DNA of 64,000 nt from Paenibacillus bovis (lineage in GTDB: Bacteria > Bacillota > Bacilli > Bacillales > Bacillaceae_C), in NCBI GenBank assembly GCA_007679095.1, contig VEFU01000001.1, positions 62,001-126,000 of the forward strand, given 5' to 3'. The notes under the pieces were generated by a model. That model was not told where the DNA came from. It worked only from the letters and a program-made list of their open reading frames with translations, and ran no database searches. Within the stretch, counting starts at the first letter, position 1. Every line of letters begins with the position of its first letter. Below are positions 1 through 64,000 of this stretch, in pieces. Made by a program: the position numbers and the translations under genes.

Positions 1-415
1 TTTTCATCCCACCCGAAAAGTGTTTCACTAGTTTTTTTCCTTGATCGTCGAGACCAATTTGAATGAGTACTTCATCTATTTTCTTTTTTAAATCTTGCTT
101 CTTAATCTTTTGTATTTGTCCAAAGAACTCCAAATTCTCACGTGCGGTTAGATCATCGTACAAAGCTAACTCTTGTGGTACTACTCCAAGTTTTTCACGT
201 AGCACTTGGGGGGTTTTTAATACATCCATTTGATTAAAACGGACTTCCCCCTTAGTCGGTATAATGAGCGAAGAAATCATTCCAATCGCTGTTGATTTGC
301 CAGCACCATTCGGCCCTAATAAACCAACAATCTCCCCCTGGTTTAGATAGAAGTTAATCCCTTGAACTGCCTTTTGTTGCTTATAATGCTTCGTCAATTC
401 AACTGCTTCAAGCAT
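1..415 (-). CDS. ABC transporter ATP-binding protein (5' part only)
   Basis: N-terminal 138 residues of an ABC ATPase; the rest lies beyond the left edge. The protein starts MLEAVELTKHY, has a Walker A motif GPNGAGKS near residue 35, a Q-loop region (GVVPQELALYDDLTA) and the signature FSGGMK at the cut edge. It would hydrolyse ATP to drive a membrane partner, probably an efflux-type permease encoded further left. It lies downstream of, and on the same strand as, the response regulator/kinase pair at 1180-2923, with 764 bases of repeat-rich DNA between. That arrangement resembles the Bacillus pairing of a LuxR-type two-component system with an ABC-2 exporter. Substrate unknown. Confidence 0.93.
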   Translation of the reverse strand, partial: MLEAVELTKHYKQQKAVQGINFYLNQGEIVGLLGPNGAGKSTAIGMISSLIIPTKGEVRFNQMDVLKTPQVLREKLGVVPQELALYDDLTARENLEFFGQIQKIKKQDLKKKIDEVLIQIGLDDQGKKLVKHFSGGMK

Positions 416-509
416 TCGCCCCACTCCCTTTCTCTTATCTCTATTGTACAGTGCCACCTATCTACAGCCCACTATCCATAGTCATTAAAACAAAGTGACC
501 TCCGTCATA

Positions 510-1100
510 AAATTTTAGGGGAAGTGTTCTTATAGCCTTTTGAATGCATATCCCCAAAGGAAAATGTCTGTTAGAAGTGTTTCTAATCGACAGTTCACTT
601 TCGTAGTCTGATCGAAAGAGGTTAAGACGAACGATTTGACTAACCTAGATGTAAATCCGAACAATGTAAGTGTGCTAGACCGCTTCGGAAATACACTTCG
701 CTTTCCGCGGGCGGTTCGGAAGCCTCCTCGGCGCTGAACACGCCTGTGGGGTCTTCCGGCTACCGTACATCCCGTAGGAGTCTTCGTGTATTTCCTCCGC
801 TGGTAATTATAAAATTACTATAATTAACATAGATACCGGACTATACTGATTTGAAATGAAGTTCGATTTTATTTGCAACCCTACCTATTTATCCTAATCT
901 CTTTGTTATTCAAACCCTAATCATAATGTCTGATAGAGGCGTTCTTACGGCCAGTTCACACTCAAATCCCGGACAAAATGTACGTTAGAACATCTCTAAT
1001 AGACAGTTTGCATTCAAATTCCAATAAAAAATTTCCAATAGAACCGACCTAATAGACATTTCAACTTCATTGCCCAGTCATAATGTCCGTTAGACCAGGA
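510..1100. repeat. Degenerate array of TGTCCGTTAGA-type palindromes, ~52-bp period
   Basis: Several copies of an imperfect inverted repeat, consensus about TGTCCGTTAGA-N5-TCTAATAGACA (27 bases). They occur at 565-592, 927-953, 979-1005, about 1032-1058 and a half copy at 1083-1097; a poorer one lies near 515. The centres of the last four are 52, 53 and 52 bases apart. A second cluster of the same family is at 18421-18540. No open frame runs through it. The family is not one I can name. Confidence 0.7.
661..803 (-). repeat. Bacillaceae-type GC-rich intergenic repeat, long form
   Basis: A GC-rich island in AT-rich DNA. Read on the minus strand it begins CCAGCGGAGGAAATACACGA and ends GTGTATTTCCGAAGCGG, so the ends pair as a long imperfect hairpin, with inner blocks such as CGCCCGCGGAAAGCG. 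Shorter relatives are at 44045-44105 and 50155-50215, and a sister subfamily is at 17340-17433 and 41702-41837. It looks like a high-copy non-coding element of the Bacillaceae; mobility mechanism unknown. Confidence 0.7.
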
Positions 1101-1179
1101 AATCCCTATTCCTATTGCGCTAATACGTAAACAAAAAAGTCTATCCAACAAGTCATCTCACTGACCGTTGGATAGACCA

Positions 1180-1821
1180 CTACACTAAATCATTTTTCAC
1201 TGCATATATCGCTAATTGAGTTCTGTCACGAAGATCCAGTTGTTGGAGGATTTGAGTAATATGATTCTTGACTGTACCAATAGATAAAAACAACTCAGCA
1301 GCAATTTCTTTGTTCGTTTTTCCTTCTCCAACAAGGCGAGCAATTTCCAGTTCTCGTTCTGTCAACGGAATATGTACCGGTTGATGCTTATCCGGCTTCT
1401 TGTCGTCAAGTAATTTTGGCATCATTTTCGCCGCCACTTCTTCATTCAGAACAAGCCCACCTTCTAAACAACTATGTACAGCTTGAATTAACTTCTCCGG
1501 ATCTGCAGTTTTTAATAAAAAGCCATTTGCTCCATCCTTCAACGTTTGAAGAGCTGCTTCATCATCATTAAAGGTCGTAAGGACAAGTATTTTTACATGT
1601 GGCCAGCGCTTTTTTATCAATTTCGTAGTTTCGACACCATTTCTTTTTGGCATGCGGATGTCCAATAATACAATGTCAATCTCATGCTTCTCCATTAATG
1701 CTACTGCTTCCATCCCATCCCCTGCTTCAGCAACAACGGAGAAATTATCCACTGTTTCTAATATCATTCTTAATCCTTTTCTTACAATTACCTGATCTTC
1801 AACAAGTAAAATGTTTACCAT
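1180..1821 (-). CDS. NarL/LuxR-family response regulator
   Basis: Two-component response regulator of 213 residues. The receiver domain spans about 3-118, with acidic pocket E8/D9, phospho-acceptor D54 (VLLDIRMP), T82/T83 and K104. A LuxR-type HTH lies at about 148-210 (LTEREL...GKTNKEIAAELFLSIGTVKNHI). It would bind DNA after phosphorylation by the kinase just upstream: the kinase stop and this ATG share one base (TAATG), implying translational coupling. The likely target is the ABC transporter gene to the left; this is inferred from position only. Confidence 0.95.
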   Translation of the reverse strand: MVNILLVEDQVIVRKGLRMILETVDNFSVVAEAGDGMEAVALMEKHEIDIVLLDIRMPKRNGVETTKLIKKRWPHVKILVLTTFNDDEAALQTLKDGANGFLLKTADPEKLIQAVHSCLEGGLVLNEEVAAKMMPKLLDDKKPDKHQPVHIPLTERELEIARLVGEGKTNKEIAAELFLSIGTVKNHITQILQQLDLRDRTQLAIYAVKNDLV

Positions 1822-2876
1822 TAAGCGGTCATCCCCTTCACCGGCATGGAGCCTTCTACTACAAACGCTTTTTCTGTTTGATATACGCGGAAGCTCCCAC
1901 CTTGCTCCTCCACTCGCTCCTTCATTGCTGTTAATCCAAAGCCAAGCTCAAATGGAATTGGGCTTGTGATTGGGTTTGAGATTACCCATTCTAAATTCCC
2001 TATTGCTGAGCGCCCTAAAGTAACACTCACTTCTCGAGATGAACTGTGCTTCATCGCATTAGTTAGACCTTCTTGAATAGAACGATATAGTGTTATACTT
2101 TGTTCATTTGATAAATCTGTGTTCAATACACCTTGTTTCGTTGTAAAACGCACAAGCAAGTGATTTTCTGCTTCTAACTTCCGAATAAGTTGAAGTACGG
2201 AAGCAATTCCAGCAACTTCGTCATTCTTCAATGTCTTCACCGCGTGCCTCGTCTCTTCCAGACTCTCTGCTGCTAATCGTTTCAGCTCTTTATATTCATC
2301 ACTATTATTCTCCATAGAAATCATTTGCAACTGCATTAATAGTGCCGTTAATTTATGCCCAACAGAGTCATGAATATCCCGAGCTATTCTTGTCCTTTCT
2401 TCCAATCGGACGACACGTTCATGTTCTATTTTCGAGCGTTTTAATTGACGATACTCACCTAATAATTGATCGTATAAATACTGTTGATCCTTACGCTCCC
2501 ATATGTATTGATTTAATGAGATTAATAGAAAAAGAATAAAACAAATAATAATAGCTAAAACGAAAGACCAGTCATTACGATATATATAAGCAAATACAAT
2601 TAATAAAGCACTATAAATGGAAAAGGAATTAAGCACCTTTTTGGGCAAATGAAATATTGCTTCCATCACAATATAGAATATAAATATAGTTAACCAATTT
2701 AGAGCTATATCTAGAAAGACTAAACTAAAAAGCAAGGTATGGATTAAAAAGTATAGAATAACAGGACGCTTCATTATCGGGAGGAAAAAGTAAAGGCAAA
2801 AAGCAACAGCACAAATAAATAATACAAAAGGGAAATATGTATCTTGAATTCTTTCACTTAGAAAAAAACAATCCAT
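1821..2876 (-). CDS. Sensor histidine kinase, HisKA_3/HPK7 type (N-terminus possibly frameshifted)
   Basis: Membrane sensor kinase of 351 residues as read. Several hydrophobic segments fill residues 15-120, then a dimerisation/phosphotransfer helix with RIARDIHDSVGH (conserved His) and a HATPase domain with the G-box GFGLTAMKERV. It is partner to the LuxR-type regulator that overlaps it by one base. The start at 2876 has no ribosome site. A second frame from ATG at 2923 has GGGAG nine bases ahead and encodes MKGKVWFIRLALFSFLWIVFF before a TAA. Adding one T to the seven-T run (2862-2868) would fuse it to LSERIQD of this frame. The native protein may therefore begin at 2923. Confidence 0.9.
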   Translation of the reverse strand: MDCFFLSERIQDTYFPFVLFICAVAFCLYFFLPIMKRPVILYFLIHTLLFSLVFLDIALNWLTIFIFYIVMEAIFHLPKKVLNSFSIYSALLIVFAYIYRNDWSFVLAIIICFILFLLISLNQYIWERKDQQYLYDQLLGEYRQLKRSKIEHERVVRLEERTRIARDIHDSVGHKLTALLMQLQMISMENNSDEYKELKRLAAESLEETRHAVKTLKNDEVAGIASVLQLIRKLEAENHLLVRFTTKQGVLNTDLSNEQSITLYRSIQEGLTNAMKHSSSREVSVTLGRSAIGNLEWVISNPITSPIPFELGFGLTAMKERVEEQGGSFRVYQTEKAFVVEGSMPVKGMTA

Positions 2877-3129
2877 AAGAAACTAAATAATGCTAAACGG
2901 ATGAACCAAACCTTTCCTTTCATCTACAAACGTCTCCCATCTAATTAAACAAGATGAAAATACTCACTATTTTTAATTATACAAAAAAGTTGAAAAAAAT
3001 AATAAATTTTTGAATCTTTTTTCCAAGAAGGTCGTATATGTTTATAATATTCCTTCGTATTTTATTCGATAGGAATGTGGATGGTAGTAGTTTGCAGTTA
3101 CAGCCTTTTGGATAAAAGCGGCAAAAACA

Positions 3130-3162
3130 AAAATGCAATGTCGCCTAATTCTCGACATTGCC
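3130..3162 (-). terminator. Terminator of the TetR-family gene
   Basis: Inverted repeat GCAATGTCG / CGACATTGC with a 9-base loop, followed on the minus strand by ATTTTTGTTTTT. It lies just past the stop codon at 3173. Confidence 0.8.
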
Positions 3163-3172
3163 TACATAAGGT

Positions 3173-3823
3173 TTAAAGCGTTTTCTCACCACTTTGTAAT
3201 TGTTCTATTATTTCAGGTGGGAAAATCATACGACAAATAACTTTTGCGATTTTCTCATAGTCGGCCTTACTACCACTTTCCGCCTCTTTTTGAGGTAATT
3301 TCTCTAGGACAGCAATAATTGCCCAAGAGACGGAATCTAAATCCAAATCTGTCCATGTAAGTGATTCCTGATGTGCTTGTTCCAATACTTCCACCATCAT
3401 GAAGTGTATCTTCAAGCGTGCATTCGTAATTACTTCTGCCAATTCTGGATCATGTGGTAATAGCTCCGGCAAAACTCGGTGTAAGCCCAGTTTATTTAAG
3501 TCCTCGGAATGTTTTGCTAATAAGGTTGCTAATAAATATTCTGGGTCACCATGCACCCATGTAGGCTCTGGTGGCATAATTTTTTCTAATTGATCTTCTA
3601 ATAACGACATTAATAATTGTCGTTTATCAGAAAAATAACGGTAAAATGTCCCTGTGGCTACATTCGCATGTGCAGCAATTTCTTTTGCGGTTGTGCTTTC
3701 ATACCCCTTAGAAATAAACAAAAATCGCCCGCTTTCCATAAGTGCTTCTCTTTTCTGATGAGCACGTTCTTGTTTCGGAAGAGCAGGAAATTTACCTATT
3801 AGATGTCCATCATCTTTAGACAT
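3173..3823 (-). CDS. TetR/AcrR-family transcriptional regulator
   Basis: A 216-residue repressor. The HTH is at about residues 20-66: ALMESGRFLFISKGYESTTA then EIAAHANVATGTFYRYFSDK, the classic TetR N-terminal fold. The C-terminal ligand domain is divergent and gives no clue to the inducer. A 14-bp palindrome TGAACT-GT-AGTTCA lies about 100 bases upstream (3920-3933) next to a possible TTGACA promoter box facing right, so it may control itself and the small gene at 3998. Its own terminator follows. Confidence 0.93.
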   Translation of the reverse strand: MSKDDGHLIGKFPALPKQERAHQKREALMESGRFLFISKGYESTTAKEIAAHANVATGTFYRYFSDKRQLLMSLLEDQLEKIMPPEPTWVHGDPEYLLATLLAKHSEDLNKLGLHRVLPELLPHDPELAEVITNARLKIHFMMVEVLEQAHQESLTWTDLDLDSVSWAIIAVLEKLPQKEAESGSKADYEKIAKVICRMIFPPEIIEQLQSGEKTL

Positions 3824-3889
3824 ACTACCACCTCACCATTACTATATCATATACGCAAGAAAAAGTTGACACAAAGTTCATGTTTTCTA

Positions 3890-3933
3890 TTGACAGGTAG
3901 TTTGTATATATGGAATACTTGAACTGTAGTTCA
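3890..3933 (+). promoter_or_regulatory. Candidate promoter and TetR-type operator
   Basis: TTGACA at 3890-3895 is followed about 17 bases later by a weak -10-like sequence, then the perfect 6-bp-arm palindrome TGAACTGTAGTTCA at 3920-3933. A further half site AGTTCATG lies near 3876. It sits between a divergent TetR gene and a rightward small gene, a typical place for a TetR operator. Assignment is inference. Confidence 0.45.
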
Positions 3934-3997
3934 TATTATATTTTAAGCACATTTTTATTTATATACAACTACCAAATATAAAGGGGTGTTGGATAGG

Positions 3998-4216
3998 ATG
4001 GAAGCGTCCTCAAAAAATGTATTTGAAAATAAAAAAGTGGCAAAGATTGGTGATAAAGTAATTTTTACAAGACAAGGGTATTCAATTGTGGGGAAAGTTA
4101 CCATTGTCAAAGAAGAAAGTGTTATAGTATATATAAGTAATATGGATGCAAAAAGACTTAAAATCGATACTCCTGTAACAGTTGTTGCACACAAAAATTA
4201 CAAAGTATTATCATAG
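3998..4216 (+). CDS. DUF2187 (YkvS-like) small protein
   Basis: A 72-residue protein of the SH3-like DUF2187 type: VAKIGDKVIFTRQGYSIVGKV, then TPVTVVAHKNYKVLS, matching the short Bacillus YkvS family as I remember it. No signal peptide. I prefer ATG 3998 (AAGGGG at 3981-3986, 11 bases ahead); GTG 3986 and TTG 3989 are in frame but overlap or abut the ribosome site. The next gene encodes a similar, shorter beta-rich peptide. Function unknown. Confidence 0.75.
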   Translation: MEASSKNVFENKKVAKIGDKVIFTRQGYSIVGKVTIVKEESVIVYISNMDAKRLKIDTPVTVVAHKNYKVLS

Positions 4217-4266
4217 TTTTTTTCCACCAGTTCTAAAGTAGTTAATATTATTTGGAAGGCGTGAAG

Positions 4267-4431
4267 ATGATGACGGCAGAAAATTTTGATAAAAAGGGTA
4301 TATCTGTTGATTCACCTATTTCTTTAAAAGGAATTGTTAAGGCTATTTTTAAAGATACTATTCATGTCCAAATTGGAGGAAAAGTTATTTCATTACCTAT
4401 TCCAAACAATGACAAAAACGTTACATCTTAA
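4267..4431 (+). CDS. Small DUF2187-like hypothetical protein, 54 aa
   Basis: Starts ATGATG with GGAAGGCGTGAAG just upstream and ends before a strong terminator. The core SLKGIVKAIFKDTIHVQIGG then KVISLPIP resembles the G-K-V...I-V-Y pattern of the preceding DUF2187 gene, so the two may be diverged paralogues in one transcript; the gap is 50 bases. It is too short for most ORF callers. Function unknown. Confidence 0.6.
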   Translation: MMTAENFDKKGISVDSPISLKGIVKAIFKDTIHVQIGGKVISLPIPNNDKNVTS

Positions 4432-4451
4432 GGATTGCCAAACATATACAT

Positions 4452-4487
4452 ACCCCCATCTTATAATGGAAGATGGGGGTATTTTTA
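4452..4487. terminator. Bidirectional terminator
   Basis: Perfect 11-bp stem (4452-4462 with 4470-4480, ACCCCCATCTT arms) followed by ATTTTTATTT on the plus strand. It sits between the convergent genes ending at 4431 (+) and 4485 (-). Confidence 0.88.
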
Positions 4488-5228
4488 TTTCACTTTTTTC
4501 TCAGGCTCTTTATTCTTCACTAAAGTGAATTGTTTATCAGATCCTGAAATCAACTTGTATATATAGGAAGATGTAGCCTTATAACCATTTTCAATCTTTT
4601 CTGCGAGATAGCTAGTTCTTTCGAATAAAATGGTTCTAATATGATGGATCTCCCGTAATATTTTCTCTGTTAGTGCTTCTTGATTTTCAAGTCTACTAGA
4701 AACAGCATCTTGTTTTCCTTCCTGCTGATCTACCCGCTCTGCCAATTGCTTCTGCATCTCCAATTGTTCGCTTAATTTCTTTGCTAACTGCTCATTTGCC
4801 GTATCATATTTTTCTAGTCGACTAACAATTTCCTCATTGGTCTTTCCAATTACACTAATTTGTTCAAACAGTTCTTCTCTTAGCTTATCATCATTTTCTA
4901 ATACCACTTCATACCCTTTATCTAATTTTGAAAGCATATCGATTACATTATGTTCAAATCGCTCATGTTCACCACTTATTACACGCAATTCATTCAGATG
5001 ATTGCCAAGTTCCATCAGTTGGTCTGTATGTGCATTTCCTTGCTGTTCATACAACATGATTAAGTCACGAAAAGAATGATGTAAGGAATCATTTGCATCT
5101 CTCTGCTCCCTTACAAGCTCTGTTAAAAAATTAAATTTATATTCTGATTGATTTTGCGTTGCAATTTCTTCTTTATTTTTATAAACATTTGGATGTTCAT
5201 TATTATTAATAAATAGCCCCATAAACAT
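4485..5228 (-). CDS. Coiled-coil protein of unknown function
   Basis: A soluble 247-residue protein, no signal peptide. After MGLFINNNEHPN the chain is largely heptad-rich helix from about 35 to 215 (LEKYDTANEQLAKKLSEQLE and similar), with Q/E/K-rich turns and a lysine-rich tail. It ends against the shared terminator. ATG 5228 has AAGGGG six bases ahead; a second in-frame ATG is two codons later. I do not recognise a family. A structural or scaffold role would be a guess. Confidence 0.75.
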   Translation of the reverse strand: MFMGLFINNNEHPNVYKNKEEIATQNQSEYKFNFLTELVREQRDANDSLHHSFRDLIMLYEQQGNAHTDQLMELGNHLNELRVISGEHERFEHNVIDMLSKLDKGYEVVLENDDKLREELFEQISVIGKTNEEIVSRLEKYDTANEQLAKKLSEQLEMQKQLAERVDQQEGKQDAVSSRLENQEALTEKILREIHHIRTILFERTSYLAEKIENGYKATSSYIYKLISGSDKQFTLVKNKEPEKKVK

Positions 5229-5311
5229 TTACATCCCCTTATCCTATTAATTGTAATATTCTATGCAATCAATAGGCTAAGGGGACATCAGTCACGTCAT
5301 CATCTGTATTT

Positions 5312-6376
5312 TCAATCCCAATTAATCAATACTTCTTTTCCAGTAACAGAGGATTCATATATCGCATCAATAATTAAGTTATTCGTTAGCCCTGTTAAAG
5401 AAGAAGAAATTGGTTCCTTCCCTTCACGAATACACTCAATAAAATGCTTATTTAATAAAATACGTTCAGACTCCTCTGTCATGACAGGTATATCAACATC
5501 AATCGGTTGATTAAATTTTTCCGTGTAAAATCTTAATGTGTTTCCTTTTAATAAAGCACCACCCTCTGTACCCATTAATTGAACAGTCGCAGTGTCATCC
5601 GTATCTTTATGTGCAGCCCAACTTACTTCTAACGATAATGTAGAACCATCATCCATTTTAACTAAAGCAGTAGCCAGATCCTCTACATCAAATGTGCCAT
5701 TCCAATTCGGAGTGCCCCAGGAGCCAAGCCCTTTTTTCTCAGGTCCAAACGCTGCATATGTTGATCCATACACGCTAACTGGCTTTGGATTTCCCATCAA
5801 CCACAGGGTGAGATCTAACATATGAACACCGATATCAATTAATGGTCCACCTCCTGAAAGCTCCTTTTGCGTAAACCAACTACCCCAACCAGGGATTCCC
5901 TTTCTTCTTAAATTCGTTGTTTTTGCATAATATATTTTTCCTAGGCTACTATCTTCTACTTGTTTTTTCACTTCTAGTGCACTAGCTTGCCAGCGTAATT
6001 GGTGAGGGATCATTACAATTTTTCCTGATTCTTTCTGTGCCTTCCTAATTTCTTTTGCAGCTTCCCCATTAATCGCCATCGGTTTTTCCAGCAATATATG
6101 TTTTCCTGCCTGTAAAGCTTGTATGGCTAAGGGAGCGTGCCATTTATTAGGAACAGCAATTACAACAGCATCAATACTTTTATCTTGGAGTAGTTCTTCG
6201 CTACTTTCGATTACCCTTCTAACTCCAAATTCCTTTGCACGGTTTTTTGCCAATTCTAAATTTATATCGGTAACCGCGTCTAATATCACATCTTCTTGTA
6301 ATTGGCCAAATCCATGCATATGTGCCGTTGCGATGGATCCCGCTCCAATAATCCCAATCCGTAATTTATTCGCCAT
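5312..6376 (-). CDS. Gfo/Idh/MocA-family oxidoreductase
   Basis: NAD(P)-dependent sugar or inositol-type dehydrogenase of 354 residues. The N-terminal Rossmann fold starts at GIIGAGSIATAHMHG. EKPMA near residue 97 carries the family's catalytic lysine, and GGGPLIDIGVHMLDL in the C-terminal domain is the usual substrate-site motif. Its ATG overlaps the stop of the upstream isomerase by one base, so they are coupled. It belongs to the leftward GH2 sugar locus and presumably acts on the released sugar. Substrate not deducible. Confidence 0.93.
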   Translation of the reverse strand: MANKLRIGIIGAGSIATAHMHGFGQLQEDVILDAVTDINLELAKNRAKEFGVRRVIESSEELLQDKSIDAVVIAVPNKWHAPLAIQALQAGKHILLEKPMAINGEAAKEIRKAQKESGKIVMIPHQLRWQASALEVKKQVEDSSLGKIYYAKTTNLRRKGIPGWGSWFTQKELSGGGPLIDIGVHMLDLTLWLMGNPKPVSVYGSTYAAFGPEKKGLGSWGTPNWNGTFDVEDLATALVKMDDGSTLSLEVSWAAHKDTDDTATVQLMGTEGGALLKGNTLRFYTEKFNQPIDVDIPVMTEESERILLNKHFIECIREGKEPISSSLTGLTNNLIIDAIYESSVTGKEVLINWD

Positions 6377-7197
6377 TATCCCTTAACTCCCTCTGCTTCT
6401 ACTTCCGCCCACCAAGATTTAACTCTTTTTATACTTTCGATTACATCTTCCGTTGGATCATGATCATGTGGCTCATGCTCAATCGTAATAATTCCATCAT
6501 AATTAATTTCCTTTAATACTGATAAAACACCTTTTATGTCCACTATTCCATCACCTAATGTACATGTATCATGAGCTCCAGCTGCTTTTATATCTTTTAA
6601 ATGTACATGTACAAGATTATTTTGTAATTCTTTTGTTGCTTGAACTGCATCATAGCCATGTGTAGCAAACCAACCTGTATCAATAGCAGCACCAACCCAT
6701 GGTGCAAACGGGCTTACTTTATCTATCACTTCTTGTGCCGATTTTTCTGGATGATTTTCTAAGCCCATATAGATCCCATTCTCTTTTGCTAGTTCTTGTA
6801 CAATTGGTCCATTATCAGGATGGAAAGCATTCGCTAACACTTTTGCTCCAATTGCTTTTGCCGTAGCAAAAATTTTCGTTGCCTCCTCCTCGGTTACCCC
6901 GGGTGCACCAAATCCTGCTGTATACGCAACTGCGTCCACATCATACTTTTGCAAAATCTCCACCGCTTTATTGATCATTTCAGGAGTTGCGTGGAGTGGA
7001 TCCAAATGAGCGACCCATAGTTCGATTGCATCAAAACCCATATCTTTTGTTAACGCTATCATTTCTTCGAATTTTGACTCGAAATTCGGTCCATGAAATG
7101 CATCATATGTAGCCTGATGACATGCACCCCAATCATTACTATTTTCGTAGTTTAATTCTCTTGCAACAAAATTAGCGGTCATAAATGCAAGTCTCAT
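6376..7197 (-). CDS. Sugar phosphate isomerase/epimerase (xylose isomerase-like TIM barrel)
   Basis: A 273-residue member of the AP-endonuclease-2-like TIM-barrel family to which IolE, IolI and sugar epimerases belong. Metal-site motifs visible: GLENHPEK, AIDTGWFATHG, HVHLKDI and TIEHEPHDHD. A ribosome site AGGAGGAAAAAA precedes the ATG. It is translationally coupled to the Gfo/Idh/MocA gene downstream, a pairing common in loci that oxidise and rearrange unusual sugars. Exact reaction unknown. Confidence 0.9.
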   Translation of the reverse strand: MRLAFMTANFVARELNYENSNDWGACHQATYDAFHGPNFESKFEEMIALTKDMGFDAIELWVAHLDPLHATPEMINKAVEILQKYDVDAVAYTAGFGAPGVTEEEATKIFATAKAIGAKVLANAFHPDNGPIVQELAKENGIYMGLENHPEKSAQEVIDKVSPFAPWVGAAIDTGWFATHGYDAVQATKELQNNLVHVHLKDIKAAGAHDTCTLGDGIVDIKGVLSVLKEINYDGIITIEHEPHDHDPTEDVIESIKRVKSWWAEVEAEGVKG

Positions 7198-7317
7198 TAT
7201 TTTTTCCTCCTACTGTTTAATATGAACTAGATTTTCTTTCACTACTATTAGTTCTAGAAAAATAGGTATATCCCTTTAATAAAAACACAATTGCTTTTGA
7301 TAAATTTTTACGAACAA

Positions 7318-7353
7318 ATGGATGGAAGAATTTCCGATTCAATTTCCATCCCT
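7318..7353 (-). terminator. Intercistronic hairpin between GH2 gene and isomerase gene
   Basis: GGATGGAA (7320-7327) pairs with TTCCATCC (7344-7351). There is no clean T-run after it on the minus strand, so it may trim readthrough or protect the mRNA end rather than stop transcription fully. Confidence 0.4.
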
Positions 7354-7362
7354 ATCAAACTA

Positions 7363-10300
7363 TTACTCTTTTAGATATACTTGAAATTCCTTATGACTTG
7401 CCCAAATTCCAGATGGTAAACCAGTGTAGACAATTCTTACATACCTTGCTTTTGCTTCAAATACATCATCCATCACTGTTTGTTTACTTGTTTTTCCAGT
7501 TCGATTCACTACCAACCTCCAATCCTCTCCATCTTCCGAAACTTTAATGACATACAAGTAATTTTCTGCCTCACTAAAAGTAACTCTTGTTCCACTAATC
7601 TCGTAAACTTTTTCTAAATCAACTTGCCACCAATGTCCAGTGGATGCATCTGCAGCACTCCAACAAGTAGTAATATTTCCATCATTTCCTTTTTTGGCAG
7701 AGAAGCTCAATGATTTTTCGCTCGTAGCAATTGCTTTTTTATTCAATGCTAAGTCGACTCTTATATCATCTACTCCATCCATCTTTTTCGGAGCTAGCAC
7801 ATTTCTTAACTCCTCTATACGAAGTTGTTGAGTTGGCGAAAATTGATCAGACTGCATATAGTGTAGAATACTATTCATCAACTGTTTGGCTGCTATTCGT
7901 TCATGCAAATCATTTGAAATATCCATGGAACAAACAACTAACTTCCCATTCCCAACTGTTGCTTCAAATAAATTCGTCATTCTGCTGTTATTAAAAAAGT
8001 TAGGGATTACGGTAACAATTGGCTCAAAATCAACAGGAAGCTCATCAATATGAATAGAAAACGAGTTCTCCAATAAATCTTTCCATTGGTAATGAGCAAA
8101 AGTATCCGTTGGAAACTCATTAAAAATAGGATGCGTATTGTTACAAGTAATTCCACATGGATCTTGACTTTTAAAATGGATAGGACTCCAAAAAACAGGG
8201 AAAAACCCACCTTTTGAAATAGCCTCCAATCCATTAGAGCTTGGAAGTAATAATACCTTTCTTCCATCCTGTAAGAATTTTTCCGTTTCCTCATTAAAAA
8301 CGGTAGTAATAACTACATCATCTTCTACAGTCACATTCACATCAGGATAAACCCATATATCCCATTTGTTCTTATAATTTGTTCCCTCTATTTCAACGAT
8401 AAAAGAAAGCTGTGACGCCTTATCAATCATATCGAAGTGTACATTTTCTACTAAACCGATTAACGTAACCTCGCCACTCTTTATATTAGTGGACTTAAAG
8501 TTGCCACTAGCAAGTACATGTAATTGATCTGTCAGCTTCCAATTGATTGTGGCATCTGGCAAATCCCTTGGACCATAATGACTAAGTTCAATCTTGGCCG
8601 ATATTACCTCTTTATTGGAGTATATCCGTTTATCGATACGTAAAATTGGTACTGTTTCGGAGCAAAATTGACGGAATTCCTCCCCACTTATAATCCCCTT
8701 CGATTCCCAGAAAGAATTGAGTAGCCCTACTGTCGCAGTACTCTGCCCTGGAAAATCATGAATATCTAATAATTGAAATCCAGCAAATCCTTGCGTCCGT
8801 AATGCTGCTTCCACTTCTTCTTTATACAGATTGGCAGCTAGCTTCCCTGAATTATGTGTAAAATCTTTGCTATATTTCAACATGTTCTTTTCGATTAAAT
8901 CCTGTTTGATCACTTCAAAATTTATTGGCCTCAATACCCCGATGTACTTTGGGATTTCTCCTATATCTGGATACACACTATATTGACCAATTTCATGGGA
9001 TACAACTGGCATATTTCGTAACGATACGCCTTCCTTATAATCAAGCATCGTTCCTTGTACCATTTCATCTAAATAATATTGACCTCTAATACCTACACCA
9101 TCTACTGTTTGTGCACAAAAATAATCATCCGCACTATCTACTTTCCGGTCCCAATTCGATGTAAGTGTATACACTTTCGTTGGGTCTATATCCTTTAACA
9201 AGACAATCATATTGTGCAATAGATCAAAGTCCCCATTTAATTCATTTCCATTACTAAACATACAAAAGCTTGGATGGTGACCATACTCTTTCAATATTCT
9301 TATTGCTTCCTTTGGTAAATAGCGATAATGACTATCAAACGCCCCTACTGGATAATCACTCCAATTATCCATCCACATTGGGGCTTCTACATTTAAATAC
9401 AAACCTAATTCATCTGCAGCAGAAAATGCCGCTTCCGGTGGACACCATGAATGGAATCGAATATGGTTTAAGCCATAATCTTTCACAACTTGGAACACTT
9501 CTAGCCATGTCTGTTTATCCATAGGAGGATATCCTGTTAATGGATAAATACAGCAATCTAACGTTCCCCTTAGAAAAATTTTTCTTCCATTGGCCTCAAA
9601 TTGTGTATCAGCTACTTTAAATTCCTTCATACCAAATGGGATTGTTTTTTGATCTTTATTTCCATTCCTATCGATAACAGATACGCGTAATCCATAAAGA
9701 TTAGCTTCAAATTCATCCCAATATGTAACCTCATTACCAACTACATTTTTAACTGGAACGATATTTTTCCCTTCACGAAAGTTGTCGTTTACTTTTACAG
9801 GGGCACCGATTATATTGCCTTCCGCACTGATTACCTCTACATCTATAGAAGCTTCTACTTCAGAATTCAATAGATTATTAATTTCTATTAAAGACTCTAC
9901 TTGATGATTTTTTACATTTGGAGTAATTTGCACATGACCAATATGAACTAATTCAAAAGAACGCAATTCTATCTTCCCTACTATTCCATTCCAAATAGTT
10001 TGCGTTTCATCTGTATATGCGCTTGGATAGGGGCCTATATTTTGCACATCGCGATTATCTATTCTAATCGTGATCGTAGTTTCTTTGTCTGGGGTGACAT
10101 AATTTGTGATGTCGTATACATGTGGAGTAGATAAACTGTCCTCGCTGCCTACCTTTTGACCATCAACCCATATGGTTGATTCAAACATGACTCGTTCAAG
10201 AAAAAGTTGAATACCTTTTCCCACCCATTGTTTCGGGATATATATCTTTTTTTGATACCAGGCTGCACCAACATAGCGATATTTCTGTCTTAAGCTTTTT

Positions 10301-10515
10301 ACAGTTTCTTTCGTTAAGTTAAGTTCCATTTCTAGAGGTTCTCCAACTTCATTCTCAGCTGTTGTACCTGGAAGTTGGAAATTAGAAAGAGATAATATCC
10401 TACTATACCAACTGTCTTTTTCACCTAAATCGTTATAGTCAAGCTCGTAATTCCATTGCCCTGCTAAATCAATTTTTTCCATTGTCCCTACATTATGAAG
10501 GTTATGGACTGGCAT
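7363..10515 (-). CDS. Glycoside hydrolase family 2 protein with C-terminal discoidin domain
   Basis: A 1050-residue GH2-type enzyme without signal peptide, so probably cytoplasmic. Order: jelly-roll sugar-binding domain (about 13-185), Ig-like domain (about 190-295), TIM barrel from about 300 (GRKIFLRGTLDCCIYP). The likely acid/base is E425 in SNGNELNG and the likely nucleophile E508 in PVVSHEIG. A long beta-rich C-terminal region follows, then an F5/8 type C module near 925-1045 (TGHWWQVDLEKVYEISGTRV). AAAGGGG lies eight bases before the ATG. It is the probable entry enzyme of the sugar locus, hydrolysing an oligosaccharide imported by genes not in this window. Specificity within GH2 cannot be read from sequence by eye. 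Confidence 0.92.
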   Translation of the reverse strand: MPVHNLHNVGTMEKIDLAGQWNYELDYNDLGEKDSWYSRILSLSNFQLPGTTAENEVGEPLEMELNLTKETVKSLRQKYRYVGAAWYQKKIYIPKQWVGKGIQLFLERVMFESTIWVDGQKVGSEDSLSTPHVYDITNYVTPDKETTITIRIDNRDVQNIGPYPSAYTDETQTIWNGIVGKIELRSFELVHIGHVQITPNVKNHQVESLIEINNLLNSEVEASIDVEVISAEGNIIGAPVKVNDNFREGKNIVPVKNVVGNEVTYWDEFEANLYGLRVSVIDRNGNKDQKTIPFGMKEFKVADTQFEANGRKIFLRGTLDCCIYPLTGYPPMDKQTWLEVFQVVKDYGLNHIRFHSWCPPEAAFSAADELGLYLNVEAPMWMDNWSDYPVGAFDSHYRYLPKEAIRILKEYGHHPSFCMFSNGNELNGDFDLLHNMIVLLKDIDPTKVYTLTSNWDRKVDSADDYFCAQTVDGVGIRGQYYLDEMVQGTMLDYKEGVSLRNMPVVSHEIGQYSVYPDIGEIPKYIGVLRPINFEVIKQDLIEKNMLKYSKDFTHNSGKLAANLYKEEVEAALRTQGFAGFQLLDIHDFPGQSTATVGLLNSFWESKGIISGEEFRQFCSETVPILRIDKRIYSNKEVISAKIELSHYGPRDLPDATINWKLTDQLHVLASGNFKSTNIKSGEVTLIGLVENVHFDMIDKASQLSFIVEIEGTNYKNKWDIWVYPDVNVTVEDDVVITTVFNEETEKFLQDGRKVLLLPSSNGLEAISKGGFFPVFWSPIHFKSQDPCGITCNNTHPIFNEFPTDTFAHYQWKDLLENSFSIHIDELPVDFEPIVTVIPNFFNNSRMTNLFEATVGNGKLVVCSMDISNDLHERIAAKQLMNSILHYMQSDQFSPTQQLRIEELRNVLAPKKMDGVDDIRVDLALNKKAIATSEKSLSFSAKKGNDGNITTCWSAADASTGHWWQVDLEKVYEISGTRVTFSEAENYLYVIKVSEDGEDWRLVVNRTGKTSKQTVMDDVFEAKARYVRIVYTGLPSGIWASHKEFQVYLKE

Positions 10516-10544
10516 TTCATGAACCCCTTTCTAAAATTAATAAG

Positions 10545-11333
10545 TTATATAGATTGATATAATCGATAACTTAAGCCGCCATCTAAAACGATGCTTTCTC
10601 CGGTCATTTTACTTGATTGATCTGTCGCTAAAAATAAGGCTAAATTGGCAATATCTTCTGGAGTACAAATTTTACCATGTGCATGTAACTTTAATACTTC
10701 ATTCTCTATAAGACTAGGATTCTCATGTTGATCAAGCCATGTGCGATAGTGCGGAGTATCTGTAAAACCAGGACAAATCGCATTGACTCTGATATTATAC
10801 TTCCCTAGACTTAAAGCCATGCTTTTTGTCATTGAATTTATACCACCTTTTGCTGCAGCATACATTTCCGTATCTGGTAGTGTGGCAATCGCATGGTTGG
10901 AAGAAATATTGATGATGGAACCCCCTCCACTATCCTTCATATGTTTGGCAACATACTTGGAACATAGGAAACTACCTCGTAAATCAATATTGATGACTCG
11001 ATTCCAATCCTCTAGTGTAGCTTCGAATAAAGGTTTAAATAATGTAATTCCGGCATTATTAACTAGCACATCAATTTTAGAAAACTTTTCAATTGTTTTA
11101 TCCACCATATATTGAATACTACTGTCTGATTCTACATCTGTAGGAATACATAATGCACTGCCTCCTGCTTGTAGAATTTCCTGTTCCACCTCTAATCCTT
11201 CCTGCTCATCGAGAGTAGCAATAACTACTTTCGCACCTTCAGAAGCAAAGTGTTTTGCAATACCTCTTCCTATTCCACGTCCACTCCCTGTAATGATGGC
11301 AACTTTATTCAATAATTGTTGCAATATGTTCAC
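10545..11333 (-). CDS. SDR-family oxidoreductase of the sugar locus
   Basis: Classical short-chain dehydrogenase of 262 residues or slightly fewer. Cofactor motif TGSGRGIGRG, NNAG, catalytic Ser in the ISS region and YAAAKGG (YxxxK) are present; the C-terminus DGGLSYRLYQSI is typical. GTG 11333 directly abuts the ribosome site; TTG 11324, six bases after AGGTG, is a better start. It is the first gene of the leftward sugar operon, 29 bases ahead of the GH2 gene, and faces the ROK repressor. It likely oxidises a sugar or sugar acid; substrate unknown. Confidence 0.93.
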   Translation of the reverse strand: MNILQQLLNKVAIITGSGRGIGRGIAKHFASEGAKVVIATLDEQEGLEVEQEILQAGGSALCIPTDVESDSSIQYMVDKTIEKFSKIDVLVNNAGITLFKPLFEATLEDWNRVINIDLRGSFLCSKYVAKHMKDSGGGSIINISSNHAIATLPDTEMYAAAKGGINSMTKSMALSLGKYNIRVNAICPGFTDTPHYRTWLDQHENPSLIENEVLKLHAHGKICTPEDIANLALFLATDQSSKMTGESIVLDGGLSYRLYQSI

Positions 11334-11541
11334 CTCTCCTTAAAAAGCATGTTTGAAAGCGGTATTATTAACGAAAGTTTAACAAAGTAACTTTAATAAT
11401 TCAATCATAAATTATGTGTTTTTACCGACATACAACTACAATGTATGCAGAGAATTATGGTACTATTGTCTTATTAATTAAAGTTAGTTAAAATAATTTC
11501 AATATATTGATAGTCTATTAATTTGATGAGGTGAAGTAAAA
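11334..11541. promoter_or_regulatory. Divergent control region with cre-like and ROK-operator candidates
   Basis: It separates the SDR-led operon from the ROK regulator. TGAAAGCGGTATTA (11354-11367) differs from the cre consensus TGWNANCGNTNWCA at one position. Just beyond, AAAGTT-N9-AACTTT is a perfect inverted repeat, and a similar half site AAAGTTAGTTAAAA occurs near 11480. These fit catabolite repression plus an operator for the adjacent regulator, but none is proven. Confidence 0.45.
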
Positions 11542-12771
11542 TTGAGAGTTTCACCTATGAAGCTTAGCCGTGAAACGATGAGGACTTATAACCAGAAAGT
11601 AATATTAAAATGCCTACATGATCTGGGATCCATGTCGAAAGCGCAATTATCCGAACATACAAAACTAACAATCCCAGCGATTACAGATATTTTAAACGAC
11701 CTTGAAGACTTTCAACTTATCGAGAATACTGGGCATGTAAAAATTAAACGTGGTCGCTTTCCAATGATGCATCAACTAAAAAGAACAAATATTCATTTTA
11801 TTGGAATTGTAGTTGGCTCTCAAAGAATGAAAGCAGCAATTGTTAACATAGGTGGGGAAGTCATCGACATTCACTCCAAGCCACTCCCCAACAATCCAAC
11901 TCCTGAAAATGTATGTAAACAAATCATCCTGCTAGTAAATAAGCTACAATCCTCTGAACATAAAGTGTATGGAATTGGGATCGGGATGCACGGAATTATT
12001 AATCCATTTGAAGGAGCTTCTATTTATCCTCCTCATTTGGATTGGGGCTATTTTCCAATTGGAGAGTATGTAGCGAATGAGACGCAACTCACTGTTTTAG
12101 TAGATAATGATTGTAACACTTTAACATTAGCTGAAAGATGGTTTGGTGGAGGGAAAAAGGAAACGAGTTCTTTCATCACACTAAATATCGATTATGGTAT
12201 AGGTGCAGGGATTATGAATGGTGATGAATTATTCCATGGATTCAACTTTGGTGGTGGTCAAATTGGGCATACGATCGTAGACGATGAGGGAATAAAATGT
12301 GCCTGTGGCAATTATGGCTGTCTAGAAGCAATAGCAAGTGAGCCTGCCTTATTAAAGCAAGTGATTAAAAAAGTGAAAAAGGGTTTTCCAACAATGTTAA
12401 ATGAATTAGTGAATCATCCCGAAGAAATTACAATGGAACATTTGTATCATGCCGCAAATCATGGTGACAATTTAGTTATCCAACATATACAAGAGGCAGG
12501 GAGATATATCGGCATTGGTATTGGTACATTAATTAACTTATTCAATCCTCAAAAGGTAATTATCACAGGTGGAGTGCTAAGAGCAGGTGATATTTTATTT
12601 GACTCTTTAAGGGATTCTGCATTCAAACACTCTTTAAAAATTAACACAGAAAAACTTGATCTGATCCCTTCGACGCTTGGACAACATGCAGACGTAATTG
12701 GTGCAGCCACTTTATGGGTGAATGAATTATTTCATGGAAATAGACCTATTAACGAAATCATACTCAAATAA
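11542..12771 (+). CDS. ROK-family transcriptional repressor (XylR/NagC type)
   Basis: A 409-residue regulator with an N-terminal winged HTH (MSKAQLSEHTKLTIPAITDI, residues about 33-52) and a ROK sugar-sensing domain. DNDCNTLTLAERWFGGG and the zinc signature CACGNYGCLEAI are intact. TTG 11542 has GAGGTGAAG at optimal distance; the next ATG is five codons later. It faces the SDR-GH2-isomerase-dehydrogenase operon and very probably represses it until a sugar ligand binds. A separate ROK kinase is at 47333-48208. Confidence 0.93.
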   Translation: MRVSPMKLSRETMRTYNQKVILKCLHDLGSMSKAQLSEHTKLTIPAITDILNDLEDFQLIENTGHVKIKRGRFPMMHQLKRTNIHFIGIVVGSQRMKAAIVNIGGEVIDIHSKPLPNNPTPENVCKQIILLVNKLQSSEHKVYGIGIGMHGIINPFEGASIYPPHLDWGYFPIGEYVANETQLTVLVDNDCNTLTLAERWFGGGKKETSSFITLNIDYGIGAGIMNGDELFHGFNFGGGQIGHTIVDDEGIKCACGNYGCLEAIASEPALLKQVIKKVKKGFPTMLNELVNHPEEITMEHLYHAANHGDNLVIQHIQEAGRYIGIGIGTLINLFNPQKVIITGGVLRAGDILFDSLRDSAFKHSLKINTEKLDLIPSTLGQHADVIGAATLWVNELFHGNRPINEIILK

Positions 12772-12911
12772 GTATCTTGCGGATATTTTTATCTTTTCCC
12801 CATTCCATTTGTTTATGCTCGTCATCTGTTTCTATCCTTTTTCTCCCTCTCATATTTGTTGAAATACAGGAGAAAAATAAAGACAGAGCTTCAGTGAAGG
12901 AGGCTGCTTAC

Positions 12912-13091
12912 ATGGAGAGAGACCGTGCACAAGAGATTATTAATGCATCTCATATGATTAATGTGAACTACCGTGGGATACCGGTTTACTTACAACAAAT
13001 CAATTCAGATACCGCCACGATATTTCCATTGGATGAAATGCATCACTCTCAAGAAGTTGATCTCGATGGGCTTATTGAATCAGGACCATAA
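12912..13091 (+). CDS. sspH: H-type small acid-soluble spore protein
   Basis: A 59-residue SASP-H protein: MERDRAQEII, then HMINVNYRGIPVYLQQI and ATIFPLDEM, the diagnostic H-type pattern. AAGGAGG lies eight bases before the ATG. H-type SASPs are minor spore core proteins, normally made in the forespore. A second copy follows 14 bases later. An in-frame GTG-type extension to 12777 exists but lacks a ribosome site and family similarity. Confidence 0.9.
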   Translation: MERDRAQEIINASHMINVNYRGIPVYLQQINSDTATIFPLDEMHHSQEVDLDGLIESGP

Positions 13092-13105
13092 AAGGGGGAT
13101 TACAA

Positions 13106-13285
13106 ATGAATATACAACGAGCAAAAGAAATTGCTGAATCACCTGAGATGAAATATGTTTCCTATAATGGAAAACCTGTATACATCCAGCATGTAAATAA
13201 AGAAAGCAATACAGCTCGCGTGTACCCACTAGATGATCCTGGTAATGAAATGGAAGTACAACTGACTAATTTGATGGAGAAGTAA
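13106..13285 (+). CDS. sspH: H-type small acid-soluble spore protein, second copy
   Basis: A 59-residue paralogue of the preceding gene: MNIQRAKEIAESPEM, KYVSYNGKPVYIQHV, ARVYPLDDPGNEMEV. This copy is closer to the usual SspH sequence than the first. AAGGGGG precedes the ATG, and the gap of 14 bases plus a shared terminator indicate one transcript. Tandem sspH genes suggest a local duplication followed by divergence. It was below the size limit of the supplied gene predictions and was found by reading. Confidence 0.9.
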   Translation: MNIQRAKEIAESPEMKYVSYNGKPVYIQHVNKESNTARVYPLDDPGNEMEVQLTNLMEK

Positions 13286-13290
13286 ATAAA

Positions 13291-13326
13291 GGGTCTGCCC
13301 TATCCCAATAGGGCCAGACCCTTTTT
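13291..13326 (+). terminator. Terminator of the sspH pair
   Basis: GGGTCTG-CCCTAT / ATAGGG-C-CAGACCC stem with a 5-base loop, then CTTTTT. It lies six bases after the second sspH stop and abuts the convergent small gene ending at 13325. Confidence 0.88.
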
Positions 13327-13498
13327 AAATAATCGGAAATTCTGGTACATATCTGGGATTCGTATAAAATGGCGGTCTTGCACTGATAAATGGTAATAAA
13401 AATTCAGATTCATTATCATCATATACTACTTTTACTTTTTCATCTGATTGTTGAATTAACAATAATTTTACCTCTGGATTAAAATAATATTCTTTCAT
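13325..13498 (-). CDS. Small hypothetical protein, 57 aa
   Basis: Starts MKEYYFNPEVKLLLIQQSDE with GGGAGG nine bases upstream. The longer reading to 13537 has no ribosome site. Charged, no membrane segment, proline-rich tail (ARPPFYTNPRYVPEFPII). It shares the convergent terminator with sspH. Family not recognised; a spore or cell-surface role is possible given the neighbours but not shown. Confidence 0.65.
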   Translation of the reverse strand: MKEYYFNPEVKLLLIQQSDEKVKVVYDDNESEFLLPFISARPPFYTNPRYVPEFPII

Positions 13499-13552
13499 GA
13501 TTGAAAACCTCCCTTTCCTAACATATTCACAAGACAAAATTAAGTACAGTTT

Positions 13553-14963
13553 TTGAACTACCCGCCACTTAAAGCTCTTACGAGTTGTTTGAAGTGGGGG
13601 ATTCCTAAGAACACTAACCTATCGGTTAGTTATGGATTAGGCTATCCCCGCAGTTCCTGCGGTTAATCGTAACGCTTCATTACGAATATTTATACTTGCG
13701 TTAATATCACGACTTCGGTGATGGCACATACATTTCGGGCAAGTCCATTCACGCAAAGCAAGGTTTTTAACGTCTTTATGCTTATAACCACAATTTGAAC
13801 ATAGTTGACTGGAGGCAAAGTTTTTCGCCACGGCCACTACTTCTTTTCCATACCATCTTGCTTTATATTCCAACATTGTTCTAAATTTGGACCATGAGAC
13901 TTCACTAATGGCCTTGGCAAGGTTTTTATTTTTCATCATATTTTTCGTAGATAAGTCCTCAATCCCAATAATGTCGTGGTTTTTGACAATTTGTGTGGAG
14001 ATCTTGTCTAACATATCCTTCCTTGCATTTGCAATCTTGTCGTGAATACGAGCCACTTTTATCCGTTGCTTGAGCCGATTGGATGATCCTAATTTTCGTC
14101 TAGAAAGAATACGTTGTGCTTTTGCTAACTTTTCTTCTAATGTGTGGAAAAACTTCGGATTATGATAGATTGTACCATCCGACAATGTTGCAAAATCCTT
14201 TAATCCTACATCTATCCCAATGATGGACCCTGTCTTTTTCATGGGTTGTACTTCTATTTCGGACAAAATAGAAATAAAGTATTTACCACTTGGATGGCGC
14301 CTGATAGTGGCACTGATAATACGCCCATGTACTTCACGACTTTTGGCAAATCGTACAAATCCAAGCTTTGGAATTTTTATTTTGTTTTTCACAATAGTGA
14401 TATTTCCATTTGTGTATTTTGTTGTATACGATTGGATGGGATTCTTCTTTGACTTAAAACGTGGCTCACTATTTTGTTTTTTATAATAGCGCGTATAGGC
14501 ATCGTTCACAATTTCAACAGACTTTTGCAGTGCAATGCTGTCTACTTCTTTTAAGAATGGGTAGTGTTTCTTCAACTCAGGAAGTTCTTTCATTGACTTG
14601 TTTTTATGGAAAAATTCCCCTCTCCAATTATTACTAGGAAGTTGACCATTTTGAACCATTTCATTCACAACATACCAATAGGATTCCTTGTCTATTTGTT
14701 TTCCTACAAAATAGTTGTAGACAAAACGAGCGCATCCGAAAGTTTTTTCAATGAGGATTGTTTGTTCTTTGTTTGGATAGATTCGAAATTTGAACGCTTT
14801 TTTTACTAGCATTATTTTCACCTCACCCCACAACAGAATGTATGTTCCTATTATATCAAATGGAGGGAGGTTTTTGCTACCACCAACCAAAATTCATCCC
14901 CCCTTATCTCTGGCCTTAAGCCCTTCACCAGCTTGAAGAGGGAGTCTTCTTTCGGGGGATGAT
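13553..14963 (-). mobile_element. Solitary tnpB element, IS200/IS605-IS1341 group
   Basis: It contains one gene, tnpB, and no tnpA. The right end (low coordinates) carries a hairpin, CCCCCACTTCA.../...TTAAGTGGCGGG, ending near TTCAA at 13553-13557. The left end (high coordinates) carries paired CCCCC/GGGGG blocks and ATCATCCCCCGAAAG near 14950-14965, next to a TTTAT that could be the target/TAM. Boundaries are estimates from these subterminal palindromes. Confidence 0.75.
13637..14812 (-). CDS. tnpB: RNA-guided endonuclease TnpB (OrfB)
   Basis: A full-length TnpB of 391 residues from [20 protein letters not shown] lies six bases before this ATG, and the longer frame to 14890 is not needed. 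The N-terminal HTH/OrfB domain is followed by split RuvC: Asp in [12 protein letters not shown], Glu in [12 protein letters not shown] and Asp in [11 protein letters not shown] four-Cys zinc ribbon CSNCG...CPKCMC sits between the last two. All catalytic positions are intact. The guide RNA of such proteins usually overlaps the 3' end of tnpB and the right end, here about 13553-13750. No TnpA is adjacent, so transposition would need one in trans. Confidence 0.95.
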
Positions 14964-15026
14964 AAAAAGGCACTTCTTCCGCCTATATTTCATAATGTAA
15001 CTCAGTAAACATTTTGGAGGGTTACA

Positions 15027-15950
15027 ATGAATAATAATCAAGGGAGACCTCAGCAAGAATATCCTTTATATCCTAACTACGGCAAGATAACTCAATATAA
15101 AGATGTACCACTTACCGTACCTGAGCAGAGACAATATCGGCAACCTGGTGTGGAAAAGTTTATGGTACCAAGACCTATAATCGAAAATCCACTCTATAAA
15201 GGAAGCGATAAATTAAAGGGAAAAGTAGCACTTATAACTGGTGGCGATAGTGGAATTGGAGCAGCAACTGCAATTGCCTTTGCGAAAGAAGGAGCAGATG
15301 TTGCTATTTCCTATTTAGATGAACATGAAGATGCAAACAGAACGAAAAAAAGAATAGAAGAACTCGGACAACGTTGTATATTATTGCCTGGGGATGTAAG
15401 AGAAAAGCAACAGTGTAGTCATATTGTGAAAGAAACGATTAATGCTTTCGGAAAGTTAGATATTCTTTGTAATAATGTCGGTATCCAGTTTCAACAATTA
15501 AGTTTGCTCGATATTACAGATGAACAATTTGATGATACATTTAAAGTAAATATTTATTCTCATTTTTATACAACGAGGGCTGCCCTTCCATATTTAAAAG
15601 CAGGCAGTTCTATTATTAATACAGCTTCCGTCGTTGCATATTATGGACATGAACAATTAATCGATTATTCTGCTACAAAAGGTGCAATAGTTGGTTTTAC
15701 TCGTGCTCTTGCAAATAATTTAGTTGAAAAGGGAATTCGCGTTAATGCGGTAGCACCAGGGAAAATCTGGACTCCACTAATCCCTGCAAGCTTCTCTGCG
15801 GACGAAGTAACAATCGCAGGCAATCCAATGCAGCGACAAGGCCAGCCATTTGAACTTGCACCAACATTTGTATATCTAGCTTCAGATGATTCTCGATTTG
15901 TTACTGGTCAGACACTTCATGTAAATGGCGGTCAAATAACTTCTTCCTAG
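15027..15950 (+). CDS. SDR oxidoreductase, YhdF/general-stress type
   Basis: A 307-residue SDR with the extended N-terminus ([10 protein letters not shown]...[12 protein letters not shown]) typical of stress-induced SDRs such as Bacillus YhdF and E. coli YghA. Cofactor motif [16 protein letters not shown] replaces NNAG; catalytic [11 protein letters not shown]-terminal [20 protein letters not shown] lies nine bases before the ATG. The gene is monocistronic and flanked on its left by the TnpB element. Substrate not known; a glucose-type dehydrogenase is only the default annotation. Confidence 0.9.
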
Positions 15951-16043
15951 TGAATCGTTGGGAATCGTACTCATTAATCGATTCCCACATTTGATTAAAA
16001 TGACGGTATGATAGTATTCATAACGACGAAAGGAAGTAGAATA

Positions 16044-17045
16044 ATGCAAGTAAAATTTCCACTAAATAATGCCGTGCTTCAATCTGTTATAAAGAAGCAA
16101 TACGTATTGGACATTATACATATCGATTTCATCCCAATCGGTGACTCTGCTTACTCTTATCGAATAACAGACATAAATAAAAATACTTATTATCTCAAGC
16201 TTTTTGATCATGATAATGATAGACAAATGGATAGTTTACAAAAATTAAATCGTGTCCTACCTGTGTTATGGGAGCTATATCATCAAGGATCTCTGCAAAA
16301 CACCGCTCTACCACTAAAAAATGATAAAGGCGAGTTCTGTACGTTAATGGAATCAACTTCCATCATCCTGTTTCATTTCATTTATGGGGAAACATTAGCG
16401 GATGCCTACCCTTTTTCTGACACTCTTTTACGCCAATTAGGAAAAGTTATCGCAACAATTCATCAAACAAATGTAAAGCAGTCTCCGCTTTTAGTAGAGA
16501 AATTTGACCTTTCCTTCGTAAAAGATTTAAGAAGATGTATAGAGATGCTAGAAGAAGAATTACCTTATAAGGAACTAAAAATTGTACTAGCCATGAAAGA
16601 GCAGATAAATACAATCGTTAATGACTTACAAAAATTTCACGCTCCATCCAACATGAATACCTTTGTTTTTTGCCATGGGGATTTGTGGGGAGGAAACCTA
16701 ATTCAACGAGGAGATACAATGTATGTCATTGATTGGGAATCCGCACAATTGGCACCGCCTGAGTTTGACTTATTCACTTATATTGGGGATGGATTTGAAA
16801 CATTGCTTTCCTCGTATCAGGAAGGTTGGAATAAACCGATAAACCTTAACATTGGTTTATTAAAATTTTACGCATATAGACAGCATCTTCGAAATCTTAC
16901 CAATTGGTTAATGAATATTCTTTTTAGAAATAAAGATGAGATGCAAAATTTGAATGATATAGAAATGATACAATTCCATTGTTTAAACCGCCTAGATTCA
17001 GTGGAATCTAACCTGAAGAAGATAGAGCATTTTTGTTCTCAGTAA
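16044..17045 (+). CDS. Phosphotransferase of the APH/choline kinase-like family
   Basis: A 333-residue APH-fold kinase. The catalytic loop is FCHGDLWGGNLI and the metal-binding DFG-like motif is VIDWESAQLAPPEFD. An N-lobe lies at about 1-90. I chose ATG 16044, after AAAGGAAG; the frame extends to 16008 without a ribosome site. It phosphorylates a small hydroxylated molecule; homologues act on antibiotics, homoserine, choline or sugars, and nothing here points to one. The downstream sspO starts 54 bases on. Confidence 0.85.
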   Translation: MQVKFPLNNAVLQSVIKKQYVLDIIHIDFIPIGDSAYSYRITDINKNTYYLKLFDHDNDRQMDSLQKLNRVLPVLWELYHQGSLQNTALPLKNDKGEFCTLMESTSIILFHFIYGETLADAYPFSDTLLRQLGKVIATIHQTNVKQSPLLVEKFDLSFVKDLRRCIEMLEEELPYKELKIVLAMKEQINTIVNDLQKFHAPSNMNTFVFCHGDLWGGNLIQRGDTMYVIDWESAQLAPPEFDLFTYIGDGFETLLSSYQEGWNKPINLNIGLLKFYAYRQHLRNLTNWLMNILFRNKDEMQNLNDIEMIQFHCLNRLDSVESNLKKIEHFCSQ

Positions 17046-17061
17046 TAACGTACATATTAAT

Positions 17062-17094
17062 TCACCTCCAATGCCAAAATAAGTTCGGAGGTGA
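17062..17094 (+). promoter_or_regulatory. Hairpin burying the sspO ribosome binding site
   Basis: TCACCTCC (17062-17069) is a perfect complement of GGAGGTGA (17087-17094), which is the Shine-Dalgarno sequence of sspO (TTG at 17100). The loop is 17 bases and no T-run follows, so this is not a terminator. It would inhibit initiation when transcription comes through from the upstream kinase gene. Confidence 0.6.
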
Positions 17095-17099
17095 GTTAC

Positions 17100-17249
17100 T
17101 TGGCACACAAAAGATCTGCAAATAAAATTTCAGGGATGAACCCAGAAAAAGGACCAGACTTTGGAGCAAATTTTCAAGAGGAATTTGCAAACGAACCACT
17201 AACACAGAAACAAAAACAAAATAATAAAAAGAAGAAGAAAAACCAATAA
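17100..17249 (+). CDS. sspO: Small acid-soluble spore protein O
   Basis: A 49-residue SspO (CotK) protein that starts at [18 protein letters not shown], a middle FANEPLT, and a basic end [10 protein letters not shown]. These match the family's KRKANHVINGMN / LTEAQRQNNKKRKKNQ pattern as I remember it. GGAGGTG lies six bases upstream, in a hairpin. SspO is a minor spore core protein expressed in the forespore. Missed by automatic calling because of the TTG start and short length. Confidence 0.88.
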
Positions 17250-17261
17250 TTGCAGTGAAGG

Positions 17262-17315
17262 GGCTGTCCAATAAGTTAGAGAAATTAACTTGTTGGAAGC
17301 ACCTTTATTTTTTTA
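17262..17315 (+). terminator. Terminator of sspO
   Basis: TCCAATAAGTTA (17267-17278) pairs with TAACTTGTTGGA (17286-17297) with one mismatch, followed by ACCTTTATTTTTTTATT. Confidence 0.75.
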
Positions 17316-17339
17316 TTACCTTTTTACTTGATGCACAAT

Positions 17340-17433
17340 GTTGATTGTAGCGGAAGTATGAGAATCCTTCGGGTTGAACAGTTTCCGGGAGAGCCCGGAG
17401 TTAGAAAAGTGAACACCTGGAGCAGAAATCAAC
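17340..17433. repeat. Bacillaceae-type intergenic repeat, short GTTGATT...AATCAAC form
   Basis: The ends GTTGATTGTAGCGGA and GGAGCAGAAATCAAC form an inverted repeat, and inside TTTCCGGGAGAGCCCGGAG makes a small hairpin. It is a sister of the element at 41702-41837 but about 40 bases shorter. It lies in the tail region of the convergent deacetylase gene. Confidence 0.7.
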
Positions 17434-17442
17434 TATATCATT

Positions 17443-18234
17443 TTATTTTACTTCATAATCCTTCTCGATTAATTTCATCTCCGGAATTAGATCAGATAAA
17501 TAGACAAGGTTGGCTTTATCTTGGTAAACAGGGATATATTGTTCCAACACGCTTGCAACAATTGGCCCAGGTATCCCGACATGTCCAATAGCAATGATTT
17601 CGTCTAACTCTGTTAGTTTATTTGCTAATAAATTTGCCTGCCTAGATATATGAGTAATGGTATATACATCATCAAAGAACAAATCATTTTCTAAAAAAGG
17701 AACCTTCATTTCCTCTGCAAGTGTTTTGGCAACACTTTTACTTGATGTTTTACTATCAAGATAGAACATCCCTTTTTCCTTACAAATTTCAAAGATAATT
17801 CGCATCACTCGTTCATCTTCTGACACTTTTGACCCCATGTGATTATTCATACCTACTGCATGTGGAACATCTTCAATGGCAGCTATTACTCGTTTGCGAA
17901 TTTCCTCATCACTTAAATCTGTTGTGATGGCACCTGGCCCTAACCAGCTCTTCTTTCCTCTCTTTGGTTCCATTGGTAAATGCACAATAACTTGGTGACC
18001 ATTGTGATGGGCAAGTTCTGCATCCTTTTTTGTTGTCGACATAAAGGGCATGATTGCTACCGTTAAATTAATAGGTAGATGAAGAAGATCCTCCGTCCCT
18101 TCCATATTATTTCCAAGATCATCAATGACAATTGCTAAGTCCTTTTTCGAAAAGTTATAAGGTTCAGCTAAAACTGTTTGCGTTAATGAAAGGCAAAGTA
18201 TTAATGCGCTTATCAACAACCTCATATTCATCAC
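17443..18234 (-). CDS. Divergent polysaccharide deacetylase family protein (YibQ-like)
   Basis: A 263-residue secreted protein. The signal peptide is MRLLISALILCLSLTQTVLA with cleavage after the A-E region. The body has the divergent deacetylase pattern: LAIVIDDLGNNMEGTEDLL, LTVAIMPF, HLPMEPK and MNNHMGSKVSED. These carry the NodB-like Asp and His positions. A role in trimming cell-wall or surface polysaccharide is inferred from family only. Tandem ATGs at the start; the GAGGTGATG ribosome site favours 18234 or the next ATG. Confidence 0.88.
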   Translation of the reverse strand: MMNMRLLISALILCLSLTQTVLAEPYNFSKKDLAIVIDDLGNNMEGTEDLLHLPINLTVAIMPFMSTTKKDAELAHHNGHQVIVHLPMEPKRGKKSWLGPGAITTDLSDEEIRKRVIAAIEDVPHAVGMNNHMGSKVSEDERVMRIIFEICKEKGMFYLDSKTSSKSVAKTLAEEMKVPFLENDLFFDDVYTITHISRQANLLANKLTELDEIIAIGHVGIPGPIVASVLEQYIPVYQDKANLVYLSDLIPEMKLIEKDYEVK

Positions 18235-18420
18235 CTCTTCTTTTCATTTAGCATTCCCGAAGCAACAGTCATCACTCGCATATTGGTAAGTTTTTATAAT
18301 AATACATTTACAACAGTTAAAAATAAAACTAGGGGCAGCTCCATTAGGAACTCCCCCCGTCCATTCTTTTCTGTTGTATTGTCTAATTAACAGTTTAGTT
18401 GAGACTTATGCTTAAATTTT

Positions 18421-18540
18421 CATAAGATGGCTTCTATTGGACATTTCATTGGTACGGCCTGATTAAAATGTCCATTAGACACCTTCTATTCGACATTTCA
18501 CCAATCAAAACTTACGAAATGTCCATTAGGACTCTCAAGC
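18421..18540. repeat. Second cluster of TGTCCATTAGA palindromes, ~52-bp period
   Basis: One complete copy, TGTCCATTAGACACC-TTCTATTCGACA (18469-18495), flanked by two partial copies. CTTCTATT recurs at 18431 and 18483 (52 apart), and GTCCATTAG recurs 51 bases apart. It is the same family as 510-1100. Confidence 0.7.
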
Positions 18541-18557
18541 ATATCAACATTCCTACA

Positions 18558-19034
18558 TTACTTTAACGCCTCAATATTAAATGAGGTAACTTTGTACTCT
18601 CCATCAATTTTTTTGCAATACATCATCCATATTTCTGTTGCTTCCATCGATTCTCCACCGTCTGCCTTTTCAGCGACTGTCTTCACTCTAGCTGTATAGC
18701 TAAATGTGCCTTCTTTTGTATTAGAAGATGTGATTTTTTCATCGGATATTGTAACTTCCGCATCTTTATATAATCCGGGATTATATAACCCTATTTTCTT
18801 ACCATCGTCAATTCGTCTTTCGGGATTCTGGAATATACTAAATGCATCCTCAAATTCTTCTTCACTCTCTGCTGTGTATATGTTATTAAAATGATGAATC
18901 ATTCCACGTGCTATTTCCTTATATTCTTCGAGTTTCTCTGGATCTTTCTCTTCATATCTATCATCTTGACCACAAGCCGTTAACATTATTAAACCGATTA
19001 CAATTATAAAAACAGATAGCAGTTTCTTCCCCAT
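18558..19034 (-). CDS. Lipoprotein of unknown function
   Basis: A 158-residue precursor. The N-terminal signal ends in the lipobox LTAC (Cys about 21), so it is lipid-anchored outside the membrane. The mature part is acidic at first (EEKDPEKLEEYKEIARGM), then resembles a small NTF2/DUF4467-like fold that ends in beta strands with ATEIWMMYCKKIDGEYKVTSF. GGGGTGAC sits before the ATG. Family not firmly recognised. It is probably monocistronic. Confidence 0.8.
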   Translation of the reverse strand: MGKKLLSVFIIVIGLIMLTACGQDDRYEEKDPEKLEEYKEIARGMIHHFNNIYTAESEEEFEDAFSIFQNPERRIDDGKKIGLYNPGLYKDAEVTISDEKITSSNTKEGTFSYTARVKTVAEKADGGESMEATEIWMMYCKKIDGEYKVTSFNIEALK

Positions 19035-19109
19035 ATTGTCACCCCTTACAGAAATTTTACCATCATGCAGGGGGTTTGTCTTGTTGAATCATCCTGTATC
19101 CTTACACAT

Positions 19110-19151
19110 AAAAAGAAGAGATGTTCTATATGTAGAACACCTCTTCTTTTT
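19110..19151 (-). terminator. Terminator of the cheR/kinase operon
   Basis: AAAAAGAAGAG-TGTTCTA-TATG-TAGAACA-CTCTTCTTTTT is a near-perfect stem that starts at the cheR stop codon. T-runs on both strands make it usable in either direction. Confidence 0.88.
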
Positions 19152-20025
19152 ATTTTACCTTCTTATACAGTTTCTGTTTCACGCTAATATCTTCATAACT
19201 ACTAGCAACATCTGTATAATGGATAGTTTCTTTATCTCCTAACCCAAGAATACCGAACATACCTAGGCTTTCATAAAAAAGCTCATGTACTTTTTTCTGT
19301 AAGGATTTATTGAAATAAATTAATACGTTTCTACATAGAATTACATGAAATTCATTAAATGACCAATCCACTACTAAATTATGCTGTGCGAAGACAATGT
19401 TTTTCGTTAAATACGGATGAAATTTCACTCCATTATGGACGACACTATAGTAGTCCGAAAAAGCCCTTTTTCCACCAGCCTGTAAATAGTTACTCGTGTA
19501 TTTCTTCATGTATTCTAATGGGAAAATACCATTCTTTGCACTTTTTAACACATTAGCATTAATGTCTGTTGCATATATTTTCGTTTTATCATAAAGACCC
19601 TCTTCTTGAAGTAACATTGCCATCGAATATACTTCTTCCCCAGTGGAACAGCCTGCATGCCAAATTCGAATCGAAGGATATGTGCGTAACATCGGAACTA
19701 CTTTTTCTCTAAACTCTAAGAAAAATAATGGATCTCGAAACATCTCCGTTACATTAATAGAAAAATCAGCTAGTAATCGTTGTAAGCATTGCGGATCTCG
19801 TAACACTTTATCGAGCAAACTAGTAATGGTAGTAAGCTTCTCTGAATGAACTCGATGCCATATTCGTCTTTTCATCGAATTATAAGCATAATCACGATAA
19901 TCAAAACCATACCATTCATAAAGAGCTTGCAACAGTAACTGAATCTCAATTTTTTCTAATTCTTCTGCTTCACTTATATTGGTATTCATCGTCTCTTCCA
20001 TACTAGTTCCATTTCCCATCTTCAT
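19150..20025 (-). CDS. CheR-type protein-glutamate methyltransferase
   Basis: A 291-residue CheR. The N-terminal helical domain (YRDYAYNSMKRRIWHRV) and FSINVTEMFRDPLFF are followed by the SAM site IWHAGCSTGEEVYSMAMLL, DIN and CRNVLIYFNK. It transfers methyl groups from SAM to glutamates of signalling proteins. It overlaps the hybrid kinase gene by 23 bases and sits in a phospho/c-di-GMP block with no chemotaxis receptor nearby. It probably methylates the coiled-coil linker of that kinase rather than a classic MCP; this is inference from context. Confidence 0.93.
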   Translation of the reverse strand: MKMGNGTSMEETMNTNISEAEELEKIEIQLLLQALYEWYGFDYRDYAYNSMKRRIWHRVHSEKLTTITSLLDKVLRDPQCLQRLLADFSINVTEMFRDPLFFLEFREKVVPMLRTYPSIRIWHAGCSTGEEVYSMAMLLQEEGLYDKTKIYATDINANVLKSAKNGIFPLEYMKKYTSNYLQAGGKRAFSDYYSVVHNGVKFHPYLTKNIVFAQHNLVVDWSFNEFHVILCRNVLIYFNKSLQKKVHELFYESLGMFGILGLGDKETIHYTDVASSYEDISVKQKLYKKVK

Positions 20026-23000
20026 ATAACCACACTTTGATCAATGATATAAGTTGATCAGGATCAATTGGCTTCACGATATAATCCGATGCGCCAACTT
20101 CCATACACTTTTCTCTATCTTCTTTCATCGCTTTTGCGGTTAATGCAATAACAGGTAAATTAGCGAATATAGAAATAGCTCGTAACCGCTGAATCGCTTC
20201 ATACCCATCCATTTCTGGCATCATGATATCCATTAACACTAAATCAATATCCGGGTTCTTCTGTAATATTTCCAATCCTTCTTTACCATTCTCTGCAAAG
20301 GATATATCCACTCCATATAGCTCAAGTATGCTTGATAATGCATAAACATTTCTCACATCATCATCTACTAGTAAAATTTTCTTACCTTCCAGATTGGATA
20401 ATTCCTCGACCTTTTTTGGTAAAGGATCTGTTTGTGTTTGCTCATCGCTGTTTTTAAAGAATAATTCCAGCTCTGCTTTTAATCTTTGAGGTGAACTTCC
20501 ATCTTTGATGATAATCGTATGAGCATATTTATTAAGTTGTATTTCCTCTTTTAACGTTAAGTCACGACCAGTGTAAATGAATACTCTCAGATCATTATTT
20601 AATTCCATTTCTTTTATTTTATCGAGTAATTCAAAACCGCTCGTATCGGACAAACCTAAGTCGAGAATGACACAATCAAATTGATGAAGTTTTAATTGCT
20701 CGATTGCTTCATGACCGGTAGAAACAGCAGTAATAACAATATCCATATCACCGATAAGTTCCATTAAGCTATTACGTTGTACTTTATCATCATCCACAAT
20801 TAGCAAGCGTTTAATATCATTATCGATGTTATTAAATACAGCTCCTAGTTTTTGTCTCGGGGGTGCTGGTTTTTCTACGGTCTCTGAAGTTTCTATTGTT
20901 GTAGCTACTTCATTTATAGGGTGTACGAGTAAGTTATCTTTCTCTTCATAATCACCGACATAAAGTGTAAAAGTGGTCCCTCTTCCAATACTACTCTTAA
21001 CCTCTAATGTACCATTTAATAATGCTGCTATTTCTCTACTGATAGATAGGCCTAAACCAGTACCTCCAAATTTGCGACTTGTCGTACCATCCGCTTGTTG
21101 AAATGCTTCAAAAATCAAATCGAGCTTATCACTCGCAATGCCTATACCAGTATCTTTTACTGCAAAAGCAAGTACAGATTGATTTTTTACTTTGGAATGT
21201 AGGGAAATCTCTAGCCTTACTTCCCCTTCTTTCGTAAATTTAAAAGCATTGGATAACAAGTTTTTTAATACTTGTTGAATACGTGTCATATCGCTATAAA
21301 TATAAGTTGGTACATCCTCTTTTATTATGATTTGGAAATCGATTCCTTTTTGATCAGCGACTGGTCTAAAGTTATTTTTCACAAATTCAGTCATTTCTTT
21401 TATATGGACTTGAGTTGGATTTACTTCCATTTTCCCTGATTCAATTTTTGCTAAGTCCAAAATATCATTAATAAGAGCTAATAAGTCATTTCCAGAAGTA
21501 TAGATCGTCTTAGAATATTCCACTTGTTTTGCAGAAAGATTACCATCTGCATTATCAGCTAATAATTTAGACAAGATTAATAAGCTATTAAGTGGAGTAC
21601 GTAGTTCATGTGACATATTTGCCAAAAACTCAGATTTGTATTTGGAACTTAACGCTAGCTGCTTTGCCTTTTCTTCTAGCTCTGCTCTTGCTTTTTCTAC
21701 TTCTCGATTTGTTTGTTCAAATCGTTTATTTTGTTCTTCTAAGCTCTTCGCCTTTTCTTCTAAATCAGCATTTGTTTGCTCCAATTCTTCCTGCTGAACT
21801 TGGAGCTTTTCTTCTGACTGACGTAAAGCTTGTGTTTGTTCTTCCAATTCTTCATTTGTTGCACGTAATTCTTCTTGCTGGGACTGTAATTCCTCTGATT
21901 GAGCCTGAACCTCTTCCATTAAAGTTTGGGACTCTTCTAGGAGCTTCGCTAATTGAATCCTACCCATGACACTTTCTAGTATTATACCTAAGTCACTCAT
22001 TAGTTCTTCCAAGAAAGATTGCTGTGAAGGAGTAAAGGATTTAAATGAAGCTAATTCTAAGACTGCTTTTACGTCACCTTCAAAAATGATCGGCAGTACG
22101 TACACATTTAAAGGTGCTGCTTCTCCTAAACCTGACGTTACACGAATATAGTCAGAGGGGACTTCTGTTAGTATAATAGGTGACTTTTCTAGAACTGCTT
22201 GTCCTATTAAACCCTCTCCTAAACGGATAATATTCGTTACATGTTTTCTTTCTTTAAATGCATATGATCCTAGTAATTTATAGACTGGCTCTTGTTCATT
22301 GATTATTTCTTTTACATAAAATACAGCGTGGCTAGCCTCCACTAATGGAACTACTTTCGATAAAAACGTAGTAGCTAATGTTTCTACATCATGAGTTCCA
22401 CTAAGGCTTGTAGTAATTTCAGCTAAGTTAGCTTTACTCCATGTTAATTCTTGTTCCTTTGTCATTTGTTCTTCTAATGACATCGCCATTCTATTAAAAG
22501 ATTGAACAACATCACCAATTTCATCTGGTGAATCATCTTCAACCTTCGTACCTAAATCTGCTTTTCCGTTTGCAACGTTACTCATTGCTTGAGAAACCTT
22601 TTTCAGTCTCTCAGATATTTTCCAAAAGTTATTTGCTAGTAAAGCAATAATAAAAATAATAGCAACAGATAATATAAGTAAACTAATAATGATCTCTCTT
22701 TGGAAATCCTTCGTTAATGTATCAACGGAAGAATTCATGTTTGTTTCTAATACACCGGTAAAATCAGATGTAATGAGAAAAAATTCTTCATGCATCTCGA
22801 TAGAGTTTTCCCCTATTAATACTAAAGCTTCATTATCTTTTCCAGCTAATGTTAACGTTAATACTTCATCCAAATAGTCATTATATCTATTGTTTGTGTC
22901 TCTTAATTTTAGAAGCCAGTTACGATGGTCATCTGTTATGAGTTTTGACTCTAATAGTGCAATATTTTGCTTCACTGCCTCTTGTTTTTCTTGTAATGAC

Positions 23001-23239
23001 TTGATTTCTTTTTTGATAGTCTCTTGATCATCAGATACTACTAAATTCCGTAAATGAATTGCTTCATCCTTAATATCACGATGGATACTTTCAGAAAGCA
23101 CGGTTTTTTCATAATTTGCAAGTAAAGTCTCACTCATTTCTTTCAGCTTGGATATTTGAAAAAGGCTAATGACGATAAGAATTACTAGCAGAATGGGTAA
23201 TGCGCTAAGTCCTAATAATAACTTAGTCTTTATTTTCAT
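20003..23239 (-). CDS. Hybrid sensor histidine kinase (HAMP-GAF-HisKA-HATPase-REC-REC)
   Basis: A 1078-residue membrane kinase: TM1 about 6-28, extracellular four-helix (CHASE3-like) region 29-182, TM2 183-205, HAMP about 206-260, GAF 268-425. A long glutamate-rich coiled coil (430-530) follows, then HisKA with H544 in NMSHELRTPL, HATPase (DTGIGIASDK, GGTGLGLSISRE), receiver 1 with D860 and receiver 2 with D1004. Receiver 1 has ILDLGLSD in place of the usual DxxMP, so it may be divergent. The coiled coil is rich in E/Q pairs like those methylated by CheR, whose gene overlaps downstream. Likely phosphorelay partner: the REC-LuxR protein 29 bases upstream. Confidence 0.93.
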   Translation of the reverse strand: MKIKTKLLLGLSALPILLVILIVISLFQISKLKEMSETLLANYEKTVLSESIHRDIKDEAIHLRNLVVSDDQETIKKEIKSLQEKQEAVKQNIALLESKLITDDHRNWLLKLRDTNNRYNDYLDEVLTLTLAGKDNEALVLIGENSIEMHEEFFLITSDFTGVLETNMNSSVDTLTKDFQREIIISLLILSVAIIFIIALLANNFWKISERLKKVSQAMSNVANGKADLGTKVEDDSPDEIGDVVQSFNRMAMSLEEQMTKEQELTWSKANLAEITTSLSGTHDVETLATTFLSKVVPLVEASHAVFYVKEIINEQEPVYKLLGSYAFKERKHVTNIIRLGEGLIGQAVLEKSPIILTEVPSDYIRVTSGLGEAAPLNVYVLPIIFEGDVKAVLELASFKSFTPSQQSFLEELMSDLGIILESVMGRIQLAKLLEESQTLMEEVQAQSEELQSQQEELRATNEELEEQTQALRQSEEKLQVQQEELEQTNADLEEKAKSLEEQNKRFEQTNREVEKARAELEEKAKQLALSSKYKSEFLANMSHELRTPLNSLLILSKLLADNADGNLSAKQVEYSKTIYTSGNDLLALINDILDLAKIESGKMEVNPTQVHIKEMTEFVKNNFRPVADQKGIDFQIIIKEDVPTYIYSDMTRIQQVLKNLLSNAFKFTKEGEVRLEISLHSKVKNQSVLAFAVKDTGIGIASDKLDLIFEAFQQADGTTSRKFGGTGLGLSISREIAALLNGTLEVKSSIGRGTTFTLYVGDYEEKDNLLVHPINEVATTIETSETVEKPAPPRQKLGAVFNNIDNDIKRLLIVDDDKVQRNSLMELIGDMDIVITAVSTGHEAIEQLKLHQFDCVILDLGLSDTSGFELLDKIKEMELNNDLRVFIYTGRDLTLKEEIQLNKYAHTIIIKDGSSPQRLKAELELFFKNSDEQTQTDPLPKKVEELSNLEGKKILLVDDDVRNVYALSSILELYGVDISFAENGKEGLEILQKNPDIDLVLMDIMMPEMDGYEAIQRLRAISIFANLPVIALTAKAMKEDREKCMEVGASDYIVKPIDPDQLISLIKVWLYEDGKWN

Positions 23240-23268
23240 ACTGTGTTCCCTTCATTCATATAAAGTTT

Positions 23269-25749
23269 TTATAGATTTTCACTTACTTCTTCTTTATCAT
23301 CCATATACATTTGCAATACCATCGCCATTGCCTGCATACGATCATTTACATTTAACTTCTGGAAAATACGGGTAATATGATTTTTTACAGTGTGTTCACT
23401 AATATATAACTTTTCGGAGATTTCTTTATTGCCGAGTCCCTCTAGTATCAATTTAAATACATCCATTTCCCGAGCAGAAACGGAATATAGCTTCTTCGTA
23501 CGTTCTAAAGCTCCTTCAATCAGTTGCTGCTTTTGTATTTGAAAATCATCTACTTTGTTTGTTACTTCCTTTAATGAACTCCTAATATTTAGAAATTGTG
23601 GTTTTTCCTCTGACAAAACAAGATGATCCAATTGCTTCCCAGTCACTGGCTGACTAATTTTACTTCCTTGGATTTCATCACAATGTTCCTTCATTAATAA
23701 TTTCAATTGTTCTTCCGTTTCTACACCGTCTGCAATTACATTCATTTTTAACTGATGGGCCATTGAAATAACACCAGATAATAACACTTGTAATTCGTAT
23801 GAGGCACCTTCTGCAGTTAATAACAATGATTTATCTAGCTTCAACGTATTTACCGCCAGCTCTCTAATATACTTTAACGATAAGTACCCTGCACCAAAAT
23901 TATTAATCGTAATAGAAACACCAAGTTCTCCTAATTGCTTTAACGCTTTTGCAATGATTGGTTCATTCTGTAGAACAATTGAATCTATCAATATAACTTC
24001 AAGTAATTTTGAACTTATTTCATATTTTTCTAGAAATTGAGATAAAGACTCGACAAAATCGTTTTCGATGATTTGTAATGCAGTAAAATTAATTGCCACT
24101 CTTATCGGAGGTACATTTTGTTGTTTCCATGTGACCATTTGCTGACCTAGAGTATCCAACATCCATTTTCCAATTTCAATAATATATCCTGTTTCTTCTG
24201 CTAAAGGGATAAATTCGTCAGGTAAGATCGTTCCCCACTTCGGATGATTCCAGTGAACCAATACTTCCACACTTTTTACCAATCCAGTATTTAATTCTAA
24301 ACGTGGCGTATAAACTAATGTAAACTCACTACGCTCCAATGCTTTTGGCAAATCATTCTGTAGCATAAATGAGCGATAAGAATGTACATTCATCCCAGAA
24401 TGAAAAACTTTAAATGTATTCTTTCCAGAATCCTTCGCCCGATATAAAGCAGCGTTCGCATTTTTCATCAGAACAAAAGAATTGTCGCCATCATACGGAA
24501 AAATACTTAATCCAATACTTGTCGTAATAAATAGCTCATACTTATCAATAATAAATGGCTTTTTAAAAGCGTCTATCAATTGTTCCGCAACATCTAGTGC
24601 TGCTTCCCGATCTGTATTAGGTAAAAGGATACTAAACGCACTTGAACCTAATCTTGCTACGATATCTGAAGCGCGTGTACTCTCAAGGAGTCGCTTTGCT
24701 ATTTCTTTAAGAACACGATCTCCAATAATGTAACCTAGGGAATCGTTTACATACTTAAACCTATCAACATCCAATTGCATGATTGCTAATGTTTGATTTT
24801 GATTTTTTGCTATCTCTAATCTGTTGGAAAATTCTTTATGAAACAATTGTTTATTAGGTAATTCAGTGATGGTATCATAGTAAGCTAAATGCGTGACAAG
24901 TTCTTCATTCTTCTTTCTTACTGTAATGTCACGTAAAGTAATAGCAACAATCCATTCATTTTGAACTAATCTTCTTCCTATTTGGATTTCAACAGGGAAA
25001 ATTGTCCCATCCTTACGTACCGCATCTACTAAAGTAATATTATCAAGTCCCATTACATAATGGGACTCTATTATTTTGTTCATATATTGTTTCGATGTTA
25101 GCGATGAGAATAATAATGAAATATGCTTTCCTATTAAACTATCCGCATCATATTGAAACATTTTATTCACAGCTGGATTTATCTTTAGTATTTGCCCCAG
25201 CTCGTCCAGAACAAGCATGGAGTCAATGGATGTTTCACTTATTACACTAGTTAACGCCTCAGACTTACGTAATTCAGAAGATATGATAGAAAGTTCCTTA
25301 TTAATTTCCTCTAACTTTTCCGTTTTTCTTGTTAAGTCTTGAGCTTGCTGGATAAGTTGTTTTTTCATCATGTATATTTCGACAAATCCATCTACCTTTG
25401 CCTTTAAAATTAATGGATCAATCGGCTTTAAGATGTAATCAATTGCACCTACTGAATACCCCATAAAGATGTGTTCAGAATCCATATTATTCGCCGTAAT
25501 AAATAATATTGGAATATGCTTTGTCTTCTCACGCGCTTTTATTATTTTTGCAGTTCTAAATCCATCCATCCCAGGCATTTGAACATCTAATAAAATTGCA
25601 GCAAAATCATATTTTAATAAATATTTAAGTGCTTCCTCACCAGAGGTCGCTTTCATCAATTGGTAATCTTCTCTCTCAATAATAGCTTCTAATGCAATTA
25701 AATTTTCCGGTCTATCATCTACTAATAGAATATTAACTTTATCATCCAT
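23269..25749 (-). CDS. Response regulator with REC-PAS-GGDEF-EAL-LuxR HTH, catalytic motifs degenerate
   Basis: An 826-residue fusion: receiver 5-120 (D55 in ILLDVQMPGMDG), PAS about 165-278, GGDEF-fold 285-450, EAL-fold 465-710 and LuxR HTH 755-815 (SAREMDVFKL...NKEISEKLYISEHTVKNHI). The GGDEF signature reads GSSAF (368-372). The EAL signature reads EVL (495-497) and the DDFGTGY metal loop reads NNFGAGY (616-622). Both enzymatic domains thus look dead and may act as c-di-GMP sensors controlling DNA binding. ATG 25749 follows GGGAAGGGAC; the frame extends to 25794 without a ribosome site. It is the first of a three-gene unit with the hybrid kinase and cheR. Confidence 0.92.
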   Translation of the reverse strand: MDDKVNILLVDDRPENLIALEAIIEREDYQLMKATSGEEALKYLLKYDFAAILLDVQMPGMDGFRTAKIIKAREKTKHIPILFITANNMDSEHIFMGYSVGAIDYILKPIDPLILKAKVDGFVEIYMMKKQLIQQAQDLTRKTEKLEEINKELSIISSELRKSEALTSVISETSIDSMLVLDELGQILKINPAVNKMFQYDADSLIGKHISLLFSSLTSKQYMNKIIESHYVMGLDNITLVDAVRKDGTIFPVEIQIGRRLVQNEWIVAITLRDITVRKKNEELVTHLAYYDTITELPNKQLFHKEFSNRLEIAKNQNQTLAIMQLDVDRFKYVNDSLGYIIGDRVLKEIAKRLLESTRASDIVARLGSSAFSILLPNTDREAALDVAEQLIDAFKKPFIIDKYELFITTSIGLSIFPYDGDNSFVLMKNANAALYRAKDSGKNTFKVFHSGMNVHSYRSFMLQNDLPKALERSEFTLVYTPRLELNTGLVKSVEVLVHWNHPKWGTILPDEFIPLAEETGYIIEIGKWMLDTLGQQMVTWKQQNVPPIRVAINFTALQIIENDFVESLSQFLEKYEISSKLLEVILIDSIVLQNEPIIAKALKQLGELGVSITINNFGAGYLSLKYIRELAVNTLKLDKSLLLTAEGASYELQVLLSGVISMAHQLKMNVIADGVETEEQLKLLMKEHCDEIQGSKISQPVTGKQLDHLVLSEEKPQFLNIRSSLKEVTNKVDDFQIQKQQLIEGALERTKKLYSVSAREMDVFKLILEGLGNKEISEKLYISEHTVKNHITRIFQKLNVNDRMQAMAMVLQMYMDDKEEVSENL

Positions 25750-25862
25750 TAAAGTCCCTTCCCTTAATACGGACATATTTCTGTCATAATTCATACTTTA
25801 GAATAGCACAATAAGAGATCGTACATATATATTATTTTCATACTAATTTTTACCACAAGGTA

Positions 25863-27779
25863 TTATTCTTTTTGTAGCTTTTTAATATAATCGATTTTAT
25901 CGACAAGGATAAAATTACAGTTAGGTAATTTAGTAGTTTTTCTAAGTTGGACGGTAAGATTATTTAGTACCTTTATTAAATGATCCCTATCTTGTTCTTC
26001 AATTTCCAGTTGCAATCCATACTGATAAATATCTTGCACTTCTTCTTTCCACACGATATATCCCAACAAAGTGATTGGCTCATTCAATATCTTCGTATCA
26101 AACTGAAACAATATATCAGAACGTATCGGTAAGTGTATGTTAGAAAGAAATTTCAGGCCCCCTGGACCAATATTTTCAATTAAAACATCCGTTTTCCCTA
26201 AAGAGACTTTTTTTCCTTTAATTGCTGTTAACGTCATCTTTGCTTTTAAAGGATAATGTAAATCAATGCGAAAGTATTTCCGTTTGATTGGAACTCCTAC
26301 CCTTTTGTGCTGACTTGGATCATGTAGTTTTAAAATAGATTCTGATTGTAACACTTGAAATTCCTCAATAGTAACAGGCTTACTGTATATATATCCTTGA
26401 ATTTCCTTACAACCGTGTTTTTTTAGAAAATTAAGTTGTACTTCTGTTTCGACACCCTCTGCCACAACATTCATCTTTAATTCCCTCGTCATATATAGCA
26501 ACGTTTTTATAATAACTTCCACATCACAGGATTTCGCTATTTGTGAAATAAAAGATCGATCAATTTTAATCGTATCTATCGAGAAATCCTTAATATATGA
26601 TAGTGACGAATAGCCTGTACCAAAATCATCTAATGCAATTTTTATTCCCAATCCTTTAATATATTTCAGCGCAGCTTCGACATCTTGCTCATATTGAATT
26701 AGTGTTCTTTCTGTAATCTCAAATTCTAATAAATTTGGATCAGTATTTGTTTTCCGTAAGATGTGAAGTAACTTATCCTTCCAATCATTTCTAAGAAATC
26801 GTTGTGCCGATATATTAATAGAAATTGGGATTGTAGTTATCTTCTTTTTCTCGCAAGATTGAATAAAGCGACATACTTCTTCTAATACCCAATCTCCAAT
26901 TTCATTGATAAACCCTGAATCCTCTGCAATTGGAATAAATTCACTTGGAGAAACAAGTCCCCATACTGGGTGCTCCCAACGAACTAAAGCCTCTGCACTT
27001 ATCAATTTACCTGTGAACGTATCAACACGTGGTTGTAGGTACACTACCAGTTCATTATTCTCAATAGACTTTCTCAAATCTCGGTCTAAATAGAAATTCT
27101 TATAGGAGTTAATATCCATCGTTGCGGAATAGATTTGGTACGTATTCTTCCCATTTTTCTTCGCACGGAAAAGAGCTACTTCTGCAGCTTTTACTAATTC
27201 ATCCTTTGTTTGGCCATCTGCAGGGAAACTACTAATGCCAATACTTGTAGTAATCCGGAATTCGATATCTTCAACTACAAAATATTCATTTAAATCATCG
27301 AGAATCCAATTAGCAGTGGACTCAGGGTATTTAGCGTCTGAATAATTCCACAAAATAATTCCAAATTCATCCCCACCTACTCTTGCAAGTAGTGAATCTT
27401 TGTTTAGTAATTTTTTCATTCGTTGACTAAACTGCATGATTAATTTTTCCCCGATAACATGACCAAGTGATTCATTAATTTTCCTAAAACGGTCCACATC
27501 TAAATACATCACAGTAAAAACCGTGTCTTTCAAAGATGATTCCATAATCAATTCCTCAATTTTTCGATCAAAAAGAGTTCGATTTGGTAAATCCGTTACA
27601 TGATCATGATGAATTAGATACTGTATTCTTTTCTCATATGCATATTTCTGTTGTTCCGTTATTTTAAGTTTTTCCTTTATTTCCATATACTCTGTTGTCT
27701 CTTCAGAAGAAGTTAGGTACTGCTCATCATCTTGTTTATTCTTTTTATTTTTCAAAAACGGAAAATTAACCATTCCCAT
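25863..27779 (-). CDS. GGDEF-EAL-PilZ protein (bifunctional c-di-GMP enzyme and receptor)
   Basis: A 638-residue soluble protein. GGDEF domain about 55-215 with intact GGDEF (135-139) but no RxxD inhibitory site. EAL domain 235-480 with EALVRWEH, NISAQ, EFEITE, DDFGTGYSSL (D384/D385) and KIDRSF all intact. C-terminal PilZ about 498-612 with R500-xxx-R504 and NxGxxG (536-541). It can therefore in principle make, cleave and bind cyclic di-GMP. The PilZ domain probably allosterically tunes the two enzymes or links to a motility/matrix target. It ends 17 bases after the PAS-GGDEF gene, so the two are co-transcribed. Confidence 0.94.
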   Translation of the reverse strand: MGMVNFPFLKNKKNKQDDEQYLTSSEETTEYMEIKEKLKITEQQKYAYEKRIQYLIHHDHVTDLPNRTLFDRKIEELIMESSLKDTVFTVMYLDVDRFRKINESLGHVIGEKLIMQFSQRMKKLLNKDSLLARVGGDEFGIILWNYSDAKYPESTANWILDDLNEYFVVEDIEFRITTSIGISSFPADGQTKDELVKAAEVALFRAKKNGKNTYQIYSATMDINSYKNFYLDRDLRKSIENNELVVYLQPRVDTFTGKLISAEALVRWEHPVWGLVSPSEFIPIAEDSGFINEIGDWVLEEVCRFIQSCEKKKITTIPISINISAQRFLRNDWKDKLLHILRKTNTDPNLLEFEITERTLIQYEQDVEAALKYIKGLGIKIALDDFGTGYSSLSYIKDFSIDTIKIDRSFISQIAKSCDVEVIIKTLLYMTRELKMNVVAEGVETEVQLNFLKKHGCKEIQGYIYSKPVTIEEFQVLQSESILKLHDPSQHKRVGVPIKRKYFRIDLHYPLKAKMTLTAIKGKKVSLGKTDVLIENIGPGGLKFLSNIHLPIRSDILFQFDTKILNEPITLLGYIVWKEEVQDIYQYGLQLEIEEQDRDHLIKVLNNLTVQLRKTTKLPNCNFILVDKIDYIKKLQKE

Positions 27780-27795
27780 AACCTCTCTTCTTTCG

Positions 27796-29424
27796 TTACA
27801 AAATTATAATGGAATCTCCACCATTTTCTTTCACTTTATATAAGTTTTCATCTGCTGCTTTAAATAAGTTTTCTATTGTCGTCCCATCTCCTGGATAAAA
27901 GGATGCACCAATACTTGTTGTAATTGATAATGACTCCCCGTTTATCACCATTGGAGCATGTATTTTCTTAAAAATCTTATTGGATATATCGAATACCTCT
28001 TCCTTTTTATGTAATTCCGGAAGGATAATCGTAAATTCATCTCCACCTAACCTAGAGAGTGTATCCATGCTTCTGATAGAACTTCGAACACGCCTTGCAA
28101 ATTCTTTTAATACTTCATCTCCGATATCGTGACCAAGTGTGTCATTGATTTGCTTAAACTTGTCACAATCCAACACTAATAAGGCTGTTATATTCCCTGT
28201 TCTATCTGTTGTGTACATCGCTTGTTGAAGTCGATGAGTAAATAATCTTCTATTCGGGAGTCCCGTTAATGAATCATAAAAAGCCATTTTGGATAGCATT
28301 TCTTCTCTTCTTTTAAAAGCTGAAACATCACCAGAAATAACAATTATTTTTTCAATTTCTCCATCCCCATCTAGTACAGGTATTATGTCAGAATGGAGCC
28401 ACACTGGATAACCATCTTGATGGACACGCCTTAAGATAAAATCAAAGTATTCCTTTGTCTGTATCATATTAGAAAATTTTTGTTTTACGTCCGAAACATC
28501 CTCTTCATAAATTGTTTTAAAAAACGACTTCCCTACTACGTCTTGAATGTCGTAACCCAAAACAGCCTCTATTGCAGGAGAAACATACATAATTTCTCCT
28601 GATGGATCTAAAATTTTGATGATATCCATTGAATGTTCTGCGATAATTCGAAAACGCTCTTCACTTTCACGTATTTGTTTTTCTGCCAATTTTCTTTCCG
28701 TTACATCCTTAAACGTTACTAATACATATTGCTCTCCATTTATTTTCACTGGAGCTGAAGTAGTATCTGCATAGATGACTTCACCTACGTCATTTACAAA
28801 CTTCTCCTCTACCGTCTTACCGTTCAGGTCCTTATACATTGCATTTTCAATCCGCTCTATTACCTGTTGCCGATCCCGCATATCTACAAAGTCCAGTACA
28901 TGTTTTCCGATAACATGCTCTTCGTTTGTTTTTAACAAATTTAACGCTACTTCGTTGACATCATATATAATTCCATTTCGATGTAAGATGATAGCATCAG
29001 GAATAGCTCGGACAATTTTCCGATACTTTTCCTCACTTTCAACAAGTTGTTGTAATGGTTGCTTTTTCTCCTTAACAGGACGAAAAACCGCAATGATGTA
29101 AATATCGCTATCTAATTCAACAGGTGTTAATACTGTTTCTAATTCTGATTGGCCTTTATTTGTATCTATCACTTCTACAAACCTTTTTTCATCCGTACCA
29201 TTGGCTGCTTGAGATAGATGGAATGTAAATGTGCTTCCTAACTTTTCTTGTATTGCAGCAATGGATTGCCCAAATATACGCTCATCTTTTTGTAAGTAGT
29301 CTAATCCTCTTTTATTGACATATTCGATCGTAAAATTCCCAGTTTCCGCTTTTATGATAAAAAGTAAGTCTTGAATTGCATTGAATGCTTGTATAAAAAG
29401 TTGTAATGCATGTTGATTAACCAT
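27796..29424 (-). CDS. Diguanylate cyclase with PAS repeats
   Basis: A soluble protein of 542 residues. Three PAS-type domains: about 5-115 weak, 125-240 (YRKIVRAIPDAIILHRNG), 248-365 (FRIIAEHSMDIIKILDP). A GGDEF domain follows to the C-terminus. RSMD lies five residues before GGDEF, so the product-inhibition (I) site is present and the cyclase should be active. ATG 29424 follows GGTGGTG; an in-frame GTG is four codons earlier. It is the first gene of a pair with the GGDEF-EAL-PilZ protein and provides the sensory input side of the cluster. Confidence 0.92.
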   Translation of the reverse strand: MVNQHALQLFIQAFNAIQDLLFIIKAETGNFTIEYVNKRGLDYLQKDERIFGQSIAAIQEKLGSTFTFHLSQAANGTDEKRFVEVIDTNKGQSELETVLTPVELDSDIYIIAVFRPVKEKKQPLQQLVESEEKYRKIVRAIPDAIILHRNGIIYDVNEVALNLLKTNEEHVIGKHVLDFVDMRDRQQVIERIENAMYKDLNGKTVEEKFVNDVGEVIYADTTSAPVKINGEQYVLVTFKDVTERKLAEKQIRESEERFRIIAEHSMDIIKILDPSGEIMYVSPAIEAVLGYDIQDVVGKSFFKTIYEEDVSDVKQKFSNMIQTKEYFDFILRRVHQDGYPVWLHSDIIPVLDGDGEIEKIIVISGDVSAFKRREEMLSKMAFYDSLTGLPNRRLFTHRLQQAMYTTDRTGNITALLVLDCDKFKQINDTLGHDIGDEVLKEFARRVRSSIRSMDTLSRLGGDEFTIILPELHKKEEVFDISNKIFKKIHAPMVINGESLSITTSIGASFYPGDGTTIENLFKAADENLYKVKENGGDSIIIL

Positions 29425-29582
29425 CGGTAACACCACCGTTCACATAATTCGTAAGCAATTAGTAATTAATGTATCTTTATTATGCAATATTACCCATAAA
29501 AAACTTATCACCTATTCTTCTTATATAGGTTAAAAACACTAGGAGTTGATTCCTATTTTTTTAAAACCAATAGGAAGTGTAC

Positions 29583-29618
29583 AAAAAAAGAAGAGTCCCA
29601 CAAACCGTGGACTCTCCT
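29583..29618 (-). terminator. Terminator of the pxpBCA operon
   Basis: On the minus strand AGAGTCCAC-GGTTT-GTGGGACTCT (one bulge) is followed by TCTTTTTTTGT. It lies six bases past the pxpA stop. Confidence 0.82.
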
Positions 29619-29624
29619 AATTCC

Positions 29625-30392
29625 TTATATAAATTCCCCTATTTTTTTAATATTAATTCCTGCATCAGACAGCTCTGTGCTTATTCTCTTGGCAAAGGTA
29701 AGTGCATTGGGCCCATCCCCATGTATACAAACTGTATGTGCTTCAATTCCTATCTCTTCACCTTGATTCGTTAATACCTTACCTTCCTGCACCATTCGAA
29801 TTACTTGTGCAACTGCTACTCGTTCATCCACAATAAGTGCATTTGGTTGATTTCTAGGTGTTAATGTACCGTTATGTTGATATGTTCTATCAGCGAAAAC
29901 TTCACTTGCAATTCGCAAACCATATTTTCTTCCTGCCTTCAATAACTCACTATTCGCTAAACCAAATAAAATAATATCCGTATCTATATCTACAATAGCT
30001 TTTGCAATCGCTTGAGCTAAGTCTTCGTTTCTTGCTGCCATATTATAAAGTGCTCCGTGGGGCTTTACATGCTGAATATTTCCACCCTCTGCTCTTACAA
30101 AAGCTGATAATGCACCTATCTGATATAATACGAGGTTATATGCTTCATCCGGACTTATATCGATATTCCGTCTCCCAAATCCGACTAAATCTGGTAGTCC
30201 AGGATGAACACCAATTCCTACATTATGTTCTAAAGCAAGTTGTACTGTTTTTTTCATCGTTGCTGGATCACCAGCATGAAATCCGCATGCGATATTAGCT
30301 GATGTCACAAACTTTAATATTTCTTCATCTTTACCAAATGAATACGCTCCAAAGCTTTCTCCCATATCACAATTAATATCGATAAAGTTCAT
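29625..30392 (-). CDS. pxpA: 5-oxoprolinase subunit A (LamB/YcsF family)
   Basis: A 255-residue PxpA. The N-terminus [18 protein letters not shown] and [12 protein letters not shown] are the family signatures. [22 protein letters not shown] and CIHGDGPNA follow. With PxpB and PxpC it hydrolyses 5-oxoproline (pyroglutamate) to glutamate using ATP, removing a damage product. It overlaps pxpC by four bases (ATGA). Gene order pxpB-pxpC-pxpA, all leftward. Confidence 0.95.
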
Positions 30393-31393
30393 ACGATAAC
30401 GCTCCTAAAAAAATTGATTAACTCTTTTCTCATTACATGCTTCAAAATTTGTATGTCCCTTTCTCTTTCAATGAATAAGCGCTCTGCTTCCTCAAAGGAT
30501 ACTTCCTGAAAATAAATTTCCGAACCAATATTCATTTGGGCAAGTAACGGTAAATCAACAGCTATGACTTGACCGATCTTTGGATAACCCCCAGTTGTTT
30601 GATGATCTGCCATCAGTATAATGGGGCTTCCGTTTGCTGGGACTTGTATTGTTCCAAATGTAACAGCGGATGACACCATTTCCTCTTCTTTATGTAACTG
30701 AATACGATGTCCTTCTAATCGGTAGCCCATACGATCAGAGTCAGAACTCAATATAAATGATTTTGAGAGAAGCAGCTCTTTACTTTTCTCTGTGAATAAA
30801 TGATACTCGCTTCCTCGAACAATACGAATTACGTTCGGGGATTCGTATGGTGGTTTTATTTGACTAGAAATAAATTTCGGAAGCGATATATATGGCTGAT
30901 TAATATCGATGTTTTTTTGCATAGGTTTTTTTATCTGTATGACATCACCAGATAAAAGTTTCCTTCCCATAAAACCACCGATACCTGCACGTAAATAAGT
31001 AGAGCGACTACCCATGACAACCGGAATATTCAATCCACCAGCTACCGCTAAATAAGCGCGAATTTGCTTTCTCGCTCCACCCATTTTTAATGTAGTCCCT
31101 TTTTTGATGAAAACTGGTCGCCATTTGGGCACTAGTTCACCGTCAATCGTAGGTGAAAAGTCTCCACCACAAATGGCAACTAGTGTATTACAATTAAAAC
31201 GTATCGTTGGGCCAATTAATGTCATTTCTATTGCTGCTTCGTTCTCTTCATTCCCAACTAAAATATTTGCTGTTCTTAATGCAAATTCATCCATTGCCCC
31301 ACTTTTGATAACACCAAATTGCTGGTAACCTATTCTGCCGAGGTCCTGAATTGTGGAAAGAACCCCTGGTTTGATTATTTCGATGCTCACCAT
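30389..31393 (-). CDS. pxpC: 5-oxoprolinase subunit C (KipA/biotin-dependent carboxyltransferase-like)
   Basis: A 334-residue PxpC. Typical start [25 protein letters not shown], then [30 protein letters not shown] and [16 protein letters not shown]. It forms the catalytic complex with PxpB, whose gene overlaps by seven bases. Related Bacillus KipA antagonises the sporulation kinase inhibitor KipI, but the presence of pxpA makes 5-oxoproline use the likelier role here. Confidence 0.94.
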
Positions 31394-32109
31394 TCCACCC
31401 CCGCTAATTGTTCATATTCTTTACGAGAGATTGGCTTAAAGGTAATATAGTTCCCTGTTTGCAAAAGTGTAGGTGGTGTTTTATGAGGATCAAATAATTT
31501 TACAGGTGTTCTGCCAATTATTTGCCAACCTCCTGGAGATTCAATTGGATACACTCCTGTTTGATTTCCCGCAATCCCAACTGAACCTGCTGGTATTTTC
31601 ACCCTTGGTGATTGTCTACGAGGTGTTGCAATCTCCTCATTCAGTCCTCCCAAATAAGGAAAACCTGGTGCGAAACCAATCATATGAACTAAATACTTAG
31701 GTTTCGAGTGAATATGGATTACTTGTTCAGGTGTTAGGTGATGATGTTTTGCTACTATTTCTAAGTCAGGACCAAAGCTTCCCCCATAACAAACAGGAAT
31801 CTCTATGACTTTCTTCTTTTCGTCTACTGTCTCCTTCATATTTGTCAAAAATTCTTTTAGAATTGCTTTCATTACTTCATATCCAGATGTGACATTGTAT
31901 GAACTAATTTGTTGAAAAGCCATGTAACAGTCATAGTAAATAGTTACAGTTGTATAAGCCGGTACAAATTCTTTTATTATGTTTAATTTATTGTTTTGTA
32001 GGTAAGTACATAATGCATGGACTTTTTTATGTGTCTCTTCATCTACTGTTGTACCAAAATCAACTACAATTGCAGTTTCACTTAATGGATAAATCCTTTC
32101 ATATGTAAT
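31387..32109 (-). CDS. pxpB: 5-oxoprolinase subunit B (KipI family), apparent non-AUG start
   Basis: PxpB/KipI homologue. The first ATG (31923) gives only 178 residues and lacks the family's N-terminal domain, but the frame is open upstream. It reads TYERIYPLSETAIVVDFG, then KEFVPAYTTVTIYYD, which is clear KipI N-terminus. No ATG, GTG or TTG occurs between the upstream TGA and 31923. The natural start is ATT at 32109 (or ATC 32112), 9-12 bases after GAGGGTG, giving 240 residues, the usual length. The C-terminal half has GFAPGFPYLGG, TPRR and PAGSVGIAGNQTGVYP. Either initiation at AUU/AUC or a mutated AUG. Confidence 0.85.
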   Translation of the reverse strand: MTYERIYPLSETAIVVDFGTTVDEETHKKVHALCTYLQNNKLNIIKEFVPAYTTVTIYYDCYMAFQQISSYNVTSGYEVMKAILKEFLTNMKETVDEKKKVIEIPVCYGGSFGPDLEIVAKHHHLTPEQVIHIHSKPKYLVHMIGFAPGFPYLGGLNEEIATPRRQSPRVKIPAGSVGIAGNQTGVYPIESPGGWQIIGRTPVKLFDPHKTPPTLLQTGNYITFKPISRKEYEQLAGVEW

Positions 32110-32289
32110 GATGAGAACTCACACCCTCTTCAATTAATACATAACTTTCCTAATTATAACACTTTTCAAATATTAGCTTTACAATATGATCGTTAAACAT
32201 AGAATTCCGATGCTAAATCATGTAGAATATAGCATATATTTAGAGTACCAAAATAATAGATTAATATAACATGTTAAGGAGGAGATTTA

Positions 32290-33486
32290 ATGGGTCATTC
32301 GCTCGCGAAGGAAGCTCCTCTACAAGAAGAGAGTTCCGACCGAATATGGACAAAAGATTTCATACTAATAGTTATGTCCAATTTCTTTATTTTTCTCGGT
32401 TTTCAAATGACATTGCCAACGCTGCCACTTTTCGTTGAAAAACTTGGTGGCAATGATCAGCTTATCGGAATAGTCGTTGGAATTTTCACCTTCTCCGCGC
32501 TTTTAATTAGACCGTTTGCTGGTCATGCATTAGAAACAAAGGGTAGACGTTTTATATACTTAACTGGTTTAGGTATCTTTGTTTTGTCTGTGAGCTCATT
32601 TGGATTTGCTGCTAGTCTCATATTTTTATTTCTTATGAGGATTATTCAAGGAGTTGGTTGGGGCTTTTCCACAACAGCTTCAGGGACAATCGCTACAGAT
32701 CTCATCCCGGCAAAACGTCGTGGCGAAGGAATGGGCTATTACGGTTTATCGGGAAATTTAGCGTTAGCATTTGGACCTTCACTTGGTCTAGCTTTAATGG
32801 GGATTATTTCGTTTAAACAACTATTTATTATTGTAGGAATTCTTGGATTAACATCGTTATTATTAGCATCTAAAATCCGTTATAAACAAGTAGAGAAACG
32901 AACTATACCACATAAAAAGTGGGATGTATATGAAAAGTCAGCATTACCACCATCTATCCTACTATTTTTTATAACGGTTACATTTGGTGGAATTGCAACA
33001 TTTCTTCCTATTTACTCAGCGCAAAAAGGTGTAGATGGAATTGAGATATATTTTCTCCTATATGCACTAGCTTTAATGATTTCACGTACATTTGCTGGAA
33101 AAATTTACGACCAAAAAGGCCATCTATATGTATTTATACCAGGAACTTTGATGATATTTATATCGATGATGCTTTTATCATGGTTACCAAATAGCATGAC
33201 GCTTTTTGCAGCGGCGATATTGTATGGACTTGGCTTCGGAACGGTGCAACCAGCATTACAAGCTTGGTCTGTTAAAGATTCTCCGATGAACCGGCGTGGA
33301 ATGGCCAATGCCACATTTTTCTCCTTCTTTGATCTCGGGGTGGGAATTGGAGCAATACTTTTCGGTCAAATAGCCCACTCATTTGGCTACCATACGATTT
33401 ATGGCATATCTGCCCTATCTGTATGTATTTCCATGTTAATTTATATTTTTATCGTAATGAACGATAAATTTAAAAAAGCTACATAG
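32290..33486 (+). CDS. MFS transporter
   Basis: A 398-residue major facilitator with 12 hydrophobic segments between about 25 and 392. Motif A variant GHALETKGRRFIY follows TM2, and the antiporter-like GxxxGPxxG motif appears as LALAFGPSLGLAL in TM5. It is related to the Bacillus YfkF/YwoG-type drug efflux group. AAGGAGGAG lies eight bases before the ATG. It is monocistronic with a terminator, after which the 52-bp array begins. Substrate unknown. Confidence 0.92.
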   Translation: MGHSLAKEAPLQEESSDRIWTKDFILIVMSNFFIFLGFQMTLPTLPLFVEKLGGNDQLIGIVVGIFTFSALLIRPFAGHALETKGRRFIYLTGLGIFVLSVSSFGFAASLIFLFLMRIIQGVGWGFSTTASGTIATDLIPAKRRGEGMGYYGLSGNLALAFGPSLGLALMGIISFKQLFIIVGILGLTSLLLASKIRYKQVEKRTIPHKKWDVYEKSALPPSILLFFITVTFGGIATFLPIYSAQKGVDGIEIYFLLYALALMISRTFAGKIYDQKGHLYVFIPGTLMIFISMMLLSWLPNSMTLFAAAILYGLGFGTVQPALQAWSVKDSPMNRRGMANATFFSFFDLGVGIGAILFGQIAHSFGYHTIYGISALSVCISMLIYIFIVMNDKFKKAT

Positions 33487-33500
33487 TTTGAAGTAACCTG

Positions 33501-33533
33501 CCCTGAACATCAGATTCAGGGTATTTCTTTTTG
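33501..33533 (+). terminator. Terminator of the MFS gene
   Basis: CCCTGAA (33501-33507) pairs with TTCAGGG (33515-33521), then TATTTCTTTTTG. Confidence 0.8.
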
Positions 33534-33555
33534 TTGGTTGAATTATTTATGGACC

Positions 33556-34720
33556 TCTGACAGTTGGATTCTCACGACCTGTTAAAATCAACATTAGGGA
33601 TAAAATTGATGTGATAGAACTGCTCTTGACTGATTCTTCTGCATCATAAACTTGAATCGGTCGTGAGTGCTCTTCTCTCGACTTATTCATCTTCATTTTT
33701 AACACGAATCTGTCGTGATTGCTCCTCTCTCAACTGATTCCGCTCCATCTTTTATTCATAGCTGTCGTGATAACGGTTCTCTCGACTTATTCATCTTCAT
33801 CAACTACTTAAATCCGTCGTGACGGCTCCTCTCTCAACAGGTTGTGCACCATCTCATTCAAAAATGTCGTGAGAACGGTTCTCTCAACCATTCTCACTCC
33901 AACATCCACTTGAATCCGTCGTGACTGCTCTGCTCTCAACCGGTTCTGCACCATCTTTCATTCAAAAATGTCGTGATAACGGTTCTCTCAACCATTCTCA
34001 CCCCAACATCCGATTGAATCCGTCGTGACAATCACGCTCTCGACCGATTCATCTTCATTTTTAACACGAATCGGTCGTGAGTGCTCCTCTCTCAACTGAT
34101 TCCGCTCCATCTTTCATTCAAAGATGTCGTGATAACGGTTCTCTCAACCATTCTCACTCCAACATCCACTTGAATCTGTCGTGATAAACGTTCTCTCGAC
34201 TATTCTTACTTCATCATCAGCATAAATCCGTCGAGACAAACACGCTCTCGACTGATTCATCTTCATTTTTAACACGAATCTGTCGTGATTGCTCCTCTCT
34301 CAACTGATTCCGCTCCATCTTTCATTCAAAGATGTCGTGATAACGGTTCTCTCAACCATTCTCACTCCAACATCCACTTGAATCTGTCGTGATAAACGTT
34401 CTCTCGACTATTCTCACTTCATCATCAGCATAAAACCGTCGTGACAACCATGCTCTCGACCAGTTCATCTTCATTCTCAACACTTATCTGTCGTGACGGC
34501 TCCTCTCTCAACCAGTTCTGCTCCATCTTTTATTCAAAGCTGTTGTGAGAACGGTGCTCTCAACCATTCTCACTCCAACATCCACTTGAATCCGTCGCGA
34601 CAAACACGCTCTCGACCGATTCATCTTCATTTTCAACTCAATCCGTCATGACACCCATACTCTCCACCATCCCCTCTCCATCATCCACACAAATCTGTCC
34701 AGATCCCTCTCTCCAAATGA
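33556..34720. repeat. Tandem array of about 23 palindromic units with a strict 52-bp period
   Basis: Each unit has a 23-base core, consensus GTCGTGA-N9-TCTCRAC, flanked by GAATCC on the left and YGATTC on the right. In good units the palindrome arms thus reach about 13 bp. Cores start at 33556 and 33608 (degenerate), 33660, 33712, 33764, 33816, 33866, 33918, 33970, 34022, 34074, 34126, 34178, 34230, 34282, 34334, 34386, 34438, 34490, 34542, 34594, 34645 and 34697. All steps are 52 except 50 (to 33866) and 51 (to 34645). The 29-base linkers fall into a few recurring types. Units 34022-34229 and 34230-34437 are a near-exact 208-bp duplication. Stops occur in all frames, so it is non-coding. Confidence 0.95.
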
Positions 34721-34845
34721 CGAATAAGCAAATTATTTAGCTATTATCCAAGGTTTATTACTTTTTCAGGTATTTTAAGTGCTAAAATAATCATATAAAT
34801 AGCAATGGTGCTCCGGATTTTTATTACGAAAGCGAGGAGATAGAA

Positions 34846-35514
34846 TTGTATTATTCACCAGGATTTAGGACGAATGAAAATACGAATAAAAGAAGACGAA
34901 ATATTATTAGAGTGATCGGCGAAGGTTCCGTAACGGTACAACCTGATATAGCAAAAATAACACTAGGTGCTGCAACAGAAAATAAGGTGCTAGCAACAGC
35001 ACAACAGGAAAATGCTAACATTATTACAAATATCAAAAATGAATTAAGAAAAATTGGTATCCCCGAGGATAGCATGCAAACAATTGATTATTCCATTTAC
35101 CCTCTTTATGATTTTAGCGATGGTAAACAAGTATTCAGTAATTATAAAGTAGAACATGTTCTCCTCATCACCGCAGCAGATATTAATAATACTGGTCTTG
35201 TTGTCGATACTGCTGTCAATAATGGTGCCAATATTGTAAGAGGGATTACCTTCGACACTTCCGAATATAGCAAATACTATCAACAAGCACTTTCTTTAGC
35301 GGTGTTAAATGCTGGTCAAAAGGCTGAAACCATCGCCAACACATTAAAAGTTCCATTAATAAAGGAACCAACGTTAGTGGCAGAAAATACTCGTGAAAGT
35401 GGCGGTCCTATTCCTTTCCAACCAGTAGCGATGGTAAAGAGTGAAGCAAGTACACCAATCCAATCTAGTTCGATGGAAATTAAAAGTGAAGTAACAGCCG
35501 AATTTTCTTACTAA
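34846..35514 (+). CDS. SIMPL-domain (DUF541) protein
   Basis: A 222-residue protein starting at TTG (GAGGAG nine bases upstream). The SIMPL fold begins RVIGEGSVTVQPDIAKITLG and continues with IDYSIYPLYDF, VDTAVNNGAN and AETIANTLKV. No signal peptide, unlike many DUF541 members, so it is probably cytoplasmic. Homologues include E. coli YggE and bacterial Bp26; function is poorly defined (oxidative stress has been proposed). It lies just after the 52-bp array. Confidence 0.88.
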   Translation: MYYSPGFRTNENTNKRRRNIIRVIGEGSVTVQPDIAKITLGAATENKVLATAQQENANIITNIKNELRKIGIPEDSMQTIDYSIYPLYDFSDGKQVFSNYKVEHVLLITAADINNTGLVVDTAVNNGANIVRGITFDTSEYSKYYQQALSLAVLNAGQKAETIANTLKVPLIKEPTLVAENTRESGGPIPFQPVAMVKSEASTPIQSSSMEIKSEVTAEFSY

Positions 35515-35635
35515 CCGATATTAGAATTGGGTGCGTTATCATTTAAATTGTTGGAATATTCGTGGTGTTATTTGAGTAATTTCATGATATAATTAGCAAA
35601 TATTCAAAAGTTTAACGGAGGAAGTGGATGACGCC

Positions 35636-36898
35636 ATGAACGATACAAAAGAAAAGACAGTTCATGTGGAGGATATACTCATTGCATATCAACAATTAAA
35701 AGATGTAGTGGCACATACACCTTTGCAGAAGAATGAGCGACTATCTGAAAAATATGGCTGTCACGTATACATTAAAAGAGAAGACTTGCAACACGTACGT
35801 TCTTTCAAACTACGTGGTGCTTATTATAAAATTAAAACGATCGAAAATGCTGCCCGTGAAAAAGGGGTAGTATGCGCAAGTGCTGGGAACCATGCTCAAG
35901 GGGTTGCCTTCGCGTGTGCTGACCTTGGTATTAATGGTAAAATTTTCATGCCGCAAACAACACCTAAGCAGAAAATTGACCAAGTGAAAATGTTCGGTCG
36001 CAATTTTGTAGAGATAGCTTTAGTTGGAGATACTTTCGATGACTCTTCAGAAAGTGCGATTAACTATGCTAAAGAAAACGATAAGATCTTCATTCATCCG
36101 TTCGATGACCATGATATTATATCTGGTCAAGGTACAGTTGCAGTTGAAATTATGAACGATCTTGAAGAACCAGTTGATTTCGTCTTTGCTAGCATTGGTG
36201 GAGGCGGACTTGTCGCAGGATTAAGTGCATATATTAAAAACGTGTCTCCTCATACAAAGATGATAGGTGTGGAGCCAGAGGGTGCTGCAAGTATGAAAGC
36301 AGCAATCAAAAACAATGGTGTGATTGCGCTCGAAACGATTGATAAATTTGTGGATGGAGCTGCAGTAAAATGTGTCGGTAAGAAAACATATGAGCTTTGC
36401 AGCAAATATGTGGATGATATTATTCCTGTACCAGAAGGCAAAGTATGTACATCAATCTTAGATTTATATAACCAACACGCAATCATTGCCGAACCAGCTG
36501 GTGCATTACCAATAGCAGCACTGGATTTTTATAAAGAAGAAATTAAAGGCAAATCGGTTATTTGTGTTGTCAGTGGTGGGAATAACGACATTGGCCGCAT
36601 GCAAGAAATTAAAGAGAAGTCTTTAATTTACGAAGGATTACTATACTACTTCATTATTAATTTCCCACAACGTGCTGGTGCACTTCGTGAATTTCTCGAT
36701 AATGTCTTAGGACCTGATGATGATATTACGACATTTGAGTATACGAAGAAAAACAACAAAGAAAGTGGTCCTGGACTTGTTGGTATCGAGCTGAAACGTA
36801 AGGAAGACTATGCAGGTCTGATTGAACGTATGGAACAAAAAGGCTTCCCATACACAGAAATCAATAATGATAGTACGCTATTCCATTTATTAATATAA
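35636..36898 (+). CDS. ilvA: Threonine ammonia-lyase (biosynthetic threonine deaminase)
   Basis: A PLP enzyme of about 420 residues that converts threonine to 2-oxobutyrate, the first step to isoleucine. The Schiff-base lysine lies in RSFKLRGAYYKI, the phosphate-binding glycine loop is IGGGGLVAGL, and a C-terminal ACT-like regulatory domain (YYFIINFPQRAGALREFL) is present, as in the Bacillus form. GTG 35624 is too close to GGAGG (35617-35621); ATG 35636 is 14 bases away. ATG 35628, in another frame and at perfect distance, encodes only M-T-P and its TGA overlaps ATG 35636, which may couple translation. It is far from the ilv-leu operon at 55-64 kb. Confidence 0.94.
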   Translation: MNDTKEKTVHVEDILIAYQQLKDVVAHTPLQKNERLSEKYGCHVYIKREDLQHVRSFKLRGAYYKIKTIENAAREKGVVCASAGNHAQGVAFACADLGINGKIFMPQTTPKQKIDQVKMFGRNFVEIALVGDTFDDSSESAINYAKENDKIFIHPFDDHDIISGQGTVAVEIMNDLEEPVDFVFASIGGGGLVAGLSAYIKNVSPHTKMIGVEPEGAASMKAAIKNNGVIALETIDKFVDGAAVKCVGKKTYELCSKYVDDIIPVPEGKVCTSILDLYNQHAIIAEPAGALPIAALDFYKEEIKGKSVICVVSGGNNDIGRMQEIKEKSLIYEGLLYYFIINFPQRAGALREFLDNVLGPDDDITTFEYTKKNNKESGPGLVGIELKRKEDYAGLIERMEQKGFPYTEINNDSTLFHLLI

Positions 36899-36904
36899 AT
36901 ATTC

Positions 36905-36939
36905 AAAAACCAAGGTCAGATAGCGACCTTGGTTTTTCG
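36905..36939. terminator. Bidirectional terminator between ilvA and the rhamnosidase gene
   Basis: AAAACCAAGGTC / GACCTTGGTTTT perfect 12-bp stem with a 7-base loop and T-runs on both strands. Confidence 0.88.
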
Positions 36940-36940
36940 T

Positions 36941-39838
36941 TTAGTTTAATATTAACTCGTAATCTACTGGAGCTTTTATTTCGATTTCAACTTCCTCTGG
37001 TGCATCCACATGTAATGTAAATTGCTTATCGTTCTTTCGCCATTCGACTTGAACAACACCACCGTTTGGTAATGGAACTGCCCCTTTTGCCCAATCTAAG
37101 TCACCTGGTTGTGGATTGATGATTACCTTTTTCCATCCAGGAGCTGCACTACTAACACCTAAGACATATTTTCCAAGAAAATATCCTGGTGCTGCAGACC
37201 ATGCATGGCAATGACTTCTCGTTAAGTTCCTCGGATTTATTTCATCCCCAATTCGTTGCGGGTACATCTCCCAACAGGTCGTTGCTCCATACTCAATCAT
37301 GACACCATAATTTTTGCGAATGTCGTCGAGCATAAAGCTATGTTTTCCTGCCTTCGTTAGTGCCTCATAATAGAAGAAAGAAATAAACGGACTACCAATT
37401 TGAACAAAGTCAATTGGCGGATTCACTAAGTAATTTTCAATGATTTCCTCGCGCTCTCCATCTGCTATGTCACATACATACGCAACGACTTGTGTTTGCA
37501 TACTGTACGTTTCTGACAACTCCCCATTTCTCTTTATGCAATCGGAATACGCATTTTTTTCATTTGACCATAACGCTTTATTAATTGCAGCTTTGAGAGA
37601 ACTATATGCATGTTCATAATCTACCTTTGCTTGTAAATCACCTGCTATGTCTGCTAAGGTACTTGCTTCTTTTAACGTTTTTGCTAGAAACATATTTTGA
37701 TGTGCAACAACACCTTCATTCGGTTGATCCATTGGTGCCCAATCGAGCAAATTCCATGCAGATATGGAGAAAAGATCATCCTTATTTAGATGAGTTAAAT
37801 AATAATCCAACGTATATTTCACCTTTTGCCACATGTCCTGCACAAAATCGATGTCCTCTGTTTGATCATAGTACTCCTTACATGCAATCGCCCAGAAAAA
37901 CGTCCAGTTCGGGATGACATTATTCCACCCGCTCGGCACTTGACTCATATATAGTGGAGTCACTTCTTTGGATGGAGGTACAAGTTTCAAGCAACGTTTC
38001 ACAATATCTAGCGATCCAAATAAATAATAATTGATGAGGGCTTCATTCCTACTGTCTCCAACCCAATAGGTTTGTTCAAATGTTGGACAATCGACAAACG
38101 TATCTTCCATACAAAGTTTTGTTGTATGCCTACTAATCTCCCAAATATCATTTAAAAGTGGATCTGAGCTAACAAATTGGCCAATTTCCGATACAGGATA
38201 ATTACTTTGTATCATCCGCAAACGATGAATTTTCACCGGACTATTCATATTTCGAACTGTTACCATGACATAGCGAAGTCCTCTGCGTACATTCGATATG
38301 TATTTCTGATAACCATTTCGAGTTACATAGCGTAATGTATTATCCATTCGATACATTTCTTGACGGTAATCCCCATTCATATATTCAAAACCATAAAAAT
38401 CTACCACGGTACCGGCTGCAGCTTCTATTTCAAATTCAAGAAAGCCAGAATACTCCTTCCCAAAATCGACGATGAATTGTGTGTCGTAATCCTCGTATTT
38501 TGGAACGATTGCTGGTGTTGCTGCCGTTGCAATCGCTTGGTTAAAACTTGTTGGCACGAGAGTCGCGATTTCTTCTCGATTCCAAATCGAATGCGCGAAC
38601 ACATCCGCCCTACTCACCAAAGGAAGCGGGATCGGCCTTATCCATTCTTTGAATCTACCTAACTCATGGATAGACGATATAGTCAATACTCCTTGGAAAT
38701 CTCTCACAATAGGGTCGTTTGAATTTGGATCCCTAAACTTTTCAAATGGATTACGATGTGGTTCATCATTAATGTATTCCTTCGTCATAAATGGTCCAAT
38801 TGTAATGAATGGCGATTCGTGTTCAATCGGCGAGACAATTTCAACGTTAGCCTCACTATCTATTCCCATATGGAAGCCATCTCCATGATCAATATCCGTT
38901 ACATCCATCATGAAAAGGTGGTCTCCTGCAGTTAATTCCAATTCTAAGTATTTTTCTTGTCCTTTTGCTTGGAACTGATGTGGGTGATAATGCTTCCCAT
39001 CAATACTGCATAAACCAAAGTTGCGAGTAGAATAAACAAACCCAAGCATCACTTTTGCAGTAGATTCCATCCGAATAATCGTTGCAATATAGCCGACAAA
39101 GCCAACCTTGTTCGCATGATTGGTGCTTTCAGGCTGCATATGATTTCTAAGCTCAATATTCGTCGACCAAGTAATCCCTTTAACTTTTTTCAGAGAAGTA
39201 ACTCGTGTAGGTTGAATTGGCTCCTCTGTTAAAAAAGGGATTTCACTTGGTACTAGCGATGTCCACGGTTCCATTCCAACACTGCCAATTTCTACAGCTT
39301 GCTTCCATCTTGTATCGTCATAGTTAACTTCCACCCATTCTGCTTCTATTAATCTACCATCTATATTTTCCGTGAAAGGAAGCTGACAGGAAATTCTTGG
39401 TGACCTAGTATCTTGAGCTTGGTATTGAGCTGTCTTCCAACTATTATCTGAACGCACGGACTGCAACACTTTATCATTTTGCAGGATATCTAATTGGGCA
39501 AGCAGTCCACCCCGCCCTCTTACATAACAAAAGTTGGTAGTTCCAAAATGCATCACAAGAACGGAGATTACATTCTCCTGTCCTGCTTTTAATAAATGTC
39601 CTACTTCATATGTATCAAAAGCTTGCTCACTCGGCCAGGAACGTACAGGTCCTCTCCCCACTTGCTTCCCATTAATATATAGTACATAACGTGAATCTGC
39701 TGTAATAGAAAGTTTTGCACTCCCCCACTCTCTACTTGTGATGTCGAATCTTTTCCTAAACATCCACCACTGATTTCGCGGACTTTCTTCACCCTCATTC
39801 CAAATCCACTTCGCCTGCCAATCTATCAAAATCACCAC
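36941..39838 (-). CDS. Alpha-L-rhamnosidase-like glycoside hydrolase (GH78 type)
   Basis: A 965-residue protein without signal peptide. The N-terminal beta modules carry the rhamnosidase pattern (WQAKWIWNEGE, FRKRFDI, ADSRYVLYINGKQVGRGPVR). The catalytic (alpha/alpha)6 barrel starts around residue 560 (DTFVDCPTFEQTYWVGDSR, the Asp/Glu-rich site) and holds GATTCWEMYPQ and SHCHAWSAAPGYFL. A C-terminal beta domain follows. It would cleave terminal rhamnose or a related sugar from imported oligosaccharides. GTG 39838 abuts GGGAG; TTG 39829 is eight bases after it and may be the true start. A perfect cre box is 17 bases upstream, so CcpA repression is likely. Confidence 0.88.
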   Translation of the reverse strand: MVILIDWQAKWIWNEGEESPRNQWWMFRKRFDITSREWGSAKLSITADSRYVLYINGKQVGRGPVRSWPSEQAFDTYEVGHLLKAGQENVISVLVMHFGTTNFCYVRGRGGLLAQLDILQNDKVLQSVRSDNSWKTAQYQAQDTRSPRISCQLPFTENIDGRLIEAEWVEVNYDDTRWKQAVEIGSVGMEPWTSLVPSEIPFLTEEPIQPTRVTSLKKVKGITWSTNIELRNHMQPESTNHANKVGFVGYIATIIRMESTAKVMLGFVYSTRNFGLCSIDGKHYHPHQFQAKGQEKYLELELTAGDHLFMMDVTDIDHGDGFHMGIDSEANVEIVSPIEHESPFITIGPFMTKEYINDEPHRNPFEKFRDPNSNDPIVRDFQGVLTISSIHELGRFKEWIRPIPLPLVSRADVFAHSIWNREEIATLVPTSFNQAIATAATPAIVPKYEDYDTQFIVDFGKEYSGFLEFEIEAAAGTVVDFYGFEYMNGDYRQEMYRMDNTLRYVTRNGYQKYISNVRRGLRYVMVTVRNMNSPVKIHRLRMIQSNYPVSEIGQFVSSDPLLNDIWEISRHTTKLCMEDTFVDCPTFEQTYWVGDSRNEALINYYLFGSLDIVKRCLKLVPPSKEVTPLYMSQVPSGWNNVIPNWTFFWAIACKEYYDQTEDIDFVQDMWQKVKYTLDYYLTHLNKDDLFSISAWNLLDWAPMDQPNEGVVAHQNMFLAKTLKEASTLADIAGDLQAKVDYEHAYSSLKAAINKALWSNEKNAYSDCIKRNGELSETYSMQTQVVAYVCDIADGEREEIIENYLVNPPIDFVQIGSPFISFFYYEALTKAGKHSFMLDDIRKNYGVMIEYGATTCWEMYPQRIGDEINPRNLTRSHCHAWSAAPGYFLGKYVLGVSSAAPGWKKVIINPQPGDLDWAKGAVPLPNGGVVQVEWRKNDKQFTLHVDAPEEVEIEIKAPVDYELILN

Positions 39839-39854
39839 TCCCTTTTACTGGAAT

Positions 39855-39868
39855 TGTAACCGATTACA
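39855..39868. promoter_or_regulatory. cre box (CcpA site)
   Basis: TGTAACCGATTACA fits the cre consensus TGWNANCGNTNWCA at every defined position and is palindromic. It lies between the leftward rhamnosidase gene and the rightward isochorismatase-type gene, closest to the former. A LacI-family repressor could also use this type of site. Confidence 0.7.
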
Positions 39869-40007
39869 CAAAGTAAAACAAGTTCCATTAATAGTAGTCC
39901 GTTACCCCTTTCATACAATCTCTTAATCTTTAAAAACACTGACCTAGTTTTCAAGCATTCCCAATATTTATATAGTATGATAAAAAGAAAAAAGGTTGGG
40001 GTATATA

Positions 40008-40544
40008 ATGCAAGCTTTGTTAGTTATTGATGTTCAAAATGGAATTGTCGAATTTGATAACTTCGACGAGGAATTAACTCTTATTCAAAATGTAATAAAA
40101 GATTTCAAGAAAAAAGAGTTGCCCGTCATTTTCATTAGACACTTTGACGACGCAGAAGAAAGTCCACTCTTCCGAGGATCTAGAGGTTCAGAACTACATG
40201 AATCTGTAAAAGAGTATGCTGATTGTGTTATTGAAAAACAAACTCCTAGTTCTTTTTACAAAACCGATTTAGCTGAAAAATTAAAGGAGCTTGGTGTCGA
40301 TCATCTGTTCATTACTGGTTTTAATACCGAGTTTTGTTGTATGTTTACAGCAATAGCAGCTTATGATAGAGGGTATGAAGTGACTTTTATCGAAAATGCG
40401 ACAGGAACAGTAAATAATGAAGAATCATATAAAATGCCTGGACTCGATATCCGTGATTTTCTGGGCACTGTATTACATTGGTCAGAAGTAATAGAAGTAT
40501 TAGATTATGATGAGTACGTAGAAGCATATTCCACATCAGAATGA
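40008..40544 (+). CDS. Isochorismatase-family cysteine hydrolase
   Basis: A 178-residue alpha/beta hydrolase: start MQALLVIDVQNGIVEFDNF (catalytic Asp), FIRHFDDAEESPLF, a Lys in the EKQTPSSF region, and GFNTEFCCMFTAIAAYDRG with the catalytic Cys. Members hydrolyse nicotinamide, ureidoacrylate or isochorismate. No specific substrate is evident. ATG 40008 follows GGTTGGGG; the in-frame extension to 39996 is less likely. The next hydrolase starts 13 bases downstream, so the two are probably one transcript. Confidence 0.9.
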   Translation: MQALLVIDVQNGIVEFDNFDEELTLIQNVIKDFKKKELPVIFIRHFDDAEESPLFRGSRGSELHESVKEYADCVIEKQTPSSFYKTDLAEKLKELGVDHLFITGFNTEFCCMFTAIAAYDRGYEVTFIENATGTVNNEESYKMPGLDIRDFLGTVLHWSEVIEVLDYDEYVEAYSTSE

Positions 40545-40557
40545 AGGATTTGATTTT

Positions 40558-41619
40558 TTGAAGCAAATATATAGTGAGATTATTCAATTTCGTGGCAATC
40601 ATTATGATTTCGGCTACATGCAAGGGGAAAAATTAAGAAACTCACTAACTGTAAAGAATCGAGAAATACAGTGGAAGGTGAGAAAACCGCGATTTACAAT
40701 CAAAGTGGAGGAAGTCAAACAAGCAATTCTTCCATTTGCACCAGGTGTATGGGATGAATTATTAGGCCTCCAAGCAGCTCTTGAATGGCCAATGGAGCGA
40801 GTGCTTCAAGAATTCGGCGGATACCGTCTTGATTATGTAAAATCAGGGTGTTCCATTGTAACAGGAGATCACTACTTAATACGAAATTATGATTATCATC
40901 CAAAAACTTATGAGGGTCGCTATGTTTTTTATCAACCAACTGATCAAGGATATGCCATTATAGGGCCAAGCCAAAGAGCTACTGGAAGAATGGATGGCAT
41001 GAATGAAAAAGGCCTTGCAGTTGGCTATAATTTCATGCATCGTAAAAATCCCGGGGATGGATTTATTTGTTGTATGATTGGCCGCTTGATTTTGGAATCT
41101 TGTGCAGATGCAAGAGAAGCTGTGTCGATGTTAAAAGAAATACCTCATCGCCATTCCTTTAGTTATATCGTGTATGATAAGCATGGGGAGACATTTATTG
41201 TTGAGACGTCTCCACGTGCTGTGGAAGTTCGCCAAGCAAATGCATGCACGAACCACTTTGAGATAATGACTCATGAAAACCGTAACCATCTTGTGGATTC
41301 GAAACGACGCCTTGCAATTATCGAGGAGAATCGTCAGCAGCTCAATGTAAAAGCAGCCTTTCGACTCCTAAACGATAGCGATAAAGGAATCTTCTCCACC
41401 CTGTATGGAAGTTGGGCCGGAACAATTCATACGTCCGCCTATCTACCAAGAGAAATGAAGGCATGGATTGCACTTGGGGGAGACAGAGAACCGATTGTAT
41501 TCGATTTTGCAAAATGGTTAAGTGGTGTCGATATCGAAGAAGAGCGAATTTATGGTGAAGTCGACACCGACATTCCCTTCGTACATATGGATGAAGATGC
41601 CCATTGGTCACGAAGATAA
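40558..41619 (+). CDS. C45 (acyl-CoA:6-APA acyltransferase-like) Ntn hydrolase
   Basis: A 353-residue member of the linear amide C-N hydrolase/C45 group. N-terminal IQFRGNHYDFGYMQGEKL is the conserved binding region. Self-cleavage is expected before Cys in VKSGCSIVTG, followed by RNYDYHP. MNEKGLAVGYNF, FSYIVYD and ACTNHFE (His/Asn oxyanion pattern) also fit. The start is TTG, with GAAGG upstream. Such enzymes make or break amide bonds of small molecules. With the cysteine hydrolase before it this forms a two-gene amide-processing unit; its substrate is unknown. Confidence 0.85.
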   Translation: MKQIYSEIIQFRGNHYDFGYMQGEKLRNSLTVKNREIQWKVRKPRFTIKVEEVKQAILPFAPGVWDELLGLQAALEWPMERVLQEFGGYRLDYVKSGCSIVTGDHYLIRNYDYHPKTYEGRYVFYQPTDQGYAIIGPSQRATGRMDGMNEKGLAVGYNFMHRKNPGDGFICCMIGRLILESCADAREAVSMLKEIPHRHSFSYIVYDKHGETFIVETSPRAVEVRQANACTNHFEIMTHENRNHLVDSKRRLAIIEENRQQLNVKAAFRLLNDSDKGIFSTLYGSWAGTIHTSAYLPREMKAWIALGGDREPIVFDFAKWLSGVDIEEERIYGEVDTDIPFVHMDEDAHWSRR

Positions 41620-41632
41620 TCAACTAACATGA

Positions 41633-41662
41633 GATAGCCTAGGCAATGGCTATCTTTTTTTA
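41633..41662 (+). terminator. Terminator of the hydrolase pair
   Basis: GATAGCC (41633-41639) and GGCTATC (41648-41654) followed by seven or more T. Confidence 0.88.
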
Positions 41663-41701
41663 TTTTTGGCTCTGTTAAAGTTCATTGTTGTTAACAACTT
41701 A

Positions 41702-41837
41702 GTTGATTGTAGCGGATGTACACGAGACTCCTGCGGGAACAGCACGAGCCGAAGATCCACTTGGCAAAGCGGTTTTCTTTGCCAAGTTAGTTGAGGCCGT
41801 GCCCGCGGAAAGCGAGTGTACAGGAGCGAAAATCAAC
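41702..41837. repeat. Bacillaceae-type intergenic repeat, GTTGATT...AATCAAC form with an inner hairpin
   Basis: The outer ends GTTGATTGTAGCGGATGTACA and TGTACAGGAGCGAAAATCAAC pair; inside, GGGAACAGCACGAGCC pairs imperfectly with GGCCGTGCCCGCGG. The centre carries an extra hairpin, CACTTGGCAAAG/CTTTGCCAAGT, absent from the copy at 17340. The 307-base gap to the sigma gene holds this repeat and the promoter area only. Confidence 0.75.
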
Positions 41838-41873
41838 AACAGAGTTAACAGTGCTTTATTTTTTAAAAATAAA

Positions 41874-41900
41874 TGAGTCATTATTTAACTGACTCACGTC
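41874..41900 (+). promoter_or_regulatory. Possible ECF-sigma promoter / inverted repeat ahead of the sigma gene
   Basis: TGAGTCA (41874-41880) and TGACTCA (41890-41896) form an inverted repeat that runs into CGTC at 41897-41900. TGAGTCA-N16-CGTC loosely resembles an extracytoplasmic-function promoter (-35 TGAAAC, -10 CGTC). It is a suggestion only. Confidence 0.3.
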
Positions 41901-41926
41901 TAATTTCATGAAAGGGGGATTCCAAT

Positions 41927-42475
41927 GTGATCAACTTAGAAGTCGATGATAATGATGAAGTATCAAAAGAGATACTTTTAAATAAACTCATGGATGAATA
42001 CGGAAATGATTTAAAAAGAATTGCCTATTTATATGTAAAAGATCACGCTCAATGCGAGGACATACTTCAAGAAGTATTCATCTCTTGTTATAAACAACTG
42101 GATAATTTCCGGGGCGAATCAAGTTACAAAACATGGCTAATTCGGATCACCATTAATAAGTGTAAAGATTACCAACGTAAATGGAGTTTTCGCAATATCG
42201 TGTATAAACCGTTAATTGAACCTTTCGTTAATGGAAAATCTGGTTCAGCAGAGTCTTTAGTTGTCCAAAAAGAAAATAACAGCTATTTAATTGATTGCAT
42301 CACAAGCCTTCCACCCAAGTACAAAGAAATTCTAATTCTATTCTACTACCAGAATATGACGATGAAGGAAATCAGCGAAATTACCAAATTGAATATCAAT
42401 ACAGTTAAGTCTAGACTGGCACGCGGAAAAAAACTACTAAAGGAAAAAATGGAAGGAGGCAGAAATCATGGATGA
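41927..42475 (+). CDS. ECF-type RNA polymerase sigma factor
   Basis: A 182-residue sigma-70 family factor. Region 2 spans about 25-95 (CEDILQEVFISCYKQLDNF, then SSYKTWLIRITINKCKDY) and region 4 about 125-175 (LPPKYKEILILFYYQNMT, MKEISEITKLNINTVKSRL). It lacks regions 1 and 3, as expected for ECF factors such as SigW/SigV/SigM. Start GTG with AAAGGGGG upstream. It overlaps the following membrane protein by eight bases, the standard sigma/anti-sigma arrangement. Regulon unknown. Confidence 0.93.
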   Translation: MINLEVDDNDEVSKEILLNKLMDEYGNDLKRIAYLYVKDHAQCEDILQEVFISCYKQLDNFRGESSYKTWLIRITINKCKDYQRKWSFRNIVYKPLIEPFVNGKSGSAESLVVQKENNSYLIDCITSLPPKYKEILILFYYQNMTMKEISEITKLNINTVKSRLARGKKLLKEKMEGGRNHG

Positions 42476-43910
42476 ATTTGATAAGCAAATAAAGAATGAA
42501 CTAGATGATTTCCTAACGAGCAAAATTCACATGACAAATCGAGAAAAAAACAAAGTTAAAAGTAAAATAGCGAAAAGGCAAAAGAAGCCAAATAAATTTT
42601 TGTACTACTTCTCCACATTAGCCTGTGTTGGATTATTGGTGTTCTTTTCAATTTACGCTATTGGTAATTACGACTCACTAACTAATTCTAATCCCAACAA
42701 CAGTAACACCCCACCTGACAAACAAACAGCAAATGACGTTGATTTAAAGAAATTCTTTCTACCTGATCAATCTATCGCTGAATTTAGAGGAGAAGGAAAT
42801 GAATTTGCAGAGTACACAACGCTAACAAAGTGGATTTCAGAACAATATGTATTGGTTCATGAAGCTAATGGTGGGACTTCAATCCAACGAATATTTCGTA
42901 TTGATGATAATAAAATTGAAGTTATACAAGAGAAGGGCGAAGTTTATGAAATTGCCCCCCCTACTCTATCCGAACTTAACAAAATGAAGCCCTTATATAC
43001 TCATTTAGCACAGCCTCTCGCGAAAGGTGCAATGTTTGATGGTTGGAAAATTATTCAAACAGATGCAAAGCTAACTACGCCTTATAAAGAATTCTCCAAT
43101 GTAATAGTTATTGAGAAGGAAGATGAAGGTGGTAGTATCACACGTAAGTACTTCGCTGAGAATTATGGTGAAATAAAAAGGGAAATTGTCATAAAAGATG
43201 GAGACAAAGAATCTATTATAACTTCCTCATTGTCAGATGTTAATGAAGAAGCATTACAAGTATCTGGGTATATCCTTAATATAGAAGCAGATAGAGTATT
43301 ATTAGCTCAAAATATGACATTAGAGGAATATCATCAATTAAAAGATTTATCTTTAACAGAGCTCTTGAGTTTAGAGAGCATACCTCAACTCATTTACTTG
43401 GATTATGAAGATGCAAACAACTTTGATAAAGGAGACTATGTCACTGCAACGATATCAGGTGGGATAGATACTTCACTTCCTGCCCAAGCTGGTGCTAGTA
43501 AAATCGAAAAATTAGATTCTTTTGATCCTATTAGTATCATTAAAGGTTATTCGCAAGCAGTAGAAAAAGTGATGTTTGCAAAATTAGATGATTATAATAA
43601 GTTTATTGATTATGCTAACATGGCGGAGGCAGTTGCCGAGTTTGCTTCATATATGGATGAAGCAGAAATTGAAAGTTTCTTAGAAAGGCATTTTATCTAT
43701 GAGCAGGAGGATGGCTTGTATATCTATGGTAGTGACTATATTCCAATGACCTTCCAAGAAGATGTACCTTATTCTCTTAACAAAGATTCAGATACTCAAT
43801 ACACACTAACCCAAGTACAATATTCTGAATTTCACGAAAGCGAACGCACCCTCACCGTCACCTTCCATAAAAAAGGCGACAAATGGGTAATGTCTCCTCC
43901 AAAAGAATAA
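42468..43910 (+). CDS. Membrane anti-sigma factor with large DUF3221-containing extracellular region
   Basis: A 480-residue protein: a cytoplasmic N-terminus of about 42 residues (charged, TNREKNKVKSKIAKRQKKP), one TM segment near 45-64 (FLYYFSTLACVGLLVFFSIYA), then a long outside part. The stretch about 262-350 (LQVSGYILNIEADRVLLAQN ... GIDTSLPAQAGASKIEKL) looks like DUF3221. The C-terminal part about 355-478 resembles a substrate-binding/NTF2-like beta fold. Overlap with the sigma gene and topology support an anti-sigma role. The short N-terminal segment lacks the HxxxCxxC zinc motif of ZAS proteins, so binding would differ. Confidence 0.8.
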   Translation: MDEFDKQIKNELDDFLTSKIHMTNREKNKVKSKIAKRQKKPNKFLYYFSTLACVGLLVFFSIYAIGNYDSLTNSNPNNSNTPPDKQTANDVDLKKFFLPDQSIAEFRGEGNEFAEYTTLTKWISEQYVLVHEANGGTSIQRIFRIDDNKIEVIQEKGEVYEIAPPTLSELNKMKPLYTHLAQPLAKGAMFDGWKIIQTDAKLTTPYKEFSNVIVIEKEDEGGSITRKYFAENYGEIKREIVIKDGDKESIITSSLSDVNEEALQVSGYILNIEADRVLLAQNMTLEEYHQLKDLSLTELLSLESIPQLIYLDYEDANNFDKGDYVTATISGGIDTSLPAQAGASKIEKLDSFDPISIIKGYSQAVEKVMFAKLDDYNKFIDYANMAEAVAEFASYMDEAEIESFLERHFIYEQEDGLYIYGSDYIPMTFQEDVPYSLNKDSDTQYTLTQVQYSEFHESERTLTVTFHKKGDKWVMSPPKE

Positions 43911-43929
43911 AGTTATGAAATAAAAAAGC

Positions 43930-44105
43930 ATGAGACAAATTGAATATGAAGGAAATCAATATCCGAACTATCTTATACCCCATGGTAGTTCGGATATTTA
44001 ACATGAATATTTTACAAAAAAACTGTAACTATGTTATCCTTAAAGCTCATCAGCCGCCCACGGGAAGCGAAGTGTATTGCCGAAGCGGGTATAGTTGCAC
44101 TTGCA
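43930..44105. repeat. Composite repeat: CCGAACTA hairpin plus truncated GC-rich element
   Basis: GAGACAAATTGAATATG is followed by a perfect 13-bp inverted repeat AATATCCGAACTA / TAGTTCGGATATT (43958-43970, 43986-43998). Then CAGCCGCCCACGGGAAGCGA and AAGTGTATTGCCGAAGCGG (about 44049-44088) match the right part of the 661-803 element. The same two modules in the same order occur at 50060-50215. The first module alone is at 55350-55422. Confidence 0.7.
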
Positions 44106-44128
44106 AAAATAGTAATAACTTAGCTTTT

Positions 44129-45019
44129 TTAAAATTTCACCTCATAAAAATTCAACTCATTTTCGACTGTAAATCCAACAGCTTGATATAAATGAATCGC
44201 CTGCGCGTTTTCACTATTCACCGTCAATCGGAGTTCCTCTATAAAATCCTTTGAAAGTAACCAATGAAGTGCATGCTGAAGTAATTTCTTACCTATTCCT
44301 CTACCGCGCCACCCTTCATTTACCGCAAAAAACTCGATCGACCCTTCGCCAAATAACGGTTGTGACTCCACATAAATATAGCCAATGACCGTATCATTCT
44401 CTTTATATACGAATACTCTATCATCATCATTCATTCGCTGTACAATTTTTTCACCATCATAATACCCCTTCGGAAAAGCGATATCATGTATCTTTATCAT
44501 GGTAGAATATTCTGTTTCGGTTATTTCTGTAATAAACGGTACCTTCTCAGGAACTCCATTAACTTCTTTTTGATAGAGAAGAATCGTATGGCTATCTGTC
44601 TTCTCATTAAAAGCACAAGATAATGCACGTGAGAATTCATTCACATTGACATTCAATTTATTTACGAAAAGACTCACACTATCCATCTCACTAGGAACCA
44701 TTTTCATCAAATCATTCCACATATTTTTAGCAATTCCTTGCCAATCATCATGTGTAATAAAAGGGCCCCATATTTCTCCATGATGATTATCAAGATCCGC
44801 TTCAAATCCAATTACTCCTATTAAACTATCATCCTCATAAGCTAGCAGAAAACAATCTTGAAACGGAATATCTGTCATTTCTTCCTTTAAATAATGCAAT
44901 ATTTCTTCTTCATCCGTACCACAATAACCAATATGATGGTTTTTCAACTTATTCACTCTTGCAATAAATCTCGCTATTTCTGTTTCACTTTGTTTCTCTG
45001 CTCTTTTAATATGTATCAT
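44129..45019 (-). CDS. Tandem GNAT acetyltransferase
   Basis: A 296-residue protein with two GNAT folds: a degenerate N-terminal one (about 1-145; LIGVIGFEADL) and a C-terminal one (about 165-295) with EFFAVNEGWRGRGIGKKLL, the Q/RxxGxG/A acetyl-CoA motif A, and NSENAQAIHLYQAVGF, motif B. Only the second domain looks able to bind acetyl-CoA. Acyl acceptor unknown. It lies upstream of a composite repeat and behind the yidC terminator; probably transcribed alone. Confidence 0.87.
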   Translation of the reverse strand: MIHIKRAEKQSETEIARFIARVNKLKNHHIGYCGTDEEEILHYLKEEMTDIPFQDCFLLAYEDDSLIGVIGFEADLDNHHGEIWGPFITHDDWQGIAKNMWNDLMKMVPSEMDSVSLFVNKLNVNVNEFSRALSCAFNEKTDSHTILLYQKEVNGVPEKVPFITEITETEYSTMIKIHDIAFPKGYYDGEKIVQRMNDDDRVFVYKENDTVIGYIYVESQPLFGEGSIEFFAVNEGWRGRGIGKKLLQHALHWLLSKDFIEELRLTVNSENAQAIHLYQAVGFTVENELNFYEVKF

Positions 45020-45036
45020 TGAACTACCCCTTTACA

Positions 45037-45080
45037 AAAAAAGCTGTACGTTAGCAATCATTGCTTCCGTACAGCCTCGT
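45037..45080 (-). terminator. Terminator of the yidC2 transcript
   Basis: On the minus strand GCTGTACG-GAAGCAAT-GATTGCT-AACGTACAGC then TTTTTTTGT; long near-perfect stem directly after the yidC stop at 45083. Confidence 0.88.
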
Positions 45081-45082
45081 TA

Positions 45083-45853
45083 TTATTTTCCTTCTTCCTC
45101 AACCTTTTCTTTATGCTGCATATAGTATCTACGTCCTAGCAATGTTTGGAAAATCAAGAAGATACCGCCGACTGCCCAGTATAGTGGTAACGCAGCTGGT
45201 GCTGAGAAAGATATGACCATGATCATAATTGGCGAAATAAGCATGATAATACGCATTTGTTTCTTTTGGGCATCTGGAACTGTCGCCATTGAAACTTGCG
45301 CCTGAATAAAGTAGATGAGACCTGCAATAATCATCATCGCGAAGTCGGATTGTCCTAGATCAAACCATAGGAATGAATGTGTCGCCATATCCTCGGAACT
45401 TCTAATTGCATAATATAAGCCCAATAGTATTGGCATTTGAATCAACATTGGTAAACAACCCATGTTTAATGGATTTACATTGTGTTTTTGATACAGCATC
45501 ATCATTTCCTGTTGGATTTTCTGTTTTTCCTCAGGAGTCTTCGCTTCTTTCGAACGCTTTTGAATTTCTTCCATTTCTGGTTTCATTTTTTCCATGTTAA
45601 CTTTCATCAATTGCTGATTTTTATATGTTTTCAACATGAATGGTAGAAGAACTAAACGAATCAACAATGTAATAATGATTAAAGCCATTCCATAATTTCC
45701 ACCAAGTAAGGAACCAATCTCATGTATCAACCAAGAAAATGGTTTTACGAATGTGTTATAGAAAAAACCTGTTTGATTTTCAACACCAGAACAGCCACCT
45801 AGTAGAACTGCTGTGACTAGTAGTAATGACAATAATAATAATTTCTTTTTCAA
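45083..45853 (-). CDS. yidC: Membrane protein insertase YidC/Oxa1 (YidC2-type)
   Basis: An inserted lipoprotein with signal peptide and lipobox LLGGC (Cys about 21). Five TM segments follow, with the insertase core NYGMALIIITLLIRLVLLPF, where the Arg is the hydrophilic-groove residue. MGCLPMLIQMPILLGLYYAI and a basic C-terminal tail follow. It inserts and folds membrane proteins, alone or with Sec. TTG 45853 stands six bases after AGAAGGGTG and is the likely start; the frame opens at GTG 45862, inside that ribosome site. The site is locked in a hairpin with the end of the leader ORF at 45886-46158, as for B. subtilis mifM-yidC2. Confidence 0.94.
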   Translation of the reverse strand: MKKKLLLLSLLLVTAVLLGGCSGVENQTGFFYNTFVKPFSWLIHEIGSLLGGNYGMALIIITLLIRLVLLPFMLKTYKNQQLMKVNMEKMKPEMEEIQKRSKEAKTPEEKQKIQQEMMMLYQKHNVNPLNMGCLPMLIQMPILLGLYYAIRSSEDMATHSFLWFDLGQSDFAMMIIAGLIYFIQAQVSMATVPDAQKKQMRIIMLISPIMIMVISFSAPAALPLYWAVGGIFLIFQTLLGRRYYMQHKEKVEEEGK

Positions 45854-45859
45854 TGATTT

Positions 45860-45903
45860 CACCCTTCTAATTTAAAATTTGATGATTAAATTAGAAGATG
45901 GTG
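45860..45903 (-). promoter_or_regulatory. SD-sequestering hairpin controlled by the leader ORF
   Basis: CTTCTAATTT (minus strand, 45897-45888) is a perfect complement of AAATTAGAAG (45873-45864), and CACC (45903-45900) pairs with GGTG (45863-45860) after a two-base bulge. The right arm is the Shine-Dalgarno of yidC. The left arm is the last codons of the leader (H-H-L-L-I-stop). A ribosome paused at the leader's end would open it. Confidence 0.8.
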
Positions 45904-46158
45904 CGGACCTTCTACTTCATCTGGACATTCTTTACGTTTCACCGTCTTGAAAAATGGATGTCTAATATGAAGTGGTCTTTCATTATCTATGCAATCATTT
46001 ACTTCGACATTATTTATATGAATACTGTTGTCTAGTTTACTATGTGTTTGAAAATATCCTGACAATGAGAATAGCTGCCACCCAGAGATCCAAATTACTG
46101 CGATAGTAAGTGGAACAACCCATTCTGCATATGAATCTTGAAGTAAAAGTTCAAGCAT
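45886..46158 (-). CDS. MifM-like regulatory leader (arrest peptide candidate) for yidC2
   Basis: A 90-residue product (93 from GTG 46167) with one N-terminal membrane segment (about 13-33, WVVPLTIAVIWISGWQLFSL) and a polar C-terminal half. The tail is HIRHPFFKTVKRKECPDEVE then GPHHLLI. Size, single TM, acidic patch near the end, hydrophobic last residues and position directly before yidC2 match B. subtilis MifM, which stalls the ribosome when insertion is inefficient. Sequence identity is low. Both starts have a plausible ribosome site (GAGAGG before GTG, AGGTG before ATG). Arrest is inferred, not shown. Confidence 0.78.
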   Translation of the reverse strand: MLELLLQDSYAEWVVPLTIAVIWISGWQLFSLSGYFQTHSKLDNSIHINNVEVNDCIDNERPLHIRHPFFKTVKRKECPDEVEGPHHLLI

Positions 46159-46268
46159 GTTATACACCTAATTTCCTCTCAATACTTAAAGTATAGATGT
46201 ATTTACTATAATTGTAAAAGCTTTTCTATTCGTTCATTCGTGGAAAGTATACACATTTTTGCTAAAAA

Positions 46269-47138
46269 CTAATTAGGTTCTACATGAACATGTACTTCAT
46301 AGACATGATGTTTTTCCTTCAATTCATCTTCCACTTGTTCGGAAATATCATGGGCCGCTCCTATTGCCATATCAGAGTTTACAGTAATAACAACATCGAC
46401 AACGGCATTGTTACCATATTTCCTACCCCTAATATTTCTTACATCTTTTACACCTTTAATTTCGAGAATCGCTTCTTTATAAATTTCTAGTTTTTCTTCA
46501 TTAAATCCATCTGTAAGGTCATGGGAGGCTTCTCTAAAAATATCGTAACCTGTTTTACAAATTAAAAGTCCAACTGCTACTGCAGTTACTGGGTCTAACC
46601 AAGAAAGATTAAATTGGGAGCCAATGATCCCAATAGCTGTTCCCACACTTACCCATGCATCTGATAAATTATCCTTAGCTGCAGCCTGTACTGCCTGACT
46701 CTTTATTTTCCTGCCCAAATTTCGATTATAACGATAGACAAAATACATGACGACAGCACAAAAAAGTCCTGTCCATGCTGATATTAAATCAGGTGAAGCA
46801 TGATTATTATTTGCAATAGATGTTATGGCTTCCCTTAACACTTGAAGCCCTACTGCGAACATAATAATAGAAGCAACCATGGATGCCACTGTTTCGGCTT
46901 TCCAGTGACCATATGGATGATCCTTATCCGCAGGCTTTCTTGAAACTTTTAGCCCAATTAACACTGCGACAGAAGCAATAATATCAGTGGCATTATTTAA
47001 TCCGTCTGCTTGTAATGCTTCGGAACCAGTCATGTTTCCAACAAATAGCTTTATAGCAGACAAAACTAAATAAGCAACGATGCTTATTATTGCTCCACGC
47101 TCTCCCTTTTTTATGTTTTTGTATTTTTCTTGTTCCAT
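46269..47138 (-). CDS. Cation diffusion facilitator family transporter (Mn-type CDF)
   Basis: A 289-residue CDF exporter with six TM segments (about 15-210) and a C-terminal ferredoxin-like cytoplasmic domain (KEAILEIKGVKDVRNIRGRK ... YEVHVHVEPN). Metal-site motifs: ADGLNNATDI in TM2 and the HPYGHWKAET loop; the DNLSDAWVS motif is in TM5. The DGLNN form (Asn where Zn-type proteins have His/Asp) resembles the Bacillus manganese exporters MneP/MneS. ATG 47138 follows GGAGGTAGTT; an upstream GTG gives four more residues. Confidence 0.9.
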   Translation of the reverse strand: MEQEKYKNIKKGERGAIISIVAYLVLSAIKLFVGNMTGSEALQADGLNNATDIIASVAVLIGLKVSRKPADKDHPYGHWKAETVASMVASIIMFAVGLQVLREAITSIANNNHASPDLISAWTGLFCAVVMYFVYRYNRNLGRKIKSQAVQAAAKDNLSDAWVSVGTAIGIIGSQFNLSWLDPVTAVAVGLLICKTGYDIFREASHDLTDGFNEEKLEIYKEAILEIKGVKDVRNIRGRKYGNNAVVDVVITVNSDMAIGAAHDISEQVEDELKEKHHVYEVHVHVEPN

Positions 47139-47332
47139 AACTACCTCCACGAATTGCTATGTAACCATCATATCAACTCGCTTATATGTGGGTCTAGAGC
47201 AACGTTGTTTCACGCATTTAGGTTTGTAAGAGAGATACAATAGTGTTTCCTGTAGGAAAAACTTTACAATAAAAAGACTGCCGATATGGACAGCCTTCAT
47301 TAGCATATATATTTTTACAGAAAAATATACAG

Positions 47333-48208
47333 TTAGTCTTCATTCAATTGTGTTTTTGCTAAATATAATGCACCTTTAATAGCAGACAATCCCTCTATAC
47401 CAGGTGTCACAATGTATTCCGCAATATCGTCTTCTAACTGCGGGAAAGATAAATAGTTACGGTTAAATTCTTGAACATATTTATGAATAATCGGAAGAAG
47501 TTGGCGCTGCTTCATCACACCTCCACCAAGTACAACTTTCTCAGGTGAAAGAGTTAAAATGATTGAAATCAATGCTTGAGCAATATAGTATCCTTCCAAT
47601 TCCCAAACAAAATCATCTTTTTCCAATAAATACGCCTTTTTATTCCAACGCTTTTCTATTGCAGGTCCAGCTGCCATTCCTTCCAAGCAGTCTTGATGAA
47701 ATGGACAACTTCCAACAAAATCATCATCAGGATGTCGTTTGACAATAATATGCCCCATCTCCGGATGGCTAAGGCCTTGCAACATTTCTCCATTCACAAT
47801 AGCACCGACACCGATTCCCGTCCCCACCGTCATATATATACTGTTCTTCACTTCCTTCGAGGCACCAAACTTTGCCTCACCTAATGCTGCAATATTTACG
47901 TCAGTATCAAAAACAATTGGTATTTGAAAATGTTCCTTCAAGTACCCGAGAATATTATAATGCTGCCAATGTTCCTTTGGTGTTGTAGTAATCGAGCCAT
48001 ACGTTGGAGATTGACGGTTAATATCTGCTGGCCCAAATGTTCCTATTGCCATTGATTCGATTTCAAATTGAGAAAAAAAGTCTCTTACGTTTTCCATTGT
48101 CTCTGCTGGTGTAGTTGTAGGAATCTCTATCTTTTCTACTATATGATAATTTTGGTCCCCAACTGCACAGACAAATTTCGTTCCTCCTGCTTCGATAGCT
48201 GCAAGCAT
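47333..48208 (-). CDS. ROK-family sugar kinase, fructokinase-like
   Basis: A 291-residue kinase without HTH. ATP site AAIEAGGTKFVCAVG, catalytic DTDVNIAALGE, TVGTGIGVGAIV and the zinc site with HPEMGHI...CPFHQDCLEGMAAGPAI. It resembles Bacillus GmuE/YdhR fructokinases. It phosphorylates fructose or mannose-like hexoses in the cytoplasm. It is monocistronic by position (125 bases to the CDF gene; 15 bases after the stop of the upstream membrane gene, so some co-transcription is possible). Confidence 0.9.
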   Translation of the reverse strand: MLAAIEAGGTKFVCAVGDQNYHIVEKIEIPTTTPAETMENVRDFFSQFEIESMAIGTFGPADINRQSPTYGSITTTPKEHWQHYNILGYLKEHFQIPIVFDTDVNIAALGEAKFGASKEVKNSIYMTVGTGIGVGAIVNGEMLQGLSHPEMGHIIVKRHPDDDFVGSCPFHQDCLEGMAAGPAIEKRWNKKAYLLEKDDFVWELEGYYIAQALISIILTLSPEKVVLGGGVMKQRQLLPIIHKYVQEFNRNYLSFPQLEDDIAEYIVTPGIEGLSAIKGALYLAKTQLNED

Positions 48209-48223
48209 CGTTCTACCCCTCTT

Positions 48224-48829
48224 CTATATACTTTTTATTGATTTTAATGTAATCGCATTCAAAGAATTTATAGAATTTCGAAACTTCCTAATCAAAACAA
48301 TAATCATCAATTCCATAATGAAAGAAAACATCATCGTACCTATTAAAGTAATCATTGCTGCATTCTCCGTCATATTTAGGACAAACGGAATAATGGTCCA
48401 ACAAACAAACATGGTGTATACATATAAACGAAGTCCTTTTCCAATTCTATTAATCCAATTTGATAAAGTACATTTCTCTGAAATTTCAATTATTCCACAT
48501 AAAATCATATATATTAATCCAATATGTAGAAATGTATGAACAACGGTACTTAGCAAGAAATATACTGTTTCAGAAGATGGATGAAAACCCTCTGTCAGTA
48601 GTAAATCTGGTATAAACCATAGTGGAATTGCATAGAGAGCCAATATAACCGCAAATATCTTCGCCTTCGAAAAATACACTGAATAGGATTGCAACTTACT
48701 TAATGCTGCTAGAATCATAAAGTAGCCAATAAAGTCTGGAAATATATCAAAATAGATAATGTTAACATTGATAATAACAAAGATTAATCCCCAAAAGATT
48801 CTATTTATTGCAGAGGCAAGATCTCTCAT
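48224..48829 (-). CDS. Multi-pass membrane protein of unknown function
   Basis: A 201-residue protein with about five to six hydrophobic segments (IFWGLIFVIINVNIIYFDIF, FIGYFMILAALSKL, IFAVILALYAIPLWFIP, HTFLHIGLIYMILCGII, LYVYTMFVCWTIIPF, TLIGTMMFSFIMELMIIVLI). It starts inside the stop region of the preceding gene (four-base overlap). With the two genes upstream it forms a probable three-gene membrane module. Family not recognised. Confidence 0.8.
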   Translation of the reverse strand: MRDLASAINRIFWGLIFVIINVNIIYFDIFPDFIGYFMILAALSKLQSYSVYFSKAKIFAVILALYAIPLWFIPDLLLTEGFHPSSETVYFLLSTVVHTFLHIGLIYMILCGIIEISEKCTLSNWINRIGKGLRLYVYTMFVCWTIIPFVLNMTENAAMITLIGTMMFSFIMELMIIVLIRKFRNSINSLNAITLKSIKSI

Positions 48830-49653
48830 TTTTTTGCCTCCTTAATAATCTCTTTCACATCTTTTTCTGTAAAGTAAGGTCTGTAATCCATCGTAATAGG
48901 ATGTTTAAAAGGTGTATTACTTTCATCCTTGCCTTTCAATGTCAAAGTTGTGTAATAATAGTGATTTCGCATTGGGTCATCATCTTTAAATTTCCAATGA
49001 TATTGATAGGATATAATATCTCCTTTTTCCTTTGAAATAGGGAAACTATATTGATCATCAACCTTTTTTTCACCGAGATTGAGAGCATAAATAATATTGT
49101 TTTTTAAGCTATTAATAAATGACACTTCATAACTTTCAATATTCATATTTTCCTCTACACTTAACGTTCCAAATCCAGAATTGTCATTCGAACCTCCTGA
49201 ACTTTTAAAATCTAAAGGTGAATCTTCCCGCTTATAAAAGTTTATTTCCCCTACATCCATTACCATAGATTCACCATTTGTAAGAAATACACGAATTTGA
49301 TTAATGGTCATCTCGTCATATTTCATATCCTCAAAGAAATGATCATCTAGTTGAAAATATAATGTTTTTACTTTATGGTGGCGCAGAGTTTGATAAGTCC
49401 ACGATTCTTTTGAATATAAAGGTATCTCACTGTCACCAATAGTTGCATATTGAATATCCATTTCTTCACTACGATTTACAAGATAATGCAACTCTAATGT
49501 TAACCCTGAAGGAACGGAAAAATTGTAATAATGCTTTAACATAATAGGCGTTTTCAATTGATTAATAGCAAACACCGAATAATTCCCAATCAAGCTAACG
49601 AGCACCAATGCCATCCCAATTAGGAGCACAGGCTTTTTTATCGTCACAGGCAA
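48826..49653 (-). CDS. Membrane-anchored extracellular protein of unknown function
   Basis: A 275-residue protein with one N-terminal TM/signal anchor (VLLIGMALVLVSLIGNYSVFA). The large outside domain is rich in beta strands (LTLELHYLVNRSEEMDIQYA, KTLYFQLDDHFFED). The tail YRPYFTEKDVKEIIKEAKK is charged. It overlaps the downstream multi-pass protein gene by four bases, implying a common complex. GGAGG lies ahead of the ATG region. No family recognised. Confidence 0.8.
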   Translation of the reverse strand: MPVTIKKPVLLIGMALVLVSLIGNYSVFAINQLKTPIMLKHYYNFSVPSGLTLELHYLVNRSEEMDIQYATIGDSEIPLYSKESWTYQTLRHHKVKTLYFQLDDHFFEDMKYDEMTINQIRVFLTNGESMVMDVGEINFYKREDSPLDFKSSGGSNDNSGFGTLSVEENMNIESYEVSFINSLKNNIIYALNLGEKKVDDQYSFPISKEKGDIISYQYHWKFKDDDPMRNHYYYTTLTLKGKDESNTPFKHPITMDYRPYFTEKDVKEIIKEAKK

Positions 49654-49717
49654 AACCTCCGTGTCAAAATTCCTTGCACATTAACTTATTCGGTTCTTGG
49701 TGGCGAAATTCCTTTTA

Positions 49718-49981
49718 TCATTCATCAATTTGAAAGGAAATGCTACTATCCTCCCCTCCGCGTATATGTACCGCTCCTTCTTTTTGGACTTCATTCTGTT
49801 TCACCGTCTTATCAAAATACACAATTGATAGAACAAATACAGCAAATGATATAGCTAATAATATTCCTAATCGCTTGATAGACATTCCTTTATCATATAA
49901 TGCTTTTACAATCGTCATCACAATTAGGGCAACAGATACGACAAAACTTATTACAATTAAAATTGCTAAAAATACTTCCAT
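49718..49981 (-). CDS. Small two-TM membrane protein
   Basis: An 87-residue protein with two hydrophobic segments (LAILIVISFVVSVALIVMTIV and LGILLAISFAVFVLSIVYF) and a charged tail (VKQNEVQKEGAVHIRGGEDS). AGAGGAGACG lies before the ATG. It is 64 bases upstream of the anchored protein gene and on the same strand, so probably in the same unit. Function unknown. Confidence 0.75.
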   Translation of the reverse strand: MEVFLAILIVISFVVSVALIVMTIVKALYDKGMSIKRLGILLAISFAVFVLSIVYFDKTVKQNEVQKEGAVHIRGGEDSSISFQIDE

Positions 49982-50059
49982 AATATTCGTCTCCTCTAAA
50001 CAAAATACAATATCTTCATCTAATTATACTTCATCATTATAATCACAAGAAGAAAAGAG

Positions 50060-50215
50060 ATTGGGACAAAGGAATATGGTTGCAAATAAAAACCGAACTA
50101 ACTTGATTGCAAAACAAGATAGTTCGGTCACTTTATCAATTATATAAATAATGTATAGTTACCAGCGGAGTGTATTTCCGAAGCGGTATAGCTACACTTA
50201 CATTGTTCGATTTAC
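50060..50215. repeat. Composite repeat, second copy, with internal deletion
   Basis: TTGGGACAAAGGAATATGG, then the ACCGAACTA/TAGTTCGGT inverted repeat (50092-50100, 50120-50128). Next, ATAGTTACCAGCGGA joins directly to GTGTATTTCCGAAGCGG and CACTTACATTGTTCG. Compared with 661-803 and its flanks, about 100 bases are missing cleanly from the middle. It stands in the 270-base gap upstream of the tldE stop. Confidence 0.7.
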
Positions 50216-50251
50216 ATACATGTCAAATCGTTTTGTCTCAATCGCTCCTCA

Positions 50252-51595
50252 TTATTCCACTGTTACAGATAATCCTTCTAGCAATATCGACGGTGATCCA
50301 ATTCCACCTGTTGATACATATAGGTCAGACCCAATCTCTTTTATCATTTTTAATAACTCAAAGAAATTACCAGCAATCGTCATTTGCTTCACTGCAGTTA
50401 CGATTTTTCCATCTTTCACGTAAAAGCCGTTAGCAGCTACAGAGAAATCTCCAGAAACAGCGTTTGCTCCAGAATGAAGTCCAGCTAGTTTTGTAATAAA
50501 TACCGCTTCCTCTTGAGAAGCAATAAGTTCTTCACGAGTTATCTCACCTGGTTTTATATAAAAATGAGATGGTGCAACTGTCAGCGTTCCTTTATAAGAT
50601 GGCTTATACGCATGACCAGTTGTTTCCACTCCCGCCTTTTTCGCGGTCTTGCGATTATGAAGAAGAGTATTTAATGTTCCATTTTCAATAACCGTACAAA
50701 CTTTCGAAGCTACACCTTCGCCATCAAAATTACGACCTGCAAATCCATCTTTATAGAATGGATCATCCACAATTGTTACAATCTCAGACGCAATTTGCTC
50801 ACCTGTTTTGTCTTCTAATAATGATTGACCTTTTTGAGCAACCTCAGCTGAGAACACAGATACAAACGTATCAAGCAATTGTGAAGCAGCATCATGACGA
50901 AGAACAATAGGATACTTTTTACTTGCGATCGACTTTTCTCCAAGATAAGAGAGTGCTTCCTCTGCCACCTCTTTTGCAATTTCATCAACATGCAAAGTAG
51001 AGAAATCTTTCGTTATATTTACTTTAAAACCGCTCTTCGTTTCATCATCTTGTTTTACAATGACGGAGAGGACAACGCCTAAGTAATTGCTACGATCATG
51101 AAGCACAAGGCCTTTACTGTTAGCTAGAACTCGTTCTGTAGCTCCTTCGATAAGCTTACATGAATTAATCGAACTAATACGAGGATCATAGTTCGCAATC
51201 TTGCTTTCTACTTCTTGTAAAAAAGCAATTTTATCTGGAACAGAAATATTATCTAGACTTTCAGAATAAAAATCGCGATCTTCGTACTCTTCACTTCCTG
51301 CAAATATTTCATCTTGTTCCTCATCTTCCAATATCTCTGCATTCGCTTTTGCACTATTAAGTAGAAATGGAATAGATTCTTGATCAATTTTTTCTGTATA
51401 TGCATAACCCATTTTCCCATTGTAGAGGCCACGGAAGGAAAGACCGCCTTCCTCTGCTGTCTCATAATGATCAACATCACCTTTATATACTTGGCATGCA
51501 AAACGTTTGGATTTCACATAATATATTTCCATATCTTCAAAGCCAGCAGCTAGACCACTTTCTAATAAGCGCTCTTGAAATTTCTCAATTTTCAT
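50252..51595 (-). CDS. tldE: TldE/PmbA-type metalloprotease-fold protein
   Basis: A 447-residue member of the TldD/PmbA family that lacks the HExxxH site, hence the TldE partner. Typical: AEEGGLSFRGLYNGKMGYAY, FSAEVAQKGQSLLED, and the C-terminal GLHSGANAVSGDFSVAANGF, NFFELLKMIKEIGSDL. It starts four bases after the tldD stop. TldD/TldE heterodimers degrade unfolded or leader peptides inside the cell. No peptide precursor gene is seen nearby. Confidence 0.92.
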   Translation of the reverse strand: MKIEKFQERLLESGLAAGFEDMEIYYVKSKRFACQVYKGDVDHYETAEEGGLSFRGLYNGKMGYAYTEKIDQESIPFLLNSAKANAEILEDEEQDEIFAGSEEYEDRDFYSESLDNISVPDKIAFLQEVESKIANYDPRISSINSCKLIEGATERVLANSKGLVLHDRSNYLGVVLSVIVKQDDETKSGFKVNITKDFSTLHVDEIAKEVAEEALSYLGEKSIASKKYPIVLRHDAASQLLDTFVSVFSAEVAQKGQSLLEDKTGEQIASEIVTIVDDPFYKDGFAGRNFDGEGVASKVCTVIENGTLNTLLHNRKTAKKAGVETTGHAYKPSYKGTLTVAPSHFYIKPGEITREELIASQEEAVFITKLAGLHSGANAVSGDFSVAANGFYVKDGKIVTAVKQMTIAGNFFELLKMIKEIGSDLYVSTGGIGSPSILLEGLSVTVE

Positions 51596-51599
51596 CTAG

Positions 51600-52988
51600 T
51601 TACTCTCCCTTCGTCCCGCCGACAGTTATTTCACTTACACGAATCATTGGCTGCCCAACATTGACTGGGAGACTACCACTTACAGATCCACACATACCAG
51701 CTCCATGTGCTAAGTTATTGCCTACCATATCAACAAGTTGTAATGTTTTTGGACCATTACCAATCAACGTTGCTCCTTTAACTGGCTTGCCAATTTCTCC
51801 ATTTTCAACCATATACGCTTCCATGATGGCAAAGTTATAATCGCCAGTTGATGTATTAACAGATCCTCCACCCATGTATTTTGCATATAGCCCATGTTCA
51901 GTGGATGCAATAATTTCCTCCGGAGTTGACTTCCCAGGGGCAATATACGTATTCGTCATTCTTGATGTTGGGTTGTAACGATATGATTCCCGTCTACTAG
52001 AACCTGTTGCATCCATTCCCATTCGACGTCCATTAAATTTATCTATTAAATAACCTTTTAAAATACCATTTTCAATTAAAACATTCTTCCTTGATTTTTC
52101 TCCTTCATCATCGATATTGAGTGAACCCCACTCATTTGCGAGTGTACCGTCATCAATATAGGTAACTATATCAGGTGCTACTTTTTCTCCAATACGATTT
52201 GCAAAAACAGAGTTACCTTTCGCAACTGCTGTCGCTTCTAGTCCATGACCACAAGCTTCATGGAAAATAACACCACCAAACTCGTTATCGATAATAACAG
52301 GGAATTTCCCACTCGGACATTCCTCCGCATTGAGCATAGTAACTGCAATTCGAGCTGCCTCACCAGCATAATGCTCTAAATCAAGGTTTTCAAAGAACTC
52401 AAATCCTTTATATGCACCAGGACCGTAAAAACCAGGTTGCATTTGCTTTCCATCCGATGCAATCGCCTGAATCGCCATCCTACTACGCACCCGTTTATCC
52501 TCAACAAATTTCCCTTCTGAGTTCGCGATAAGGACATTTTGTTCACTATCTACATATGTGACAGACGCTTGCTTAATACTAGCATGATAGTTTTTAGCAA
52601 TCTCGTACGCTTTCTTCATCACATCTACTTTTCTAGCTGACTCAATTGTACGCGGCATATGGATAATATTATGTAGTGGTGTAATTATTTCTTGTTGCAA
52701 AGCCGTTGGGATATGACGAACATCCCCTTTAATCGCATGTGCTGCATTTTTTGCCGCTTTTAATAGACCCTCTTTTGAAAAATCAGTCGTATATGCATAC
52801 ACACTTTGCAGGCCATTGAAAACCCTAATCCCAACACCCGCGTCCCTTCCAGAAATACTTTTATCAATTTTTCCTTTTTGTAAAACGATACTATTTTTAT
52901 AATGATCTTCCGCAAATACTTCGGCGAAATCTCCACCAGTTGATAATGCGGCAGCTAAAACATCTTCTATAACAGATTTACTAATCAT
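51600..52988 (-). CDS. tldD: TldD-type zinc metalloprotease
   Basis: A 462-residue TldD. The catalytic motif HExxxH appears as VIFHEACGHGLEA, with a further Cys ligand candidate in GAGMCGSVSGSLPV. GVRVFNGLQSVYAYTTDFS-like N-terminal region and MEAYMVENGEIGKPVKGATLIGNG complete the family pattern. It forms an intracellular peptidase with TldE encoded four bases downstream. GGAGGGAAAAAAC precedes the ATG. Confidence 0.94.
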   Translation of the reverse strand: MISKSVIEDVLAAALSTGGDFAEVFAEDHYKNSIVLQKGKIDKSISGRDAGVGIRVFNGLQSVYAYTTDFSKEGLLKAAKNAAHAIKGDVRHIPTALQQEIITPLHNIIHMPRTIESARKVDVMKKAYEIAKNYHASIKQASVTYVDSEQNVLIANSEGKFVEDKRVRSRMAIQAIASDGKQMQPGFYGPGAYKGFEFFENLDLEHYAGEAARIAVTMLNAEECPSGKFPVIIDNEFGGVIFHEACGHGLEATAVAKGNSVFANRIGEKVAPDIVTYIDDGTLANEWGSLNIDDEGEKSRKNVLIENGILKGYLIDKFNGRRMGMDATGSSRRESYRYNPTSRMTNTYIAPGKSTPEEIIASTEHGLYAKYMGGGSVNTSTGDYNFAIMEAYMVENGEIGKPVKGATLIGNGPKTLQLVDMVGNNLAHGAGMCGSVSGSLPVNVGQPMIRVSEITVGGTKGE

Positions 52989-53291
52989 TTGTTTTTTCCC
53001 TCCTTGTTCAATAACTTCATATATCTAGTTTACTATTCTTTTCAGGGTTGTTACTACTAAATGTTTTTAATTTTCTTGATTTCCTCCTCTTATTAGTATG
53101 GAGCACCTAATTTTAGCTTTCGTGTATTTCTAATCTAATCCAGCCTACTAGTCTTCTAACCACGCTAACCTATCCCTTTGTACACATGTCATTAAGCATT
53201 ATTACATGTGTATTAGCCATCACCTCACACTAACACTAAATATCCATCAAATTAATTTTTTATATTTCCAAGCCTATTTATAAAAACTATG
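52989..53291. other. Intergenic, no feature seen
   Basis: AT-rich region between divergent tldD and the GntR gene. Apart from the upstream sequence of tldD I see no open frame, stable hairpin or repeat. Confidence 0.5.
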
Positions 53292-53341
53292 TTGACATGA
53301 ATGTACATTTGTTATATGGTTAATTACACAAGTAACTAACC
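53292..53341 (+). promoter_or_regulatory. Promoter overlapped by GntR (YtrA-type) operator
   Basis: TTGACA (53292-53297), 17-base spacer, TATGGT (53315-53320). GGTTAATTAC (53318-53327) and GTAACTAACC (53332-53341) are an inverted repeat with one mismatch and a 4-base centre that overlaps the -10 end. This fits autorepression by the GntR protein encoded at 53359. Confidence 0.65.
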
Positions 53342-53358
53342 AACATGGTGGTGAAGAT

Positions 53359-53727
53359 ATGAAGCAATTAATTGATGATGGGCGGCCAATATTTATTCAA
53401 ATAGCTGAGCGCATAGAAGACGACATTATCGAGGGAGCACTTGAAGAAGAAACCCAAGTTCCCTCCACAAATCAATTCGCAGCATTTTACAAAATCAATC
53501 CAGCCACAGCCGCTAAAGGGGTTAATTTGTTAGTTGACGAAGGAATCTTATACAAAAAGCGAGGGATTGGGATGTTTGTAGCGGAAGGTGCACGCGCAAA
53601 AGTAATGGAGAAACGAAAAGAACAGTTTTTCGAGCAGTATATAGTTACGATGATTCATGAAGCAAAGAAGCTGGGGATTACCGCTGAACAATTAACAGAG
53701 ATGATTCGGAGAGGTGATGAACAATAA
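53359..53727 (+). CDS. GntR-family regulator, YtrA subfamily
   Basis: A 122-residue regulator consisting of a winged HTH (PIFIQIAERIEDDIIEGAL, then VPSTNQFAAFYKINPATAAK) and a short C-terminal dimerisation helix. That is the compact YtrA type that controls ABC transporters. It overlaps the ABC ATPase gene by one base (TAATG) and probably represses its own operon through the operator just upstream. Inducer unknown; in Bacilli such systems often respond to cell-wall antibiotics. Confidence 0.92.
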   Translation: MKQLIDDGRPIFIQIAERIEDDIIEGALEEETQVPSTNQFAAFYKINPATAAKGVNLLVDEGILYKKRGIGMFVAEGARAKVMEKRKEQFFEQYIVTMIHEAKKLGITAEQLTEMIRRGDEQ

Positions 53728-54623
53728 TGAAAAAGATAATTGAAGTAAACCAGTTAGAAAAGGCTTATGGTGATTTCCAAGCAATTAAAAATATGAGCTT
53801 CTCCATAGAAGAAAATAAAACATATGGATTACTTGGACGAAATGGTGCGGGAAAAACAACACTCATGAAAATGATCACATCACAGATTTTCCCTTCTAGT
53901 GGTGAGTTAACAGTATTCGGTGAAGATCCTTTTGAAAATAAAAAGGTACTATCAAGCATTTGCTTTATAAAAGAAAGTCAAAAATATCCAAAGATGTTTT
54001 CCGTACAGGATATATTAGACGTATCAAAAGGGCTCTTCCCAAATTGGGATCACGAATATGCATTGTCTTTAATAAATGACTTTAACCTTCCTTTAAAGAA
54101 AAAGGTCCAAAAGCTTTCCAGAGGAATGCTCTCTGCAGTTGGAATCGTAGTAGGGCTTGCTAGTCGTGCACCAATCACCATTTTTGATGAACCTTATCTA
54201 GGACTAGATGCAGTATCTCGAAATTTATTTTACGATAGATTGATGGAGGATTACGGAGAAAATCCAAGAACTATCATCCTTTCCACCCATTTAATTGATG
54301 AAGTAAGTAACCTATTAGAACATATTTTAGTCATCGATAATGGCGAGTTAATTATTAATGAAGATGCAGAGTCATTGAGAGGGACGGCTTACACTGTTAC
54401 TGGAACAGCAGCAAAAGTCGAAGCGTTTATTTCAGGCAAAGAAACGGTACACCGCGAGCCATTTGGAGGACTTCTATCAGTCACAGTAATTGGAAAGCAA
54501 AATCAGTTAGATAGAAAACAAGCAATAGAAAATGGGTTGGAAATCACTCCAGTTTCTTTACAACAGCTCGTTGTCCATTTAACGAAAGGCAATTCTGATA
54601 AAAGAGGAGCGATTGCACAATGA
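53727..54623 (+). CDS. ABC transporter ATP-binding protein
   Basis: A 298-residue ATPase: Walker A GRNGAGKTTLMK, signature LSRGML (in place of LSGGQ), Walker B ITIFDEPYLGLDA, H-loop STHLIDE. A C-terminal extension of about 80 residues follows the core. It pairs with the membrane protein gene overlapping its stop by four bases. Likely an ABC-2-like exporter or sensor module under GntR control. Confidence 0.93.
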   Translation: MKKIIEVNQLEKAYGDFQAIKNMSFSIEENKTYGLLGRNGAGKTTLMKMITSQIFPSSGELTVFGEDPFENKKVLSSICFIKESQKYPKMFSVQDILDVSKGLFPNWDHEYALSLINDFNLPLKKKVQKLSRGMLSAVGIVVGLASRAPITIFDEPYLGLDAVSRNLFYDRLMEDYGENPRTIILSTHLIDEVSNLLEHILVIDNGELIINEDAESLRGTAYTVTGTAAKVEAFISGKETVHREPFGGLLSVTVIGKQNQLDRKQAIENGLEITPVSLQQLVVHLTKGNSDKRGAIAQ

Positions 54624-55303
54624 ATGTTCAAAGTGTATTGAAAATGTATACAAGGGATAAGTGGTCATTAATTTATATACCTTCTATCATCTTGTTTTCA
54701 AGTTTCTTTGTTAATATAATCGTGAGTTTTTTAATTCCTAGTGACGAACCTTTCTATACAGGTGGTATTTCGTCCGTAATGGTCTATATGTTTGTCTTCG
54801 GGATCTTATCGATTGCACATTTATTTCCTTTCGCTATCGGGCTATCCGTAAGAAGGATCGACTTTTTCACTGGTAACGTTATAATGGGTTTGATTTCAAG
54901 TACTATCTTGGCTGTTTTACTGTATATTTTCTCAGTAATTGAAAATAGTACAAATGGTTGGGGCAATCGACTACATTTCTTCCACTTTCCATATGTAAAT
55001 GACGGAACAATATGGGAGCAAATTGTAATGTACATTCTTCTAATTACAATGCTGTACTTTACAGGTTCACTAATCGCTAGTTTCTTCCTACGATATGGCG
55101 GGAAGGGAATGTTAATTTCAGCTTTAGTTATAGTATTATTAGGAACAATTGCCACATTATTAGTGTCTTATTATGATGCTTGGATTGATATTTTTAATTG
55201 GTTTGTTGGTAAGACTGCTGTTGGAATTGCATATTGGTTTATCCCTTTCATCTTGATTTATTTAATTGCATCTTACTTTTTCTTGAAAAGATCAACAATA
55301 TGA
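54620..55303 (+). CDS. ABC transporter membrane subunit
   Basis: A 227-residue protein with six hydrophobic segments (LIYIPSIILFSSFFVNIIVS, MVYMFVFGILSIAHLFPFAI, VIMGLISSTILAVLLYIFSV, IVMYILLITMLYFTGSLIAS, LISALVIVLLGTIATLLVSY, AYWFIPFILIYLIASYFFL). It forms the channel partner of the ATPase just upstream and is last in the gntR-ABC unit. Substrate unknown. Confidence 0.88.
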   Translation: MNVQSVLKMYTRDKWSLIYIPSIILFSSFFVNIIVSFLIPSDEPFYTGGISSVMVYMFVFGILSIAHLFPFAIGLSVRRIDFFTGNVIMGLISSTILAVLLYIFSVIENSTNGWGNRLHFFHFPYVNDGTIWEQIVMYILLITMLYFTGSLIASFFLRYGGKGMLISALVIVLLGTIATLLVSYYDAWIDIFNWFVGKTAVGIAYWFIPFILIYLIASYFFLKRSTI

Positions 55304-55349
55304 ATATAGGGTGAATGCGGAAAACTCTTTATGTAGCTAATAAAGAAAA

Positions 55350-55422
55350 AGGCGTGGGACAAAAAAATACGACTGGAATAAAAAACCGAACTATCTAATC
55401 AAACTCAAGATAGTTCGGTTTT
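55350..55422. terminator. CCGAACTATC repeat serving as bidirectional terminator
   Basis: AAAACCGAACTATCT (55382-55396) and AGATAGTTCGGTTTT (55408-55422) form a perfect 15-bp stem with an 11-base loop. It sits between the convergent ABC permease and leuD genes. It is preceded by GGCGTGGGACAAAAAAATAC, the same lead-in as the composite repeats at 43930 and 50060. Confidence 0.82.
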
Positions 55423-55451
55423 ATTCATTAATGGTTTCCCATCCTCTTTTT

Positions 55452-56036
55452 TTAAGCTTGTGCTTTTTCGTATTCTGCTATTTTATCTTCTAATTGCAAT
55501 GTTAATGCAATTTCGTCCCATCCATTTAGAAGCATTTGGCGACGGTACTCATCTACTTTAAATGAATATGTGTCTCCATCTTCTGTAGTAACTGTTTCGC
55601 TTTCTAGTGAAACAGTAATCTTTAATGGTTTTGCTTTTGCTTTTTTCATTAAATCATCTACATCTGCTTCTGATAGCTGGATTGGAAGGATTCCATTCTT
55701 AAAGCAGTTATTGTAAAAAATATCAGCAAAGTTAATCGCAATTACAACACGGAAACCGTAATCACCAAGCGCCCACGGAGCATGTTCACGCGATGATCCA
55801 CATCCAAAATTTTCGCGGGAGATTAAGATTTCAGCACCAGCATATTCAGGTTTGTTCAACTCGAAATCTGCTTTTTCTGCGCCGTTATCATCAAAACGCC
55901 AGTTGTAAAATAGGTATTTACCAAAACCTGTGCGCTCAATACGTTTTAGAAATTGTTTCGGAATGATTTGGTCAGTATCCACATTGGATCGATCTAATGG
56001 CGCAAGTACGCTTGTTACTTCTTTAATTGGTTTCAT
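55452..56036 (-). CDS. leuD: 3-isopropylmalate dehydratase small subunit
   Basis: A 194-residue Leu[16 protein letters not shown], then [14 protein letters not shown] (swivel-domain signature) and [10 protein letters not shown]. With LeuC it isomerises 2- to 3-isopropylmalate in leucine synthesis. It overlaps leuC by four bases and is the last gene of the ilv-leu operon, before the shared terminator. Confidence 0.96.
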
Positions 56037-57448
56037 ACTAACGCCTCCTCTTGTGAAAATGTGCGAACATCAACAAAACGACCAGCAATTGCTGCAGCAG
56101 CTGCCATTGAAGGGCTAACAAGGTGTGTTCTTGATCCATTTCCTTGACGGCCTTCAAAGTTACGGTTGGATGTGGATGCACAACGCTTTCCAGCAGGTAC
56201 TTGATCTGCATTCATTGCAAGACACATACTACAGCCAGATTGACGCCATTCAAATCCTGCATCAAGGAAGATTTGATCCAGACCTTCTGCTTCAGCTTGC
56301 AACTTCACAGAATGTGAACCTGGAACAACAATCGCATTCACACCTTGATGAACTTTTTTGCCTTTGATTACTTTTGCAGCAGAACGTAAATCTTCGATAC
56401 GGGAATTCGTACAGGAGCCAATGAACACATATTGTATCTCAATATCTGTCATTTTGATGCCACCTTCAAGCCCCATATAAGCTAATGCTTTTTCAATCTC
56501 TGCTTTTTCTGCTTCTGTTTTTGCATCTTCTGGTTTTGGAACGCGACCATTTATTCCAACACCCATACCTGGGTTTGTACCCCAAGTCACAACTGGCTCA
56601 ATTTCACTTGCATCGATCTCAATTACAGCATCATAAACAGCATCATCATCCGTAGCAAGTGTACGCCATTCTTCTTTTAATTTTTCAAAAGCTTCTCCAG
56701 TCGGTACGTGTGGACGTCCTTCTAAATAAGCAAATGTTTTCTCATCAGGACTTATTAATCCGGCTTTTGCTCCCGCTTCTATTGACATGTTACAAACTGT
56801 CATACGTTCTTCCATTGTCAAATTGCGAATTGCCTCACCTGTGTATTCAAAAATATGACCTGTACCAACGTTAATGCCGTATTTTGCAATAATCGCTAAT
56901 ATTAAGTCTTTTGATGTTACACCTTCACCTAATTTACCATTTACTTTTACTTCCATTGTTTTTGGCTTTGCTTGCCATAGTGTTTGTGTGGAAAGCACGT
57001 GCTCCACTTCACTAGTACCAATTCCAAATGCTAGAGCCCCAAATGCACCATGTGTAGATGTATGACTATCACCACATACGATTGTTTTACCAGGTTGTGT
57101 TAATCCTAATTGTGGACCAATAACATGGACAATCCCTTGGTCTGGGTGCCCCATACCTGCTAGAGGTACACCGAACTCAGCACAGTTTTTCTCCAAAGTT
57201 GACATTTGCTTTTTCGAAATTGGATCTTGCACTGCCTCATTTAATCGAGTCGGTACGTTATGATCCATCGTTGCAAATGTTAAATCAGGTCTTCTTACTT
57301 TCCTGTTATTTAAGCGTAAGCCTTCAAATGCTTGCGGAGATGTCACTTCATGTACGAGATGAAGATCGATATACAGCAAATCAGGCTTACCTTCTTCCCG
57401 ATGAACGACATGTTTTTCCCAAATCTTTTCAATAATCGTCTTGCCCAT
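56033..57448 (-). CDS. leuC: 3-isopropylmalate dehydratase large subunit
   Basis: A 471-residue aconitase-fold subunit. The 4Fe-4S cysteines lie in [14 protein letters not shown] and [33 protein letters not shown] and [10 protein letters not shown] are conserved. It is 11 bases after leuB and coupled to leuD. AGGTGAAGAAAG precedes its ATG. Confidence 0.96.
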
Positions 57449-57459
57449 CTTTCTTCACC

Positions 57460-58542
57460 TCACATTGTTTTAACAGTTTTTGATTCTATTTCACTAATAA
57501 TCTTTTCTGTCATTTCTGTAGTAGATAATATGTTTCTACCAATCTCTTTAAATTCACTTGTGCAGTAGCCTGCATCTAGTACGTTTTTAACTGCTTCTTC
57601 AATCGCATTTGCTTCTTCTAACATTCCAAATGAACTGCGAAGCATCATGGCACTTGATAAAATTGTACCGATTGGATTAGCAATATTTTTCCCTGCTATA
57701 TCCGGTGCAGAACCATGAATCGGTTCGTAAAGTCCAAATCCATCAACTCGAAGACTTGCAGATGGAAGCATTCCTAGTGATCCCGTTATAACAGATGCTT
57801 CATCACTTAAAATATCGCCGAACATATTCTCCGTTACAATAACGTCGAATGATGAAGGATATGTGATTAACTTCATCGCAGCAGCATCGACAAGCATATG
57901 TTCATATTCCACATCAGGATATTTTTCAGCAATTTCTTCTACAATTTTTCTCCATAGTTTACTAGATTCTAATACATTTGCCTTATCAACAGATGTTACT
58001 TTATTTCTTCTAATCTTTGCTAATTCAAATGCATGTGTTACAACTCGTTCGATTTCCTCACGGCTGTATAATAGTGTATCAACAGCTTTGTCGTTATCAT
58101 GATGACTTGGTTCACCAAAATATAGGCCACCTGTTAATTCACGAACAATCATCATATCAACACCAGCTGCTACGTCTTCCTTTAAAGGAGAAACAGCCAG
58201 CAAGCTCTTAAAAGCTTGCACTGGCCGGAGATTAACACTTAGTTCAAAGTGTTTACGAATTTGAAGAAGCCCTCTTTCAGGTCGAAGATGGGAAGGATTA
58301 TTATCCCATGCTGGACCACCGACAGCCCCTAATAAAATCGCGTCACTCTCTTCACAAATGGCGATTGTTTCTTCAGGTAATGGCTTGCCGGCTTTATCGA
58401 TAGCTACTCCACCGAGCAAGCCGTATTTCCATTCAAACTCATGTTGAAAGCGACGGCCAATTGCTTCTAATACAGCAATACTTGCGTCTGTTACTTCTTT
58501 ACCGATTCCGTCTCCTTGTAATACAGCTACTCGTTTCTTCAA
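57460..58542 (-). CDS. leuB: 3-isopropylmalate dehydrogenase
   Basis: A 360-residue NAD-dependent decarboxylating dehydrogenase. Motifs: LQGDGIGKEVTD, RPERGLLQIRKHFELSVNLR, RELTGGLYFGEP, ENMFGDILSDEASVITGSLGMLPSAS. It acts third in the leucine branch. AGGAGGAAATGG before the ATG is a strong ribosome site. It lies between leuA (33 bases) and leuC. Confidence 0.96.
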   Translation of the reverse strand: MKKRVAVLQGDGIGKEVTDASIAVLEAIGRRFQHEFEWKYGLLGGVAIDKAGKPLPEETIAICEESDAILLGAVGGPAWDNNPSHLRPERGLLQIRKHFELSVNLRPVQAFKSLLAVSPLKEDVAAGVDMMIVRELTGGLYFGEPSHHDNDKAVDTLLYSREEIERVVTHAFELAKIRRNKVTSVDKANVLESSKLWRKIVEEIAEKYPDVEYEHMLVDAAAMKLITYPSSFDVIVTENMFGDILSDEASVITGSLGMLPSASLRVDGFGLYEPIHGSAPDIAGKNIANPIGTILSSAMMLRSSFGMLEEANAIEEAVKNVLDAGYCTSEFKEIGRNILSTTEMTEKIISEIESKTVKTM

Positions 58543-58574
58543 TCTCCATTTCCTCCTTATAACTCTAAACGATA

Positions 58575-61669
<3,095 letters not shown>

Positions 61670-61673
<4 letters not shown>

Positions 61674-63412
61674 TCTCCCACCCCTATCATTTCATGTAGA
61701 CCAGTCCCTGGTGCTACCATTGGATAGACTTTTTCTTCTTGGATTACTCGACAATCAATTAATACTGGTTCAGGGATGTTGAAAGCTTCTTCAAATACTG
61801 CTTTCGCTTCCTGTTCATTTGTAGCTCTATATCCTTTAATTCCATATGCATCAGCTAATTTAACAAAATCAGGTTGCTCTGTCATGATGGAATGAGAATA
61901 ACGTTTTTCATAAAATGTTTCTTGCCATTGTCTAACCATACCTAGACACTGATTGTTTAAAATAACAATTTTAACTGGTAGATTAAGTTCTTTAATGACA
62001 GATAGTTCTTGTAATGTCATTTGGAAGCCACCATCACCAGTAACAGCAACTACTGTTTGATCTGGATGAGCCAATTGAGCTCCGATAGCTGATGGGAAAC
62101 CAAAGCCCATTGTTCCTAATCCTCCAGAAGTAACCCAATTATTTGGTCCATTAAATCCGTAATACTGTGCAGCCCACATTTGATGCTGACCAACATCAGT
62201 AGTTACAATCGCATCGCCACCTGTTAAATCATGAATCATTTTAATTACATGTGGTGAAGAAAGTGAATTTTCTGGCGATGAAGGCTGTTTATATGGATAT
62301 TTTTCCTTATTCTCCTGCAATTGCTTACTCCAAGTAGAGATATCAGGAATTTCAAGTTCTAGTTTTAATAGTTCTTCCAATACTACCTTCGCGTCTCCAA
62401 CAATTGGAATAGCAGTTGGAACATTCTTGCCTATCTCCGCTGGATCGATATCAATATGAGCAACTGTTGCATTTGGCGCAAAGTATTTCAAATTACCAGT
62501 TAATCGATCATCAAATCGTGCACCAATATTGATTAACAAATCACACTCAGTTATAGCCATATTCGACGTATATGTTCCGTGCATGCCAGCCATCCCTAGG
62601 AATTGTGGATGGTCACCTGGAATTGTTCCGAGACCTAGTAACGTATTCGTAATAGGATAGCCTGTTTTTTCTACAAATTGTTTTAAATAATCTGACCCTT
62701 TGGCAAATAGTACTCCAGCACCAGCTAGAATCAATGGTTTCTTCGCACTTTCCATTGCCTTTACTAGTTTCTGTATTTGCAAATAATTTGGTTGTGTTGT
62801 TGGTTGATATCCTGGTAAATTGACAGTTGCTTCTGGTAAAACTTTTGATACCTCTTGTGAAGCAACATCTTTTGGAATATCGATTAAAACCGGTCCGGGT
62901 CTTCCAGTTGTAGCAATATAGAATGCTTCTTTAATGATACGCCCTAAATCTTCAATTCTTTTTACTTGGTAATTATGTTTTGTGATTGGCATCGTAATAC
63001 CAACAATATCCGATTCTTGAAACGCGTCTGTTCCAAGCGCCGAGCTTGCGACCTGACCTGTGAAGACTACAAGTGGTAGTGAGTCCATCATGGCATCTGC
63101 AATACCAGTTACTAGGTTCGTTGCTCCTGGTCCAGAAGTTGCAAGTACAACACCTGGCTTTCCAGTAACTCTAGCATAACCTTCAGCAGCATGAATGGCA
63201 CCTTGTTCATGTCTTGTTAAAATATGCTTGATCGGATTTTTGTGCAATGCATCATAGATAGGCAGTGCAGCTCCTCCTGGATAGCCAAACATAACTTCAA
63301 CATTTTCTTTTTGTAGTGCCTCAATAAATAGGTCAGCTCCAGTTTTCACTCGTTCCTTAATGGCCGTGTCAGACTTATGGTTGTTTGCTCCTAGTGGGAA
63401 TCCCATACTCAC
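61670..63412 (-). CDS. ilvB: Acetolactate synthase large subunit
   Basis: A 580-residue ThDP enzyme. N-terminal activating Glu region [14 protein letters not shown]...[18 protein letters not shown], central FAD/ROSSMANN-like domain ([11 protein letters not shown]), ThDP/Mg motif [18 protein letters not shown] with [12 protein letters not shown]. Condenses pyruvate to acetolactate, or with 2-oxobutyrate to acetohydroxybutyrate. First gene after the T-box leader. Confidence 0.96.
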
Positions 63413-63453
63413 CGCAAGCGCCTACCTTTCCTTTTTTTCATTATTTTATAAAT

Positions 63454-63494
63454 ATCGTATTTATACGATTTTATCCATTAATTTTTGGTAAATT
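63454..63494 (-). promoter_or_regulatory. CodY-box candidate and palindrome before ilvB
   Basis: AATTTTTGGTAAATT (63480-63494) matches the CodY consensus AATTTTCWGAAAATT with three differences, a range common for working sites. Next to it ATCGTAT-TT-ATACGAT (63454-63469) is a perfect palindrome of unknown binder. Both lie between the T-box terminator and ilvB. CodY control of ilv-leu is established in Bacilli; this site is inferred. Confidence 0.45.
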
Positions 63495-63544
63495 ATTAAT
63501 AATCCAAAGGCTATTGTCTACTTAATTGCTTTCGCTTTTAAAAT

Positions 63545-63826
63545 AAAAAAGTTTTTCCAGCCCACACAAAAGGAGAACCTTTTATGCAGGGATGAAAAAA
63601 CTTTCATGGTACCACCCTACTTCACAGTAATTAATTACTGCCTCATGAGCTGATGCTCACTGATAACGGGGACTTTGAACCCCCGTGAACCCATAATTGC
63701 TTTCGCGTTCCTGGTCCATGCTCCAAGGCGATGTCGTAGATGGCTGCATTGCCGGTTTCCAGCAGTTCCGGCTCTCTGGTAATACAGATCTCCATTTACT
63801 TTTTCCTCTTCATAGCTTTCGGAATA
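63545..63826 (-). ncRNA. T-box leader of the ilv-leu operon
   Basis: Read on the minus strand: GAAGAGGAAAAAGTA at the 5' end, AGAGAGCC (63777-63770) in stem I, a specifier region GAC-ATC-GCCTTGGAG with ATC at 63732-63730, the T-box sequence AGGGTGGTACC (about 63618-63608). The terminator arms are 63601-63578 and 63573-63551, followed by TTTTTTATTTT. Uncharged cognate tRNA would stabilise the antiterminator and allow ilvB-leuD expression. The specifier looks like an isoleucine codon, judged by alignment to memory of other T-boxes. Confidence 0.9.
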
Positions 63827-63827
63827 T

Positions 63828-64000
63828 TTATATTTTCATTATACCACCAGTGCTGGCAGATGTGACAAGTTTTGAATATCTTGCTAAATAACCTGTTTTA
63901 ATTTTTGGTTCAAATGGTTTCAGTTGCTTTTGTCGCTCTTCTAAAACATCATCCGATACATTTAATTCGATGGTACGATTAATGAGATCGATATTGATTT
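63828..64000 (-). CDS. ilvD: Dihydroxy-acid dehydratase, C-terminal end
   Basis: The last 56 codons of ilvD; the rest lies past the right edge. The tail [20 protein letters not shown] ... [19 protein letters not shown] is the conserved IlvD C-terminus. The enzyme dehydrates dihydroxy acids to the 2-oxo acids of valine and isoleucine. The stop is followed almost at once by the T-box leader. Its last codons contain TG-G-TATAAT (TATAAT at 63843-63838), a good extended -10 for the leader. Confidence 0.93.

What the first reader, a model, noticed from the sequence alone, without database searches (positions are those of the whole stretch)
33556..34720. A 1.16-kb non-coding array of ~23 palindromic units at a strict 52-bp period
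Seen directly: cores GTCGTGA-N9-TCTC[G/A]AC recur at 52-base steps 20 times out of 22 (one 50, one 51). Arms extend to about 13 bp in good units (GAATC-Y-GTCGTGA ... TCTCGAC-Y-GATTC). 52 bp equals five turns of B-DNA at 10.4 bp per turn, so all cores would face the same side of the helix. The linkers are not unique spacers but recurring types, and a four-unit block (208 bp) is duplicated. Unit 34542 changes both arms together (GTTGTGA...TCTCAAC), and the G/A variation in the right arm keeps pairing (G-U) if the minus strand is transcribed. I infer either a cooperative DNA-binding platform (nucleoid, segregation or replication protein) or a multi-hairpin RNA. I know of no named element like it.
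Basis: partly seen in the sequence, partly recalled or inferred. Interest (0 to 1): 0.82.

Follow-up and report, generated by a model that had tools for sequence, protein, structure and literature searches.

The report
Replication-oriented 52-bp repeat arrays
Scattered through the chromosomes of some Bacillus relatives are strings of short near-palindromes set about five DNA turns apart and, in nearly all arrays checked, pointing the same way relative to DNA replication, which suggests a directional DNA-protein landmark rather than a gene or an RNA.

Summary
The array is real: 21 cores at 33608-34667, 18 of 20 steps exactly 52 bp. It is not alone. The same genome holds 13 more arrays of this core; 851 kb of it also hold 13 other 51/52-bp arrays, 12 with other cores. 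One core (GGGCA-N17-TNACC) recurs at 51/52 bp in 16 of 34 family genomes and 28 of 199 order genomes. Deep linkers differ between arrays to chance level while cores and spacing stay fixed. The arms show no compensatory change within arrays, so a selected hairpin is not supported. The core strand is the G-poor, inferred lagging, strand in 57 of 59 arrays of two core families, 29 of 29 in two later tests; the six arrays whose two neighbour genes both run with the core follow the skew too. I read it as a five-turn-phased, polar binding platform for an unidentified dimeric DNA-binding protein. Protein and role are not shown. REP/BIME, CRISPR and RTP/Ter tests fail. Eight literature searches found no description.

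The parts
33608..34667 (+). Array of 21 near-palindromic cores (GTCGTGA-N9-TCTCRAC, at most 3 mismatches) at 52-bp steps; core strand = + strand
33556..33578 (.). Decayed left-edge unit placed in register (6 mismatches on +, 3 on -)
34697..34719 (.). Decayed right-edge stretch placed in register by extrapolation (7 mismatches)
33969..34616 (+). Higher-order repeat: 208-bp (four-unit) block, 3.1 copies, 89% matches
33501..33533 (+). Terminator-like hairpin plus T run just before the array (CCCTGAA..TTCAGGG TATTTCTTTTT), so read-through from the upstream gene is unlikely
   Evidence: read directly; inference
32290..33486 (+). Left neighbour: MFS transporter gene (Pfam MFS_1)
34846..35514 (+). 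Right neighbour: SIMPL-domain protein gene (Pfam SIMPL, unknown function); on the core strand, yet the array follows the replication strand

Best explanation
The array is a double-stranded-DNA binding platform. Each 52-bp unit carries one imperfect dyad of two half-sites, best explained as the site of a dimeric sequence-specific DNA-binding protein, joined by a linker that in several sets carries A/T tracts at a fixed place. Since 52 bp is five helical turns (at 10.4 bp per turn), all dyads face the same side of the helix and any linker bends add up, so a bound array should form a regular, possibly curved, nucleoprotein filament. The dyad is consistently asymmetric, so the filament has a direction, and that direction is fixed relative to the GC-skew strand in nearly all arrays of two core families. 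SHOWN here: the strict period, selection on cores and spacing but not on deep-linker sequence, no hairpin covariation within arrays, A/T tracts at fixed positions, strand polarity by skew, order-wide recurrence of one core. INFERRED: that a protein binds, that it is a dimer, that skew means replication direction, and that the array acts as a polar landmark or barrier for something moving with the fork (replisome, or an FtsK/SpoIIIE-type translocase). I put the DNA-binding platform at about 0.75, and the specific role in fork- or translocase-direction control at about 0.3.
For: Spacing: 147 of 157 steps in 14 own-genome arrays are 52, the rest 104 x3, 51 x2, 103 x2, 102, 50, 53. Between 13 arrays, arms are 85% and 84% identical but the deep linker 28% against 27% expected from composition. 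Family A pairs: 1657 of 3060 Watson-Crick, within-array shuffles mean 1654.9, 442 of 1000 reach it. Family C inner pairs (72 distinct cores, 15 arrays): 247 of 432 against 244.9 within arrays (297 of 1000 reach it), but 0 of 1000 global shuffles reach it, i.e. the two half-sites change together between arrays and species, not unit by unit, as expected of one protein reading both. A/T tracts: family C peak at positions 36-40 (0.34-0.41 of units, 0.00 over the core, 14 arrays); A. sediminis family A at 35-42 (0.44-0.97, 4 arrays); G000 family A mainly at 24-28 and 46-50. Polarity: family A 13 of 14; family C/D in G000 7 of 7 and 13 of 13 in a test announced in the notebook beforehand; G011 7 of 8; G021 1 of 1; 16 of 16 in six other genomes. 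In all six arrays whose two neighbour genes both lie on the core strand (window, L009, L020 of family A; G011 L172, L203, L207 of family C) the array follows the skew (L207 only -0.014).
Against: No binding protein was found. Among genes within 5 kb of 43 arrays no gene recurs except a set of mutually similar proteins that I take for ABC-type ATPases and a few scattered pairs (identity not tested). Unrelated cores with different half-site spacing share one period, which one protein would not explain. Core families are absent from many close relatives (C pattern in 16 of 34; A pattern in 1 of 34), so the function is hardly essential housekeeping. Polarity rests on GC skew as a proxy; arrays of one family are related, so counts are not independent; in the 13 family C regions the right-hand neighbour, where known (11), always lies on the other strand, so there gene direction and skew cannot be told apart. 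With 5-kb instead of 20-kb flanks the family A count drops to 11 of 14. The antipodal A/T tract in G000 family A is weak (41 of 500 permutations reach it).
Confidence: 0.55

Rival explanations
1. Multi-hairpin non-coding RNA or ssDNA hairpin element: each unit folds and the stem-loop is what is selected.
For: Units are near-palindromic, and one strand keeps G-U where the other has C-A. In one search the right-hand neighbour of family C arrays, where known (11 of 13), always reads towards the array on the other strand. Inner half-site bases of family C change together between arrays.
Against: No excess pairing over within-array shuffles in either family; three dyad positions are mismatched in 82-90% of units; arrays also in convergent and divergent gaps; no Rfam match at the arrays searched; a fixed 52-bp step is not needed by an RNA.
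Confidence: 0.08
2. BIME-like topological element: the arrays are bound by gyrase or a nucleoid protein and absorb supercoils, spread by a REP-type (RAYT) transposase.
For: Dispersed intergenic imperfect palindromes in clusters; few divergent gaps (4 of 38 with both neighbours known). A Y1/RAYT-like gene exists in the genome.
Against: The only intact Y1 gene found is flanked by GGTGCCTGGCACC palindromes, with no such array in its 13.7-kb contig. All units of an array are head-to-tail, an arrangement reported as absent or rare in REP families (passages of PMC3733652). Gyrase binding as such does not explain the polarity.
Confidence: 0.12
3. Neutral satellite DNA: arrays arise and grow by replication slippage in which one orientation is more prone to expand, and the period is just inherited.
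For: Higher-order repeats and array-wise homogenisation, very variable copy number up to a 6.2-kb array of about 119 units, turnover of core families between species.
Against: Arms stay 84-85% identical between arrays whose deep linkers are at chance identity, and few indels survive. Unrelated cores keep the same 51-52 bp. The same asymmetry and polarity hold in several families of the order (the asymmetry is partly built into the search pattern).
Confidence: 0.2
4. Defence by titration: chromosomal arrays act as decoys for replication or partition proteins of plasmids or phages.
For: Many motif families per genome with fast turnover; phased direct or inverted sites resemble iteron layouts (recalled).
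Against: No blastn match of the window array (E up to 0.01) in 72,556 plasmids or 50,697 phages; no family A dimer and no TTTGTCC-type repeat in viral contigs; the four viral matches to the C pattern are three copies of a 51-bp repeat that reads like protein code and one lone chance-type match. It gives no reason for the polarity.
Confidence: 0.05

Closest known systems
REP / BIME elements (repetitive extragenic palindromes)
   Same: Short imperfect palindromes, dispersed in many intergenic regions, in clusters, lineage-specific.
   Different: Strict five-turn spacing, head-to-tail only, no covariation between arms within arrays, not found beside the RAYT-like gene, polarity with the skew strand.
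Ter sites of the Bacillus subtilis RTP fork trap (recalled)
   Same: About 30-bp imperfect inverted repeat whose asymmetry gives direction; uniform direction relative to replication.
   Different: Tandem arrays of about 3 to 119 units at many places; the window's genome has no RTP match; other sequence.
KOPS / SRS motifs read by FtsK / SpoIIIE (recalled)
   Same: Polar, skewed with replication, asymmetric.
   Different: Those are short single motifs, not phased dyad arrays.
Plasmid iterons and MIRU-VNTR minisatellites (recalled)
   Same: Tandem units; iterons are phased with the helix.
   Different: Iterons belong to replication origins; MIRU loci have no fixed common phase or polarity that I know of.
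CRISPR arrays
   Same: Regular spacing, repeats with dyad symmetry.
   Different: Linkers recur and drift instead of being unique spacers; repeats vary; many arrays per genome.

Membership tests
REP/BIME | Palindrome kept as a hairpin (arms covary) | tested here: not met
   no excess pairing within arrays in families A and C
REP/BIME | Paired head-to-head or tail-to-tail units, head-to-tail rare | tested here: not met
   units of each array on one strand; rule from passages of PMC3733652
REP/BIME | RAYT gene flanked by the element | tested here: not met
   single intact Y1 gene found is flanked by another palindrome
CRISPR | Near-identical repeats with unique spacers | tested here: not met
   linkers recur, cores vary
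CRISPR | cas genes | not tested
   no search for cas genes was made
RTP/Ter fork trap | RTP protein present (PF02334) | tested here: not met
   0 matches in the window's genome; 11 of 34 family genomes over the cut-off; 2 of 11 RTP+ against 14 of 23 RTP- genomes have C arrays
RTP/Ter fork trap | Polar fork arrest | not testable with these tools
   needs 2D gels or replication profiling
Structured ncRNA family | Match to an Rfam model | tested here: not met
   none in the window or at the arrays of 13 loci; the only 2 hits are a SAM and a PreQ1 riboswitch elsewhere in these loci
Protein-coding repeat | Open frame through the array | tested here: not met
   window: longest stop-free run 68 codons; 52 is not a multiple of 3. 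Some other arrays do hold or lie under ORFs (147 aa in L015; in 5 of 16 loci), not examined further
Phased protein-binding array | Sites at whole helical turns | tested here: met
   51/52-bp steps
Phased protein-binding array | A protein that binds | not testable with these tools
   no candidate found beside the arrays

The most novel reading that the evidence does not exclude
An order-wide class of polar chromosomal landmarks in Bacillaceae-type bacteria: five-turn-phased arrays of asymmetric dyads that tell a moving machine (replisome or DNA translocase) which way it is going, with core sequence and cognate protein turning over together between lineages while period and polarity are kept.
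Probability: 0.3. Interest if true: 0.92.

Novelty: categorically new. Interest (0 to 1): 0.8.

Why it matters
If right, these bacteria keep a genome-wide directional DNA code made of tandem arrays, which ORF-centred annotation passes over. It would supply a natural system of long, regular, possibly single-protein DNA filaments with built-in direction, make it testable how a period can be conserved while sequence turns over, and possibly show how a replication fork or translocase reads direction in lineages without RTP.

Tried and rejected
RNA or ssDNA hairpin: not supported, on arm independence. RAYT/REP: rejected on flanks. RTP: absent from the window's genome; the negative association with C arrays (Fisher p = 0.03) is not used because the genomes are related. 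Plasmid or phage origin: no match. The four viral matches to the C pattern were looked at: L153, L154, L156 share a 51-bp repeat of another sequence that reads like protein code, L155 shows no array in the 200 bases printed. My first C pattern was one base too long (one hit, L152, not read) and was repeated correctly. I first believed that G008 has a 52-bp array in the same gap as the window; it lies between the SIMPL and ilvA genes instead, and no MFS match lies within the 1.5-kb flanks of SIMPL in the 11 relatives' loci. A generic palindrome score on array consensuses did not separate most arrays from shuffles and was dropped. No recurrent neighbour gene of note. Literature: 8 searches found no description of such arrays; only PMC open-licence papers are held. 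PMC2267715 and PMC3733652 were seen as found passages, all other papers only as listings with the start of the abstract. Tandem repeats that do not fit the phase: periods 118, 38, 55, 45 and 80 in G000, 279, 54 and 201 in G008, 152 in G001, 192 in G041, an unclear one in G011 (L165), and some repeats inside long ORFs. Samples with no tandem region over 90 bp: G002, G003, G023, G029 (60 kb each) and G019 (40 kb). Arrays not orientable and left out of the polarity count: the families without a fixed asymmetry and C22:5347. Of the places listed outside G000, 16 were fetched and tested; others listed (for example one more in G103, three more clusters in G199, all of G187, G120, G013) were not.

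Full report
WHAT IS IN THE WINDOW. Between an MFS transporter gene (32290-33486, +) and a SIMPL-domain gene (34846-35514, +) lie 21 cores GTCGTGA-N9-TCTCRAC (at most 3 mismatches, 16 exact) from 33608 to 34667, all on the + strand. Of 20 steps 18 are 52 bp, one 50 and one 51. Two edge stretches placed by extrapolation (33556, 34697) are decayed units at best. Shuffled sequence never gives so many matches (0 of 100). A 208-bp higher-order repeat spans 33969-34616. No ORF of 60 aa or more lies inside, the longest stop-free run is 68 codons, and no Rfam family reaches its threshold in the window. A terminator-like hairpin with a T run stands after the upstream gene at 33501-33533 (read), so the array is probably not in that gene's transcript.

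IT IS ONE OF MANY. The same core forms 14 arrays in this genome (window plus 13 loci), all at 52 bp apart from a few odd steps. The zero-mismatch cores listed for the genome all fall in these arrays (one 1-mismatch match lies outside). Of 157 steps 147 are exactly 52, three 104, two 51, two 103, one each 102, 50, 53. In 851,420 unique bases from 12 contigs of the genome, most chosen because they hold such an array, Tandem Repeats Finder gives 35 regions of over 110 bp; 27 have a 51/52-bp period: the 14 arrays, one near relative of the core (C22:5347), and 12 with other cores such as GGGCAC..GTGACC, TGTCCA..TGGACA and AACGGGAATC..GATTCCCGTT. Repeats of other cores at 51/52 bp or multiples are in G008, G012, G016 and G020, G021 and G041. 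Aquibacillus sediminis carries the window's core in four loci, Halobacillus locisalis in one locus with two good units. The window's core in dimer form is otherwise rare: 1 of 34 family genomes and 2 of 397 order genomes, own genome counted in both.

ONE CORE FAMILY IS ORDER-WIDE. Two copies of GGGCA-N17-TNACC at 51 or 52 bp occur in 16 of 34 family genomes (4 of 7 genera; reversed control pattern 0 in all 34) and in 28 of 199 genomes sampled from the order (15 of 97 genera; control positive in 1 of 199). In G011 an array reaches 6.2 kb, about 119 units.

SELECTION. Between the 13 own-genome family A arrays that entered the comparison (147 units), the arms are 85% and 84% identical and the deep linker 28%, against 27% expected from base composition; the flanks of the arms and the loop lie between (40-52%); within arrays the deep linker is 62% identical. 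So arrays are homogenised inside, cores are held in common, and the spacing is kept although the deep linker is not. That is the strongest argument that the five-turn step itself matters.

NOT A HAIRPIN. Over 180 distinct units from 19 arrays, Watson-Crick pairing across the dyad is 1657 of 3060, within-array shuffles average 1654.9 and 442 of 1000 reach the observed value; allowing G-U on either strand changes nothing. Three dyad positions are mismatched in 82-90% of units (mostly C.C, T.T, C.C on the core strand). Family C (72 distinct cores, 15 arrays of G000, G011, G021) gives the same within arrays (247 of 432 against 244.9), though several arrays vary little; between arrays and species the two half-sites do change together (0 of 1000 global shuffles reach it). 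This is what one dimeric protein with drifting specificity would leave, and a stem conserved only between arrays is not formally excluded.

DNA SHAPE. In family C, A/T tracts cover 34-41% of units at positions 36-40, half a period from the dyad at 13, and 0% over the core (means over 14 arrays). In A. sediminis family A arrays the tract sits at 35-42 with the dyad at 11 (0.44 to 0.97, 4 arrays). In G000 family A tracts lie mainly at 24-28 and 46-50; the antipodal one is weak (41 of 500 permutations reach it). Tracts 11 bp apart would make curved linkers; curvature was not computed.

POLARITY. Leading strands are taken as G-rich, the usual rule in Firmicutes (recalled). With 20-kb flanks the family A core strand is the G-poor one in 13 of 14 arrays; the exception is C110:247125 (L013), and two are weak, C420 and C522:191. 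With 5-kb flanks it is 11 of 14. For family C/D the GGGCA strand is G-poor in 7 of 7 first-found arrays. I noted the prediction and tested the 13 further places that one search listed for G000: 13 of 13. Then 16 arrays in six other genomes, with short flanks: 16 of 16, one at only -0.014. Of 8 arrays seen in G011 7 agree; the array at 97.5 kb is the exception, and for the one at 1.87 Mb the skew was read from a sample about 80 kb away. G021 gives 1 of 1. Sum: 57 of 59 (binomial p about 6e-15 if independent, which related arrays are not). Do genes set it? In 38 arrays with both neighbours known, genes are co-directional in 23, convergent in 11 and divergent in 4 (simple ORF calls). In the family C regions the right-hand neighbour, where known (11 of 13), always lies on the other strand, so there genes and skew agree and cannot be separated. 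In the six arrays where both neighbours lie on the core strand (window, L009, L020, L172, L203, L207) the array follows the skew. The opposite kind of asymmetry in families A (pyrimidine pairs) and C (G.A, partly built into the pattern) on the same strand argues against a mere mutational origin.

WHAT IT IS NOT. REP/BIME: arms do not covary within arrays, all units of an array are head-to-tail, and the only intact Y1/RAYT-like gene found (L082:6381-7046) is flanked by GGTGCCTGGCACC palindromes. RTP/Ter: no RTP match in this genome. CRISPR: linkers recur and drift. Plasmid or phage: no match; the four viral matches to the C pattern are not such arrays. Known RNA: none at the arrays searched.

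HOW IT PROBABLY WORKS. A dimeric protein binds each dyad; five-turn spacing puts all dimers on one face; the asymmetric dyad and, where present, bent linkers make a polar filament; polarity is matched to replication, so the likely reader is the fork or a DNA translocase. Only the DNA-side facts are shown. The main puzzle left is why unrelated cores with different half-site spacing share one period: either a protein family with changing specificity, or a common partner or amplification process with a 52-bp ruler. A neutral satellite with orientation-dependent growth remains the best rival (0.2).

NOVELTY. Eight literature searches found nothing comparable. REP/BIME, CRISPR and RTP/Ter each lack a defining feature here; KOPS, iterons and MIRU were compared from memory only. 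Hence 'categorically new', with the reservation that the library is partial and that phased binding-site arrays as such are known.

LIMITS. Skew is a proxy; genomes are drafts or unnamed samples; no proteome-wide profile, transcript or binding data; array counts come from stretches partly chosen for holding arrays; some relatives' samples (40-60 kb) held no array at all; not every listed array was tested for polarity. No clade without such arrays was run through the same repeat finder as a period control.

Noticed in passing
G000 C11:16979-17318, C22:3880-4331, C522:38583-39231; also samples of G008, G011, G021, G041, G057, G176: A second class of tandem arrays with a 20-21-bp (two-turn) step and multiples (41, 61, 82, 103, 124). 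In G000 the CTCGCGAT motif lies on the G-rich strand in 3 of 3 arrays; an ATTCT-type array (C110:201221) lies on the G-poor strand.
   Followed up: partly
L042:11901-12179 in G008; L073:1695-2240 in G000: A motif like GAACGGGAAT is used as a direct repeat at about 20.6 bp in G008 and as an inverted pair at 52 bp in G000, as if one binding specificity served both layouts.
   Followed up: no
L082:6200-7160: RAYT-like Y1 transposase gene flanked by GGTGCCTGGCACC palindromes, a separate REP-like family; a repeat with the same palindrome at L184:19210-19307.
   Followed up: partly
34 family genomes: RTP genes and family C arrays tend to exclude each other (2 of 11 RTP+ against 14 of 23 RTP- genomes have C arrays), possibly only through common descent.
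   Followed up: no
L019:2913-3017 and L009:1247-1293: SAM riboswitch and PreQ1 riboswitch in the loci of two family A arrays, ordinary.
   Followed up: no
L024:3867-4130 (Aquibacillus sediminis): Another array at 52/104 bp with a different core (AAACGTGCACAT..) about 3.6 kb from a family A array.
   Followed up: no
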